Shown here in pieces: positions 1-64,000 of a stretch of 64,000 bases of DNA. A program made the translations under genes and the position numbers. Numbering within the stretch: position 1 is the first letter of the stretch; every line of letters begins with the position of its first letter. This DNA is from Arenicola marina (lineage: Eukaryota; Annelida; Polychaeta; Arenicolidae): assembly GCA_964019135.1 (NCBI GenBank), contig OZ025248.1, forward strand, positions 44,881,670-44,945,669, read 5' to 3'. The notes beneath the pieces were generated by a model. It saw only the letters and a program-made list of their open reading frames with translations. It did not search any database and was not told the DNA's origin.

Positions 1-296
1 ATGATATTGTGTGAAGGTAGCTCTATTTGTTATTATCTCTCTGACGTCTTTAACTGTAACAAAAGCATTGGTTTATGTTCTTGTTGTCCTAGATTAGGTG
101 AAAGAAACTGATGAACTGCCGGTAGCACCGGTATATGTATTATGCACATGGGATACATATAAATTTCAGCGGAAAGTACAAATGTGCAAATAACTTGCAT
201 ATGTGAGTAATTATGTATTGTTTAATTCGAAATCTATTAAAAGTGATCCGTGCAGTTTTATGTGTATTGAGATGTTTGTTCAATATCATATTATAG

Positions 297-405
297 GGCA
301 CATGGTGGTATCGTTCAATCAAGTACAGCGCAGAACTGATTTTGATGGACACTACCCGGCTGTATTACGTGTTTCTGCAAAAGACACCGAATATGATCAT
401 CAGAA
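297..405 (+). CDS. SEC63: SEC63 exon a (post-membrane segment)
   Basis: The acceptor TATTATAG ends at 296. The exon reads GTWWYRSIKYSAELILMDTT and continues to a split codon before the donor GTATGT at 406. WWYRSI followed by an RTT-type strand is the SEC63 region just after the third membrane helix. The start at 297 is inferred from the acceptor and from family alignment. I found no supported exon in 1-296. Confidence 0.85.
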
Positions 406-3400
406 GTATGTCCTACTTTCAAATTTTTCATTTACCCTCTAGAATCTAGTGACTGCGAGGCTTTTTATAATAATTAGCTTTGCTTTGATATTTTGGAATA
501 TGTCCTAGTGCTTGATGGAAAAAAGGGTCAATGGTGAAGTACCGGTAATTTTATGAGCGTAACTAGATTTAAGCTTGCGCAAATAGCGTTGCAGTGTGAT
601 TCAAGATTATTTTTTTTTTTTTTTTTTTTGCAGGAGTGGTGATGGTCTTGGCCGGTTCATTTGAGTTCAGTAAAAACCACAACAACGAGGTAGTGCAAAG
701 ACCTAGCGACAATGAAGATTTGCCTAGGGTGAGTACAGGCTTAAAGCCATTATTCTAGAAGAGATGAAGAGTTCTTTTGTCTGTTGAGGAATTGCTATTT
801 TTTTTAATAGATGTAGATGGCTACCAGACATCTCCATTATAGTGTTTCTTGTGTTATATAGAGCCACGCTTACCACATTTCCACCTTTACCATCTATTGT
901 TACATTTATGTGCTAAAGGAGGACACTTCTTCTTTTCACAAGACTTTTATCCCTATTTGGAAAGTCCAGTAACCGGCACTCTTTGTGGCAACATCTTGAA
1001 TGAAGGACTGTATTATTTATATATCTGATATATATATTCGACCTTTCTTTCTATGACGGCAGTTGATGAAGGACTTGACAAATCTGGGTGAGAAGAACAA
1101 GGAAACTCCTCTGTGCTGGCCATTCAGCGTCAAGGCGCGTGCCCTGATTCACGCCCACTTTTCTAGGCTGGACTCCCTGCCTGACACTCTCAAGCAAGGT
1201 ACACCTTTAACTGAATTCGACGCCTCTTCCGTCATGCTGACTCTCGGGATTTTGCTCAATGCTTTGTGAATGTCCTATCTTTCTATGGATTTTTGAAGAT
1301 CTCCTGTCGTTTATGAAACATGCCGAGTGGCCCCGGAGATATGGCTCCGTCAACTCGTAACCCACTCCCTTTGGCGCAATAATAACTTTGATCTTGAAGG
1401 AACTATCGTTGTAACTTAACGTATCTCTCTTGATACGAGCGAATTAGTCCGCCGCGAAAGGACAAGACATCATAACATCGTTGGATGCAGCTCTGGTGCC
1501 GATCGTTTGATATTTTGTGTTTAATTTCAGACCAGAGCTATATCCTTGCAAAGTGTCCTTACTTGTTGAATGAAATGATCAACATGGCGGCACAGCTGGT
1601 AGCCATGGCTCACTCGGGCAGAGGTAAGCATATTAGATACCCAGTCTACAGATAAATTATATTTTGCATGAAAAATCAACCGTTTATAAAGGTGAAAAAA
1701 AAAAACATTCTATAATCGGTTCTCAAAATTGCTTTTGTAGAATGAAGAAAGAACATATGTGAAATGATATTTCGTGCCAGCTGGTTGGAATCTTCCTGAA
1801 ATGACAGCTTTCACATTTCCATAACACTGTTTTTTTGATGGTTGTCTCTATGTAGGTCACATGCCTCGACTGGAGACGGTGGAGAACATGATGAAGGTCA
1901 GCCAGATGGTCGTACAGGCGCTGTGGGAATCCAAGAGTCCTCTGTTACAGTTACCGCACATCACGGAAGACCTCCTCCGACATTTTGTCACGAAGAGGGT
2001 CAGTGTACCAGTCCAGCCCCGCTGCCCGACGGCGCTTTGAGACGTTCTAGGCCTTCCATGATTAGCCTATATTAATATACCGGTATCCATCAGCGATATG
2101 TGGTAACTAGGCAACGACGTGGCAAGATGAGACATCAGTGCAAATATTCCCTTTGTCGTTCTGCGTGATCAGAAATGTTAATAGCCGGCCTTTGTTTTGC
2201 TGTCGTAGGGGACAGGCCTCAACATCCTTGACGCCGAATGTGCGAACAATATAGCGATAAACACCAAACCACAATAAAACTATTATTGTACTATGTGTGC
2301 TCATGCACGATGTACAGGTCGGGACATACGGAGGTTTGCTCAGTCATTTGTCCTATATTTTATCTCGGTTTAGCAGGTTTGCTTCATTTACCTACAACGG
2401 TTTGTACAGTTGTTTGCAATTAATGTATTCGTCCTATGTCTTACAGAGAAGTATCAAGAGCATAGAACAATTCTTGAGACTCAAGGAAGACGAACGAAGA
2501 TTACTTCTTCGAAGTCTTGGAGACCATGAATATCGTGACGTCATGATTGTATGCCGGAACTTGCCCCACGTTACGCTAAACGTTTGCTCAGAAGGTAACG
2601 ATGAATTGATACACTTGTAGCGTACAAGCGTACACTTGTAGCGTAAGTTAAATTACGTTTATACCTTAGTCGCCTTAAAATTGTCCAATCCTCTTTTAAT
2701 TTTGATTCAAAAAAACAAAGGATATACTTCATTTTATAAATGTCATTATTACGAATGTGAAGCAGACTCCAAAATGTTGGCGCAACATATTTTTGAATTT
2801 GCTTGTTACATAAATTACAAGTGCACATCTAGGCGCACTTACGATACAGACGTTTATTTCTAGATTAAAATTGTAGAAAGATACAAGTTAACGCATATAC
2901 ACAAGCCTAACAAACCATTTATAGAAGCTAATGTAATATACAAGAAATCGATTTTTTTTCATTTCGAACTACGAATAATGAGTATGGAACTATTAGTTCA
3001 TATCGACGAACGACCCTCCGTCCACGCAGCCTATATATGCGTACCTTTGTTGCTCTTGTTTGCCAGTGCTGGATGACGAAGACTCTTCCATCACCGCCGG
3101 TTCCATAGTAACGGTGACGGTCAACCTGGTGCGTATCGCGACGGGGGACCTGTATGGACATGAGGAGGTGGGCGACCACAAGCCGCCGGCCGAGGACGAC
3201 GACCAGCCGGGTGTCGAGGAGGAGGAGGAGGAGACGGAACAGGTGGCCACACATGCGCTGTACTTCATTATCAGGAGGTTACATTGAATGTGTTTATGTG
3301 AACCAGGGAAGATTGCTACCTGAAAGTCCGCTAAAAGCGTGTATCGTAACGCACCTGGCTAACGGATCGTAGAATAACTAAGCTCGATCACATGATACTG

Positions 3401-6400
3401 AATAGTAATAATTCAAAATTATACATTAATTAATAATTATTCATAATTTAATAGTAATAATTATACATTAATACTAATAATAATGCATTAATAGTAATAG
3501 TTATACATTAATACTAATAGTTATACATCAATTAATAGTAATACCGGTAATTATTAATTATACATCAATTAATAATTATAATCGCAGGGAGTTTAGACTG
3601 CTTGAAGCGTCACATTGACCCTTGACCAATTTGTGGCTCTTTACTTTCGTGGTCCGCCTGCGTCGATACGGGTAATGGCGGCATGCAGCTTATCAAGGGT
3701 CAACAAAATTGCCATAAAGTCGTGCGATCTCCCGCTATTGTTAGGCGATTATATAACACAGTCCATATTACATATTATAGTATTACATAACATATTACAG
3801 GCTTTCATATTTAAGGTGCCGTCTTACGTTTGTACATATTGTATTTAGTGATAATCAAACATTGGACGCTATCCCCGCATTGATGTTTTCTATTGTATTT
3901 ATTGCTTCTTACGTAAGTTTTACCCCTAACGCCATATTTGCAGCCGAGCGGGGCTCCAACGCAAAGAAAACTCAAAGTGTGGGAGAAGCAGAAGAAGAAG
4001 AAGGGAGGGAAGACTGCCAAGAGCAAGAAAAAGCAAGCCGTAAAACAGGTTCAGCAGGCCAAGAAACCCGCGTCGCCACAGCAACACGCGGCGGAGTCTA
4101 AAGAGGGCGAGGCGGCGGAAAGTGCCCAAGGAACGCCCAACGGGGTGAGTGTCATGGCCAGTGTGAGAGGGAGGGGAGGGGGAGGCGGCGGGTAGTGCCC
4201 AAGGAACGCCCAACGGGGTGAGTGTCATGGCCAGTGTGAGAGGGAGGGGAGGGGGAGGCGGCGGAAAGTGCCCAAGGAACGCCCAACGCCCGGGGGAGGC
4301 GGCGGGAAGTGCCCAAGGAATGCCCAACGGGGTGAGTGTCATGGCCAGTGAGAGAGGGAGGGGAGGGGGAGGCGGCGGGAAGTGCCCAAGGAATGCCCAA
4401 CGGGGTGAATGTCATGGCCAGTGAGAGAGGGAGGGGAGGGGGAGGCGGCGGGTAGTGCCCAAGGAACGCCCAAAAGGGTGAGTGTCATGGCCAGTGTGAG
4501 AGGGACGGGAGGGGGAGGCGGCGGGAAGTGCCCAAGGAATGCCCAACGGAGTGAGTGTCATGGCCAGTGATAGAGGGAGGGGAGGGGGAGGCGGCGGATA
4601 GTGCCCAAGGAACGCCCAACGGGGTGAGTGCCATGGCCAGTGTGAGAGGGAGGGGAGGCGGCGGGTAGTGCCCAAGGAACGCCCAACGGGGTGAGTGTCA
4701 TGGCCAGTGAGAGAGTGAGGGGAGGGGGAGGCGGCGGGTAGTGCCCAAGGAACGCCCAACGGGGGGAGTGTCATAGCCAGTGTGAGAGGGACGGGAGGGG
4801 GAGGCGGCGGGAAGTGCCCAAGGAATGCCCAACGAGGTGAGTGTCGTGGCCAGTGTGAGAGGGAGGGGAGGCGGCGGGTAGTGCCCAAGGAACGCCCAAC
4901 GGGGTGAGTGTCATGGCCAGTGTGAGAGGGACGGGAGGGGGAGGCGGCGGGAAGTGCCCAAGGAATGCCCAACGGGGTGAGTGTCATGGCCATTGTCATA
5001 GGGAGGGGAGGGGGAGGCAGCGGAGAGTGCCCAAGGAACGCCCAGCGGGGTGAGTGTCGTGGCCAGTGTGAGAGGGACGGGAGGCGGCGAGTAGTGCCCA
5101 AGGAATGCCCAACGGGGTGAGTGTCATGGCCATTGTCATAGGGAGGGGAGGGGGAGGCAGCGGAGAGTGCCCAAGGAACGCCTGGCGGGGTGAGTGTCGT
5201 GGCCAGTGTGAGAGGGAGGGGGAGGCCGCGGAGTGTGCCCAAGGAATGCCCAACGGCGTGAGTGTCATGGCCAGTGTGATAGGGAGGGGAGGGGGAGGCG
5301 GCGGAGTGTACCCAACGGGGTGAGCGTCATGGCCAGTGTGATAGGGAGTGGGGGGGGGAGGCGGCGGGTAGTGCCCAAGAAATGCCCAACAGGGTGAGTG
5401 TCATGGCCAGTGAGAGAGGGAGGGGAGGGGGAGGCGCCGGGTAGTGCCCAAGGAACGCCCAACGGGGTGAGTGTCATGGCCAGTGTGATAGGGAGGGGAG
5501 AGGGAGGCGGCGGGTAGTGCCCAAGGAACGCCCAACGGGGTGAGTGTCATGGCCAGTGAGAGAGTGAGGGGAGGGGGAGGCGGCGGGTAGTGCCCAAGGA
5601 ACGCCCAACGGGGTGAGTGTCATGGCCAGTGAGAGAGGGAGGGGAGGGGGAGGCGGCGGGTAGTGCCCAAGGAACGCCCAACGGGGTGAGTGTCATGGCC
5701 AGTGAGAGAGGGAGAGGAGGGGGAGGCGGCGGGTAGTGCCCAAGGAACGCCCAAGGAACGCCCAACGGGGTGAGTGTCGTGGTCAGTGTGAGAGATAGGG
5801 GAGGCGGCGGGTAGTGCCTAAGGAACGCCCAACGGGGTGAGTGTCATGGCCAGTGTGAGAGGGAGGGGAGGGGGAGGCGGCGGGTAGTGCCCAATGAACG
5901 CCCAGCGGGGTGAGCGTCATGGCCAGTGTGAGAGGGAGGGGAGGGGGAGGCGGCGGGTAGTGCCCAAGGAACGCCCAACGGGGTGAGTGTCATGGCCAGT
6001 GTGAGAGGGACGGGAGGGGGAGGCGGCGGGAAGTGCCCAAGGAATGCCCAACGGGGTGAGTGTCATGGCCATTGTCATAGGGAGGGGAGGGGGAGGCGGC
6101 GGAGAGTGCCCAAGGAACGCCCAGCGGGGTGAGTGTCGTGGCCAGTGTGAGAGGGACGGGAGGCGGCGGGTAGTGCCCAAGGAATGCCCAACGGGGTGAG
6201 TGTCATGGCCAGTGTGATAGGGAGGGGAGGGGGAGGCGGCCGAGAGTGCCCAAGGAACGCCCAGCGGGGTGAGTGTCATGGCCAGTGTGAGAGGGAGGGG
6301 GAGGCCGCGGAGTGTGCCCAAGGAATGCCCAACGGCGTGAGTGTCATGGCCAGTGTGATAGGGAGGGGAGGGGGAGGCGGCGGAGTGTACCCAACGGGGT

Positions 6401-9400
6401 GAGCGTCATGGCCAGTGTGATAGGGAGGGGAGGGGGAGGCGGCGGGTAGTGCCCAAGGAATGCCCAACGGGGTGAGTGTCATGGCCAGTGTGAGAGGGAC
6501 GGGAGGGGGAGGCGCCGGGTAGTGCCCAAGGAACGCCCAGCGGGGTGAGTGTCGTGGCCAGTGTGAGAGGGAGGGGGAGGCGGCGGAGAGTGCCCAAGGA
6601 ACGCCCAGCGGGGTGAGTGTCATGGCCAGTGTGATAGGGAGGGGAGGGGGAGGCGGCGGAGTGTACCCTACGGGGTGAGCGTCATGGCCAGTGTGATAGG
6701 GAGGGGAGGGGGAGGCAACGGGGTGAGTGTCATGGCCAGTGTGAGAGGGAGGGGAGGGGGAGGCGGCGGGTAGTGCCCAAGGAATGCCCAACGGGGTGAG
6801 TGTCATGGCCAGTGTGAGAGGGACGAGAGGGGGAGGCGGCGGGAAATGCCTAAGGAATGCCCAACGGGGTGAGTGTCATGGCCAGTGAGAGAGGGAGGGG
6901 AGGGGGAGGCGCCGGGTAGTGCCCAAGGAACGCCCAACGGGGTGAGTGTCATGGCCAGTGTGAGAGGGAGGGGAGGGGGAGGCGGCGGGTAGTGCCCAAG
7001 GAACGCCCAACGGGGTGAGTGTCATGGCCAGTGTGAGAGGGAGGGGAGGGGGAGGCGGCGGGTAGTGCCCAAGGAATGCCCAACGGGGTGAGTGTCATGG
7101 CCAGTGAGAGAGGGAGGGGAGGGGGAGGCGCCGGGTAGTGCCCAAGAAATGCCCAACGGGGTGAGTGTCATGGCCAGTGTGATAGGGAGGGGAGAGGGAG
7201 GCGGCGGGTAGTGCCCAAGGAACGCCCAACGGGGTGAGTGTCATGGCCAGTGAGAGACTGAGGGGAGGGGGAGGCGGCGGGTAGTGCCCAAGGAACGCCC
7301 AACGGGGTGAGTGTCATAGCCAGTGTGAGAGGGAGGGGAGAGGGAGGCGGCGGGTAGTGCTCAAGGAACGCCCAACGGGGTGAGTGTCATGGCCAGTGTG
7401 AGAGGGAGGGGAGGGGGAGGCGGCGAGTAGTGCCCAAGGAACGCCCAACGGGGTGAGTGTCATGGCCAGTGTGAGAGGGACGGGAGGGGGAGGCGGCGGG
7501 AAGTGCCCAAGGAACGCCCAACGGGGTGAGTGTCGTGGCCAGTGTGAGAGGGAGGGGGAGGCGGCGGAGAGTGCCCAAGCAACGCCCAGCGGGGTGAGTG
7601 TCATGGCCAGTGTGATAGGGAGGGGAGGGGGAGGCGGCGGAGTGTACCCTACGGGGTGAGCGTCATGGCCAGTGTGATAGGGAGGGGAGGGGGAGGCGGC
7701 GGGTAGTGCCCAAGGAACGCCCAACGGGGTGAGTGTCATGGCCAGTGTGAGAGGGAGGGGAGGGGGAGGCGGCGGGTAGTGCCCAAGGAATGCCCAACGG
7801 GGTGAGTGTCATGGCCAGTGTGAGAGGGACGAGAGGGGGAGACGGCCGGAAGTGCCCAAGGAATGCCCAACGGGGTGAGTGTCATGGCCAGTGAGAGAGG
7901 GAGGGAAGGGGGAGGCGCCGGGTAGTGCCCAAGGAACGCCCAACGGGGTGAGTGTCATGGACAGTGTGAGAGGGAGGGGAGGGGGAGGCGGCGGGTAGTG
8001 CCCAAGGAACGCCCAACGGGGTGAGTGTCATGGCCAGTGTGAGAGGGAGGGCAGGGGGAGGCGGCGGGTAGTGCCCAAGGAATGCCCAAAGGGGTGAGTG
8101 TCATGGCCAGTGTGAGAGGGACGAGAGGGGGAGGCGGCGGGAAGTGCCCAAGGAATGCCCAACGGGGTGAGTGTCATGGCCAGTGAGAGAGGGAGGGGAG
8201 GGGGAGGCGCCGGGTAGTGCCCAAGGAATGCCCAACGGGGTGAGTGTCATGGCCAGTGTGATAGGGAGGGGAGAGGGAGGCGGCGGGTAGTGCCCAAGGA
8301 ACGCCCAACGGGGTGAGTGTCATGGCCAGTGTGAGAGGGACGGGAGAGGGAGGCGGCGGGTAGTGCCCAAGGAACGCCCAACGGGGTGAGTGTCATGGCC
8401 AGTGAGAGAGTGAGGGGAGGGGGAGGCGGCGAGTAGTGCCCAAGGAACGCCCAACGGGGTGAGTGTCATAGCCAGTGTGAGAGGGACGGGAGGGGGAGGC
8501 GCCGGGTAGTGCCCAAGGAACGCCCAACGGGGTGAGTGTCATAGCCAGTGTGAGAGGGACGGGAGGGGGAGGCGCCGGGTAGTGCCCAAGGAACGCCCAG
8601 CGGGGTGAGTATCGTGGCCAGTGTGAGAGGGAGGGGAGGGGGAGGCGGCGGGAAGTGCCCAAGGAACGCCCAGCGGGGTGAGTGTCATGGCCAGTGTGAG
8701 AGGGAGGGGAGGGGGAGGCGGCGGGTAGTGCCCAAGGAACGCCCAGCGGGGTGAGTGTCGTGGCCAGTGTGAGAGGGAGGGGAGGCGGCGGGTAGTGCCC
8801 AAGGAACGCCCAACGGGGTGAGTGTCATGGCCAGTGAGAGAGGGAGGGGAGGGGGAGGCGGCGGGTAGTGCTCAAGGAATGCCCAACGGGGTGAGTGTCA
8901 TGGCCAGTGTGAGAGGGACGGGAGGGGGAGGCGCCGGGTAGTGCCCAAGGAACGCCCAGCGGGGTGAGTGTCATGGCCAGTGAGAGAGGGAGGGGAGGGG
9001 GAGGCGGCGGGTAGTGCTCAAGGAATGCCCAACGGGGTGAGTGTCATGGCCAGTGTGAGAGGGAGGGGAGGGGGAGGCGGCGGGAGTGCCCAAGGAACGC
9101 CCAGCGGGGTGAGTGTCATGGCCAGTGTGAGAGGGACGGGAGGGGGAGGCGGCAGGAAGTGCCCAAGGAACGCCCAGCGGGGTGAGTGTCGTGGCCAGTG
9201 TGAGAGGGAGGGGAGGCGGCGGGTAGTGCCCAAGGAACGCCCAACGGGGTGAGTGTCATGGCCAGTGTGAGAGGGATGGGAGGGGGAGGCGGCAGGAAGT
9301 GCCCAAGGAACGCCCAGCGGGGTGAGTGTCATGGCCAGTGAGAGAGGGAGGGGAGGGGGAGGCGGCGGGTAGTGCTCAAGGAATGCCCAACGGGGTGAGT

Positions 9401-12400
9401 GTCATGGCCAGTGTGAGAGGGAGGGGAGGGGGAGGCGGCGGGAGTGCCCAAGGAACGCCCAGCGGGGTGAGTGTCATGGCCAGTGAGAGAGGGAGGGGAG
9501 GGGGAGGCGGCGGGTAGTGCTCAAGGAATGCCCAACGGGGTGAGTGTCATGGCCAGTGTGATAGGGAGGGGAGGGGGAGGCGGCGGGAGTGCCCAAGGAA
9601 CGCCCAGCGGGGTGAGTGTCATGGCCAGTGTGAGAGGGATGGGAGGGGGAGGCGGCAGGAAGTGCCCAAGGAACGCCCAGCGGGGTGAGTGTCATGGCCA
9701 GTGAGAGAGGGAGGGGAGGGGGAGGCGGCGGGTAGTGCTCAAGGAATGCCCAACGGGGTGAGTGTCATGGCCAGTGTGAGAGGGAGGGGAGGGGGAGGCG
9801 GCGGGAGTGCCCAAGGAACGCCCAGCGGGGTGAGTGTCATGGCCAGTGTGAGAGGGAGGGGAGGGGGAGGCGGCGGGTAGTGCCCAAGGAACGCCCAACG
9901 GGGTGAGTGTCATGGCCAGTGTGAGAGGGACGGGAGGGGGAGGCGGCAGGAAGTGCCCAAGGAACGCCCAACGGGGTGAGTGTCATGGCCAGTGTGAGAG
10001 GGATGGGAGGGGGAGGCGGCGGGTAGTGCCCAATGAACGCCCAGCGGGGTGAGTGTCATGGCCAGTGTGAGGGAGGGGAGGGGGAGGCGGCGGGTAGTGC
10101 CCAATGAACGCCCAGCGGGGTGAGTGTCATGGCCAGTGTGAGGGAGGGGAGGGGGAGGCGGCGGGTAGTGCCCAAGGAACGCCCAACGGGGTGAGTGTCA
10201 TGGCCAGTGTGAGAGGGATGGGAGGGGGAGGCGGCGGGTAGTGCCCAAGGAACGCCCAACGGGGTGAGTGTCATGGCCAGTGTGAGAGGGAGGGGAGGCG
10301 GCGGGTAGTGCCCAAGGAACGCCCAACGGGGTGAGTGTCATGGCCAGTGTGAGAGGGATGGGAGGGGGAGGCGGCGGGTAGTGCCCAATGAACGCCCAGC
10401 GGGGTGAGTGTCATGGCCAGTGTGAGGGAGGGGAGGGGGAGGCGGCGGGTAGTGCCCAAGGAATGCCCAGCGGGGTGAGTGTCGTGGCCAGTGTGAGAGG
10501 GAGGGGAGGCGGCGGGTAGTGCCCAAGGAACGCCCAACGGGGTGAGTGTCATGGCCAGTGTGATAGGGAGGGGAGGGGGAGGCGGCGGAGAGTGCCCAAG
10601 GAACGCCCAGCGGGGTGAGTGTCGTGGCCACTGTGAGAGGGAGGGGAGGGAGAGGCGGCGGGTAGTGCCCAAGGAATGCCCAACGGGGTGAGTGTCATGG
10701 CCAGTGTGATAGGGAGGGGAGGGGGAGGCGGCGGAGTGTGCCCAAGGAATGCCCAACGGCGTGAGTGGCATGGCCAGCATCATGATGGGGATGGGGAGGT
10801 GGGGATAGTGCTGAGGTAACGCCTGCGCTCTGATATTTAGACCGGGTGTGGAGGGGTTGCTGGTAGGGTACCGCCGAACTGCTTAAGTGTTACGGAAGTG
10901 CGAATGTGCCGAGGGAACGCCAACCGCGGGGGGAGGGGGGTGGGAGGAGGTGAGTGCTACAGCTGCCTTTACCAGATTAAGACAATGATGACAACGATGC
11001 GGTTTTCTCTCGCCAGATGGTTCAGAAGGTGGAGCGGAAGTCGAAGCGGCGTAACGACGAGGCGGGGTCGACAGACGACGAGGCGGGCACGGGCAGCGAG
11101 GAGGAGGGGGAGGCCGAGGCGTCCCCGGGGGGAGCCGAGCGGGTCGATGACGATGACGACGACAGCTGGGAGAAGTTCCAGAAGCAGTCCAAGAAGGACG
11201 GGATGTTGGAGACCAAGTCCAAGGAGACTCATGTCGTCCACTCACCTTATTTCCCCAGTGTAAGAACGACGCCATATTGTCGTCATATTGATGGTGGGGG
11301 TTACTATGAATCTGGAACAATAACGTTACTTCTCCTTGTGTCCATTCAATGTGTAGTTAATTGTAACGTGTAGATTGCTCTATCCGTTGAAAGTATCATC
11401 AATGTAGAATAGACGTCGTCCGAGTGTCATAAGATGGACCTTCCGATATGCTTATGTCATCTGTTTCGTGTTCAGTCCTGCATCTGGAGTGGACACTTAA
11501 CTTGGGCCTTCATAACACTGGGTGCGGGTGTTTTTCCGACAGGAGAAATACGAGTGGTGGTGGCTGTATGTGGCCGACAAGAAGAGCCGCTTGTTAATCA
11601 CAGCCCCGGTGCAGGTGTGCAGTCTACGGACAGAAGAACAGGTACGTCACCACGATTTATTCCCTTAGTTCTTTCTGTATTCACGTTTTACCACTTAAAG
11701 CAATATATTCTGTAATTTTTGTTGTACCAACCTCTTCTCCATGTCAAATTAATATATTCTGTCTTGAATTTAAATCCTGAAAGCCCGTGGCTATCCGGAG
11801 AGAGCGAATTTGTTTTCCGGAGCAGAAGAGTTGGTGGCCGGCTTTATATTCCTACGCGCCTGTTCGCTGTTCGGTTGGGTCTTCGGAAAACTTCTTCGCG
11901 GCGTAAATTGCGAAGTTTTCCGCAGTATTTCGCATGATTTCGCTGGTATTCTGCAAGTATTCCGCGTTTTATTAAGGGCCCTTCGGTATGCTGTGTGATG
12001 TTGACCGCGGCTCGCCAGGATGTCCGCGCGCGATATGAATAAACCGCGTAGTTTTATGTTAAAATTGTTGTTTTTCAGACTCAGAGATAAATATTATATG
12101 CATCACAATTTTAAGATACTTTTAGTCTTGATTGTAAAGTGTAAAAAATCTAAAATGCCGCATGTAAGTATATTGCTTTAAACACTGCCGTAAACTGTCA
12201 TGTGGCTCAAAGACATGTCTAAATTTAAGACTCATCGTCTTGTTCATCTATATAGGAACATGTATAGACGCAATATTATAATCCCATACGGCACATGCTC
12301 ACACTGACGGGCTTTTTCTTTTCTTCGCAGGTTGAGATGAAATTTTCCGCGCCGAAGAAGCCTGGCATATACACGTATACTGTGATACTGAGGTCGGACT

Positions 12401-13005
12401 CCTTTGTGGACCTCGACAAGACACATAACATCAAGGTGAGTGACGAGCGTTTAGACGTTTGGTCTGGCTGGAAACAGCCATGCCTGTTTAGAATGTGACA
12501 TGGCTCCTCCTTCCGTATCCGACGTTATGAACCGCTTCACGCCGGCTCCCTGTCCCGCTATAAAGCCGGTAAGGCAACCATATAGCCCGTTACGGTTATA
12601 CACATGTACGACTATAAGCCTGTTGGGCTCTACTTCCTCTATACTTATCCTACGAAGCCAGAATGCGTCAGTAATGACCCTTGTGCAAAATCAACTCAGC
12701 GAGCTTTCGGCCGACTTCTATTTCGATGTCTCTCTAAAACATGTTGGTTTCTACCAATGATGGATGATTTATTTCTTAATATCTCTCGAGACGTTTAGTA
12801 GATAAACCCGTGTGTGTAAAGATGGACGCGACTGGAATGCGTGTATGGGTTTTCACATGATGGCTATTGATTTCAGTTGGATGTGAAGGAGGCCAGGGCG
12901 ATTGAGAACGTCAAACAGTGGGATTTCTCCGACGACGAGGAAGACAAGGCCGATGATGAGGAGTCAGACGGCACCACAGACGAGGACGCCACGGACGAAG
13001 ATTAA
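297..13005 (+). CDS. SEC63: SEC63, 3' part (ER translocon J-protein co-chaperone), 12 exons
   Basis: SEC63 is an ER membrane J-protein that works with the Sec61 channel, Sec62 and BiP in protein translocation. The exons I can join are 297-405, 634-728, 1063-1198, 1531-1623, 1856-1998, 2447-2594, 3067-3242, 3944-4144, 11017-11259, 11543-11641, 12331-12435 and 12877-13005 (stop TAA 13003-13005). All junction phases agree. Family landmarks appear in order: WWYRSI, MVLAGSFEF, LCWPFSVKAR, LPHITEDLL, VLDDEDS, a Lys-rich stretch, ETKSKETH, EWWWLYVADKK, FSAPKKPG and an acidic C-terminus. The membrane segments and J domain must lie upstream of the window; what is here is the cytosolic Brl region and tail. 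The donor after 3242 (GTGGCC) is the weakest boundary, because GAG|GTGGGC near 3170 is also in phase. The intron 4145-11016 is filled by a minisatellite. Confidence 0.95.
634..728 (+). CDS. SEC63: SEC63 exon b
   Basis: A 19-T tract and CAG precede 634, and the donor GTGAGT starts at 729. It encodes VVMVLAGSFEFSKN and a following polar stretch. This matches the SEC63 MVLAGA-EFD landmark at the start of the helical Brl domain. It begins with two bases that complete the split Arg codon of the previous exon. Confidence 0.92.
1063..1198 (+). CDS. SEC63: SEC63 exon c
   Basis: The acceptor GGCAG ends at 1062 and the donor GTACAC starts at 1199. It encodes the LCWPFSVKARALIHAHFSRL stretch, the conserved Brl motif P(L/F)(T/S)xP(Y/F)S(L/V)KAR. 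It ends with one base of a split Asp codon. Confidence 0.93.
1531..1623 (+). CDS. SEC63: SEC63 exon d
   Basis: The acceptor TTTCAG ends at 1530 and the donor GTAAGC starts at 1624. It encodes KCPYLLNEMINMAAQLVAMA, matching the family KCP-LLQEMVN helix. The phase matches both neighbours. Confidence 0.93.
1856..1998 (+). CDS. SEC63: SEC63 exon e
   Basis: The acceptor TGTAG ends at 1855 and the donor GTCAGT starts at 1999. It encodes a helical stretch with VQALWESKSPLLQLPHITED, the SEC63 signature SPLLQLPHI-ED. It ends on a whole codon. Confidence 0.93.
2447..2594 (+). CDS. SEC63: SEC63 exon f
   Basis: The acceptor TTACAG ends at 2446 and the donor GTAACG starts at 2595. It encodes SIEQFLRLKEDERRLLLRSL and then YRDVMIVCRNLPHVTLNV. 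This corresponds to the helix-hairpin-like L--FL-DEKYEEVM segment of the Brl domain. Confidence 0.93.
3067..3242 (+). CDS. SEC63: SEC63 exon g (FN3-like start and acidic linker)
   Basis: The acceptor TGCCAG ends at 3066. It encodes VLDDEDSSITAGSIVTVTVN, the family VLDDED--ITVGS(L/I)VTV motif, then an acidic linker with a Glu run. I placed the end at 3242 (CAG|GTGGCC, weak donor). Earlier in-phase donors such as GAG|GTGGGC would give a shorter exon, and the sequence alone does not decide. Confidence 0.85.
3400..3590 (+). repeat. AT-rich simple repeat in a SEC63 intron
   Basis: Repeated permutations of TAATAGTAATAATTATACATTAA fill this stretch of the intron between 3242 and 3944. The rest of that intron has no supported feature. 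Confidence 0.8.
3944..4144 (+). CDS. SEC63: SEC63 exon h (Lys-rich linker; founds the minisatellite)
   Basis: The acceptor TTGCAG ends at 3943 and the donor GTGAGT starts at 4145, phase 0 on both sides. It encodes the Lys-rich linker typical of SEC63, with KTAKSKKKQAVKQ, and ends EGEAAESAQGTPNG. The last ~40 coding bases and the donor are the first half-unit of the array that fills the next intron. Read-through past this donor meets an in-frame TAG at 4193-4195 after 16 codons. Confidence 0.92.
4105..10790 (+). repeat. Minisatellite of ~72-bp units, each copying the SEC63 exon end plus its 5' splice site
   Basis: By eye there are about 93 units, mostly 72-73 bp with shorter variants, running from inside the coding exon to 10790. 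Each unit contains a copy of the exon tail (GTGCCCAAGGAACGCCCAAC), GGGGTGAGT, a TCATGGCCAGTGTGAGAG segment and a G-rich block (runs of 3-5 G separated by A, then GGCGGCGGG). Nearly every unit keeps GTGAGT; a few have GTGAAT, GTGAGC or GGGAGT. Long proline/arginine-rich or glycine-rich ORFs on either strand here are repeat artefacts. Confidence 0.97.
10791..11016 (+). other. End of the minisatellite intron
   Basis: This unique sequence lies between the last repeat unit and the next exon acceptor. It includes diverged G-rich remnants (GGGGAGGGGGGTGGG near 10929) and a pyrimidine-rich tract with TCTCTCGCCAG before 11017. I see no coding sequence. Confidence 0.6.
11017..11259 (+). CDS. SEC63: SEC63 exon i (acidic linker)
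   Basis: The acceptor TCGCCAG ends at 11016 and the donor GTAAGA starts at 11260. It has 81 codons in phase 0. It encodes a charged linker with an Asp run (VDDDDDDSWEKFQKQSKK) and then LETKSKETHVVHSPYFP, matching the family LLETKSKITHPVYSLYFP landmark. Confidence 0.93.
11543..11641 (+). CDS. SEC63: SEC63 exon j
   Basis: The acceptor CGACAG ends at 11542 and the donor GTACGT starts at 11642. It encodes EKYEWWWLYVADKKSRLLIT, the highly conserved EWWWLYIADRK motif of the C-terminal beta domain. It has 33 codons in phase 0. Confidence 0.95.
11699..12177 (+). mobile_element. TTAA-flanked MITE, copy 1 (piggyBac-like target)
   Basis: The element sits in the SEC63 intron 11642-12330. It is bounded by TTAA at 11695-11698 and 12178-12181, with termini AGCAATATA and TATATTGCT that are inverted repeats of each other. 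A diverged relative with the same ends and TTAA flanks is at 38675-39030. A TTAA duplication is the hallmark of piggyBac-type integration. There is no coding capacity, so it would be non-autonomous. Confidence 0.8.
12331..12435 (+). CDS. SEC63: SEC63 exon k
   Basis: The acceptor TTCGCAG ends at 12330 and the donor GTGAGT starts at 12436. It encodes FSAPKKPGIYTYTVILRSDS followed by FVDLD, the last beta strands of the FN3-like domain. It has 35 codons in phase 0. Confidence 0.95.
12877..13005 (+). CDS. SEC63: SEC63 terminal exon (acidic tail)
   Basis: The acceptor TTTCAG ends at 12876. The exon has 42 codons and TAA. After LDVKEA it becomes strongly acidic, with repeated Asp/Glu and Ser/Thr sites in DEESDGTTDEDATDED. 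In characterised SEC63 proteins the acidic C-terminus binds Sec62 and is a CK2 target; here that is inferred from composition. Confidence 0.93.
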   Translation: MDVKEARAIENVKQWDFSDDEEDKADDEESDGTTDEDATDED

Positions 13006-13020
13006 GTCAACCTCGATTTG

Positions 13021-13274
13021 TCTGACGTCATCGCGGTGTAATGTACATCACTGTATTATAATACGACGCTGTCTGACGTCATCGCGTTTAATGTACATCA
13101 CTGTATTATAATACGACGCTGTCTGACGTCATCGCGGTGTAATGTACATCACTGTATTATAATACGACGCTGTCTGACGTCATCGCGGTGTGATGTACAT
13201 CACTGTATTATAATACGACGCTGTCTGACGTCATCGCGGTGTAATGTAAATCACTGTATTATAATACGACACTG
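13021..13274 (+). repeat. Five-unit 51-bp tandem repeat with CRE palindromes in the SEC63 3' UTR
   Basis: The units start at about 13021, 13072, 13122, 13173 and 13224, with period 50-51. Each holds the palindrome TGACGTCA followed by a segment with GTACATCACTGTATTATAATA. They begin 16 bases after the SEC63 stop codon, so they belong to its 3' UTR. Confidence 0.93.
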
Positions 13275-15388
13275 CGCGCGAAGAGTAATGATTAATTTGA
13301 TTATTTTCCATTTTGTGTATATTTCACGGGACGAGGGAGAAGGAACAAATCTGTTCGTGATTGGTCTGTTATGGTCTTGAATGGTGTAAAGAGAGGATGT
13401 TGATGGTTGTTGTAATTGTGTGGTGTACGGATAGGGTTACCACTGGTGCCCTGTTGCTATAATCCCCTTCAACAAGTCTTACTGGACTCTGCCGCTTGGG
13501 CTATATCCACGGCGACTCCTCTGCCGCTCCAGCTAACATCACTTGGCCTTTGTTCGCAAGCCGTGGGATAGCACTGTGTTGGTCTAGTAGAAATCTATAA
13601 TCGGTGGGTGGAAGTTGAAGAGTAGTATTGCTCTTGTTTGTCCTATGATGTTCTCCCCCATTTGCATACCTCCTTGGCAACCCTCGCTCCGCAGAAAGCA
13701 TGCCTGTCGCCTACTTCCATGGACCACCACCACTCCATAAAACGCGCGCATTTCCATTAAATTCAGATTCAAATTCCATTGCGCCATATTGGCAGCACCA
13801 TTACCGAGCTCGCTATCCAATAGGTAGCAATTACTTGCACGCGGCACGGGGTGTGGAGCACGCGGCATATTGGCAGCACCATTACCGAGCTCGCTATCCA
13901 ATAGGTAGCAATTACTTTATCCATTGGGCTCGTTTCATTTACGATGGTCTAGAATCGTTACAAGTCTATCGCTGAACGTGGCACTCCCCGGTTGGCCAGT
14001 AAGGACGTTCACTGATCACGAGTAGATTATTCTGTTTACACACACGTATCAGTAACTGCCACACGTGTTCGCTCGTGAATCAAAGCGGTGTGTACGTTAA
14101 CCGTGCAATATAGCCGGAAGTTTTTGCATTGACGGAAACGCCGTACTACCCTATAATACCGCCCATACAGCAAGGTTTTCTCTGGGCAAAACTAATTTTT
14201 TTAAGTGGAAATGATGTATCTAGGTCCATAGACATGTGTTGTGTAATAAATGATAACATATTGTTAAATAATTCTTTGCCAGACTGGTACATCTCGCATC
14301 GGAAGGTGTGGTTAAATTTTTTACTTCATCGGACAAAATCTGTACATGGCTGCCGCAACCCCTCCAAAATTATTAGATTTAACACTAAAAATATTGGACA
14401 ATGTGTCTAGTGTATTTAACAAGGGGAGCCTGTTGTGTGAAGAGAATTGCTGTATGGGCTTCTTTATAAGGTGTCAGGATCCGCAATCCAATGTAACCGT
14501 CTGTTCCGGTCGAAACTAACATGTCTGGTGAAAAGCCAAATGCTGCCTGTACGGTTTAACAGGTCCATTGTGTGACGACATGTGATCGCTCATGTGCCCC
14601 GTGTGGTACCAACGGTTGTGAGGAATAATGCAAGACAAAAGATTAACATTTTGACAAGCAGGTGTTTTCTTTGTAAAATAATTACACTGCCTCGGAAACC
14701 TAATTGCTCTGGATATTGGCCCCCTGTAACTGTCCCAAATTGTGCACATCATTGTGTATGTAAATGTATCAAAGGTGTTCGTTTTTGAGTTGAGGAGACA
14801 CTCTGTGCCAGTGCTGCCAACGCAGCGGGAAGTCCGTTCACGTAATTATGAAATTAATGAAATACAAATGTATTTATTTTAACATTAAAAAAACTGCATT
14901 TGACAACATGTTGCCTTGTGTTGGTCCTTTGTCACATATTCTTACCCTTACACATATTTATTTAAGTACACCTTAATAGAGTGCGATGCGCTGTGTGCAC
15001 CTAGGTCGAGCCTTTTAAAATAGCAGGGTGTAGATTTTTTGTTTTTCCGTTTTTCGACTTGCTGGTTTGAGAACCTGGGCCACGTGACCTTCTAGTATGA
15101 AGATGTGAATGGGTAACGAAGAAAGTCGCAAAGCTGAACATACGCTATAAGAAAAAAGTTAAAACGACAGGTAGTGTTCGAAGATTTTGTGAGAATCTGC
15201 ACATCACAAACGTACCTAATCAGGGTCCCATCTTCCATGTAAGAACCAACGAAATGTATTATTGCAGTAAACGTTAGGCGTGAGTAATACGTCAGCTATG
15301 CTTAAACAATAGTTCGCCCTTACATGGAAGAACGACCCTAATCGGTTGTCAAGAAACAACCAAAAACGTTTCTAAGCGTCTTAGGTTG
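13275..15388. other. Intergenic region between SEC63 and IST1 3' ends
   Basis: The region is mostly AT-rich with no supported gene. It contains a duplicated ~51-bp segment (13785-13836 and 13865-13917) holding CCGAGCTCGC and a CCAAT box. On the minus strand, AATAAA-type sites near 14870 and 14955 could serve IST1 polyadenylation. I see no tRNA or other RNA gene. Confidence 0.6.
13785..13917. repeat. Duplicated ~51-bp CCAAT-containing segment
   Basis: Two nearly identical copies of ATATTGGCAGCACCATTACC through GGTAGCAATTACTT are separated by ~28 bp with CACGCGGCAC. Each copy has the palindrome CGAGCTCG and ATCCAATAGG. They could be regulatory, but no transcription unit starts clearly beside them. 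Confidence 0.7.
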
Positions 15389-15389
15389 A

Positions 15390-15487
15390 TTTACTTTCAA
15401 TGTTCACACCAGGGGTGGGGGGGGGGGGGGGGCACAAACCAGGGAATGAATTTTGTTTCTTGCCGTAAAGTATCGAAGCTTAACTTA
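15390..15487. repeat. Block A1 of the duplicated IST1 3' region
   Basis: This block runs from TTTACTTTCAATGTTCACAC through a poly-G run to CGAAGCTTAACTTAT. It recurs at 15718-15806. Block A1 is directly joined to the duplicated exon copy 15489-15717, whereas at the second locus ~560 bp separate the A block from the exon. Confidence 0.85.
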
Positions 15488-15488
15488 T

Positions 15489-15717
15489 GTAAAAAAATAG
15501 CGGAGAAGTACACCGTGTCGTCAGGTCTTTTCATTTACGCTTCTTAAGTTCCTCGAATCGTCGGGAGAGATCGTCGAAGTCGACGTCCTGCCCCCCCGCC
15601 GAGCTCTTGCCCGGCGCCATGCTGCCCGATACGGGCACCGACGGCAGCTCAGGCAGGAAGTCGTCCGGGCTCTTGCCGCCAGGGGGTGGGTAGGGCGCCA
15701 CGTACTGAGCAGCCGGG
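15489..15717 (-). pseudogene. Partial duplicate of the IST1 terminal exon (MIM motifs)
   Basis: The segment is almost identical to 16369-16597; I find two mismatches by eye. On the minus strand it keeps the reading frame for FLPELPSVPVSG and DVDFDDLSRRFEELKKRK with a TGA at 15531-15533. Those are the MIM2- and MIM1-like motifs of IST1, which bind MIT domains of VPS4 and related proteins. It lacks the 5' part of the exon and the normal acceptor, and lies within or just beyond the IST1 3' UTR. It may be a dead copy or an alternative 3' terminus. One CTCAG within it (minus strand) could act as a cryptic acceptor. Confidence 0.85.
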
Positions 15718-15806
15718 ATTTACTTTCAATGTTCACACCAGGGGGGGGGGCACAAACCAGGGAATGAATTTTGTTTCTTGCCGTAAAGTATCGAAGCTTA
15801 ACTTAT
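15718..15806. repeat. Block A2 of the duplicated IST1 3' region
   Basis: This is a second copy of block A, with a shorter G run. It is followed by ~560 bp (15807-16368) that is absent at the first locus, suggesting an insertion after the tandem duplication. Confidence 0.85.
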
Positions 15807-16368
15807 AAATATCATAGGAAAGTGTCTTCCTACAACTCTGTCACAAATAGGTTTATATATCAGTAGAAAATATGAAGGTTGCCATGCGACACTGATTACA
15901 CCGTATATATATCCGATTTCAGAGAAGTTACGGCATATATATCCACCGTCTGTTAAAGTAATGAAGATCTTATATATTTATGTAGCAATGCCGTAACATA
16001 CTTTACACTCATCAACAAGCTCTACGACAAAGAATGGGGGTAAACATTATTTGCTATATAAATAGCATTCACAGGTAAGTCCGACCACCATTTCACATGA
16101 CTGTTTGAAAGCGGTTGCCTTAAATCTAGACATCTGCAAAGCAGATCATGAAAACATGCAGAATCGCTCTAGTTTTTGTCTTTCTCTTTCTCGCAAATCA
16201 TACAATAGAACATGCCAGGAAATATCACATTCATACGTACGAAAAATGCACAAATTGCTACTGACCGCAACGTGTCATAATCGTGGGCTACACGGGGATG
16301 AGATTGCGGCGTACGCAGACTAAACTGCCACACATCTACACAACTGTTCATCGTAGGTAACCGGCAAT
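15807..16368. other. ~560-bp segment inserted between block A2 and the IST1 last exon
   Basis: It is present only at the second copy. It is AT-rich with no supported ORF and no terminal inverted repeat that I can see, so its nature is unknown. Confidence 0.55.
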
Positions 16369-16410
16369 GTAAAAAAATAGCGGAGAAGTACACCGTGTCG
16401 TCAGGTCTTT

Positions 16411-16677
16411 TCATTTACGCTTCTTAAGTTCCTCGAATCGTCGGGAAAGATCGTCGAAGTCGACGTCCTGCCCCCCCGCCGAGCTCTTGCCCGGCGCCAT
16501 GCTGCCCGATACGGGCACCGACGGCAGCTCAGGCAGGAAGTCGTCCGGGCTCTTGCCGCCAGGGGCTGGGTAGGGCGCCACGTACTGAGCAGCCGGGGGC
16601 GGACCCTCGAAGCCAATGGGTCCGGGCCTGGTGAAGGGAGGGGCGTGCTGGGAGGGCGGGTGGCTTAGTGCCGCTCC
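16411..16677 (-). CDS. IST1: IST1 exon 3 (MIM motifs, stop)
   Basis: The acceptor TTTATAG is followed by GAALSHPPSQHAPPFTRPGP, then the MIM2- and MIM1-like motifs and TGA (16413-16411). The distal ~187 coding bases are duplicated at 15531-15717. Confidence 0.95.
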   Translation of the reverse strand, partial: GAALSHPPSQHAPPFTRPGPIGFEGPPPAAQYVAPYPAPGGKSPDDFLPELPSVPVSGSMAPGKSSAGGQDVDFDDLSRRFEELKKRK

Positions 16678-19286
16678 CTATAAACAAAAATTACATATCT
16701 TTGTGTGCAGTCAATCACCGTATACATGGACAATATGTTGTTCACATCGAACTCCTCATTAAATAATACCAAAAGTCATAATTATAGATATATTTCATAG
16801 CTGGCTTACTTGGCGTTCAGGCAGATCATCTGTGTTCCGGATTTCAAATGTTTCATATGTTGTTATTTGCAACCAATTATTACTTATGAAGCGCTATACT
16901 CACCGCCGCCTGCGGAGGGTACCCGCCAGCTGTATTGTTCATGGCTTTCTGAGGCTCTAGAACCCTCATCCCACCTCCATTGCCACCGCCGCCACCACCA
17001 CCTCCCCCAGGTCTGTTCTTGCTATTTGTGAAGTCTATTAGAAAACCTTCGGCGGCCGCCACTTCTGCGTCCATGGCTGAGTCACTGGTATCGGGGGTGT
17101 ATGGTACGTTGAAGGTTCGAGCTATTTCTTCCAGGTATTTTTCCAACAACTGTTTTGGTGGCGCTTGTACACCCAGTTTATGCATAAGTTTCTCATTAAC
17201 ATTATTTAACTCATTACTGCGACAACTTTGGGCAAACTCTTTCCCATATTTAGCACTAAACTGATCAGATATGACTTTTAGCTCTTGGCATTCTGATTGA
17301 AGTCGCGGGGTGGCCCAAATGATGCTCGCAATAGGTTCTTCAAGTCCTTCATCCAGCTCCCTGTTAAAAAAGCGACAATAATGTTTAAAAGTCACTGACA
17401 AATGTCATCTTCTTGCTAGTGACTCATCACTAGGTTACCAGCGTACGCCGCAAAGATATTTGAATTGTTTACTGTCATCATAAATATTTATATTACTAAT
17501 TGATCTTAATAGACATAAACTTTCATAACATTACTTTTATATTAGTTATCTGAACTAATTATTCTTTTAATCTATGTAATGATTTACCGTCTTTTACAAT
17601 TAAATTTTTTACAAGTTATACCTATAAACCAAAATAAGTAGAAGTGATAAATAAAAGCTGTAATATACCATAAACTGCGTTCTGAAGCCACATACATATT
17701 ACATATTGTCTCACTGATATTTAAACCAGTCAAACGTCAGTCTGTTAAACTAATGTTCAGAGTCTTTGATGCAGCTCTGGCTCCTTGTTTCCACTTATTC
17801 ATGATAGCATCACCATTCAGTCAGTTACACAAGGCTGCTCTGCTGTTTATTGTTTCTCCAGCTCTGTGCCATTGAATAGCATTGACATACTGCTCCGAAG
17901 TTAAAATGATTCGCTTGCATCCTTTGGCTATTATGTATGCGAATACATAGACAGCCCTACTGATATCAAAAGTACAGGAAAGGTGTTTGTTCAAGGTTCA
18001 CACCACGCCACACAGTGAGTGAACCAAGGAATTTAATATGTGCTGGTAGTACAACAAGTCAACTGTATATGTTCTTTTATACAAGTGATCCCTTGAGAGC
18101 ATATAATCTCACCCCCTCCTCCCACACTGATGGTGTGAGGCTGGCACTGTCAAGTAGGGTATCAAGTCAGTACAGTAAGGCAGTTTGGTACCAGCTATGG
18201 CTCGGACTCAAACCATAACCTCTCGCATTCCAGGATGTTTGGAATGAAACGTCAAATGAATAGATGCGTATGCATTTTGTCTCTGTCTAGGGGCTCTTGT
18301 TGCGACGGTCTGACCATCACTCATGGGGACCGGTAAGTCACACATAGGCAATAACATATTCCTGTGCAAAGTCCTAAGCCTTCCAGTCCCTGACTCCCGT
18401 CAACGTAAACATTGTACTCTACCTTCTCTTTTTCACCCTCATCCTTGACCCCAAGAATCAAGTCAATGGGTAGATGTAGTTGTCTCCCGTACATGAGGAA
18501 GAGTAATGCTTATATGCTACCCGTGGAGAAATGGAATGGACATACTCTGCACAGGAGTGAAAACTTAGACCAAAGAGATATAAGTAAAGCGGAGTTAAGA
18601 GGCTAGGGATAGAATGAGACATTGATGACAGATACAAGAAAGAAAGGGATAGGGGCTGCTTTAGTGAAATCGACCACCACTGACCGCCACAAGAAAGATA
18701 CTTATGAAATCTCAACTGGTGAAAAGAGGCCTGCAAAGAACGCTACTGTAAAGCTCACAAATCACCCCCACATGCATTTTTACGCCTTCTACAGTTATAC
18801 AAATACAATGGCCTGATTGTGATGTCTTAGTTCGGTTATACACTCAAATACAAGGCATAGTTTGACAGTACCAGTGTTCTTTATTTTCCGACATAACCTC
18901 TCATTCTTCCCTGGTCACAACTTTGTTCAGAGCCCTGTAAGTTTGGACCCCCCCCTTTTCAAATTCCTGACCCCGGCCCTCCATGCTTACCAGTGTTGGC
19001 CCCCAGTGTTCACTTACTTTGTGGTTTGTATCAGGCCCATGCGGGCCAGCACCAGGTCACAATACATCTCAATGACTTCCATAGCTTCTACTTGGTAGTC
19101 TTCACGGACAATGTGCTCAACTCTGATCCTGGCTCTTTCTGTTTTGCCTGTGGCTAAATAGTCTGCGATCTCTTTTCTTGCCTTCACCGCCAGTTCTGTT
19201 TTCTTCTTTTCCAGCAATTTCAGGCGGTTAATAGCCAACCGCAAGTTGGTGGCGAGTTTCTGATATTTAGGCCCACTGCTGAACAT
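16411..19286 (-). CDS. IST1: IST1 homolog (ESCRT-III associated factor), 3 exons
   Basis: IST1 is a cytosolic ESCRT-III-like protein that recruits and regulates VPS4 in multivesicular body sorting and cytokinetic abscission. The coding exons on the minus strand are 19286-19018, 17360-16904 and 16677-16411, giving 330 codons plus TGA. All splice phases agree (donors GTAAGT and GTGAGT; acceptors TTTTTAACAG and TTTATAG). The N-terminal IST1 helical core is obvious: NLRLAINRLKLLEKKKTELA, ARKEIADYL, RARIRVEHIVREDY, WATPRLQSE, LMHKLGVQAPPK. It is followed by a Gly/Pro-rich linker. The C-terminus carries FLPELPSVP (MIM2-like) and DFDDLSRRFEELKKRK (MIM1-like). The length is close to the ~365 residues of the human protein. 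It is convergent with SEC63. Confidence 0.96.
16904..17360 (-). CDS. IST1: IST1 exon 2
   Basis: It starts after TTTAACAG with the base completing Lys, then ELDEGLEEPIASIIWATPRL. It covers the rest of the IST1 domain (KYGKEFAQSCRSNELNNVNE, LMHKLGVQAPPKQLLEKYL) and a linker with nine Gly in a row, ending before GTGAGT (16903). Confidence 0.95.
17361..19017 (-). other. IST1: IST1 intron 1
   Basis: This is a 1.66-kb intron with good donor and acceptor. I find no supported gene or repeat inside except short C runs near 18950. Confidence 0.8.
19018..19286 (-). CDS. IST1: IST1 exon 1 (start codon)
   Basis: The ATG is at 19286-19284 and opens MFSSGPKYQKLATNLRLAIN, aligning residue for residue with the family N-terminus. 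It ends with two bases of a split Lys codon before GTAAGTG (19017-19011). Confidence 0.95.
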
Positions 19287-20579
19287 GATGGGTAGGTCGA
19301 GTATATCCTTCTAATTTTGGTATATATCTATACTGGTGTCTTTAACGGTTTCTTGTAGGGCGATAAAATAGATATAGACTCCGTTTCACGATCACACAGC
19401 CATGACGAATGTTATGAGTTATTTTGGGATATAACCGACACGCGACTCTGTACCTCGGCCACAAATGACGTCAAATACCAGCCTGAAACTCGAATGACGA
19501 CTGCACTATTTTACCACATTTATGAACTGGGTGCCTTATGACTGCACGTAACCTATTTTTCGTACTGCCTCTCAAAACATCGCATATGGCCCCATTTCAT
19601 CCATAGACACGCTTAATATGTCCTATAGGTACAACCTACAAGGGCGAGCGGAAATATATTCCGATTGAAAAAGTTGTACTACTCTAGACTAAAGTACTGA
19701 ATAAACTGGGTAGGCCTATATAGAAAAAAATATGGCAAGTGTTTTAAATTTCTAGTGCAGTTCATCGATAATCGCTCATATATATCCATTCATAATGCAT
19801 AACTCAACAACATTGATAGTCGGAAAGGTAATAACATTTGGCAGTCTAAATGTGTAAGTGAGGTGGATATACATAAACTGTACGACAAAGCAAATGGAAA
19901 TGTAGGCATGTATGTTTAATTCAGAAAACAAGACCGATTGAAGTGATAAGTGATGAAATACTGACTACGGTCCTATTATTATTAATAAAATAAAACCGGC
20001 ATGTAACAACTACAGGGTAAGCCAATATAGTATCCAAAGGGTCAATAGCAGATTGTGTGATACTACGTCTCATATGTGAACAATATGGAATTAATAATTT
20101 AAGTGTATTAATTTACACTGAATAGTTACATTATCAATGGTTATATCCCTATACTTGAACCATCAAGATAATATTCAACTTCAACCAAATTATACTAAAT
20201 GGACGAAACCTTAATTGAAAGTAAGACAAAAGGTAAATGTCTGTATTTTCATGCAGGATAGACATATGTATATGACGTTTTCTAGGGTCTCACATCCTTC
20301 ACATGGTAGAAGTAACCCTATATGGCTATGACTTGGTGGCATATATTTAAGACTCCAATTTGCACTTGACCCACTGTATTGATATTGTCATTTAATCACT
20401 AAGATATGGTATGATACCTGAATGTAAGCACCACTTAACAACATGGGTATGTGGCCCTGCATGATTACCAGATATGTGTCAAATTTGAATCAGGCTAAAA
20501 TGGTAATTTTGTCAGAATTTTTTATCCGTAAAACAAATATCAAAGTATTAGGGGTATGGAAGGGGTAAATGGCGACACG
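19287..20579. other. IST1 upstream region
   Basis: This is likely 5' UTR or promoter DNA for IST1. It includes a TGACGTCA near 19466 and a GC-richer patch around 19380-19470. Nothing coding is visible in the remaining AT-rich kilobase. Confidence 0.5.
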
Positions 20580-21433
20580 CGAACTAATCGCGACCCGCCA
20601 ATTCCTGCTCCTACACAAATCGTGGCCCGCCGATTCCTGCTCCTGAACGAATCTTGACCCGCCGATTCCTGCTCTTGAACGAATCGCTACCCGTCGATTC
20701 CGGCTCCTGAACTAATCGCGACCCGCCGATTCCTGCTCCTGAACGAATCGCTACCCGCCGATTCCTGCTCCTGAACAAATCGTGACCCGCCGAGTCCTGT
20801 TTCTTAACAAATTGCGACCCGACGATTCCTGCTCCTAAACGAATCTTGACCCGCCGATTCCTGCTCCTGGACAAATCGTGACCCGCCGATTCCTGCTCCT
20901 GGACAAATCGTGACCCGCCGATTCCTGCTCCTGAACGAATCACGACCTGCCAATTCCTGCTCCTGAACGAATCGTGACCCGCCGATTCCTGCTCCTGAAC
21001 GAATCTTGACCGCTAATTCCTGTTCCTGAACTAATCGCAAACCGCCGATTCCTGCTCATGAACTAATCGTGACCCGCGGATTCCTGTTCCTGAACGAAAA
21101 ATCGTGACCCACTGATTCGTGCTCCTGAACTAATCGTGACACGACGATTCCTGCTCCAGAACAAATCGTGACCCGCCGATTCCTGCTCCAGAACAAATCG
21201 TGACCCGCCGATTCCTGCTCCAGAACAAATCGTGACCCGCCGATTCCTGCTCATAAACGAATCTTGACCTGCCAATTCCTGCTCATAAACGAATCGCGAC
21301 CCGCCGAGTCCTGTTCCTTAACAAATCGTGACCCGACGATTTCTGTTCCTTAAGAAATCGTGACCCGACGATTCCTGCTCCTGAACAAATCATGACCCGC
21401 CTATTCCTGCTTCTGAACCAATCGCGACCCGCC
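20580..21433. repeat. 32-bp minisatellite (~27 units)
   Basis: Tandem units of GAATCGTGACCCGCCGATTC + CTGCTCCTGAAC vary at a few positions. Because 32 is not a multiple of three, the minus strand gives repetitive Arg/Gly/Gln ORFs that are artefacts. Confidence 0.95.
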
Positions 21434-21500
21434 AGAAAAATAACGTCGTGAGAGAACAATAGAGTGACGTCATCAGTTCTCTCACAACGTTATTTTTCTG
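21433..21500. repeat. 25-bp inverted repeat with CRE-containing loop
   Basis: The arms 21433-21457 and 21476-21500 are complementary except at one position. The 18-bp loop contains TGACGTCA. The left arm begins where the 32-bp array stops. Confidence 0.9.
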
Positions 21501-21534
21501 TAATGTAGTGTCTTTGAGTCATAAGGAGGTGGAT

Positions 21535-21660
21535 TTTACATAAGTTAATGAACTCGGAAAACGACATTACCGGAAGACAACGGGTCCTCAGGCTTCGCCC
21601 TCGGACTCCATTATAATCCGGTAATGTCGTTCATCGGACATTAACTTACACAAAGCGTCC
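21535..21660. repeat. Foldback sequence with CGACATTACCGG arms
   Basis: The arms contain AAGTTAATG and CGACATTACCGG in inverted orientation (around 21541-21581 and 21612-21650), with a GC-rich loop GGCTTCGCCCTCGGACTCC. It looks like a small foldback or MITE-type element. I see no target duplication. Confidence 0.7.
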
Positions 21661-22287
21661 TGAATATACAACCAAGCGTAGTTCATGCCACATAACATTT
21701 CGAGGAGTAATTTCTGGGGTGTTCTACCTGCAATTAAATTTGATGTGACAGCAGTAGCAATAGATACGGTAGATGTGCACTGGGGGCAAGCTCAAAGCGG
21801 AATACTCTGCACCGAGCTATCTCCCCAGCGGCTTCTCACCCAGAGCCAAGCTTCTAGCGTAGCTATAGACCGTACACTGCATAGATTTGGATATAGCCAT
21901 GATTTTACCTGGACCGGTCATCAGGTCATGGACAGGGAGCCCCAACATGATGCCAATTATATCAGTTTGATGCGGCAGTGTGTCGCAGGTTACGTTAGAT
22001 AGGATCGGTTGAGCGGACGTTAAATGTATACATAGGAGTTTCTGGTTTGTGTTGTTCATGTCAGGGTTGGTGCTACATGGAACTGGTGAGTTTGTTGTTT
22101 GCGTAAGTTCAGGCGTGGTCAACCGGCTGCATAGAACCGGATAGGTTTGGGAATGCCTCGTGGTTTTAATGTGGTCTAGGTTCAAGCCTTTCTCGTATTT
22201 GTATCGAATTTCACAGCATAGAATAAAGTAATGAATCGACTGAACTTTTAGTGTTGCTAGTTCATGTCATATCTCATTCCTATATCT

Positions 22288-22294
22288 AAATATA

Positions 22295-22328
<34 letters not shown>

Positions 22329-22330
22329 TG
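22288..22330. repeat. (TA)n microsatellite in a palindrome
   Basis: A run of TA is flanked by ATACTAA and TTAGTGTAT, forming a near-perfect palindrome. Confidence 0.9.
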
Positions 22331-22659
22331 TATTCACAAAGTATGTCCTAATTGTGGGGATGAACCCCTTTGGTTTCATAGTTTCGATAAAAAAATCATT
22401 TATCTTTAATGAGAGGTGGACAATAAAGTGACAATAGTAGCAATGCCATCATGGCATTTCGCCGAATCAAAACAAGAATACTGCACATTAACCGATAGAG
22501 GCGACTGCTTGAGGTAAATTTCATCCGAAGATGTCGTAATCTTAGGTAACTATTTATTCTGTTGCATTCCTATTGATGTTGTGAAGTGAAAATACGTCGG
22601 CGATTAGTTTGCAATACGTAAGTTCCAAATTGCTACTGTTTCATACTCGTTTCCCAAAC

Positions 22660-22750
22660 ATGTGCGTCTCACTCTACCAGCAGATGGCGCTCGTTCCTCA
22701 CACGACGACAATGGCTAAAGCGGAACGCCCTCTGCCGGGAGATCGTATGC
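22660..22750 (-). promoter_or_regulatory. Inverted copy of the CTCF-like intron module
   Basis: On the minus strand this reads GATCTCCCGGCAGAGGGCGT + TCC (22744-22722), an exact 23-mer match to the small-protein gene introns. It continues with GTGAGGAAC and CATCTGCTGG in the same order. CCAGCAGATGGCGC (22677-22690, plus strand) fits the known CTCF core consensus. Binding is inferred. Confidence 0.6.
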
Positions 22751-22759
22751 GTCTGTGAC

Positions 22760-24387
22760 AGGATCGGCAAATGCGCTTTTGGCCTTGTCGCCAAATTTAG
22801 TTCACTGCCATTGGGGGCGTTGGTTTTCGAAAACAACTCTTTCGATTACCTCACAAGTTGTGAACCAGTTTGAGCTTTGTTGATTTGATCGGGACCCAAG
22901 CAGGCTGCTTACTAGCGAAACTACGAATCGACCGATTGTTTCTTTCTACTCATTATTTATGTCTACTCATTATTTATGACTAAGCTTCCTCCTGCTCATC
23001 GGCTTAAACTCAACAAAAGGCACCCAACTATGAGAAAAATACACGCCCTCGACAAGAGATACATACACACTGCATCAAAGCGTACCTGTCAATCTTCTGA
23101 CATCATTGGGCAAGTTTCAAATAGAGCTCAGATACAATGCGCCCAGAAAAAGAACCCATCGAACTTCAAGGTGGAGTTGCAGAGCACGATCGACCGCCGC
23201 CAACAATTGTTACGAGGCATATCCACTAATGAAGTAACCCTAATTTGGAAATAGCAGCGCATTCTAAATGGTGTAAAATATTGATAAATAACATATAATT
23301 ATTATGCATAGATACTTACGGGCTATCCCCACGTATTTTAGAAGATTCCTCGTCCAGAGCTTAATATCATGATGCGTGACCAAGTTACTCTCGCTTAGGC
23401 GGTCCATCGCTGTCGATCGCGGTCGATCGTGCTCCGCAACTCAACTACATTTTGCTACTTTGACGAACGAGTCTATAGTGATTTCGTGGAATAAAAACTC
23501 CCATTGAAACACACTCTTATTTGTTTATCTTCCATAAATAATGTCAACTTGGAGCTAAAGTAGATTGTACGTCAGAGAAAACCCTCGAAAGGTGTCGACG
23601 TCCAAATCAACTCGGCGCTACGCCAAATATTACATTCTTTGGCTACGCGCCTTCGGGGGACGGGGCTAAAAACGAACTGCTATTCTTATTCAGCGAAATA
23701 GTAATTATATTTAGGCAATCCAGTGCCTTATAACTTTGTTTTGTCCTTGTGATGTGTATCATTGTACTCTACGTGTGTGTAAGTAAAACTGAGCTCGTCG
23801 AACTTTTCATCGTAGGATTGTCGTCGAAACAGGATTTGCATTTACTGATGGTATAAAAATATAGAATATAGGATTTCCTATAGGGCCACACCATAATCGG
23901 CTCTCGTTGAGAAACTCTTGAAACGCCGAAGACGTGAATAACAAAGAGTAATAACAAAGACCTAACGAGGACTGCGATAAGCAAATCGTATTACCACAAC
24001 AAAAACTGCAAATCCATCGTCTTTCACAGACGGACGGATGCCAACTCAAGACTTATATGAAGAGAAGTCCAGGCGGCCCCGCCGGTTCGCTTGTTTCCAT
24101 TTGGTTCAAACAGCACACTGCCACTGGAGTTAAAGTAACTGAATTTAAAAACGTTGCTAATGATGTTATGCATATCTACAGTATGTATATAAACAAAAGC
24201 AGAATTTAACGTAATTCAACTGATTGTGGGACCATGTCTTTGCCTCCGGAGAGAAATATGAACATGATCACGACGATCTCCGAACAGCTTATTATTAGAG
24301 ACCCCCCCCCCCCCCCCACTTTTTTATGTAAAGGGGGCAAAAGCAACCAGTCTTGTTGAGAACACATTGCCGACACTGGGACCCGTT
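22760..24387. other. Gene-free stretch before the transposon
   Basis: It holds an imperfect ~30-bp inverted repeat (23170-23201 with 23414-23446, containing GAGCACGATCGACCG) and a poly-C run at 24301-24317. The short ORF at 22976-23254 overlaps one arm and has no recognised similarity. Confidence 0.5.
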
Positions 24388-24612
24388 TAGTGGAGCAGAT
24401 AAGTGAAAAAATCGTTCACATTGTGAGACAAGCACCAAATTTGGCATGGACGTTCCCCTGGGTCTAGTTTAAAAAAAAAGCCCGTTAGCCACTTAAACAT
24501 TCAAAATGGCGGCCATTTTTCAAGATGGCTGCCATTTTCACCATAAAAATACGATTTTTGCCATTAAAGTTGACTGAGTAGTCCGAATTTAATTATTTTG
24601 ATGTCGATTTAT
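24388..24612. repeat. Left TIR of the Academ-like element
   Basis: It matches the inverted right end over ~220 bp, including ATCGTTCACATTGTGAGACA, CCAAATTTGGCATGGACGTT, AAGCCCGTTAGCCACTTAAA and ACTGAGTAGTCCGA. The inner part also holds a small palindrome AATGGCGGCCATTTTTCAAG. Confidence 0.93.
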
Positions 24613-24979
24613 ATGTTTTAGACCACACCAAAACCGAATTAGCAGATCTTAAAACCACCAGAGAACTGTTATACCATTTCAATATCGTTTATTTCCAAAA
24701 AGTACATATATAGAATCATACAATATTACAAGATGAATACCAGTTTCAATCAAAGTGTATAAGAGAAATATCCTGCACAATTTGAAGAATGTTCTGGATC
24801 TGCACATAACCCGTGTCCATGTTTTCGTGCTAACAGAAAGTTTCAGAAACTTAATTATCATTTATTCTGTCCATATGGGGCCATATGCCCAAAAAGAGAA
24901 CTATTATGTATGGCATGCGTTGCCCACGTGTCATTCTTGGTAGTTAATGTTCCATTGAATTTATCCACGACAATGCGGA

Positions 24980-26925
24980 CTAATTCTCACATCTGCAACT
25001 GCACAAAGCCGTGCAGGGCAAACCAAAACGATAGCACTTGCACCTGCTACAGCATTCGGTTTTGCAGCCACACTTTGTCAGCTGTTGGCAACTTTGTGCA
25101 ATTTGTGGAAGCGTTGTCCAGAAGGTCTGCCACGTTTCACCTTGTTTCGTCCATCCCCAGTCAGCAGGGCTTCGTGTATCAATCTCGCACACTGTTGCCT
25201 GGCCCCATATGCACCCTGCCTGGTAGGCGGCCCGCTTGGCGTGCTAAACGAGGGCTGCCCGAGTTGGTGGAATGGCTTCGTAAGGTCTCTGCTTCCGCGC
25301 AAACATGTCAAGTCTTGCGTCATCAACTCCTGTAGCTGCACTGGACCTGTCATACAGTGTGATTGCAAACTTTTCGAGAACGTTCAGGTCTTCGTCTTCC
25401 ACCACTGGTGGATATTGACTGAGTTTTGTGAAGACATCAGAGGCCTCATGGTATACATCCCAGGTTTGCCATGCATTCTTCTTCCCTTTTCCACGAAAGG
25501 GCGACACAACATCACAACCAGTGAAGGCATGGAAGAAGAGAATGCCCTTGGTCTTCTCTGGTCCAACGGAGGGAGTAAGATCATGAATGGGAATCCACCG
25601 CAGGTTCTGTCCCTGACCAAACGCAAACCACAGCTTCTCCAGACCAATGTCCTGCAAGGCTGACAGAACGCTGACTGCTATGACTAGAACATCTGTGTCA
25701 TTTGCTTTGATCGTGATAACTTTGTTACCCTCTGATGCAGCATGTTTGGCATGCACAAAGATCCGCGTGTCCGCTTCTTCGTGGTTACAGGGACTCATGC
25801 CAGCCAGACCGACTGTTTGCTTGCTCACAACAGTTTCTTCCTTGGTGACGATCACTGTGTTAAGAGTGCACATCTTAACAATTTTGTCAGCCAGAAAGTT
25901 GAAGATCTCGCTCTTGTTGTTGTTGTCTCTCAAAAAGATTCGCCAGTTTGGGGGAATTTTCCCTTTGTCGGTCACCCTGCGTCTGGCACCCACACCACGA
26001 TTTGCCCTTGTCTCAGCCTTCAGACTGGATGACCGGTAGACATCAAACACAATATCGGTCCTTTTGTACTTGGCAGAATATGCTTGTACTGTAGGGAACA
26101 CGTCTAAGGTTGCATATTCTTCAAACGTCCTTGAGGTTCGTGGTGGCAAGGAGTTCACCAAGGTTGAACCGTCAATGATGATGACATCAGCATCTGGTTC
26201 AGCGTCTGGAAGTGTAACATGAGCCTGAAGAATGACAGCAAGCTGAGACTTCTGACATGTGTGAAGTTTTCCACTGTCACTTAATGCAGCGGGGAAAGAT
26301 TGGTTCTCATGTCGAAAGAACTCCCGAAGGTCACACTCTCTGGACTGGCAGGATATGAACAACTTGGAGAAGAGATGATAGTCCTCTTTCAGAACCTTTT
26401 GCTTTGGATCGCCAGAAGCCTGTTCTTGACGAAAGAAGTCCATCTTGTTCCTCTTCATTGGTTCGTAGAAAGTGCATTCCTCATCATTTTCTAAACCTTT
26501 CATAAAGCTGTGGAATCGGACTCTGCCTTTCTCATAGTGTGTGGCAACCATTTCAGCAGCACTGGGATGGGCAATGGTTTTGGTGTCCAGCGTAAGTAGG
26601 TCTCTTGTTTCTTCTTGGAACGGATTGCCCATATCCCTCATCGCCTTGTACAACCTGTCTACGTTCTCAAAGAATACTCGTTGAGCCCGTTCTGTCTGCT
26701 CATGGTGCCTGCCACGTTCGTTTGTGTCTTTAGCTGCTGATGCTGCCTGGTATTGAGCAACCAGGCGACTGACTTCAGGACAAGCTATCATCCATCTTCT
26801 CAGCGCTGATGGGTCTTCAGTCACACCAACAGCACCACCGTCACCTTTGATAAGGGCATTGGCTTGCTCGTGAGCTTGGTCGATGGCCATTGCTGAGAAT
26901 TCTCGGCTCGATTTGAATACCACAA
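24980..26925 (-). pseudogene. Academ-like transposase, C-terminal XPG-like part, with in-frame stop
   Basis: It continues after the frameshift with AMAIDQAHEQANALIKGDGG. It then shows acidic motifs typical of XPG/FEN1 nucleases (IIIDGS, EEADTRI, NDTDVLVI) and a helix-hairpin-like FTGCDVVSPFRGKGKKNAW. A TAG at 25246-25244 interrupts the frame. The same frame then continues through HAKRAAYQAG and WGQA to a Cys-rich C-terminus (CGCKTECCSRCKCYRFGLPC) ending at 24980. The stop is thus a point nonsense change, not the natural end. Catalytic acidic residues seem retained. Confidence 0.8.
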
Positions 26926-29325
26926 TTTCCCATTGTGAAACTGCAATGCCAGCTGGGGGTGTCTCTGTTCTAGGGTCACCTTGTCCCGGAGATGAATGGG
27001 AAGCCATCGCGCGTAGTTCATATTGTTGTTGGCGAAGAATAAGGGTATCAATTCAGAAAGCGCTTGACAGTACAGGGGGTGTTCGCGTGATTCTGTGCAG
27101 TATTCGTTGTAGGCTTCCTTCAAGAGTTTGTACAGACAACTTGCTGTAACCTGGTGCATTTGACGCGTTCTCGTGACACTGGAAGCAGACAGAAATGAGT
27201 CTGCCGTTCCAGATGAGGCTACGCCTGCCTCCACGAGGGCCCCTGTCCACCCACTGTCCTTGAGCATAGTCCCAATGGACTTCAGCGCAGCCATCTCAAT
27301 ATGCAAGCCTCCAAACATGATGACAAACTTGTCTTCACCATAATGCTCGGGCCAATGCCACTGTATCTGCTTGGCTAATGCATAGATTGGCTGGTCCGCA
27401 GCCATGACGGGAACCTGACCTGGGTCGAGAAATGCAACGGTGTCCTTGATCTTGTCCATCACATGTCTTATGGTGGCCACTGAGTGTGCTTGGTCACGAA
27501 GAAGAGGTAACAGCGATGCAATGCTGATCTCAAATCTTGTACCTCTCTTCTTCGATGCATGGTAGGCTGACCAAGTGACGTTCACTTTACTGTCTACTTC
27601 TTGAGTGACGTTGACCTTTTCTAACCACTCATACTCAAGTGTCAGTTGCAGTCTGGGCAAGACTGTTACAGGGACAGTCGGCGTTTCAACTTTCGGAGGG
27701 ACAGGCTTCTTCTTAGTAAAGAAAGCAGGACGGACATTTGTGAATGAGTCAGGAAGTTCTGGGACTCTCTTACCCTTGCTCCCTGTCAGTTGGAGTTCCC
27801 GCTTTACACCTTGATTGTCTGGGGATGGGTGCTGGAAGAGAGAAACACTAGTCCCATGGAAAGATGTGGTTGCTGTCGTTGCCGTTGGGTTATGATCTAT
27901 GTTGTCCATAGCAGCTGTGGTGAAGAGACCCCTTCGCAGCACAGGTGGACATACTAAACCATCCTCTACGTATTTGCTGACAACCGCATCTCCAAGCTGT
28001 GCAGAGACTTCAAGCACTCGATCATATGAGATGCTGAGACCGTGTTCATGAAGCATTTCTACTATATGTCTTTTTCGTGTCTTGGCATACACAGATAGTC
28101 CCACGAAGACAGGAAATGGCGTCTCACGATCTTTTGAATGCCTGTGAGCTGCTGTTCCTTCCTGATACCGCGCATAGCAGTTGTACTGTAGTAGCTGTGC
28201 TAATGCTAGGTCAGTCTTTGATGCACCAAATCTCAGTTGCGATTTGATGTCAGCTCCATGTTCAATCATGCCCACAAATTGAAGAAGAGTCGACGGAATT
28301 GAGTCTTCAACACATCCTTCATGGAAGGTTCCATCAAATGTTGACTTGTGATCAACCATGCGTCCACGCAAGATCTTGGCTGCTCTGGCAAGCGTCATAG
28401 ACTCAGAAAAGTTTGTGGCGTCTGACAGGGCTGAACCAACGTCTAGTTTGAAAGCTAGAATGAGATCCTGTCCCTGCTTGTGAGCTTCAAGCTCAGGAAG
28501 TTCTGCCAAAAGTTTGTCCTTCAGCCTAGTGGCGTTGACATCTGGTGTAGCCACACCCAGCTGTTCAAGACGCTGCTTATATATGCTGAGCAGGTCTGCC
28601 AATCTGAATATAGCAGGACCGTCGCTAATAGCTTTCATGTCGACTATGTAGGCTAGTAGCTCCGAAAAGACTTGTGGATATACTTCATTCAGGGAGTTCT
28701 GGCCCTTCTCATTCGCAATATTTGTGAAGTAAGATCTTTCTTTGTTGTACAAGGCTGTCAAACAAGAACGATGGTACCTCAGCTCTTGTGCCACAGCATC
28801 TCCACCACTCAGTTTGGCAAGCAGCTTTCCATCATTTAAGTTTCGTGCGCATTCGTTTATCCTGTTATCCAGCTGCATTGTCATGGCTTGCCTCAGTTCA
28901 GATATTGGAGTCTCCTTCTCACATAAAAAGCACTTTGGACCTTCAAGGCTGGTTCTTCGCATTTTGCTGCTTCCTTCTTTCGTGTTACTTTGAGTGGATG
29001 CCCGTTTTTGTGCCCGCTCCAGCTTCGTGTTGTTGAACATTAGGCGACAGCTCCGATGGTATTTTGCATGGTTCCTTCTCAACGTTTCTTCTAAGCCACC
29101 ACCTTCATCTAATCGGGATGGATCCAAGGCAATTGGAAGTTCGTTGATTGCTTGAAAGAGTGGAACGTTTGACGCAAGCATGCAGTAGCCATCATATCCA
29201 GTATTACAGGCGTAGTGGGTAGGAGGAGATTTGAGATCTTCATCGTTCTTGTCAGTCTGACACAGACAACATTTGTTCCAGTCAGTTTTTGATGTTGAGC
29301 TTAATGGAGCCAAACTGAACATCAT
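26921..29325 (-). pseudogene. Academ-like transposase, N-terminal part, up to the frameshift
   Basis: The ATG at 29325 opens a long frame. Residues ~19-75 contain CCLC and HRSC spaced as a C2HC-like unit, and a second CFLC...YHRSC unit follows at ~130-190. The rest is helical with no motif I recognise until NMNYARWLPIHLRD near the end. The frame then leaves the family reading after FHNGK, and the continuation VVFKSSREFSAMAIDQAHEQ is found in another frame. A one-base deletion at about 26920-26930 explains this. Confidence 0.85.
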
Positions 29326-29639
29326 GTGAGATGATGAATGGTTCTAGGCCTAGGGATTATCCTTTTTACCACCTTGGACCGTAGAAATATGGTGACGCAT
29401 ATTCAGGATACAATACTAGAAATAGTCATTTAAGTTCCGTGGGATCTGTACATCAGCCGGATCATTGAAGCCCTGTTACTTTTGGCTCAGCTCGTCCGCA
29501 CTGGCGCGTCCTGTCGAATCAGGCGCGGCTATCTAACTATACATCCAGCTACAAACTGATCCGATGGGGCTCATTAGATAGTGTGATAGGCCTAGCTATA
29601 GCGATAGGGGTGGGAGTGGGCGCATGCACCAGATTACCA

Positions 29640-29860
29640 GGGGTCAGCGCAAGGCGCACCTCGCGCGGGCTGGGCAGTCTGGGAGGAGAAAGTAGGTCAC
29701 TCCCCAACCAGGGAGAACAGGCTGCTCTACAGTTTCGGGCAGTCGAGTGCAGGTCACTCTTACTATCTGTAAATTGTGAGCGCAGGCTGCCCTACGAAAG
29801 TAGATCACTCTCCAAACTTTGAGTTTAGGCTGTCCCACGAATGTAGGTCACCATCTCAAG
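29640..29860. repeat. Degenerate ~60-bp tandem repeat in the transposon 5' region
   Basis: About four imperfect units share GGCAGTCTGGGAG / GGCTGCCCTACGAAAGTAG and GGTCACTC. They lie between the right TIR and the ORF start. Confidence 0.6.
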
Positions 29861-29984
29861 TTGTAGAGCTAATATCTATCAGGAAGCCGCAAAATTTGTC
29901 AGTAAATATGTCGTAAATAGTGGCAAGAAGCTTCTGAGAAGTTTAGGTATTGCAGATTCAGCTTCTCCACGGTAAAACACGTAT

Positions 29985-30209
29985 GATTCGATGCCAAAAT
30001 AATTAAAATCGGACTACTCAGTCTACTTTAATGGCAAATATTGTAATTTCATGGCGGCCATCTTGAAAAATGGCCGCCATTTTGATATTTTTAAGTGGCT
30101 AACGGGCTTTTTTGGAAAACTGGTCCCAGGGGAACGTCCATGCCAAATTTGGTGCTTGTCTCACAATGTGAACGATTCCGCTAAAAAAACACCTTTATCT
30201 GCTCCACTA
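29985..30209. repeat. Right TIR of the Academ-like element
   Basis: This is the inverted counterpart of the left TIR with scattered mismatches and small indels; the outer ~15 bases are identical. Confidence 0.93.
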
Positions 30210-30559
30210 GTTGAAATAGGCATACTCAGGCGCGGATAAAGTGTCGGGTGGGAGTCGTACGGGAGGGGGGGTGGGAGTCGTAGGGGAGAGGGGGTGTGTG
30301 GGGGGGGCATCTTTGAGCTTGGATGCTACTTTTGTAGTAGTAGTAGCTGTATACGACATTTTAGGTGTGGACCCCTCCCCTCCTTTTGCAATGCTCCCCC
30401 CCCACCTTCCCCGGCCCTAACATTTTCGGGTCCGTGCCTGCTTGGGTGTTTCATGGAAGCCTACGCAGCGCCACCGCGCGGGAAACCTCATATTTTATGG
30501 CTGGTTCCGCGGGTACCCCCTGATGCCTGAGGGAGCGGAGATTTGTGAAGAAAAATATA

Positions 30560-30815
30560 CACCTATATAGCGGACATTTATGATGCAAAAGATACCCCTA
30601 TAGAGTGGATATTTCAAAACTTAGAACATGTGCTTGCATAGAGCGGGTTGCCGCGAAAAATATCCCTTCCGAGCGGGTTTTGTTGGTAAAACGCCCCGAC
30701 CGAGCGCATTTGGGCGGTAAAACGCCCCACCAACGCATTTGGGCGGTGAAAAAAGGGGCGGCTTTACCGCGGAACCCTTCCGCCCACAGCAATGTATTAA
30801 GTACCCCCCCCCCCC
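30560..30815. repeat. Dispersed repeat with GATACCCCTATAGAG core, uninterrupted copy
   Basis: It shares GATACCCCTATAGAG, GCATAGAGCGG, GCGGTGAAAA and CAGCAATGTATTA with 50815-51440 and 58815-59345. Those copies carry an inserted nested element in the middle; this one does not. It ends in a poly-C/A tract. Confidence 0.7.
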
Positions 30816-31024
30816 ACCCCACCCCCGGAGATGTTTCCCTCGCTTTGGCGCTACGGATACGCTCTCGTTGCCGGAAGTGCTGACGTTCAAACGCTGTTGA
30901 GTTGTTCTCGGCCTGTCAGCGGGACTGCCAACCGACTACAATACAGTTTGCCTGCCTTCACAGAACTACAAACCGACCGACCTGGTGACTGCTTATATGT
31001 GAGCAGTTCTTACGCTTTGGTTGC

Positions 31025-31032
31025 TATATAAG
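31025..31032 (+). promoter_or_regulatory. TATA box of copy 0
   Basis: TATATAAG in the same context as the promoters of copies 1 and 2. Confidence 0.65.
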
Positions 31033-31048
31033 GGCGAGGTAAGCCTTG

Positions 31049-31270
31049 CAACAGGTTCATTGCAGCTGTTTCCAATGACCCAGTTATAGCAGTACAAAGC
31101 AGATTGAGACAACCGCGAAGTTCTTAACGTCTTCACAACAATAAATCCAAGGTATGTAAATGTAACAAGGTAATTGCATCTGTTTCCAGTATCCGAAACA
31201 AGTCATTTCGAGACCGACCACGAAGTCAACGCATTTCACTTCGCAACAATAAATCCAAGGTATGTAAATT
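31049..31270 (+). repeat. Tandem duplication of a possible leader exon
   Basis: Two ~110-bp units each begin with an acceptor-like tract (TTGCAG or TTTCCAG after CTGTTTCC) and end AACAATAAATCCAAG|GTATGT, a good donor. They may be alternative non-coding exons downstream of the 31025 TATA box. Confidence 0.6.
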
Positions 31271-31870
31271 AAAATTTGTAATTTGTAAATACTTGGTGAT
31301 ACGACTACTGCCTACTACAAGGCGTAAATAACTGGTCTGAGCGCCGGTCTGCTGTTACTATCGTTTGATGACTTAGCTTCTGGGTTTCGGATAATCCACG
31401 GCCGTCATAGGCCCAGGATTTTGTTATTATTAATACATTAGTGGATACAGGGTCTATACATCTTGACTGATGGCAGTCTCTACCAGTCCCCCCCCCCCCC
31501 CCCTGGCTCGTACATATATGGAAAATAGTCAACTGAATGCACTTTGCATGATTAAGATTACAGCTGGGTTGCGGCAGGGTATTTGTACTGGAAAATGGTA
31601 GCCTGCATGTTGGTGTCAGACTGTGCTGAAAGGGCTGCATTAGTAACTTGTGGTGCTTTTAAGGCCATGGAAAGATGCTGCTTAGCTGGTAATGTTTTAT
31701 AACCTGCATACCAAGCTAGAATAATCCGGGATTGTTAACGCTCCAATGCTGTAGAGTTGTTCTCGGTCTGTCAGCGGGACCACCAACCGACTACAACAAC
31801 GGTTTCAAGTGCCTGATCTATAAACCGACCGACCCCCTGACTGTTAATATGCGAGCAGTTCTTAAGTGGC

Positions 31871-31878
31871 TATATAAG
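31871..31878 (+). promoter_or_regulatory. TATA box of copy 1
   Basis: GGCTATATAAGGACCGGG lies ~55 bases upstream of the uORF. The preceding ~130 bp, with CAGCGGGACCACCAACCGAC and GCGAGCAGTTCTTAA, are conserved among copies 0, 1 and 2. Confidence 0.75.
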
Positions 31879-31928
31879 GACCGGGTAGTCACAACTCAGC
31901 GTTCGACAACAAATTCATAATTTTGACC

Positions 31929-31961
31929 ATGCTGACCGTCGATCCAGGCAGTCTTTGCTAA
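31929..31961 (+). other. Conserved uORF in the copy 1 leader (10 residues)
   Basis: An ATG opens MLTVDPGSLC and TAA. The leader exon then ends at 31966 before GTACGT. Copy 2 has the same uORF with one residue changed. Confidence 0.6.
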
Positions 31962-32095
31962 ACTAAGTACGTCACTATGTGATCGTTGATATAGTCTTTT
32001 TCATCAATTGCTTCTGTTTTTATATTCACGGCAATCCACAGACCAGCCTGTTATAAACTTACGTTATTGAATATTAATTGCAACTATTTTCAGCG

Positions 32096-33586
32096 ATGGC
32101 AGCACGAAGGCAGATTGGACGTGGGCCAGAATTAGACCACGCCCTGCATAGAGAACTTCTCAACAACTATGAAATCTTAAATCAGGTATGTAAGTTGCAT
32201 TTTGTTCATACTAATTAATATATGGCATATCAAACGTAGCAGTTTTTGTACATTGATATAATTGGGGTATGAATTTGATATTTTAATTACAGGAGTAGTT
32301 CCGCGTATGCTATAGTCAGGATGTAGAACGATCGACCTCTGCTGGGAGAGTGCATTGTTTTAGGCGTGCGGCCGCCAGGTGGCGTATCAATGTTATATGC
32401 ATAGAGGGAACATTGGCTTGAAATTGCCGGCGTGGCAAACCTGCCAGATAACATGTGGTTTGCAGGACAGATTACCATAAGTTGAAAAATTGGTGCACTG
32501 TCTGTGTCACGGATCTGTGTGTAGTTTGCCGGTTTTCCACATTGTTGTAGGGATGCTAAGCAGGCTCCAGGCTACGAATTTCATTTTCAGTGATAATTAA
32601 GTGATATGAATAGATAATTGTTGCACTATAGGCCATACTAAGGTCAAAATAAAGATGTATGGCTTGTACTAAGGATGTGGTCCGATCTCCCGGCAGAGGG
32701 CGTTCCACGTAAGCTAAAGTCCGCTATAGTGATGTGAGCAATAGTGATGTGAGGAACTAGCTCCCTCTGCTGGCAGCGTGTAGGTGGTCGTCATTGATAC
32801 ACCTCAAACTAATCTTAGCGCAGGTGGCCAAGGGGCTACGTACGCAGCCATATCAAAGATGGCTAATTCTGTCTAGCTATTATTGCTTAATGACAGAACT
32901 CTCTATAATATTAGGTTTCGGGGAATCAATGGCCTAGGCCCAGGATTTTGTTATTAGTAACAGTAATATAGATCTATATAGACCCTGTATCCCCATGTAT
33001 ATCTCGACTCATGGTAGCCGGACTCTACCAGTGTAGCCCCTCTTGCATGTTTCCTGTTCACATTTGCTTTCCCAAACTCAGGGCTGCTCCAGTTTATACA
33101 TATAGGGCTCCTGAATAGCCCTGCGACAATCCATCACTACACATCGGGTATCTGGGCCATTGTGATAGTTACTGAGTATTATTTTTTTACAGGGTCCCAT
33201 CTACACTGGGAAGAGTGGCAAGTATTTTCCACACAGAGAAGAAAGTGGACTGAAGTCGAAAATGAAAAAAAAGGTGTAATTACAGTTGGATAGCGGTAAA
33301 ACAGGGTAGCTGTTATTGAACTGAAATGGTTCTGAATTATCGTGATAGTAACTGGTAGTGCTCTCGTGGCCATGGAAAGAAATGTTGTTTAGATTGTAAA
33401 GTTTTGTTACTTGCTTGAGGTGCCTGATGCATAGGTTGACAGACTGGACCTCCATATTAAATCTATTACCTTTTCTGTTGTATATATTTCTAATGTGATA
33501 CTATTTTCCAGGGGGTTATCAAGCGAGCACACAGCTTCCGGTCCCGCCTACGGGAGCTATTCGGGTGCTTCACCGTCGTTCATTAG
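32096..33586 (+). CDS. Unrecognised small-protein family, copy 1 (open, 3 coding exons)
   Basis: The exons are 32096-32185 (MAARRQIGRGPELDHALHRE plus LLNNYEILNQ), 33193-33273 (GPIYTGKSGKYFPHREESGL plus KSKMKKK) and 33512-33586 (GVIKRAHSFRSRLRELFGCF plus four residues, TAG). Donors are GTATGT and GTGTAA; acceptors are TTTTTTTACAG and TTTTCCAG; all junctions are phase 0. The predicted protein is 81 residues, basic, without signal peptide or membrane helix. A ~20-bp deletion relative to copies 2 and 4 replaces the usual Cys-Leu-stop with a longer tail. I do not recognise the family. Conserved features are the GP-Y-GKSGKY motif, a basic stretch and the terminal F-G-C. Confidence 0.65.
32370..32780 (+). 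promoter_or_regulatory. CTCF-like motif module in the copy 1 intron
   Basis: CCGCCAGGTGGCGT (32372-32385), GATCTCCCGGCAGAGGGCGT (32684-32703) and CTCCCTCTGCTGGCAG (32761-32776, reverse orientation) each resemble the CTCF core CCASYAGRKGGCR. The last two flank ~55 bp with ATAGTGATGTGAG repeats. The same order recurs in copies 3 and 4 and, inverted, at 22660-22750. Confidence 0.5.
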
Positions 33587-33778
33587 ATGCCCTCTTCATC
33601 TTCGTCTTCATCATCTTCACCTCATCGCTGCTGAGCAGGTATCGTGACTTATCTACATTATCAGAGAAGGTCTTGTTGCGACAAGGCCGATAAATCCCGA
33701 AGGATCCTTGGAAGTCATCGAGAGACTGCATTCTGTTGGCAATGGTTGATCGCGGAAAAACACTGATTCCTACATGTA

Positions 33779-33784
33779 AATAAA
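33779..33784 (+). terminator. Possible polyadenylation signal after copy 1
   Basis: AATAAA lies within CATGTAAATAAAATTGG, ~195 bases past the stop codon. It is the first such hexamer downstream. Confidence 0.45.
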
Positions 33785-33894
33785 ATTGGTCAATCCCAAG
33801 ATTGCACTTTTTATGCTTTAATGGCAGGATTTACACTTAGGTTTAATGCATTGGTATAATCAATCCAAGATCTAAGATATATTATTTGTACAAA

Positions 33895-34315
33895 CAAGAT
33901 TTAAAAAAGGAAAACTGATTTTATTTTTTAAAAAAGAACATAGTACAAAAAAAAGTTAGATTCGCAAGATTAGCGTCTAACGTATTGGCTGTTATTGGTT
34001 ATCCCTCTGCTGGAAAGTAAGAAAGAAAGAAACTATAAAGAAAAATTGAAAGAAAAAAACTTGAAAAAAAAAACTTGACAAAAAACTATATTTTTTTTTA
34101 CAAATTAAAAGAAAAGCTCAAAAAAGGAAAAAAATAAGAAAAAAAAAGAATGGAAAAAACGAAAAAAAACAAGAAAATGGAAAAGAAAAAAAAAAATTGA
34201 AAAGAAAAAATATTAAAATAATTAAAAAACATGAAAAAAGAAAAGAAAAGAAAAAATGAAAAAAAAGGTGAAAAGCCGAGAATAGAGAAACTCCCTATAA
34301 AAGGCGGAAAAGAGA
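33895..34315. repeat. A-rich low-complexity block
   Basis: About 420 bp of A runs broken by G, C or T. ORFs here (Lys-rich or, on the minus strand, Phe-rich) are compositional artefacts. Confidence 0.9.
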
Positions 34316-36470
34316 AAATGGTTGGCATGTCCGATTTGACTCATATTGCATGTACTTTGCTTTCCGAATGTATTGGAAGTCTTTTTTTTTTGTTTCTTTG
34401 GGTCCAACACGTGGTGACCTATTGGCGCGTGTTTTTTTTGACTTCCTCACGAAGTTTGCGGTTCCTGGGGCTGGTACAGGAGTTTGAAAAGGGGAAGGGG
34501 GGAACCACTTTCGAAAATATTATAATAGTTGGTCCACTTGCATTGCATGTTAAGCAACGTTAGTTGTAAACTCTTGTAACAGTGTTTATATATAGATAGC
34601 AATCGGGGAGAGACGTAATATAATAACAATAGTGTATTTAAAGCCTGAATGAACGTTGAGCATGTGTAGAAAGAAAGCAAGGTTTGCATCATTGATGCCG
34701 AGTGGCCAGTAGCACCTGCAGCGGCTGGTTAGGTTTATATAATAGTACCCTGCGGGTTCGTATATAATAGGCCCTATTGAATTTTTTTTTTTTTTTTTTC
34801 GGTAGTTTTATCGTATGCGTTTTGTTCTGTCTTGTGTTCTGTGTTGTCTGTGGCCACATTCTGATGCCCATAGGCCCTTCTCAAAATTTATGCATGCGGC
34901 ACCAGAACGAGGCTGCCCGCGCAGCAACGCGAAGCGTCGGTGGCAACATGGCGCACTGATGTGTTTCCTACTGTGTTAATGGCAGCTGAAAACAGCTTCC
35001 ACCAATTGCTCAAGGACAAAACAATACGCCAAGAATGGATGGTAATAATCCGAAGTGATAGTGGGCTTAATTTTTTTTAGGTATTCGTTCCATTATTGCC
35101 ACTGTTATTTGAAGAGAATAGTCGAATGTATCACCTAAAAGTTATTTACTTTCTACAACACTGACCCTACAGTGGACAGACACTAACAGTAACAGGTCGT
35201 CGCTTGGCAAGGCCCGGCTACCGGTATCCTATCTGGATATTGCATGGTATAGTGAAGATGACATTGAAACCAGATGGCCCTTCCAGATCCCGCCTTGCCC
35301 AAGGCCAATGATAGTCACAATTTTGTTTCTTGGCTTTGTGTGATAGATTATTTTTTTTACCCTTGACACTAAACAGTGAGGTATGACGCATGGATTGACC
35401 CAACAACAACAGCTTAGTAGCTTGAAAAGAGCTAAATGAGGAAGTTCAATCATTATTTGATTATTTAAAGTGGTTAAAAGTAAATGAGAAACACATAATT
35501 TAATGGCGTGTCCTATGTGTCAGTTGGCCTTATCTCAAATTAATGGGGCCGTCTCCACCTCCATACAGTCACCTCTCTGGGGTCATCTCTTTCCTGGGGG
35601 GTTACCCCATGGAGTACTGTGGTGGGGATATATTAATACATGTAATTCTGCATGTATTTACTATTCCTCTTTCTGACAGATTACAACTAGCACTGATGTG
35701 CTGGGAGCAATTTACCAAAGATGATTTTAATTGGACTGTCTGGACTCTCCTGCCTTCACTCGGAGAGAGAAATGTTACGCGTCCAATGATAACCGTTTAT
35801 AGGTTGCGGTTTGGCTTTAGATTGGGTTGGGGTTCAATTTTGGATTGATTGGGTATGTTTTGGGATTGGCTTGTGTTTAAGATGGGTTGGTTTGGTTAGG
35901 TTGCGGTTTGGCTGCGTTCTGTAAGTTTGAGATTTGGGTTTGAGATTGGGTTCGGCTGGGTTAGATGTATCCGGTATTGATAACTGGCTTGAGTCCTGAC
36001 GTGGATTGGGTTGAGTCTTGATGTTAATTGGGTTTGGTTTGCGGGTCTGGGACTGAGTTGGGATTAGCGGTCTGGACTCTCCTGCCTTCAAATTTAAAGA
36101 AAATTGTACACTCGCAAACCTGTCTGCCTCACTTGTTCAGTTTTATACTTCACTCACTCCCAGCGTAGCTGCAAGGAAGTATAATATTAAACTGGTCACA
36201 TGGTATAAGAATATATCTCGCCAGAAATAAATGGGTGCATTGTTATTCCTCCTGTGTTTGTGTCTGTTGTCCTGTTACCTCTCGTTGCACATGGCCGAGG
36301 TCTGCTTCTGCTATTAATCACATCTATGTGTAGAATGAACCATTCCGTTAAAACTCTCAACCGTAGCCACTTAAACTACAAACCATAGACAAAAACTTGT
36401 TCAATCTCACCTGCCCCCCCCCCCCCCCCCACCATCCACCACTTAGCTGCTCCTTACAGATCTATCCTAG
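34316..36470. other. Gene-free stretch with a GT-rich block
   Basis: No supported gene. A G/T-rich block (35815-36065) has repeated GATTGGGTT/GGTTTGG words. It is flanked by the direct repeat GTCTGGACTCTCCTGCCTTC at about 35739 and 36069. A T-tract is at 34777-34799 and a poly-C run is near 36414-36430. Confidence 0.6.
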
Positions 36471-37699
36471 TCTTTATCATTGCATGTTGTCAGCTTAATT
36501 ACCCTGGTGCTGACTTCTACTGCGGCACCTCTGCGGTAACCCACACCTGCCCCCCCCCCGACCAGTCTACAACTTGCTACATCACGTAGATTCCGGGAAG
36601 AGGCTTGCGTCTCGAAGATCATATAAGATTTATTACAGTGTCTCGATTTTATTTTAAATTCAAAATCTGCGGTCTCGCTGTGAATAAAATTGAATAAAAG
36701 TCTTACTAAAGTCGTGAATGCCCAAATGTACAGCGTCACCATTAGTTTATACGAATACAACTCTCAGATAAAACTCACTTGAACACAGCAGGTTTCTTCT
36801 TTCTACTCTTCAACCATGTGATGCCAGATAGTGATATTATTTCCACGACAACGACTATATTTTTGCAGAAGGTTCAACATTTTGTGGGAATAGTCGTGAA
36901 CAAGTGATAGTTAAACTCAAAATCAAATGGGCAGTTATTGTCCTGTTGCCTATGAAGCGTAACTAATTCGATGCATTACAATGCCAACACAATCGTTTCG
37001 ACTAGTCTTACAATTAAATACACTACTATCAACCACGGGGTAGTGACCCTACGCCCCTTGCTGACAAAGCCAAGTAATGCTCGTGATGTACACTCATGAT
37101 CTTTGCAACCAGGCTACTGTTACAAGGACAAGATGTTATACAGACTGACCCAGTAGGTTCATCATAACCATACATATGTAGCGTGCTAAGGGTATATTTG
37201 GCAAAATCGCTGCCACCAAAAGTGTGGCGAGTCGAAGGTGTAGGTCTTGGGTGTAATTTCAGGAAGGGGGCGTTCTAAGCCGCGATACAATTAAGCATTC
37301 TCGGTTGCCTCAGCTAAATCTTAAATAACCGAGCAATTAATAGGTAATAAGTAAGTAGTTATAGTTCAAGTGAGTTATTCCGGGTTCACTCAACCAATCG
37401 CTGCTACCATATACAAATGTATGAGCAAACTACCAATATAACTAGAATATATACATGGCATCAGCCTCTCAGCAAATATACTGATAGCTATATCACACAG
37501 AATATCACACCAATATCACAAACTAAAATATCACTGTACATGCTGCATAAATTCTCTGTTCACATTCAATATATCTTCTCGTTGCCTAATTGCTGGTCTC
37601 TTCAATGTATCACAGTATTTCTCTTATCCCCAAGCTAATTCTTTACATACCACTGCCGATTCCTCTCAATATACCTACAAAATACAGCTCTGACCTAGA

Positions 37700-38380
37700 A
37701 AATAGCAAAGACGTGCGCTGATGATGCGCTAAGAATAAAGTAAAGATATGCCCTAAGAATAGGGAATACAGATGTGTGCGGGTGCTGCGCTAAGAATAGA
37801 GAGTAAAGATGTATGCTAGTGCTGCACTAAAAATAGAGAGTACAGGTAAAGAGGTGTGCTAGTGCGGCACTAAGAATAGAGTGTAAAGAGGTTTGCTGGC
37901 GCTGCGCTAAGAGATGGAGGGTAAGGTGCGCAGGTGTTGCGCTTAGAGAGAGTGAGAGATGGTATTGACGTTCCTCGGGATTGGGCTTTTTATTGCACCG
38001 TGAACTGGTAATGAGGAAACTAATTCTGCGTGAACTGGAAATGGGGTATCAGCCAACCGTCGTGATCAAGGATTTTTATTATTCGTGAACTGGGGATTTT
38101 AATAATAAATAACCGTGAATCGGGAAATCGTTAATTTAGTATCGTGTATCCGCCCTTCCATTGCATGCGGAGAGTTTATAATTCATCGAGACCTGGGAAT
38201 AAAGAAATTTATTCTTCGTGATCTGGGAACATGAGGTACGGAAGCCCGTTGGTGCCAAGGGATGACTTAGGGATGAAGTACCTGGCGGCCGCCACTTATT
38301 TATCTAGCGGCCGCCACTTATTATAATTATCTTATTATAATTATCTGGCGACCGCCACTTATTTCCAAGTGAAACACACT
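37700..38380. repeat. Degenerate tandem repeats
   Basis: Three repeat types sit side by side: ~45-bp units with GCTGCGCTAAGAATAGAGAG (37700-37955), CGTGAACTGGGAAT-type units (37990-38230) and three GCGGCCGCCACTTATT-like units (38285-38370). No coding sequence is visible. Confidence 0.7.
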
Positions 38381-38674
38381 GCGCGAGCGTTTCCAATCGA
38401 GACGACCTTAATATAAGTGCACGATCACTTACTCAGTGTCATGCAAGCAAAGCCGTTGGAGGAGTTGGGCGGGAGCGCGCAAGGCAGGTGAGGCTACCGA
38501 AGTTTTAAAATACAACTGTTGCTCTGCGTACTTGGACGTTGGTTGCCGCTGTCATTAGCGGGCATCAAAGGTTACAATTACGACCTTATTCTAAAATAAG
38601 GAGAGCTTATAAGTTTTGATTGAAATCGTGTCTAAACTAAACTAAAGTCTAAAACGTAAAATCAAATTCATTAA

Positions 38675-39030
38675 AGCAATATATTCTGTAATTTGTTGTA
38701 TTACCAACCTCTTCCCCATGTCAAATATGTATATTCTGTCTTGAATTTGGGCTATCCGGAGAGAAGTAATTTGATCACCGGAGCAGAAGTTGGTGGCCGG
38801 CTTTATATCCCTGCGCGCCTGTTCAATGTTCGGTATTTTGTGTGTGATGTAGACCGCGGCTCGCTATCACGTCCGCGCCATATAAATAAACCGCGCAGTT
38901 TTATTTTGAAATTGTTGTTTTACAGACTCTCAGAGATTTAAAGCATATATATGCATCATAATTGTAAGGTACTTTTTGTCCTGATTCTTAAATGTAAAAA
39001 ATCTAAGATGGCGCATGTAAGTATATTGCT
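38675..39030 (+). mobile_element. TTAA-flanked MITE, copy 2
   Basis: TTAA at 38671-38674 and 39031-39034 flank termini AGCAATATA / TATATTGCT. The interior is a shorter, diverged version of 11699-12177 in the same orientation (shared: CTTGAATTT, GGTGGCCGGCTTTATAT, GACCGCGGCTCGC, AAATTGTTGTTTT). Confidence 0.8.
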
Positions 39031-39040
39031 TTAATGCCGT

Positions 39041-41590
39041 TTACACTTGGTTCGGCTGATATCTTCGTTAACATTTGAGTGAGCGTTTTTTAACATTTAC
39101 AGGCAGAGACCTAATCAATTCAATCATAATTTCCTATTAAGGCAATCTATTCTTCCTATAATATCTAAAGTTTATCTTTTATATGATAAAGCTCTACTAG
39201 GCCTAGTATAGGGCTATACAATTCTCTCGATCGGGCCGCAAGACTTCAGTTTTGGGGACAAACACACACACGTGCTCCATGTTGAAGTATAGGCAGCTAT
39301 AAGTCAATTTCTTTCCAGGTTTATTGTAAAGCCTATTAGTATCATTTCACTAAACATGGCTATAGAAGGTGTACGTTAAAATATATGGAAGCGATGAAGA
39401 ACTTATGAATATACAAGGAAAAATCCGTCTTCAAAACACTAGAAAGCTGAACATAGCGTTTAGACCTGCACCCGCGCTTTCGGGAATTCCCCAAAACAGC
39501 GAGTAACGTTTCATGTGCCTCCGCGGTAACAAAAATGGCGAGAGCAACTGATTGACTGTCAAAATGTGCAGTGCATGGAGTGCCAGACCAGTTTGATGTT
39601 TTCGTATCACCTTTGGATCATGAAAAGACAAAGTTTCTTCATTCTTTGTAAGTTTTTTTGTTTGAAGCGTTGCGCCAACGTTGTCACCGGGGGGAATCCG
39701 TGTGACGTCATAATGCCTGGTTTTCGTAGAAAATGCAAAAAAACGTTAGTTTCTCAGCCGTGTTGTACCGTCGTAACAAATATTCGTCATTGTGATGGCG
39801 CAAGTGAATGGAAAATATCGTGTCGTCTATCCGTTTTGTGCAGCTATGTCTTAAATATTTTTAATCATATCGCTAGGCCTTCCGCAATGGACCCACCCTC
39901 GGCGCCTGGCTCTTGCGCAGGTAGTGGTTCCATGTCTGTCTTTGCGTAACATATACGTCACGCCTACGTCACAGATAGTCAGGATACCAGTATGCGCAGA
40001 GATTCTAAACTCGTTCCGAACACATGCTTAGTTTGTTTGTCCTCAAAATAAGTAAACCGGAAGTCTTGGCGAACGAGATTTTATAGCCCTATTGGGCTGT
40101 ACAGTCACTTCGGGATTTTATCGAGACCCCACGAGACGGGGATACCTATGCTGTGCGTCAATGCCTAGCATCAACGGCATGTACGTGTTGCCTACCTTCC
40201 GGTTGTTTGCCTTCCCTCGCCCCACACACAAGATCGGCTAAAGCTGTCCTTGGAAGCAGAACTAACCACTGAAGTTCTGTGCATATCCGAATTATAACCA
40301 TCCGAGTAGATTTATGTAATGTATGAGCGGTTAGGCAGTTGCTAAACCAGAATGCGCTTGTCTCATGAGTGACTGTCAGGGTCAGGCGATCTGATGTGCT
40401 GCGCGGGGTTTTCCATGTCGTAGGACGTAATAATCATCATGACGCGCGTGTCTGCGCGCGGTATCTATGGTTACGTAACAACGCTCCTTATATGGACTGA
40501 GCAGGTGAGGACAATGGTGCTCCGTTTGTCGTAGAACTATAAACATTGATGATTTGGCTCAAAATACAACGCTTCCAACGGTCTCATCGAACGGACCACA
40601 TGCATTATGGAGAGATAAATGTCTTGTCTTTAACTATATTATGATTTTATTGTTAACAATGCCTGGACCAAAGCAAACAAAAAAATAGTTTCACACCCAC
40701 TCGATTCTTTAGGCACAAACCGCGCAGCTGGCCGGTTCCCAACACTAAAACGTTGACTACAATGAGTGCGCGTCACGCAGTTGCAGCAAGGCACCAGCGT
40801 GATGCGCACTCGTTCTAAGAGCACGTGTTTTTTTGTTGGTCCCCAAAAGACCTAAACCGGAAATAGAACCCGCGAGCACTGTACAGCCCTATTCGCCTTA
40901 TTCACGCATTCGCCATATTGACGCGAAAACGAGACTGTGCCTGCAAACACAAACTGCGTGACTCGTTCAACGAGTGAAATCTAATGGGAGACACTGCTGC
41001 GGGTTTGCTGCGAAATAGCTCCCGGGTGTTTTAAGTTATAAAAGGACTTATTTCAGGCAGTAGGAAAGGGTGTGTGTATTCTGGAGCATGTGAAAAATTA
41101 GGGTCTTTTGGAGGGAGTATATTTGAAACAGGGGGTATTTCCCGCGGCATGCAACAAGGGTCAATTCACATGGAAGCCGCCCCAGCCCCTATATTTTTTA
41201 ACTAGCTTTCCACGTTAGCTAGGATCTTTGTGCTGTAACATGTCAGTCTATACATTTACTATTGTTTTTGTTTTTATTATGAGTATTTTGAGTATGGGTA
41301 GGTATTATGCTGGGTATATGGAATTATGCTGACATATTTTATTTGATGAAGGGGCTAGTGTGGCAATAATTCTACTCCCCCCCCCCCCCCCCCATGCAGG
41401 TAGGCCTATAGTCCCATATGAGACAGTTGTTGCTCCGCACAACAGTCTCATATCCGCAGGCAGAAAATGTGGGTGGCACTTCCTTGGTGACCCTTCCATA
41501 TCCATAGTATTCGAGGAAGTCACTCAAAATTCGCTGCAAATCGTCAGCTTGTTCAGTAGGCGAGAGTGCTTGCCAGTTTCCAAACAGGGC
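39041..41590. other. Mostly non-coding stretch
   Basis: It is GC-richer around 39430-40050, with CRE-like TGACGTCA/TACGTCAC sites. A possible tiny first exon (ATG at 39887, donor after 39920) is not supported further. A ~80-bp direct repeat containing AAACCGGAA and TAGCCCTATT occurs at 40020-40100 and 40835-40895. A poly-C run lies near 41381. Confidence 0.45.
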
Positions 41591-41599
41591 ATGCTTGGG

Positions 41600-42459
41600 T
41601 TATTCAGCATTGTCTTCCATCTCGAAGAACTCCATCACTTGCTCCGTCAGCAAACCCTCACCGATGGTCATCACGAACTCATAGTGAGGGCGAAACCTCC
41701 CTTTGACTTTCCCGTTGACGTCGCTTCGCTGCAGAATTGTCTTCATGTGATAAAGAGTGCCGGGCGTCAACACAGGCTTGAAGAACATCTTGTAGCACTT
41801 CTGTATAAAGAAGAAGTTTATGTGTCATTGTTATGAAATGTAGGTGTCATTTTAAGTTACATAAAAGTCATCACGTGCCAGTCAATACTTTTTGCCCTCC
41901 TGGTCTTGGATGTTACGTGAACACAATTAAATGCATGATGATTGTACGTATTGGGACATCATACGATTAAAGTTACATGTGGAGCTGACCGTTGCAACGG
42001 CTGTACTAAAATAAACATAAACAGGAAATGTTACCTTTGACCACAAGCAGTGTCAATAGCCACCGCCAAAGAAAAAGTGGCGCTCCGGACGCTTCTATTG
42101 TCTCATATAATTTAGCGCTTGGGCCCCCTGTCGGTGGCACCGGTAAACAACTTGTTTACACACGTTTATGACGTTTCAAATCAGCACAAGTTTTCATTTT
42201 TGTGGCGGACAATTCATGAATTTGAAATGTTTTGCTCATTGGCAGATAATTGGTGAGCGATATGGTAGGTGTTTATTGTCTGTTATGAACCTTAAGAAAG
42301 GCTGATACAAGACATACTGGAATATATAAATATATATTTCTTTTAACCAAAATGTGGTGACACCTTACTTCGATGAAATCGTATTTGCCGTGCCACATTT
42401 CACCCACAATGGGATGCAAGTCGTCGAATCGGTCTTGTGGCCTCAAGAACTTAGTTTGT
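41600..42459 (-). CDS. Unidentified protein, last two exons
   Basis: The exons on the minus strand are 42459-42369 and 41800-41600 (TAA 41602-41600). The acceptors are TTTTTTGCAG and TTTATACAG, and the donor GAA|GTAAGG keeps phase. They encode FLRPQDRFDDLHPIVGEMWH, then KCYKMFFKPVLTPGTLYHMK, VKGRFRPHYEFVMTIGEGLL and an acidic C-terminus. Upstream exons were not found. I do not recognise the family. It could be the end of a host gene or of a domesticated transposon protein. Confidence 0.6.
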
Positions 42460-43084
42460 CTGCAAAAAATTACTAAACTTTAACATAGGACCCTACGAGA
42501 GCTATTAAATATTAAGAACAGCTGGTCGACCTCTGTCGCCCGGTGACCTGTCAGAGCCCCGAAACCACCGCATGCCGTATCTTGACAAAGCGCTACGACT
42601 CATTATTCTGCTTTTTATCAAAACAAACAGCGAGGCGTTGGACGATCGCGTGCGGTGCGAGTGTACTGTTGTGTGTGGGGAAGGCCGGGGTTAGGGGGGG
42701 GGAGGGGGTTCAAGCTGGGGTGCTGGGATGATTCAGTTGCTATGAAACTAATGTGCATGGTAGAAGTAGAAACTAGAAATGTAGACCGAAACTAAATAAA
42801 CGGGCAGTTTGGTTTTAGCTGTCCACCGAGTGAGATCGTTGAGCCTGGGAGAAACTATAGAATGATTTTACTTTTGGGATGGGGCCAACAATTGGGAGGA
42901 TGCTCACTATAGCGACAGTTTTAGAGCTGCTGGATCTGAGAGGTCAATATGGATCTGAGGTATCAAATCTAGATCTGAGGGGCTCCATACGTCACAAATA
43001 AAGTCAGTCAAGTCAATTATTAATGTCAAGGCCATTGTAGTGGACCGAAGACATAATCCGGATTTTACATTTTATGTCATTTTC

Positions 43085-43140
43085 ACCCTACGGGTGACGT
43101 AATCTCGATTTCTTATTGGCTAATGAAATATAAAAAACAG
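43085..43140 (+). promoter_or_regulatory. Promoter-like cluster without an identified gene
   Basis: GGGTGACGTAATC (CRE-like), TTCTTATTGGCTAATG (inverted CCAAT) and AAATATAAAAAAC (TATA-like) occur within 55 bp in promoter order. No convincing ORF follows for 500 bp. Confidence 0.4.
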
Positions 43141-46010
43141 AGAACGGACAATTATGTGTGTTTCGCAGACAATTCCATGATCTGTCTGATGATTGTTATA
43201 CTCTTTATCTTCCCGGCGCCTCACGGTGTGGGAATGTGAGCGGGGCTCAAATGTGTGGACGCTAAGCTCAAGAACATCATACTAAACGATGCCTTACACA
43301 TATCTTCTGTCGGCTTGTCCAAGAGACAATGCACTATACACATTTAAAATTATAACGTGTTGGAACGTGAAGACGTCTGAACATGAATGTATGCAATGGT
43401 TTTCCAACTGACGTCCCGGCGTCCGGACATGAAAACGTGATGGTTTCGGTGAAGACGCCGATACGTCCAGGCGTAGTCTGTCTTTAACATATATCAGCGT
43501 AACGGGGAGCCTCATGGCGTTAAGTAGTGCCAATCGAGCCCCTGACCCCCAACCCCCTACCACACACACACGACGTTTGTTCCTCGTTCTGTGGAAGCAG
43601 CAATATGCCTCATATACGTGATTCGAGCCCCGCCTGTGCAAAATGTTTGTGCAGGATAAAAGATCCCATGCTTTTCTTCGCAGATAGTCGCAAGGAGCGC
43701 CTCTATTCCGATATTGTCCCGATATTACCTACAGAGGTTATATCGTCTTCCTTAGCACAGACATCTGCCGTAATATGCGATCAGTTCCGTCCCATTTCAA
43801 CCCGATAGATCGGTCAAATAAACAAAACCAAAAAATGGGGTTGACATAAAGCAAGAACTGCTTGACCAGTCATGTAGTGAGACTACAGGGTACTAAATTA
43901 TTTAGGAAAGTGATGAGACAATGGCTATGTTGGGTCATCACATGGCGCTCGCTGGAGCGGAACTCACAGGAGACCGGGAAGAGAGAGGACCCAAGGACAG
44001 ACAGACAGGAGCAAGGCAAGAGGAATTGTCAAAGGGCAGTGACAGATCCAGTGGAGGTGAGGAGAGAAGGGGAGGCGATGAGGTGGGGGCGGGGACGATG
44101 CAAGTTCCCCTCTAATGAACCTCCCACCACCCGACTACCCTTATAAATTCCTAATGCCAAATCGACGAATTGAAAAAATATTAAGCCCCTCCCTCCCCTG
44201 ATTCCCCTCCCCTCCCTCCTCATCTCCCCACCCCTTGCCATTCGTGACCTGATAGCCTCATTTGTTTGCCGACAGATGGCCGCCAAGCCATGCTCCACCC
44301 TTCCATTGTTCCATTATAGGTCACGTACTACTAGTGACTCGGGAACAAAAAGAGACAGTTACAATGTATTACATGCATGGTTGCATATTAGCATCCTAGC
44401 TCGATTACCTCAATTGCATTATACCTTCATGTGCGCAAAAGTGGCCTAACAGGCAAATATTTCATTTATTTTGTCTCTTGTGACGTCACAATGTGATAAT
44501 AATGGTGTTTAGGGAAGAGGAAAGAATCTTTGGCAAAGAGGGTTTAGAGAAATCAAGGGAATATTTTCACAGATACGAAGACCAGCATTTTTTGGCGGAC
44601 AGGGAGACGAGAGGCAGAATGTACATCAAATGAACTCTAAATGAGACGGTCGGGGCAGCATTTCCTCACTGCGCCTCCGAGATGTTGACGATGGTATAAA
44701 ATAACAACTTCGTGATGGTAAAATGCCAAATGTTGACTATGGTCTAATGCTAACCATGTGTGATGGTCTGATCTCGGAGTCTCGTGCAATGGATTAACTT
44801 TATTAACAGTGGTCTGCGCTATGTAAGATTTATTTTGGTCTTGACAACAAATTCTGTTGATATTAAAACGTACATTTTTATTTATGTGATGAACAACTTT
44901 CTGGGTGCAATTTAGCGTTTCTTTTGCCGTCAACCTGGAAATATTCTATTTATCTACGTAATACACTTAAACAAGCAGATAATTTCCCAAACCTCCGGCT
45001 TTGCGCCAGTCATGCTGTTTCCAAGATGACTTTTATATTGATACAAAAATCAAAAAAGGAAAACACTTTATAAATGGCAACAAGAGTGCATGATTTTGGA
45101 ATTATTTAAACGAAAAATATTAAATATCAATACCGAACATCATACATTCGCAATGACGCCATGACCTCCCCCGTAACTTCATGCTCATACCCCGTTATTT
45201 CCATCTCGCATTCCATTTTTTCACCAGTCAGGTCCAAAAATGATACTAAAAGGTGAAATAGGGAGATGTGGTTACGTAGTGAGTAGATGTAGATCAAGGA
45301 TCACGAGAGGTTCGTCACCCCGCGGAGAAAGAGGCCCCCCCCCGTCCCTCTCTCCAGTTTGTCCCGTTCCCATCTAACCCCGTGTCTTTCGCACTGACTT
45401 CCTCCATTGTCTCCCGCGCCCCCTCCCTCTATAGTGCCTCTGGCACCCCCTCCCTCCAGTGTCTCCTCACAACCTCCACTCCCCTGATGCATTTCACACC
45501 CCGCACCCCCCCCCCCCCCCAACCTTCTCCAATGAGTCTCTCAGGGCCTCCGGTACCCCTTAGGCGTCTCCATGGTGAGGACGCCAGGGGGTCAGCAGGA
45601 ATCTCCATTTCGATATTATAACACCCGTCCCCAGACTACGATTAGAACGGCAAACTCTAAATTAGAAAATTCGTCAAAGATCGAGAAAGTAAGCTACAGC
45701 TGAGATCTTTGCGGCTGATGGCAGGGAACATACTAGGGCAAGAAAACATTCTTGTCGTTTTTCTTCTGACCGTAGTGTCATTTGCACGTCTGCTCGTTTT
45801 TCATGTATCCCTAATATAGCAGTATAGCAATTTTTGGTAATTTCGTCAAGCCATATATGGGGGACTGATGCTCCTGCCGCCGTGCTGGTCAACCTTTTTC
45901 CTACTTATCTTTGCGTCCTATCATTTGGACGTTGCTGTGCGTCATGTCATGGCGTCACCATGACGTCACTATGGCGTCATGACGTCATAGTTTGACAAAG
46001 GCCATTATGA
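43141..46010. other. Gene-free stretch
   Basis: No supported coding sequence. It contains CT-rich degenerate repeats (45385-45490, CCCCTCCCTCCAGTGTCTC type), a poly-C run near 45510, and the CRE cluster described separately. Small ORFs at 43527, 44029 and 45674 have no family resemblance that I can see. Confidence 0.45.
45938..45992. promoter_or_regulatory. CRE-like palindrome cluster
   Basis: ATGACGTCACTATGGCGTCA and ATGACGTCATAG sit next to CATGGCGTCACCATGACGTC, giving two full TGACGTCA and several half-sites in ~55 bp. Confidence 0.6.
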
Positions 46011-46057
46011 CAATAGCGCGAGTTAGCGGGGCGGGGCGTTAGGCAATTTTATTGACC
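46011..46057. repeat. Direct repeat outside the TIR element (left)
   Basis: CAATAGCGCGAGTTAGCGGG through TTAGGCAATTTTATTG recurs at 48376-48417 with a 5-bp length difference. The pair brackets the TIR element and ~380 bp to its left. Confidence 0.85.
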
Positions 46058-46863
46058 CTATTACTATTATTACGAGTTGAATCTAAATTTAAGGTGTCGA
46101 CTTGCCTCTGCTTCTTTGGTTTAATTTCCGCATGCAACGACCAAAGTAAAGCATTTTGGGACTGACTATCCGCAAATCGCAAACCTTTCCACATATAGTT
46201 GGCCAGTCGCCTTTTCATACCATATATTTCGTTGCCAAGAAACATGGCACGTGCAACTAGGCAACTAGGCATGTAAGCGGGCCATTTAAAGCTATACCTC
46301 CAATTCTTTTGTGCGTGACGTCATGTTTCATTGTTCTATGCAGTGTCGCTATGGCAACGATTGTCGTTTGCATGGGCAGCAGGGCGGTTTGGGTCAGAAT
46401 ACAGCATTTTAGCGGCCTCCAGATGTAATGCTGTTGTACTAGGGTAGATCCGTCGAATGTCGGCCGGGTGGGGCAATGTCGGCCGCTTTCAACCAAGTAT
46501 CATACAAAGCAAGATATCTTTTATAATAAAAGTTTAAGAGCAAAAACAAATGTGTTTTGTGTTCGTATTGTTTTATTGCCAACTGCAACAAACAGGGGAT
46601 TCGCCCAAGTACCCGTATGTTTACGTCAGGCGCGCGCGAAATTGGAATGTGAATACGTCACATACTTTGTCCTAATTTCGCGCCCAACTTGTTAAGGTCG
46701 TGTAGGTCACAGGGTGCATCAAAACATTGCGGTAAGTACACATTTAAATCATTAATAACTTAAATGTGGAAGTTTACATGGTAGATTTTGACCTATAACA
46801 CTTAATTAATAATATTTATATACATTTTTCAGGGATTAATAAGGGGAATATGTAATTATATAA

Positions 46864-46915
46864 GTGGCCGACTTTACCCCACCTGTATTGTTACAGGTGG
46901 GGTAAAGTCGGCCAC
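46864..46915. repeat. Perfect 24-bp hairpin inside the TIR element
   Basis: GTGGCCGACTTTACCCCACC TGTA, a TTGT loop, and the exact complement. The arm resembles the element's own subterminal word (GGGGCAATGTCGGCC), so it may be a nested minimal foldback copy. Confidence 0.9.
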
Positions 46916-47205
46916 ACCCATGTTGGCTATCAATCAAATGGCTAGACATACTAATTACCGGATGGTATGAATATTATACTTGTTGAAAATATTTAATAGA
47001 CTAAAGTTGAATAAGTGGTGTCTAATTAAATTAACTAAAACTTAAACTAAGCTTATTTATCGCTAAATATTTCATTTATGCTGGTTTCCACATAGACCTA
47101 AGCCTAAGTCCTGCAAGTTATATCTGAAAATATAACACATCTGAACTAGATGACTGGAAGAATTGCCTATAATTCTAATGTGTTACATAAATATCATCTT
47201 CTAGG

Positions 47206-47630
47206 TTGCCTGCCGCAACGTAACTGCGCATTTGTTGCGAAGAGAATATGTGGGGGCTCGTATTTCATCCAGGGTGTCTGACATCTACGTCAATGAGAAG
47301 ATGGAGGACGTCATTAAGGATTGCCCTGGTGGCGGATGTCAATTTCACATGTTACAGTTGATGCTGATTAGGACACAATCAACTGATTGCAAAACATTTG
47401 AGGAGGCAGTATTTGCTTATCATGCCAGATACATCCTTTACTATGTGCTCGCAACTAAATATAATTTAAGTGACAAAATCTTTGCCTACGTTCCTCAAGT
47501 AGCCAACGATTTTGTTACAGTTACTGATGAGTTTGTCACTTGTAAAAATTTGGTGACTGAATCCTGGTTCAAAGGACTCAAATTTCTCCTAAATGAATAC
47601 GATCACATCTTCCATAACTATTACTTTTAA
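47206..47630 (+). CDS. Unidentified 141-codon exon in the TIR element
   Basis: The acceptor CATCTTCTAG ends at 47205. The open frame starts VACRNVTAHLLRREYVGARI and ends NEYDHIFHNYYF-TAA. The composition looks like a real globular protein, with charged helices and Cys at several positions, rather than a chance ORF. The first internal start codon used by an ORF caller is the TTG at 47232. Upstream exons may exist but were not recognised. I cannot assign a function; it may be the element's own protein or a captured host exon. Confidence 0.55.
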
Positions 47631-48375
47631 CCACTACAAGCTGTCGGCAATACCAGGCCTCACTTATAAAAAAATAATTATAGTGTGAATTCTTGCGTAC
47701 ATTACTTTTGGCAATATATGTTAATCAGCTCTATATTGTTACATTTTGTGCAAAGAAATGACTATATTGTACTTGTAGTTCACATATGCCTCCACATCAA
47801 ATACTTGATTGAATCACCCAGAAATTGTTTCTGTTATGTTACGAGTCATTATTATTTGGCAGGAGTGGATTTATAAAACAAGGTATAATATCAATCTTCA
47901 AAAGATTGTGATAATATTTGTGTACATATGCTGAACCTTGCGATGAGCATGCATCATTATAAATGCAAGTGTCCTGTTGCATTAGCTCATGATTACTATT
48001 AATTGAATCATTATTGTATTTACTATTATTGATTTTATTATTATTATTGCAATATGAGCCTTATGTGGGCCTCTCTATATGCCTTTTTTTTTAAATAAAG
48101 GGGGTGGTCGACATTGCCCCAACTTCTGACGGCATTACCCCACTCATGGTTTATCACATACATGCGCCGATTTCTGTATTTAGAATAAATAAAAATGACG
48201 TAAAAACAGATATCTGGGTCAATAAAGGTCTCCCCCGGCACAGAGGCTTATTTTTTTCCAGTTGCCACAGTGATTTGCCTTCAGAGACTTCTCAAACTGG
48301 GACTGGTGAAAAAAGGTGGCCGACATTCGACGGATGTACCCTAGTTAACATGACCACCAACTCGTAATAATATAA

Positions 48376-48417
48376 CAATAGCGCGAGTTAGCGGGGCGTT
48401 AGGCAATTTTATTGGCC
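48376..48417. repeat. Direct repeat outside the TIR element (right)
   Basis: Partner of 46011-46057. Confidence 0.85.
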
Positions 48418-48470
48418 CGACATCAAGCTATAGCAGCCCGCCAACTTTTATTATCGGCCCGTATCATGTA

Positions 48471-49035
48471 TCATGTAGAAGCGCCCGACTAGGACCGTAT
48501 GCACAAACAGTGTAAACCTCGCTGGAACCAAAGTGCGTTACAAGGCGTTTTACGGTGTAACCTCGAAGACGATAAACCATTGTATTTTTGCGTGCAACAG
48601 CAGCATGGTTGGTAACCACCAGAATGGGTTAACGTTAATTTGTAAATGTAGCTTTTGGTAATATGTTCAGTTAATAGAGCCAAAACCAAACTATGCCATG
48701 AAACAAGCATTACTGAAGGACCATCAAAACAGCGTTATTTGTGTCTGTAGAACAGGTAATTCATCGTTGTAATGTACTAGCTGTACACTAAGGAAATCAT
48801 ATTAGTCTAAAATAGCAACACATCACCTGCATGCAAAGCCCTGGAAAAGAGAATTCACGGCTTTGTCAGTTCGAGAACTGTTTTACTACTTTTATTTCAC
48901 AAAAAAGGAAGATCAAGTATTAGACGACAGAGTATTTACTCAGGAAGGCGGGAACACATTCAGCATATTTATAAAAAAAAAACATAAACCAGGAAGGTTC
49001 TCGACACATCTCCGCGTCCAGAAGATATCAAGAAC
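48471..49035 (+). pseudogene. Second-family module M1 (decayed coding segment)
   Basis: Nearly the same sequence as 61601-62130. The frame from about 48863 reads ELFYYFYFTKKEDQVLDDRV and FTQEGGNTFSIF, resembling the more distant 63340-63470 segment at the protein level (DRLLEDTIFNEDGGSNFF). Frames shift between copies because of indels in A runs, so no copy is a convincing intact gene. It runs directly into the promoter of copy 2. Confidence 0.55.
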
Positions 49036-49140
49036 GACACCAGCAGGGATTACCAACCGACTACAACAACAGTTTCAAGTGCCGGATCTATTAACCGACC
49101 GACCCCCTGACAGTTAATATGCGAGCAGTTCTAAAGTGGC

Positions 49141-49148
49141 TATATAAG
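49141..49148 (+). promoter_or_regulatory. TATA box of copy 2
   Basis: GGCTATATAAGGACCGGGCA with the same upstream conserved block as copy 1. Confidence 0.7.
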
Positions 49149-49198
49149 GACCGGGCAGTAACAACTTAGCGTTCGACAACTAATTCATCATTTTGACC

Positions 49199-49231
49199 AT
49201 GCTGACCGTCGATCCAGGCAGTCGCTGCTAG
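49199..49231 (+). other. Conserved uORF in the copy 2 leader
   Basis: MLTVDPGSRC then TAG; the leader donor is at 49237 (GTACGT). Confidence 0.6.
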
Positions 49232-50206
49232 ACTAGGTACGTCACTGTGTAATCTTTGATATAGTCTTTTTTATCAATTGCTTCTGTTTTTATATCAACG
49301 GGAATCGTACGACCAGCCTGTTATAAACTTACGTTATTGAATATTAATTGCAGCTATTTTCCGCGATGGCTACATCGAGTCTGATTGGGCTTGGGCCGGA
49401 ATTAGACTACGTACTGCATCGAGAACTACTCAAAAACTAAGAATTCTTAAATCAGGTATGTAAGTGGCATTTTGTTCATGCTATTTCATATATCACATTT
49501 CAAACGTAGCAATTCTTGTACATTGATATATTTGAGGTATCAATTTGATATTTTAATTACAGGAGTAGTTCCGTGTATGCTATCATGAAGAACGAGCGAC
49601 CTCTGCTGGGAGAGTGCATTGTTTTAGGTATGCGGTCGCCAGGTGGCGTATCAATGTTACATGCATAGAGGGAACATTAACATTGGCTTTAAATTGGCGA
49701 CGTGGCAAACCTGCCAGATAAGGTGCGTTTTGCAGGATAGCTTACCGTAAGTTGGAAAGTAGGTGCACTGTCTGTGTCACAGATCTGTGTGTGGTTTGCC
49801 TGTTTTCCACACCGTCGTAGGGATGCTGAGCAGGCGCTATGAATGGATAATTGTTGCACTATCAGACCATACCAAGGTCAAAATAAAGATGTATGGCTTG
49901 TACTAAGGATGTGGTCCATGTTAGCTAAAGTCCACTATAGTGATGTGAGCAATAGTTTGTGAGGAATTAGCTCCTTCTGCTGGCAGAGTGTAGGTAGTCG
50001 TCATGCACATCAAACTGATCTTGGCGCCGGTGTGCCGGGGGCTGCGTACGCAGCCATATCAGAGATGGCAAAGTCTGCCTAGCTATTAGTGCTTAATGAT
50101 ATAACTCTCTATAATATTAGGTTTCGCAGAATCAACGGCCTAGACCCAGGATTGTGTTATTACTAACAACAATATAGATCTGTATAGACCCTGTATCCCC
50201 AGTGTA

Positions 50207-51947
50207 GGGGAACATGGGGCAATATGACCAATCGTGGTCAAATGGCCCACCCCAATACCGCGCAATTGCGGTGCTGCCACCTGTATTGAAGCGTTTTATA
50301 TTTGTTCCTGTTTGCTACGTGATACCTTAACAAATCTACATGGACGCTGAAGCAGACAGCTGACCTTCTTTACCGAGGTAAAAGATTCTGGGCTGTTGCT
50401 ATCTATGGTAAACACTGGAAGAAAGTAGAGCTCAGTGGATACTAGTTTGGGGGAAAATTTTGATAAATTAACACGATCAAAGATAAGTCCAAGTCAAGCC
50501 CCAAACGTAATTCAGATGCGGAATATGCTGCGAAATATTTTTCATACAGCGGTAAAATGTTTAGGTTACTAACAGGGGCAAAAGCTGCTTGGGGCAAAAT
50601 GACCCAGTGGGCCGTTTTACCCACATCCAATTCAATATGTATACTCTAACAGAAACGATTATCTTTAGCAAACTGGATGATATGTCCACTGAATCGGAAC
50701 ATCTTTGATGATCACGAATATGCTTGAAGAAGAAAACGATGTGCGTCACAGGGTGCTTGAAAAAAGGAGAGTTATGCGCCCCTGGGAGCCGGAAGCGTTG
50801 ATTGAGGCAGTGATGAAAAAGATACCCCTATAGAGCGGACATTTTTTATGATGAAAAAGATACCCATATAGAGCGGACATTTATGATGAAGATACCCATA
50901 TAGAGCGAATATTTTAAGACTTGCAATCGTGGGGAGGGGGGGGGGCAGTGGCGGATCTAGGGGGGGGGTATTCAGAGAGCACCCCCCCTTGAGAAACTGA
51001 ACATACATGTACACTGTTAAAGTCGGGTTCTCGAAGCCCAAGGCCCTCCCTCCGGTCGCAAGTCTTCAGAGCAGGCTCCCCCCCGGTCGCAAGGCTTCAG
51101 AGTAGGCTCCCCCCCGGTCGCAAGTGTTCAGAAAGCAACAGCCCCCTTGGGAACCTGCACATACACTGTTAAAGTCGGCTTCTCCAAGCACGCCCCCCCC
51201 CCCCCCCCCCCGGTCGGTCGCAAGTCTTCAGAGCAGCCCCCCGCCCGGTCGCAAGTTTTTTTCAGAGCGCACAACCCTCGGTTGGAATTTTTCAGAGAGC
51301 AACCCCCCCCTTGGCAAATTCCTAGATCTGCCCCTGGGGCGGGGGGTGGGAGGGCTTTGAAAATGTGCGTTCATAGAGCGGATTTTGGCGGTGAAAAGGC
51401 TGTACCCTGGAACCCCCCAAACCCAGCAATGTATTATTTAGCCCTCCTCCTTAAATCCGGGAGGCCGGTTTTAGAGTCGGATCCAGATATGCTGGATAGC
51501 AGGTTCGCATAAAACTTGAGATCCGCGCCTCAGATGGCCTAAATTTGGCACTGAAAATGGCAAAAAGTGGGGGAAGGGGGTGTCGCCCCCGCCCGATCCG
51601 CCTCTGCTGACGTAAACGTTATTTGTAATTTCTGTGTGTTATCCTTTTGGGTTAAACTGTTCCAGAGAGTTAGGAGTTGGCCTTCTTAGGCTGTTCAGTT
51701 CACTCATTAACATGCTGAAATAATGTGCTGACCATTTTACCCCATTAGGGGGCAAAATGACCCCCTGTGACATAAAACATGTTTTTTGTGCTAGTAAAAA
51801 TTTTGTTCGTGTCACTCGCATGTATCCAAGTTATGTTATTCACAATACTACTGTTGTCAGTTTACCAAAATTTGGCTCTTTTTATACATGCACTGCTTGT
51901 CCTCCAAAAAATACAAATAAAGGTGGTCATTTTGCCCCATGTTCCCC
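50207..51947. mobile_element. TA-flanked TIR element in copy 2 (GGGGAACATGGGGCAA ends)
   Basis: The ends GGGGAACATGGGGCAATATGACC and GGTCATTTTGCCCCATGTTC + CCC are inverted repeats, with TA at 50205-50206 and 51948-51949. Copies 1 and 3 have the uninterrupted site (GTATATCTCGACTC or GTATATCTTGACTC), which shows the boundaries directly. No long ORF, so it is non-autonomous. It contains a nested element and the dispersed GATACCCCTATAGAG repeat. Confidence 0.88.
50946..51336. mobile_element. Nested TIR element with CAGTGGCGGATCTAG ends (hAT-like)
   Basis: CAGTGGCGGATCTAG at the left and CCTAGATCTGCCCCTG at the right are imperfect inverses. This terminus type is common in hAT-like elements. The interior is C-rich with four to five CCCGGTCGCAAGTCTTCAGA units. 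The low-complexity G/C flanks hide any 8-bp duplication. Confidence 0.6.
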
Positions 51948-52839
51948 TATATCTCGACTCCTGGTAGCCTCTACCAGTGTAGCCCCTCTTGCATTTTTCC
52001 TGTTCACATTTGCTTTCCCACACTCAGGGCTGCTCCAGTTTATGCATATAGGGCTCCTGAATAGCCCTGCGACAATCCATCACTACACATCGGGTATCTG
52101 GGCCATTGTCCATCGATCATTTGTGCCCGTGATAGTTACTGAGTACTATTTTTTACAGGGTCCCATCTACACTGGAAAGAGCGGGAAGTATTTGCCATAT
52201 GAGGAAGAAAGCAGGCTAAAGTCGGGAATGACAAAAAAGGTACAATTACAGCTAGATAGCGGTAAAACAAGGTAGCTTTTATTGAACTAAACTGGTTCTG
52301 AATTATCGTTAGTAACTGATAGTGCTCTCGTGGCCATGGAAAGAAATGTTGTTTAGATTGTAAAGTTCTGTAACTTACTAGAGATGCTTGATACATAGGT
52401 TGACAGACTGGACCTCCATATTAAATCTATTACTTTTTCTGTTGTATATATTTCTAATGTGATACTATTTTCCAGGGGGTTATCAAGCGAGACTCCAGAG
52501 CACACAGCTCCCGGTCCAGCCTACGGAAGCTGTTCGGGTGCTTGTAGAGGGTTCGGTCATCTTCACCGTCGTTCATTAGATGCCCAATGCATATCTTTGC
52601 CCGTTGTATATATTTCTAATGTGACACTATTTTCCATGGATTCACCAGGCGAGGGGAGTGTGAAGACCCCAGAGCTCACAACGCCAGGGCAACCCTTCGA
52701 AAGCTATTCGGGAGGTGTTCGATACAAGTATTACTGAAGGACCATCCAAAAAGTGTTTTTGTGTCTGTAGAACAGGTATTCATTGTTGTAATGTACTATA
52801 AGGAAATCATACTAGTATACAATAGCAACACATCACCTG

Positions 52840-55002
52840 GATGACCGATCCATCCTCGCCAGTATTTGAGACGATAAAAACTAACTTAAAAACTTACAAC
52901 AGGATCCTTAAGAGAAATATCTACCTTGCCAAACGTGTCCAAAAACAAAAAACTGCTTCCCAAATATATCCGTATCCATAATGAGGAAAACTCAGATCGC
53001 TTGGTCATTTGCGAAAAATTTAACTCCTTCTTTTTACAAGCGGGTCCAAATCTAGTTAAAAACTAATCAACGTCAATCAAGTTTTATGACTATATGAAAT
53101 CAAAAACGTTTAAATTTTCTCTTGTATCTGAGAGGACCGTTACAGAAGTTCTTGATAACTTAAAACCTAAAGGTATTTGTGGCGTTGACTCAATCTCTGT
53201 TAACCTTCTTAAGAAAATTAAGAATGAGATAGTGGAACCCCTTACTCTATTGATTAACCAAACTTTGTCGACAGGTATCTTTTCTAAAAAATTAAAAGTA
53301 GCAAAGGTAGTGCCAGTTTATAAAAAGGGTGACATAAATGATCTTAACAACTACCACCCTATATCTCTCTTACCGGCAATATCAAAGGTATTCGAAAAGA
53401 TTGTCGCCACTCAACTTTATAAGTATTTTGAAGTCAATAAACTATGCGCAGCCAGTCAGTACGGCTTTCGAACTAAGCACTCCACTGAACTCGCTATTCT
53501 TGAAGTGGTGGACCGCACAATAAGTTCCATGGACAGGAATGAATCTCCTGTAAATATTTACCTGGACCTATCAAAAGCGTTCGATACCATAGACCATGGT
53601 ATTCTCATAAATAAACTTATTATGGAGTAAATGGAGTTGCACTCGACCTATTCAAGAACTACCTTTCGGAGAGAAAACAGTTTGTCAGTCTTGATGATGT
53701 AACATCTTATCCTTGTGATGTCACAACTGGCGTCCCACAGGGATCTATCCTTGGGCCATTGCTCTTTATCATTTATATTAACGACATAGAGTGTGCTAGT
53801 GCTTTTTTAAAATTCATAATATATGCAGATGATACCACTCTTTTTTTCTCCTTAACTCCCTCCACAAGCGACTCCTCATTCTCTGTTATTAATGCGGAAC
53901 TGGCTAAAATACATGAATGGTTGTCTGCTAATAAACTTGTGTTAAACGTACAGAAGTCGAAATTTATTATTTTCCATACCGCACAACGACGGATTGTGCC
54001 TCCTACCATTAGAATTGATAATGTGGTACTTAAATGTGTCGACGAATTTAACTTTCTTGGCATTACCATCCATAAACATCTGAAATGGCACAGCCATGTG
54101 GATACAATTTCAAAGAAGATCTCCAAGGCCATTGGCATTATGTCTAGACTAAAACAAATAGTACCACAACATGTATTGCAGATTTTATATAATTCGCTTA
54201 TCTTACCTCACTTAACATATGGGATTCTATTTCGGGGATATGAAGATCAAAGACTGCTTCACCTGCAAAAAAAAGCCCTCCGAATAATAACACTAAGTAA
54301 ATATAATGCACATACTGAACCATTATTTAAAGAACTCCGTTGCCTGAAGTTGCCTGATATCCACAGGATCCAGACATTAAAATTTTATTATAAACTAAAG
54401 AAGGGTATTCTGCCTCACTACTTTTCTGAACTACCGCTTTACCAACACTTTCAAGTAGATGATCATGACACCAGATATAAATCCTATGTATACACTACAC
54501 GAATCAGCCATATCTTTGCTCAAAAATGTATTCGACACAGTCTGGTCTATGCAATAAACAATGAACCTGCTTGCATCCTTTCCAAAATAGACAGTCATAG
54601 CCTCGATGGATTTTCTAAGTATGTTAAAGTTCTTACTCTCGATAAATATAAATATATGTGTTCCATCCAAGATTGTTACATTTGTCTTAATTAACTCGCT
54701 GCACAAGTGTTGTATTTGTTCATGTGTATGTATGTGTGTCTGCGCTTTCAGTTGTCGCCTTTGTATACGTGTAAGTGTGGGGGGGATAAGGGTTGTAAAG
54801 CTCTCTTGCCATAATCATTATATTGTATATTAATTGACGCATGTACGTTCTTGTCTTAAGTAATACTATGATTTTTGTGGGTGGCCCACGCGACAGCGAC
54901 AATATGTCTTAGCGTGGGTCTCCTAGCCTGATAAGTTTTATGAATGTATTTATGTATGATCGAGTTGTTATTTTGGTTGAATAAACGCAATTGAATCTAA
55001 AA
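52840..55002 (+). mobile_element. 5'-truncated LINE (Jockey/CR1-like group)
   Basis: It is inserted in the sequence CACCTG|CATGCAAAG, which is intact at 48829, 60985 and 61950. It encodes the 3' part of a reverse transcriptase and ends with TTGAATAAACGCAATTGAAT, a typical non-LTR tail. The endonuclease part is missing. It splits module M2 of the second family. Confidence 0.9.
53094..54694 (+). pseudogene. LINE reverse transcriptase fragment with frameshift
   Basis: First frame (53094-53630): VVPVYKKGDINDLNNYHPIS and the RT A motif YLDLSKAFDTIDH. A frameshift near 53625 moves the reading into another frame, which holds GVPQGSILGPLLFIIYIND (motif B) and YADDTTLFF (motif C, catalytic Asp pair). 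It runs to a stop at 54692-54694 through a thumb/C-terminal region with LGITIHKHLKWHSHVDTI. Catalytic residues are present, but the shift and truncation make it inactive. Confidence 0.9.
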
Positions 55003-55215
55003 TGCATGCAAAGCCCTGGAAAAGAGACTTCACCTCTTTGTTAGTTCGAGAACTGTTTTACTACCTTTGTTTTACAAAAAGAAAGATCAAGAATTACACG
55101 CCAGAGTATTTACGCAGAAAGGCGAAAACACATTCAGCGTTTATTTATAAAAAAAAAACATAAACCAGGAAGGTTTTCGACACATCTACCCGTCCCGAAG
55201 ATATCAGGAACGAGA
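55003..55215 (+). pseudogene. Second-family module M2 (3' part, after the LINE)
   Basis: Continuation of the segment before the LINE (52735-52839). It contains ATTTACGCAGAAAGGCGAAA and GGAAGGTTTTCGACACATCT as in M1, M3 and M4. It joins directly, by deletion of the promoter, to the intron upstream of copy 3. Confidence 0.6.
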
Positions 55216-55438
55216 CCAGCAGGGACTACCAACCGACTACAACAACAGTTTCAAGTGCCGGATCTATTAACCGACCGACCGTCGAACCAGGCAGTCGCTG
55301 CTAAACTAAGTACGTCACTATGTGATCGTTGATATAGTCTTTTTCATCAATTGCTTCATTTTTTATATTCACGGCAATCCAACGACCAGCCTGTTATAAA
55401 CTTACGTTATTGAACATTAATTGCAGCTATTTTCAGCG

Positions 55439-57237
55439 ATGGCAACACCAAGGCCGATTGGGCGTGGGCCTGCCGAAAATCCGGACTATGCGGCACTGCA
55501 TCGCGAACTTCTCAACAACTACGAATTCTTGAATCAGGTAGGTAAGTTGCCTTTTGTTCATACTATTTAATATATGGCATATCAAACGTAGCAGTTTTTG
55601 TACATTGATATAAATGGGGTATGAATTTGATATTTTAATTACAATAGTTTCGCGTATGCTATAGTCATGATGTAGAACGATCGACCTCTGCTGGGAGAGT
55701 GCATTGTTTTAGACGTGCGGTCGCCAGGTGGCGTATCAATGTTATAGGCATAGCGGGATATTAACACTGGCTTGAAATTGGCGACGTGGCAAACCTACCA
55801 GATAACATGTGGTTTGCAGGACAGCTTACCGTAAGTTGGAAAATAGGTGCACTGTCTGTGTCACAGATCTGTGTGTAGTTTGCCGGTTTTCCACATTATT
55901 GTATGGATACTGAGCAGGCTCCAGGCAACGAATTTCATTTTCAGTGATAATTAAGTGATATGAATAGATATTTGTTGCACTATAGGCCATGCTAAGGTCA
56001 AAATAAAGATGTATGGCTTGTACTAAGGATGTGGTCCGATCTCCCGGCAGAGGGCGTTCCACGTAAGCTAAAGTCCGCTATAGTGATGTGAGCAATAGTG
56101 AAGTGAGGAACTAGCTCCCTCTGCTAGCAGCGTTTAGGTGGGCCGGGGGCTACGTACGCAGCTATATCAGAGATGGCTAATTCTGCCTAACTATTATTGC
56201 TTAATGATATTACTCTCTATAATATTAGGTTTCGGAGAATCAACGGCCTATGCTCAGGATTTTGTTATTACTAACAGTAATATAGATCTATATAGACCCT
56301 GTATCTCCAATGTATATCTTGACTCGTGGTAACCCCTACCAGTGTAGCCCCTCCTTCGGCATTGTTCCTCTGTTCACATTTGCTTTCCCAAACTCAGGGC
56401 TGCTCCAGTTTATACATATAGGGCTCCTGAATAGCCCTGCGACAATCCATCACTGCACATCGGGTTTCTGGGCCAATGTGATAGTTACTGAGTATTATTT
56501 TTTTTACAGGGTCCCATCTACACTGGGAAAAGTGGAAAGTATTTTCCACATATAGAAGAAAGTGGACTGAAGTCGGGAATGAAAAAAAAGGTTTAATTAC
56601 AGCTGGATAGAGGTATAACAGAGTAGCTGTTATTGTACAGAAATGGTTCTGAATTATTATTAATATTACTACTTGCTTATTTGCAAGTTACTTGCTAACT
56701 TACTTGAGGTGCTTGATAGGTTGACAGACTGGACCTCCAGCACATATTAAATCTGTTACTTTTCTGTTGTATATATTTCTAATGTGATACTATTTTCCAG
56801 GGGTTCACCAAGCAATGTTAATTACCTCATGAACATCATCTCTTACTTTCACCCAGAATAATAGATACCCACGTTGGTACAAGAAGGCTGACAACTGCAA
56901 CAACAATGGGTAAGCCGTCACACACCGCAGAATGCTTTTCTTATGTCCAGAGAATGTGATGGTTTTTGAAACCTTTTACATATTGTGCGACACTAACCAC
57001 ATGCCAGGTCCCCATTTACAAATTTTAATTTGGTTTCTTTAATATAAAAAACACTGTAGGGTTTTGTTGTTAAGTAACATAAGTTTGAGAGCAGTGTCAC
57101 CATATTATATATTGATATAGTTTGAATCTGGTCATTTTTTCAGGGTTCGGCGAGTGAAATGCAAACCGGACAACGAAGACTCTAGTGAACACAACTTCCG
57201 TTCAATCCTACGCAAGATATTCGGGTGCTGCTGCTAG
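55439..57237 (+). CDS. Unrecognised small-protein family, copy 3 (intact, 4 exons, 108 residues)
   Basis: The exons are 55439-55537 (MATPRPIGRGPAENPDYAAL, then HRELLNNYEFLNQ), 56510-56590 (GPIYTGKSGKYFPHIEESGL, then KSGMKKK), 56857-56909 (NNRYPRWYKKADNCNNN plus a split Gly) and 57144-57237 (VRRVKCKPDNEDSSEHNFRS, then ILRKIFGCCC, TAG). Phases agree, including the split codon at the third junction. Donors are GTAGGT, GTTTAA (weak), GTAAGC. A short C-terminal basic helix followed by three Cys suggests lipid anchoring, an inference only. Its own TATA promoter was lost by deletion. An alternative acceptor at 56800 would end after six codons. Confidence 0.65.
55719..56131 (+). promoter_or_regulatory. 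CTCF-like motif module in the copy 3 intron
   Basis: TCGCCAGGTGGCGTA (55721-55735), GATCTCCCGGCAGAGGGCGT (56038-56057) and CTCCCTCTGCTAGCAG (56115-56130) in the same order as copy 1. Confidence 0.5.
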
Positions 57238-57796
57238 GCTTCCATCTTCATGGGGCCTTCGTACTTCAGATGCCATCTTCGTCTTGATCATCAACACCTC
57301 ATCACTGTTGAGCAGGTATCGTGACTTATCAACATTATCAGAGAATGTCTTATTGGGACAAGGCCGATAAATCATGAAGGATCCTTGGAAGTCATCGAGA
57401 GACTAAGTACGTCACTATGTGATCGTTGATATAGTCTTTTTCATCAATTGCTTCTGTTTTTATATTCACGGCAATCCAACGACCAGCCTGTTATAAACTT
57501 ACGTTATTGAATATTAATTGCAGCTATTTTCAGCGATGGCAACCCCAAGGCCGATTGGGCGTGGGCCTGCCAAAAATCCGGACTATGCGGCACTGCATCG
57601 GGAACTTCTCAACAACTTGTCACAGATCTGTGTGTAGTTTGCCGGTTTCCCACATTATTGTATGGATGCTGAGCAGGCTCCAGGCACAGAATTTCATTTT
57701 CAGTGATAATTAAGTGATATGAATAGATATTGGTTGCACTATAGGCCATGCGAAGGTCAAAATAAAGATGTATGGCTTCTACTAAGGATGTGGTCC

Positions 57797-57931
57797 GATC
57801 TCCCGGCAGAGGGCGTTCCACGTAAGCTAAAGTCCGCTATAGTGATGTGAGCAATAGTGATGTGAGCAATAGTGATGTGAGCAATAGTGATGTGAGCAAT
57901 TGGGAGGAACTAGCCACCTCTGCTGGCAGCG
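57797..57931 (+). promoter_or_regulatory. CTCF-like motif module in copy 4
   Basis: GATCTCCCGGCAGAGGGCGT (57797-57816) and CCACCTCTGCTGGCAG (57914-57929) flank four tandem AATAGTGATGTGAGC-type 15-bp units. Confidence 0.5.
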
Positions 57932-58518
57932 TGTAGGTGGTCGTCATGCACATCAGACTGATCTTGGCGCCGGTGGGCCGGAGGCTACGTACGCAGCCAT
58001 ATCAGAGATGGCAAAGTCTGCCTAGCTATTAGTGCTTAATGATATAACTCTCTATAATATTAGGTTTCGCAGAATCAACGGCCTAGACCCAGGATTTTGT
58101 TATTACTAACAGTAATATAGATCTATATGGACCCTGTATCCCCAGTGTAGGGGAACATGAGGCAAAATGACCCAATCGGGGTCAAATGGCCCACCACAAT
58201 ATCGCGAAATTGCGGTGCTGCCACCTGTATTGAAGCGTTTTATATTTGTTCCTGTTTGTTACGTGATACCTTAACAAATCTACATGGGTGCTGAAGCAGA
58301 CAGCTGACCTTCTTTACCGAAGTAAAAGATTCTGGGCTGTTGCTATCTATGGTAAACACTGGAAGAAAGTAGAGCTCAGTGGATACTAGTTTGGGGGAAA
58401 ATTTTGATAAATTAACACGATCAAAGATAAGGCCAAGTCAAGCCCCAAACGTAATTCAGATGCGGAATATGCTGCGCCGTATTTTTCATACAGCGGTAAA
58501 ATGTTTAGGTTACTAACA

Positions 58519-58613
58519 GGGGCAAAATGACCCACGCTGCTTGGGGCAAAATGACCCACGCTGCTTGGGGCAAAATGACCCACGCTGCTTGGGGCAAAGT
58601 GACCTAATGGGCC
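58519..58613. repeat. 24-bp tandem repeat of the TIR word
   Basis: Three to four units of GGGGCAAAATGACCCACGCT + GCTT. Copy 2 has about one and a half units at the same place. Confidence 0.9.
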
Positions 58614-58905
58614 GTTTTACCCACATACAATTTAATATGTATACTCCAACAGAAACGATTATATTTAGCAAAATGGATGATAAGTCCACCGAATCGGAAC
58701 ATCTTTGATGATCACGAATATGCTTGAAAAAGAAAACGATGTGTGTCACAGGGAGCTTGAAGAATAGAGAGTTATGCGCCCCTGGGAGCCGGAAGCGTTG
58801 ATTGAGGCAGTGATGAAAAAGATACCCCTATAGAGCGGACATTTATGATGAAGATACCCATATAGAGGGAATATGTTAAGACTTGCGATCGTGGGGAGGG
58901 GGGGG

Positions 58906-59249
58906 CAGTGGCGGATCTAGCGGGGGGGTCTTCAGAGAGCACCCCCCCCCCTCCTTGGGAAACTGAACATACATGTACACTGTTAAAGTCGGGTTCTCGA
59001 AGCCCAACCCCCTCCCCCCGGTCGCAAGTCTTCAGAGCAGCCCCCCCCCCCGCTCGCAAGTTTTCAGAGAGCAACACCCCCCTTGGGAACCTGAACATAC
59101 ACTGTTAAAGTCGGCTTCTCCGAGCACGCCACCCCCCCGCCCCGGTCGGTCGCAAGTCTTCAGAGCAGCCCCCCGCCCGCTCGCAAGTTTTTCAGAGCGC
59201 ACAACCATCGGCAATCCCCCCCCTTGGCAAATTCCTAGATCCGCCCCTG
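58906..59249. mobile_element. Nested hAT-like TIR element, copy 4 version
   Basis: CAGTGGCGGATCTAG to CCTAGATCCGCCCCTG, with internal CCCGGTCGCAAGTCTTCAGA units. It is shorter than the copy 2 version. Confidence 0.6.
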
Positions 59250-60959
59250 GGGGGGGGGGCTTTGAAAATGCGCGTTTATAGAGCGGATTTGGTCGGTGAA
59301 AAAGCTGTACCCTGGAACCCCCCAAAACCAGCAATGTATTATTTAGCCCTCCTCCCTAAATCCGGGAGGCCGGTTTCAGGGTCGGATCCAGATATGCTGG
59401 ATAGGGGGGCCGGTAAATGGTATAAATTATATACATTTCCGCCCTAAAAAGGGGGGCCGGGGCCGGGTCGGCCCCACTTGGATCCGCCCCTGCCCCGGGT
59501 CTGTCAAACAGTAGGACTTCGCATAAAACCCGAGATCCGCGCCTCAGATGGCCTAAATTTTGCACTGAAAATGGCAAAAAGTAGGGGAAGGGGGTGTCCC
59601 CCCCGCTCGATCCGCCTCTGCTGACGTAAATGTTATTTGTAATTTCTGTGTGTGATCCTTCTGGGTCAAACTGTTCTAGAGAGTTAGGAGTTGGCCTTCT
59701 TAGGCTGTTCAGTTCACTCATTAACATGCTGAAATAATGTGCTGACCATTTTGCCCCATTAGGGGGGCAAAATGACCCACTGTGACATAAAACATGTTTT
59801 TTGTGCTAGTAAAAATTTTGTTCGTGTCACTCGCATGTATCCAAGCTATGTTATTCACAATACTACTGTTGTCAGTTTACCAAAATTTGGCTCTTTTTAT
59901 ACACTGCTTGTCCTCCAAAAAATACAAATAAAATTAAGGTGGTCATTTTGCCCCATGTTCCCCTATATCTCGACTCATGGTAGCCTCTACCAGTGTAGCC
60001 CCTCTTGCATTTTTCCTGTTCACATTTGCTTTCCCAAACTCAGGGCTGCTCCAGTTTATGCATATAGAGCTCCCGAATAGCCCTGCGACAATCCATCACT
60101 ACACATTGAGTATCTGGGCCATTGTGATAGTTACTGAGTATTATTTTTTACAGGGTCCCATCTACGCTGGAAAGAGCGGGAAGTATTTGCCATATGAGGA
60201 AGAAAGCAGGCTGAAGTCGGGAATGACAAAAAAGGTACAATTACAGCTAGATAGCGGTAAAACAGGGTAGCTGTTATTGAACTGAACTGGTTCTGAATTA
60301 TCGTTAGTAACTGATAGTGCTCTCGTGGCCATGGAAAGAAATGTTGTTTAGATTGTAAAGTTCTGTAACCTACTAGAGATGCTTGATACATAGGTTGACA
60401 GACTGGACCTCCATATTAAATCTATTACTTTTTCTGTTGTATATATTTCTAATGTGATACTATTTTCCAGGGGGTTATCAAGCGAGAATCCAGAGCACAC
60501 AGCTTCCGGTCCAGCGTACGGAAGCTATTCGGGTGCTTGTAGAGGGTTCGGTCATCTTCACCGTCGTTCATCAGATGCCTTCCCGTGGTTCACTAGATGC
60601 TATCTTCGTCTAGATCATCTTCACCTCAGCAACAGGTATCGTCACTTATCTACATTATCAGAGAAGCCTACAGAAGCTATTCGGGTGCTTGTACAGGGTT
60701 CGATCATTTTCACCGTCCTTCATTAGATGCCTAATGCATATCTTTTCCCGTTGTATATATTTCTAATGTGACACCATTTTCCATGGGTTCACCAGGCGAG
60801 GGGAGTGTGAAGACCCCAGAGCACACAACTCCAGGGCAACCCTTCGAAAGCTATTCGGGAGGTGTTGGATATAAGCATTACTGAAGAACCATCCAAAAAG
60901 TGTTATTTGTGTCTGTAGAACAGGTATTCATCGTTGTAATGTACTATAAGAAAATCATA

Positions 60960-61625
60960 TTAGTATATAATAGCAACACATCACCTGCATGCAAAGCCCT
61001 GGAAAAGAGACTCTTTGTTAGTTCGAGAACTGTTCTACTACCTTTGTTTTACAAGAGGAAAGATCAAGTATTAGACGCCAGAGTATTTACTCAGAAAGGC
61101 GAAAACACACTCAGCATTTATTTTAAAAAAATACGTAAACCAGAAAGGTTCTCGACACACCTCCCGGTACCGAAGGTATCAGGAAAGAGACCAGTTCCTG
61201 GGACAATTACTCTGATGTAAGTGGGTCACCTATTTTTATCGCCAAAGTATATTATTTTATGTGTATTATTTCAGTTTTTAATAGTAATAATACATTGTAG
61301 TGAATGATAATATCATAGTGTTTTCATCAGGCATTGATTATCTATGGAACTACGCCGCCACGTATAGAAGAATCAGAACTAGAAGCCCATAAAGAATCCC
61401 GATGGCGAGGCTTCCTGGACCAGTCAGAAGATCTTTGTGGCCGTTGTCTTGCCTTGGTCTAACGTTTTCCAGGACCCTGTGGTTATCACAAGAGAAACGG
61501 TTTCACATCTGGATCAGTCGGCCTTACAATGCGTAGAGACACCGTCGTGGGAGGTAAATCTGGTCTTTCAAGGTTACACGAGGCATTGCGATAAAACCGG
61601 TCATGTAGAAGCGCCCGACTAGGAC
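60960..61625 (+). pseudogene. Second-family module M3, with a spliceable exon pair
   Basis: The frame FYKRKDQVLDARVFTQKGEN leads into a GTAAGT donor at 61217. A 114-bp intron ends in TTTTCATCAG (61330), followed by ALIIYGTTPPRIEESELEAH and a further 23 residues to TAA (61460). An overlapping frame from 61437 encodes SNVFQDPVVITRETVSHLDQ and ends HVEAPD-TAG. The pre-donor frame compatible with the downstream ALIIYG frame is ETSSWDNYSD rather than the QVLDARVF frame. Which frame is coding is undecided. No known family. Confidence 0.45.
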
Positions 61626-62625
61626 CGTATGCACAAAAAGTGTAAACCTCGCTGGAACCAAAGTGCGTTACAAGGCGTTTTAAGGTGTAACCTCGAAGAC
61701 GATAAACCGTTGTATTTTTGCGTGCACCAGCGACATGGTAACCACCAGAATGGGTTCACGTTCATTTGTAAATGTAGCTTTTGGTAATATGTTCAGCTAA
61801 TAGAGCCAAAACAAAACCATGCCATGAAACAAGCATTACCGAAGGACCATCAAAACAGCGTTATTTGTGTCTGTAGAACAGGTAATTCATCATTGTAATG
61901 TACTATACACTGAGGAAATCATACTAGTATAAAATAGCAACACATCACCTGCATGCAAAGCCCTGGAAAACGAGAATTCACGGCTTTGTCAGTTCGAGAA
62001 CTGTTCTACTACTTTTATTTCACAAAAAGGAAGATCAAGTATTAGACGACAGAGTATTTACTCAGGAAGGCGGGAACACATTCAGCATATTTATAAACAA
62101 AACATAAACCAGGAAGGTTCTCGACACATCTCCGCGTCCCGAAGATATCAGAAAAGAGACCAGTTCCTGGGGCCATTACTCAAGCATCTATTTGTTGTGG
62201 GTCACCTTTTTTAGCGCCGAAGTATATTATTTTATATGTATTATTTCAGTTTTTAAGACGAGTAATGCATTGTAGTGAATGATAATATCATAGTGTCTTT
62301 ATCACGCATTGATTATCTATGGAACTACGCCGCAACGTATAGAAGAATCAGACCTAGAAGCCCATATAGAATCCCGATGGCGAGGCTTCCTGGAGTGCCC
62401 AGTCGGAAGATCTTTGTGGCCGTTTTCTTGACTTGGTCCAACGTTTTCCAGGACCCTGTGGTTATCACAAGAGAAACGGTTTCACATCTAGATCAGTCGG
62501 CCTTACAATGCGTAGAGGCACCGTCGTGGAAGGTAAACCTGGTCTTTCAAGGTTACACGAGGCATTGTGGTAGAACCGGCCATGTGGAAGCGCTCCATTA
62601 AGACCGTATACACCAACATTGTAAA
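61626..62625 (+). pseudogene. Second-family module M4 (splice sites lost)
   Basis: A tandem copy of M3. The donor GTAAGT is replaced and the acceptor CAG reads CAC, so the M3 intron cannot be removed. The last frame (SNVFQDPVVITRETVSHLDQ ... HVEALH-TAA) stays open. An indel near 62395 joins it to the preceding frame. Confidence 0.5.
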
Positions 62626-62829
62626 TTTCGCTGGAACCAGTGCGCTACAGCGCGTCAGAAAGATGCCCAAATACACAGAAGTAAAGACAGCTACTCTCGA
62701 GTGACAGTTCAGTGAACGTCATTAAACCGACCGATGAGCAACTGCCATCATCTATCGATGTAGGGAGGTGAACGGTTTATGGAGGTTACTATGTAACGGT
62801 CCCATGTTCAGCAAGTGTGTTCTCCATCG

Positions 62830-63900
62830 TGTTACGATGTATGTCGTTCAAGCGGAAAAGTTTGGACCAAATGTCTGGTATTTTCATTAAATACTTGATA
62901 CTTATCGATAGATCTCACGAAGCACGTTACCCGATAAATAGGTGCATTCGTAGATGGCGTAGCGGGTTTGGGTGGTCAGAGACTCTGCCGCTAGCATTTA
63001 AGACAATCCCATGTACTGTACGTTTGATCAATCCTTGAAGGAAGCCGCGATTATAGAATAGGAAGCGGCAAAGGTTATGAGAGATATATGTTTTTATGAA
63101 ATACAAACCCACCAATACGTAGAGCCAGGACGGTGTATCGCAAGTGTCAATACAGATCAAATGTTGGTGTTGGAAATAGCACCATGCCAATAAGGCGCAA
63201 GAAGTGATGCGGATACCTCAATCATTAGCATGAACAGGTGCATCTGAGGTCACAATTGCACGACACATGATGAATGGCACTAAGCTAAAGAAACAGCAGC
63301 TGCCTATACCAGCAAGAGGACTGTAATACCGGGTACTGTTGATTTGCAAGACAGATCGGCTATTGGAAGACACTATTTTCAACGAGGACGGTGGAAGCAA
63401 CTTCTTTATGCTAGATGCAAAGAAGAGAATATTCCGTAAGAGAAGCACCAAGAAAGACAAGGCCGACAGCATCACGAACGCCCCTAGTCACCAAGGTCTG
63501 ATGGCTTACTTCGACTTAATATTTCAAATGGTTCTTTATAAATGCAGCTGGCAATCAATGATGGGATTGCGATGCGCATGTCTTTTGGAATAACCACGGA
63601 TGTTACCGGCTATATTACCCCTGGTAGATATACTTTCATCTCGTAATGGTTCCAAGTAAATATAGCGAGCAATGCGGAAGGTACGTTACATGTGCGGTAC
63701 GAGAAGTTAGATATCAAATCAAGTCTGTAGAATCGACGATTGAGTTTAGAAGGAATGAGTCAAGATGATCAGTTATGGATTAAATCAGTGAGCTCACAGA
63801 ATGAGGTCCGTGCTTTCGTTCTCACCAAGCGCATTGCCGGATACATAGGTCCATTTCTAGCTGGCAAAAGGGACGCTTAGGGTCTAATAACAGATTAATT
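62830..63900 (+). pseudogene. Decayed coding region, distant relative of the second family
   Basis: Protein-like stretches appear in shifting frames with stops. These are EEAAKVMRDICFYEIQTHQY (~63060), SEVTIARHMMNGTKLKKQQL (~63250), DRLLEDTIFNEDGGSNFFML (~63355), NDGIAMRMSFGITTDVTGYI then TPGRYTFIS (~63560), and SQDDQLWIKSVSSQNEVRAF (~63760). The third matches the M1-M4 frame at the protein level. The parent gene is unrecognised. Confidence 0.45.
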
Positions 63901-64000
63901 GTCAGACTGCCAGGCGGTGTGACATATTCTAATCAAATAGTTCATCCTAAATTAGTTTTTAGGACAAGAGCGAGGTCGATAACGGTAGCAATACAGTTGA

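Follow-up and report, generated by a model that had tools for sequence, protein, structure and literature searches.

How a transcript is spliced when the intron behind an exon consists almost wholly of copies of that exon's own end and 5′ splice site, and how such an intron might come about, are the questions raised by a 64,000-nucleotide stretch of the Arenicola marina genome (hereafter the window, analysed at its full length). A sequence-only reading had assigned the exon to SEC63, placed its end at 4144 and counted behind it about 93 tandem units with some 90 decoy donors, and on each of these points our analysis agrees with it. The exon (3944..4144, forward strand), delimited by reading frame and splice sites, joins the following exon (11017..11259, forward strand) with phase 0 on both sides, so that the end at 4144 agrees with the reading frame. 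The joined exons carry the Sec63 Brl domain (PF02889, E 5e-18) and match 674 proteins, and among the best 120 of these 674 many are named SEC63. The top match, P0001, shares 91% identity with the query across 95% of the query's length; its 769 residues are encoded on a contig of 3266 nt, too short for the introns seen here, from which we infer that it represents spliced RNA. With the sequence preceding the window added, matches to P0001 span -5671 to 13002; its residues 510-578 align to 3941-4147 at 91%, and it reads across the predicted 4144/11017 junction as EGEAAGSAQGTPNG directly followed by VVPKVERKSKRR, continuing after the junction with VVPKVERK. P0001 shows only the regular junction at the first unit, and the species from which it comes may be without the array. 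In a tree of 35 rows, made up of the window and 34 proteins chosen by hand from the best 120, the window SEC63 and P0001 fall inside the annelids with the group that holds Paralvinella (SH-aLRT 99, quick method), a placement that would suit a terebellid-like polychaete. The motif TPNG is found in six of the best 120 proteins, namely P0001, those of Owenia, Ridgeia, Lamellibrachia and Capitella, and P0005, which clusters with Capitella in the tree.

The last ~40 bases of the exon are at the same time unit 1 of a minisatellite that occupies 4105..10777 on the forward strand, with a 73-bp consensus and 93 donor-bearing units, each built of ~40 exon-like bases, a 5′ splice site and ~27 more intron bases. 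Unit 1, lying over the last 40 exon bases, agrees with the consensus at 37 of these 40. TRF reports the period of 73 in two rows (4103-4288 and 4292-10777), while an anchor scan on the donor core over 4105-11016 places the donors of the 93 units from 4145 to 10761, spaced at exactly 73 bp in 64 of the 92 intervals. The sequence GGG/GTGAGT (-3..+6) found at the true site, 4145, is identical in 79 of the 93 units, the true site counted; GTGAGT is kept in 86, and the GT itself is lost in one (4764). An extra partial unit without a donor is seen in the 114-bp spacing before 4332 and in a 38-base match at 4251-4288. Neither AATAAA nor ATTAAA occurs in the array, which holds 53 G-quadruplex-like motifs that may favour its instability. 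It is followed by an intron tail (10778..11016, forward strand) with a lone GTGAGT at 10950, 67 nt ahead of the 3′ splice site; here there is a weak signal of putative decayed units at 10795-10965, the whole stretch being equalled by 1 of 200 shuffles and its two parts by 5 and 13 of 200. Although TRF scores a 146-bp dimer best, a higher-order structure was rejected, the similarity between units being flat over lags 1-15 (0.84 to 0.87, vs 0.85 overall). Local homogenisation of unit 1 was likewise rejected, the units nearest to it in sequence being 41, 51 and 64 and not its neighbours.

A search of the 867-Mb genome for the unit, in which very common words were skipped and counts are hence lower bounds, found 94 matches. 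As all of them fall inside this SEC63 intron, the array probably arose in place. In translation, 31 places in the array match the exon-end peptide of P0001 with E values up to 0.001, and six of these are unchanged over 14 or 15 residues. At the exon end itself the window has a glutamate where P0001 has a glycine, and the exon form GCGGAAAG occurs at two places only, in the exon (4115) and in the donor-less partial unit (4261). This suggests, from the comparison of sequences, that the array may preserve the exon end in an older form, or in an alternative one.

At this locus the spliceosome is confronted with the true donor and 92 decoys. As had been proposed earlier, use of a decoy brings in a stop: an in-frame TAG (4193..4195, forward strand) precedes all 92 decoys and would be included in any message made from a downstream donor. 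Computed pairing with the 5′ end of U1, whose sequence was taken from general knowledge, is equal to that of the true donor for 77 of the 92 decoys, better for one and weaker for 14; the score shows no preference for the true donor, which counts against the explanation we favour below. Among ten SEC63 donors examined, the site at 4145 is the strongest in the same pairing. The RNA structure at the boundary is not unusually stable (z 1.42), 184 of 200 shuffled sequences folding equally well. The first donor stands out mainly by its position, nearest to the 3′ splice site of the exon and transcribed first, and its use would accordingly follow from exon definition. The array also offers poor acceptor context: a YAG with 60% pyrimidine in the preceding 17 bases is found at none of 202 places in the array vs 24 of 132 elsewhere nearby, by a test that misses 3 of 11 true SEC63 acceptors. 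As a separate observation, the donor hexamer of the decoys has taken only seven substitutions over 92 units, ranking fifth of 68 six-column windows, with other windows equally low; so few substitutions could mean that the decoy sites are kept, and this too is counted against the favoured explanation.

The earlier statement that no gene with an intron amplified from its own splice donor had been described does not stand. In amphioxus, according to the parts of the reports that were accessible, tandem repeats extending over exon-intron boundaries, called mirages, are known from Adh3 and the globin genes BflGb6 and BflGb9 (PMC3087553) and from TnC and PGBD5 (PMC3902484), and regular splicing is reportedly undisturbed by them (PMC3087553, PMC3902484). 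The features by which we recognise a mirage are a boundary-spanning repeat, intronic copies, undisturbed splicing and a length that differs between alleles or cells. Both anatomical features are seen at SEC63, where the repeat spans the exon-intron boundary and the copies beyond unit 1 are intronic (4145-10777), with exons on either side. The scale is different, the haplotypes given in the accessible text for amphioxus BflGb6 having 6 and 3 units vs 93 in SEC63 (PMC3087553). The hosts also belong to different phyla, amphioxus being a lancelet and the carrier of the SEC63 array an annelid. Another precedent, with a repeat unit shorter than that of SEC63, is human IFI6 (6-16, G1P3). Its minisatellite holds several donors and, as in SEC63, consists of exon-end units able to act as 5′ splice sites; however, the part of the account available describes downstream units of IFI6 as used to give several mRNAs, whereas those of SEC63 lead to a stop (PMC4526556). 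The metallothionein genes of earthworms resemble SEC63 in being annelid genes with large intronic minisatellites, in their case in intron 1, but the inclusion of an exon end or donor is not mentioned in the sections of the paper that were accessible (PMC12783039). In the literature searched, mostly without subscription papers, mirages so named were reported from lancelets only. What is new here is a very large mirage, its annelid host and the presence of several in one genome.

We therefore consider it highly probable that the SEC63 array is a mirage minisatellite, formed by amplification of the junction, tolerated, and spliced from its first unit. A tandem duplication would have taken in ~40 nt of the SEC63 exon end and the 5′ splice site, with ~33 nt of intron in all, and slippage or unequal exchange would then have expanded it to 93 units, ~6.6 of the intron's 6.9 kb. 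Unit 1 would remain the working copy, the exon being defined between its 3′ splice site (3943) and the first donor, and the intron, its array lacking a good 3′ splice site, would be removed in one step to 11017. Since use of a later unit adds an in-frame stop, such errors would be non-productive, presumably ending in nonsense-mediated decay. The array may be tolerated, as a neutral feature, rather than regulatory.

The genome holds further cases of this kind. Minisatellites are abundant in it: in a sample of 200,000 bases, 68,819 (34%) lie in 50 minisatellites found by TRF, although three of the 20 samples are nearly all array and supply ~30 of the 69 kb. None of these 50 arrays has GTRAGT in half of its units, hence donor arrays are a minority. 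Three GTGAGT at a spacing of 24-54 were matched 148,247 times vs 120,014 in the reversed control, the stricter CAGGTGAGT pattern 2,860 vs 928 times (about 3-fold) and the AAGGTGAGT pattern 1,895 vs 334 times (about 6-fold), counts that are of site triples and not of arrays, so that a handful of long arrays could account for most of the matches. Nine GTGAGT arrays were listed in the first 2.4 Mb of C1, one (L031) picked first by eye and the other eight afterwards. Two of the nine start at coding exons, Lustrin-like and histidine ammonia-lyase (HAL), while by eye the other seven have no coding exon ending at the array start. Four CAGGTGAGT arrays were listed along a single chromosome, in its first 22.5 Mb; three of them (Lustrin, HDAC6 and HUWE1) have an exon end at their start, and the fourth (L044, L045) is array throughout. 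Apart from SEC63, every case lies towards the same end of a single chromosome.

Among these, HAL, HDAC6 and two consecutive exons of HUWE1 have the same structure as SEC63. The HAL exon (Pfam 5e-7, NCBIfam 7e-11, PDB 3.7e-9) has 21 nt in common with its unit, and the next exon goes on with V-SENKVLCHPS. For HDAC6, with 22 exon nt in the unit, the match to the HDAC6 structure in PDB has an E of 1.8e-10 and that to the Pfam zf-UBP domain only 0.037. The first HUWE1 exon has 33 of its nt in a unit whose donor-bearing copies run across 1563974-1569228, and the second is followed by a 78-bp array of its own with 72 exon nt in the unit. Searched alone, the first of these exons has zero matches; the two joined align without gaps to human HUWE1 (E 1e-19), with unrelated repeat proteins weaker. 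The Lustrin-like exon presents a weaker form, with 13 donors, only 3 exon nt common to the unit and a Pfam match (2.7e-5) below the curated cut-off. It is conceivable that in this genome minisatellites start repeatedly from the donor boundaries of exon ends and that many genes have introns grown from their own exon ends, as the exon-end start of three of the four CAGGTGAGT arrays and the excess of CAGGTGAGT and AAGGTGAGT triples over the reversed control would suggest; we offer this tentatively, as a reading with slightly less than an even chance, which rests on a small sample, on a search pattern that favours donors and on a set from which five C1 AAGGTGAGT places were left out.

These observations bear on other ways of reading the locus. 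The array might be regulatory, its donors titrating U1 snRNP or splicing unproductively so that array length sets the level of SEC63. That 77 of the 92 decoys are computed to pair with U1 just as well as the true donor does, that each leads to the stop at 4193-4195 and that the donor columns have few substitutions would all accord with such a role; however, the amphioxus mirages are described, in the text available, as without effect on regular splicing, and like arrays in unrelated genes together with 34% of minisatellite in the sample point to general repeat growth, and we do not favour this explanation, which appears improbable. That several of the 5′-most units serve as alternative donors, as is stated for IFI6, is very improbable: units 1 and 2 of SEC63 do share the nine donor bases, but a message spliced even from unit 2 would encode a truncated SEC63 protein, and in P0001 there is the unit-1 junction only. 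Tandem arrays are prone to assembly error, and this one might be inflated or misjoined; yet 80 of its 93 units are distinct and no exact repeat within it is longer than 241 bp, which means that long reads could resolve it, it sits in a 77-Mb contig, and arrays of the same kind occur at other genes, making an artefact scarcely credible.

Seen as a tolerated mirage spliced from its first unit, the SEC63 array extends mirages from lancelets to an annelid, at a size of ~93 units, and presents such arrays as a direct route of intron growth. Where a gene lines up tens of nearly identical 5′ splice sites, it also provides a test of what selects a donor, be it strength, order of transcription or how far the donor lies from the 3′ splice site upstream. 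If exon-end boundaries do act as recurrent seeds, introns would have a general way of enlarging, and the genome would hold a natural test of how one donor is chosen among up to ~100 equal ones.

In C1, a chromosome of the same genome that was scanned for donor-bearing arrays in other genes, each of two consecutive HUWE1 exons is succeeded by an array made from its own end (inspected stretches L042 and L046, C1:1562900-1569600, minus strand). One of these arrays is built of 53-bp units with 33 exon nucleotides in common, and the other of 78-bp units with 72 exon nucleotides in common and the donor GTACGT. A comparable arrangement is seen in histidine ammonia-lyase, where an exon is followed by 10.2 copies of a 46-bp unit (positions 1393-1860 of L037, C1:1937600-1939600) that has the last 21 nucleotides and the donor in common with the exon; the following exon of this gene was located in L040, a further stretch of C1. 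Likewise, the 50-bp units that follow a zinc-finger exon of HDAC6 (L043, C1:2205450-2206050, minus strand) have its last 22 nucleotides and donor in common with it. A further array, in L035 (C1:1685000-1688600, minus strand), stops a few bases upstream of the 3' splice site of an exon identified as HUWE1 by a PDB match (E 3e-20); it adjoins an acceptor rather than a donor.

Behind a Lustrin-like exon lie 34-bp units (positions 1961-2420 of L031, C1:1752400-1757400), of which 13 carry CAG|GTGAGT; units and exon have only 3 exon nucleotides in common. The same motif recurs in many units of a 44-bp array on the minus strand of L044 and L045 (C1:22499000-22500900), within which no exon was found beside the array. 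The AAGGTGAGT array, also on the minus strand, extends over ~5.4 kb in 41-bp units (C1:331021-336484). Across 20 ten-kb samples of C1 (200 kb), minisatellite makes up 34% of the sequence, with array running nearly end to end in three of the 20.

Within the window itself there is a 32-bp array of 26.6 copies (20581-21433). The sequence just past its end forms an inverted repeat centred on AGAAAAATAACG.TCG/GTTATTTTTCT and may represent a small element. Open frames on the minus strand at 16880-19310 are candidates for IST1, and two adjoining open frames at 53067-54694 are candidates for a LINE reverse transcriptase.

SEC63 itself also has a shorter repeat, five copies of a 51-bp unit (window 13019-13274), which starts 14 bases past the stop codon and presumably lies in the 3' UTR. 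The SEC63 exon preceding the one whose end is amplified has the donor CAG|GTGGCC at window position 3243; its computed U1 pairing of -7.3, against -12.3 for the donors of the 73-bp array, makes it weak next to them.
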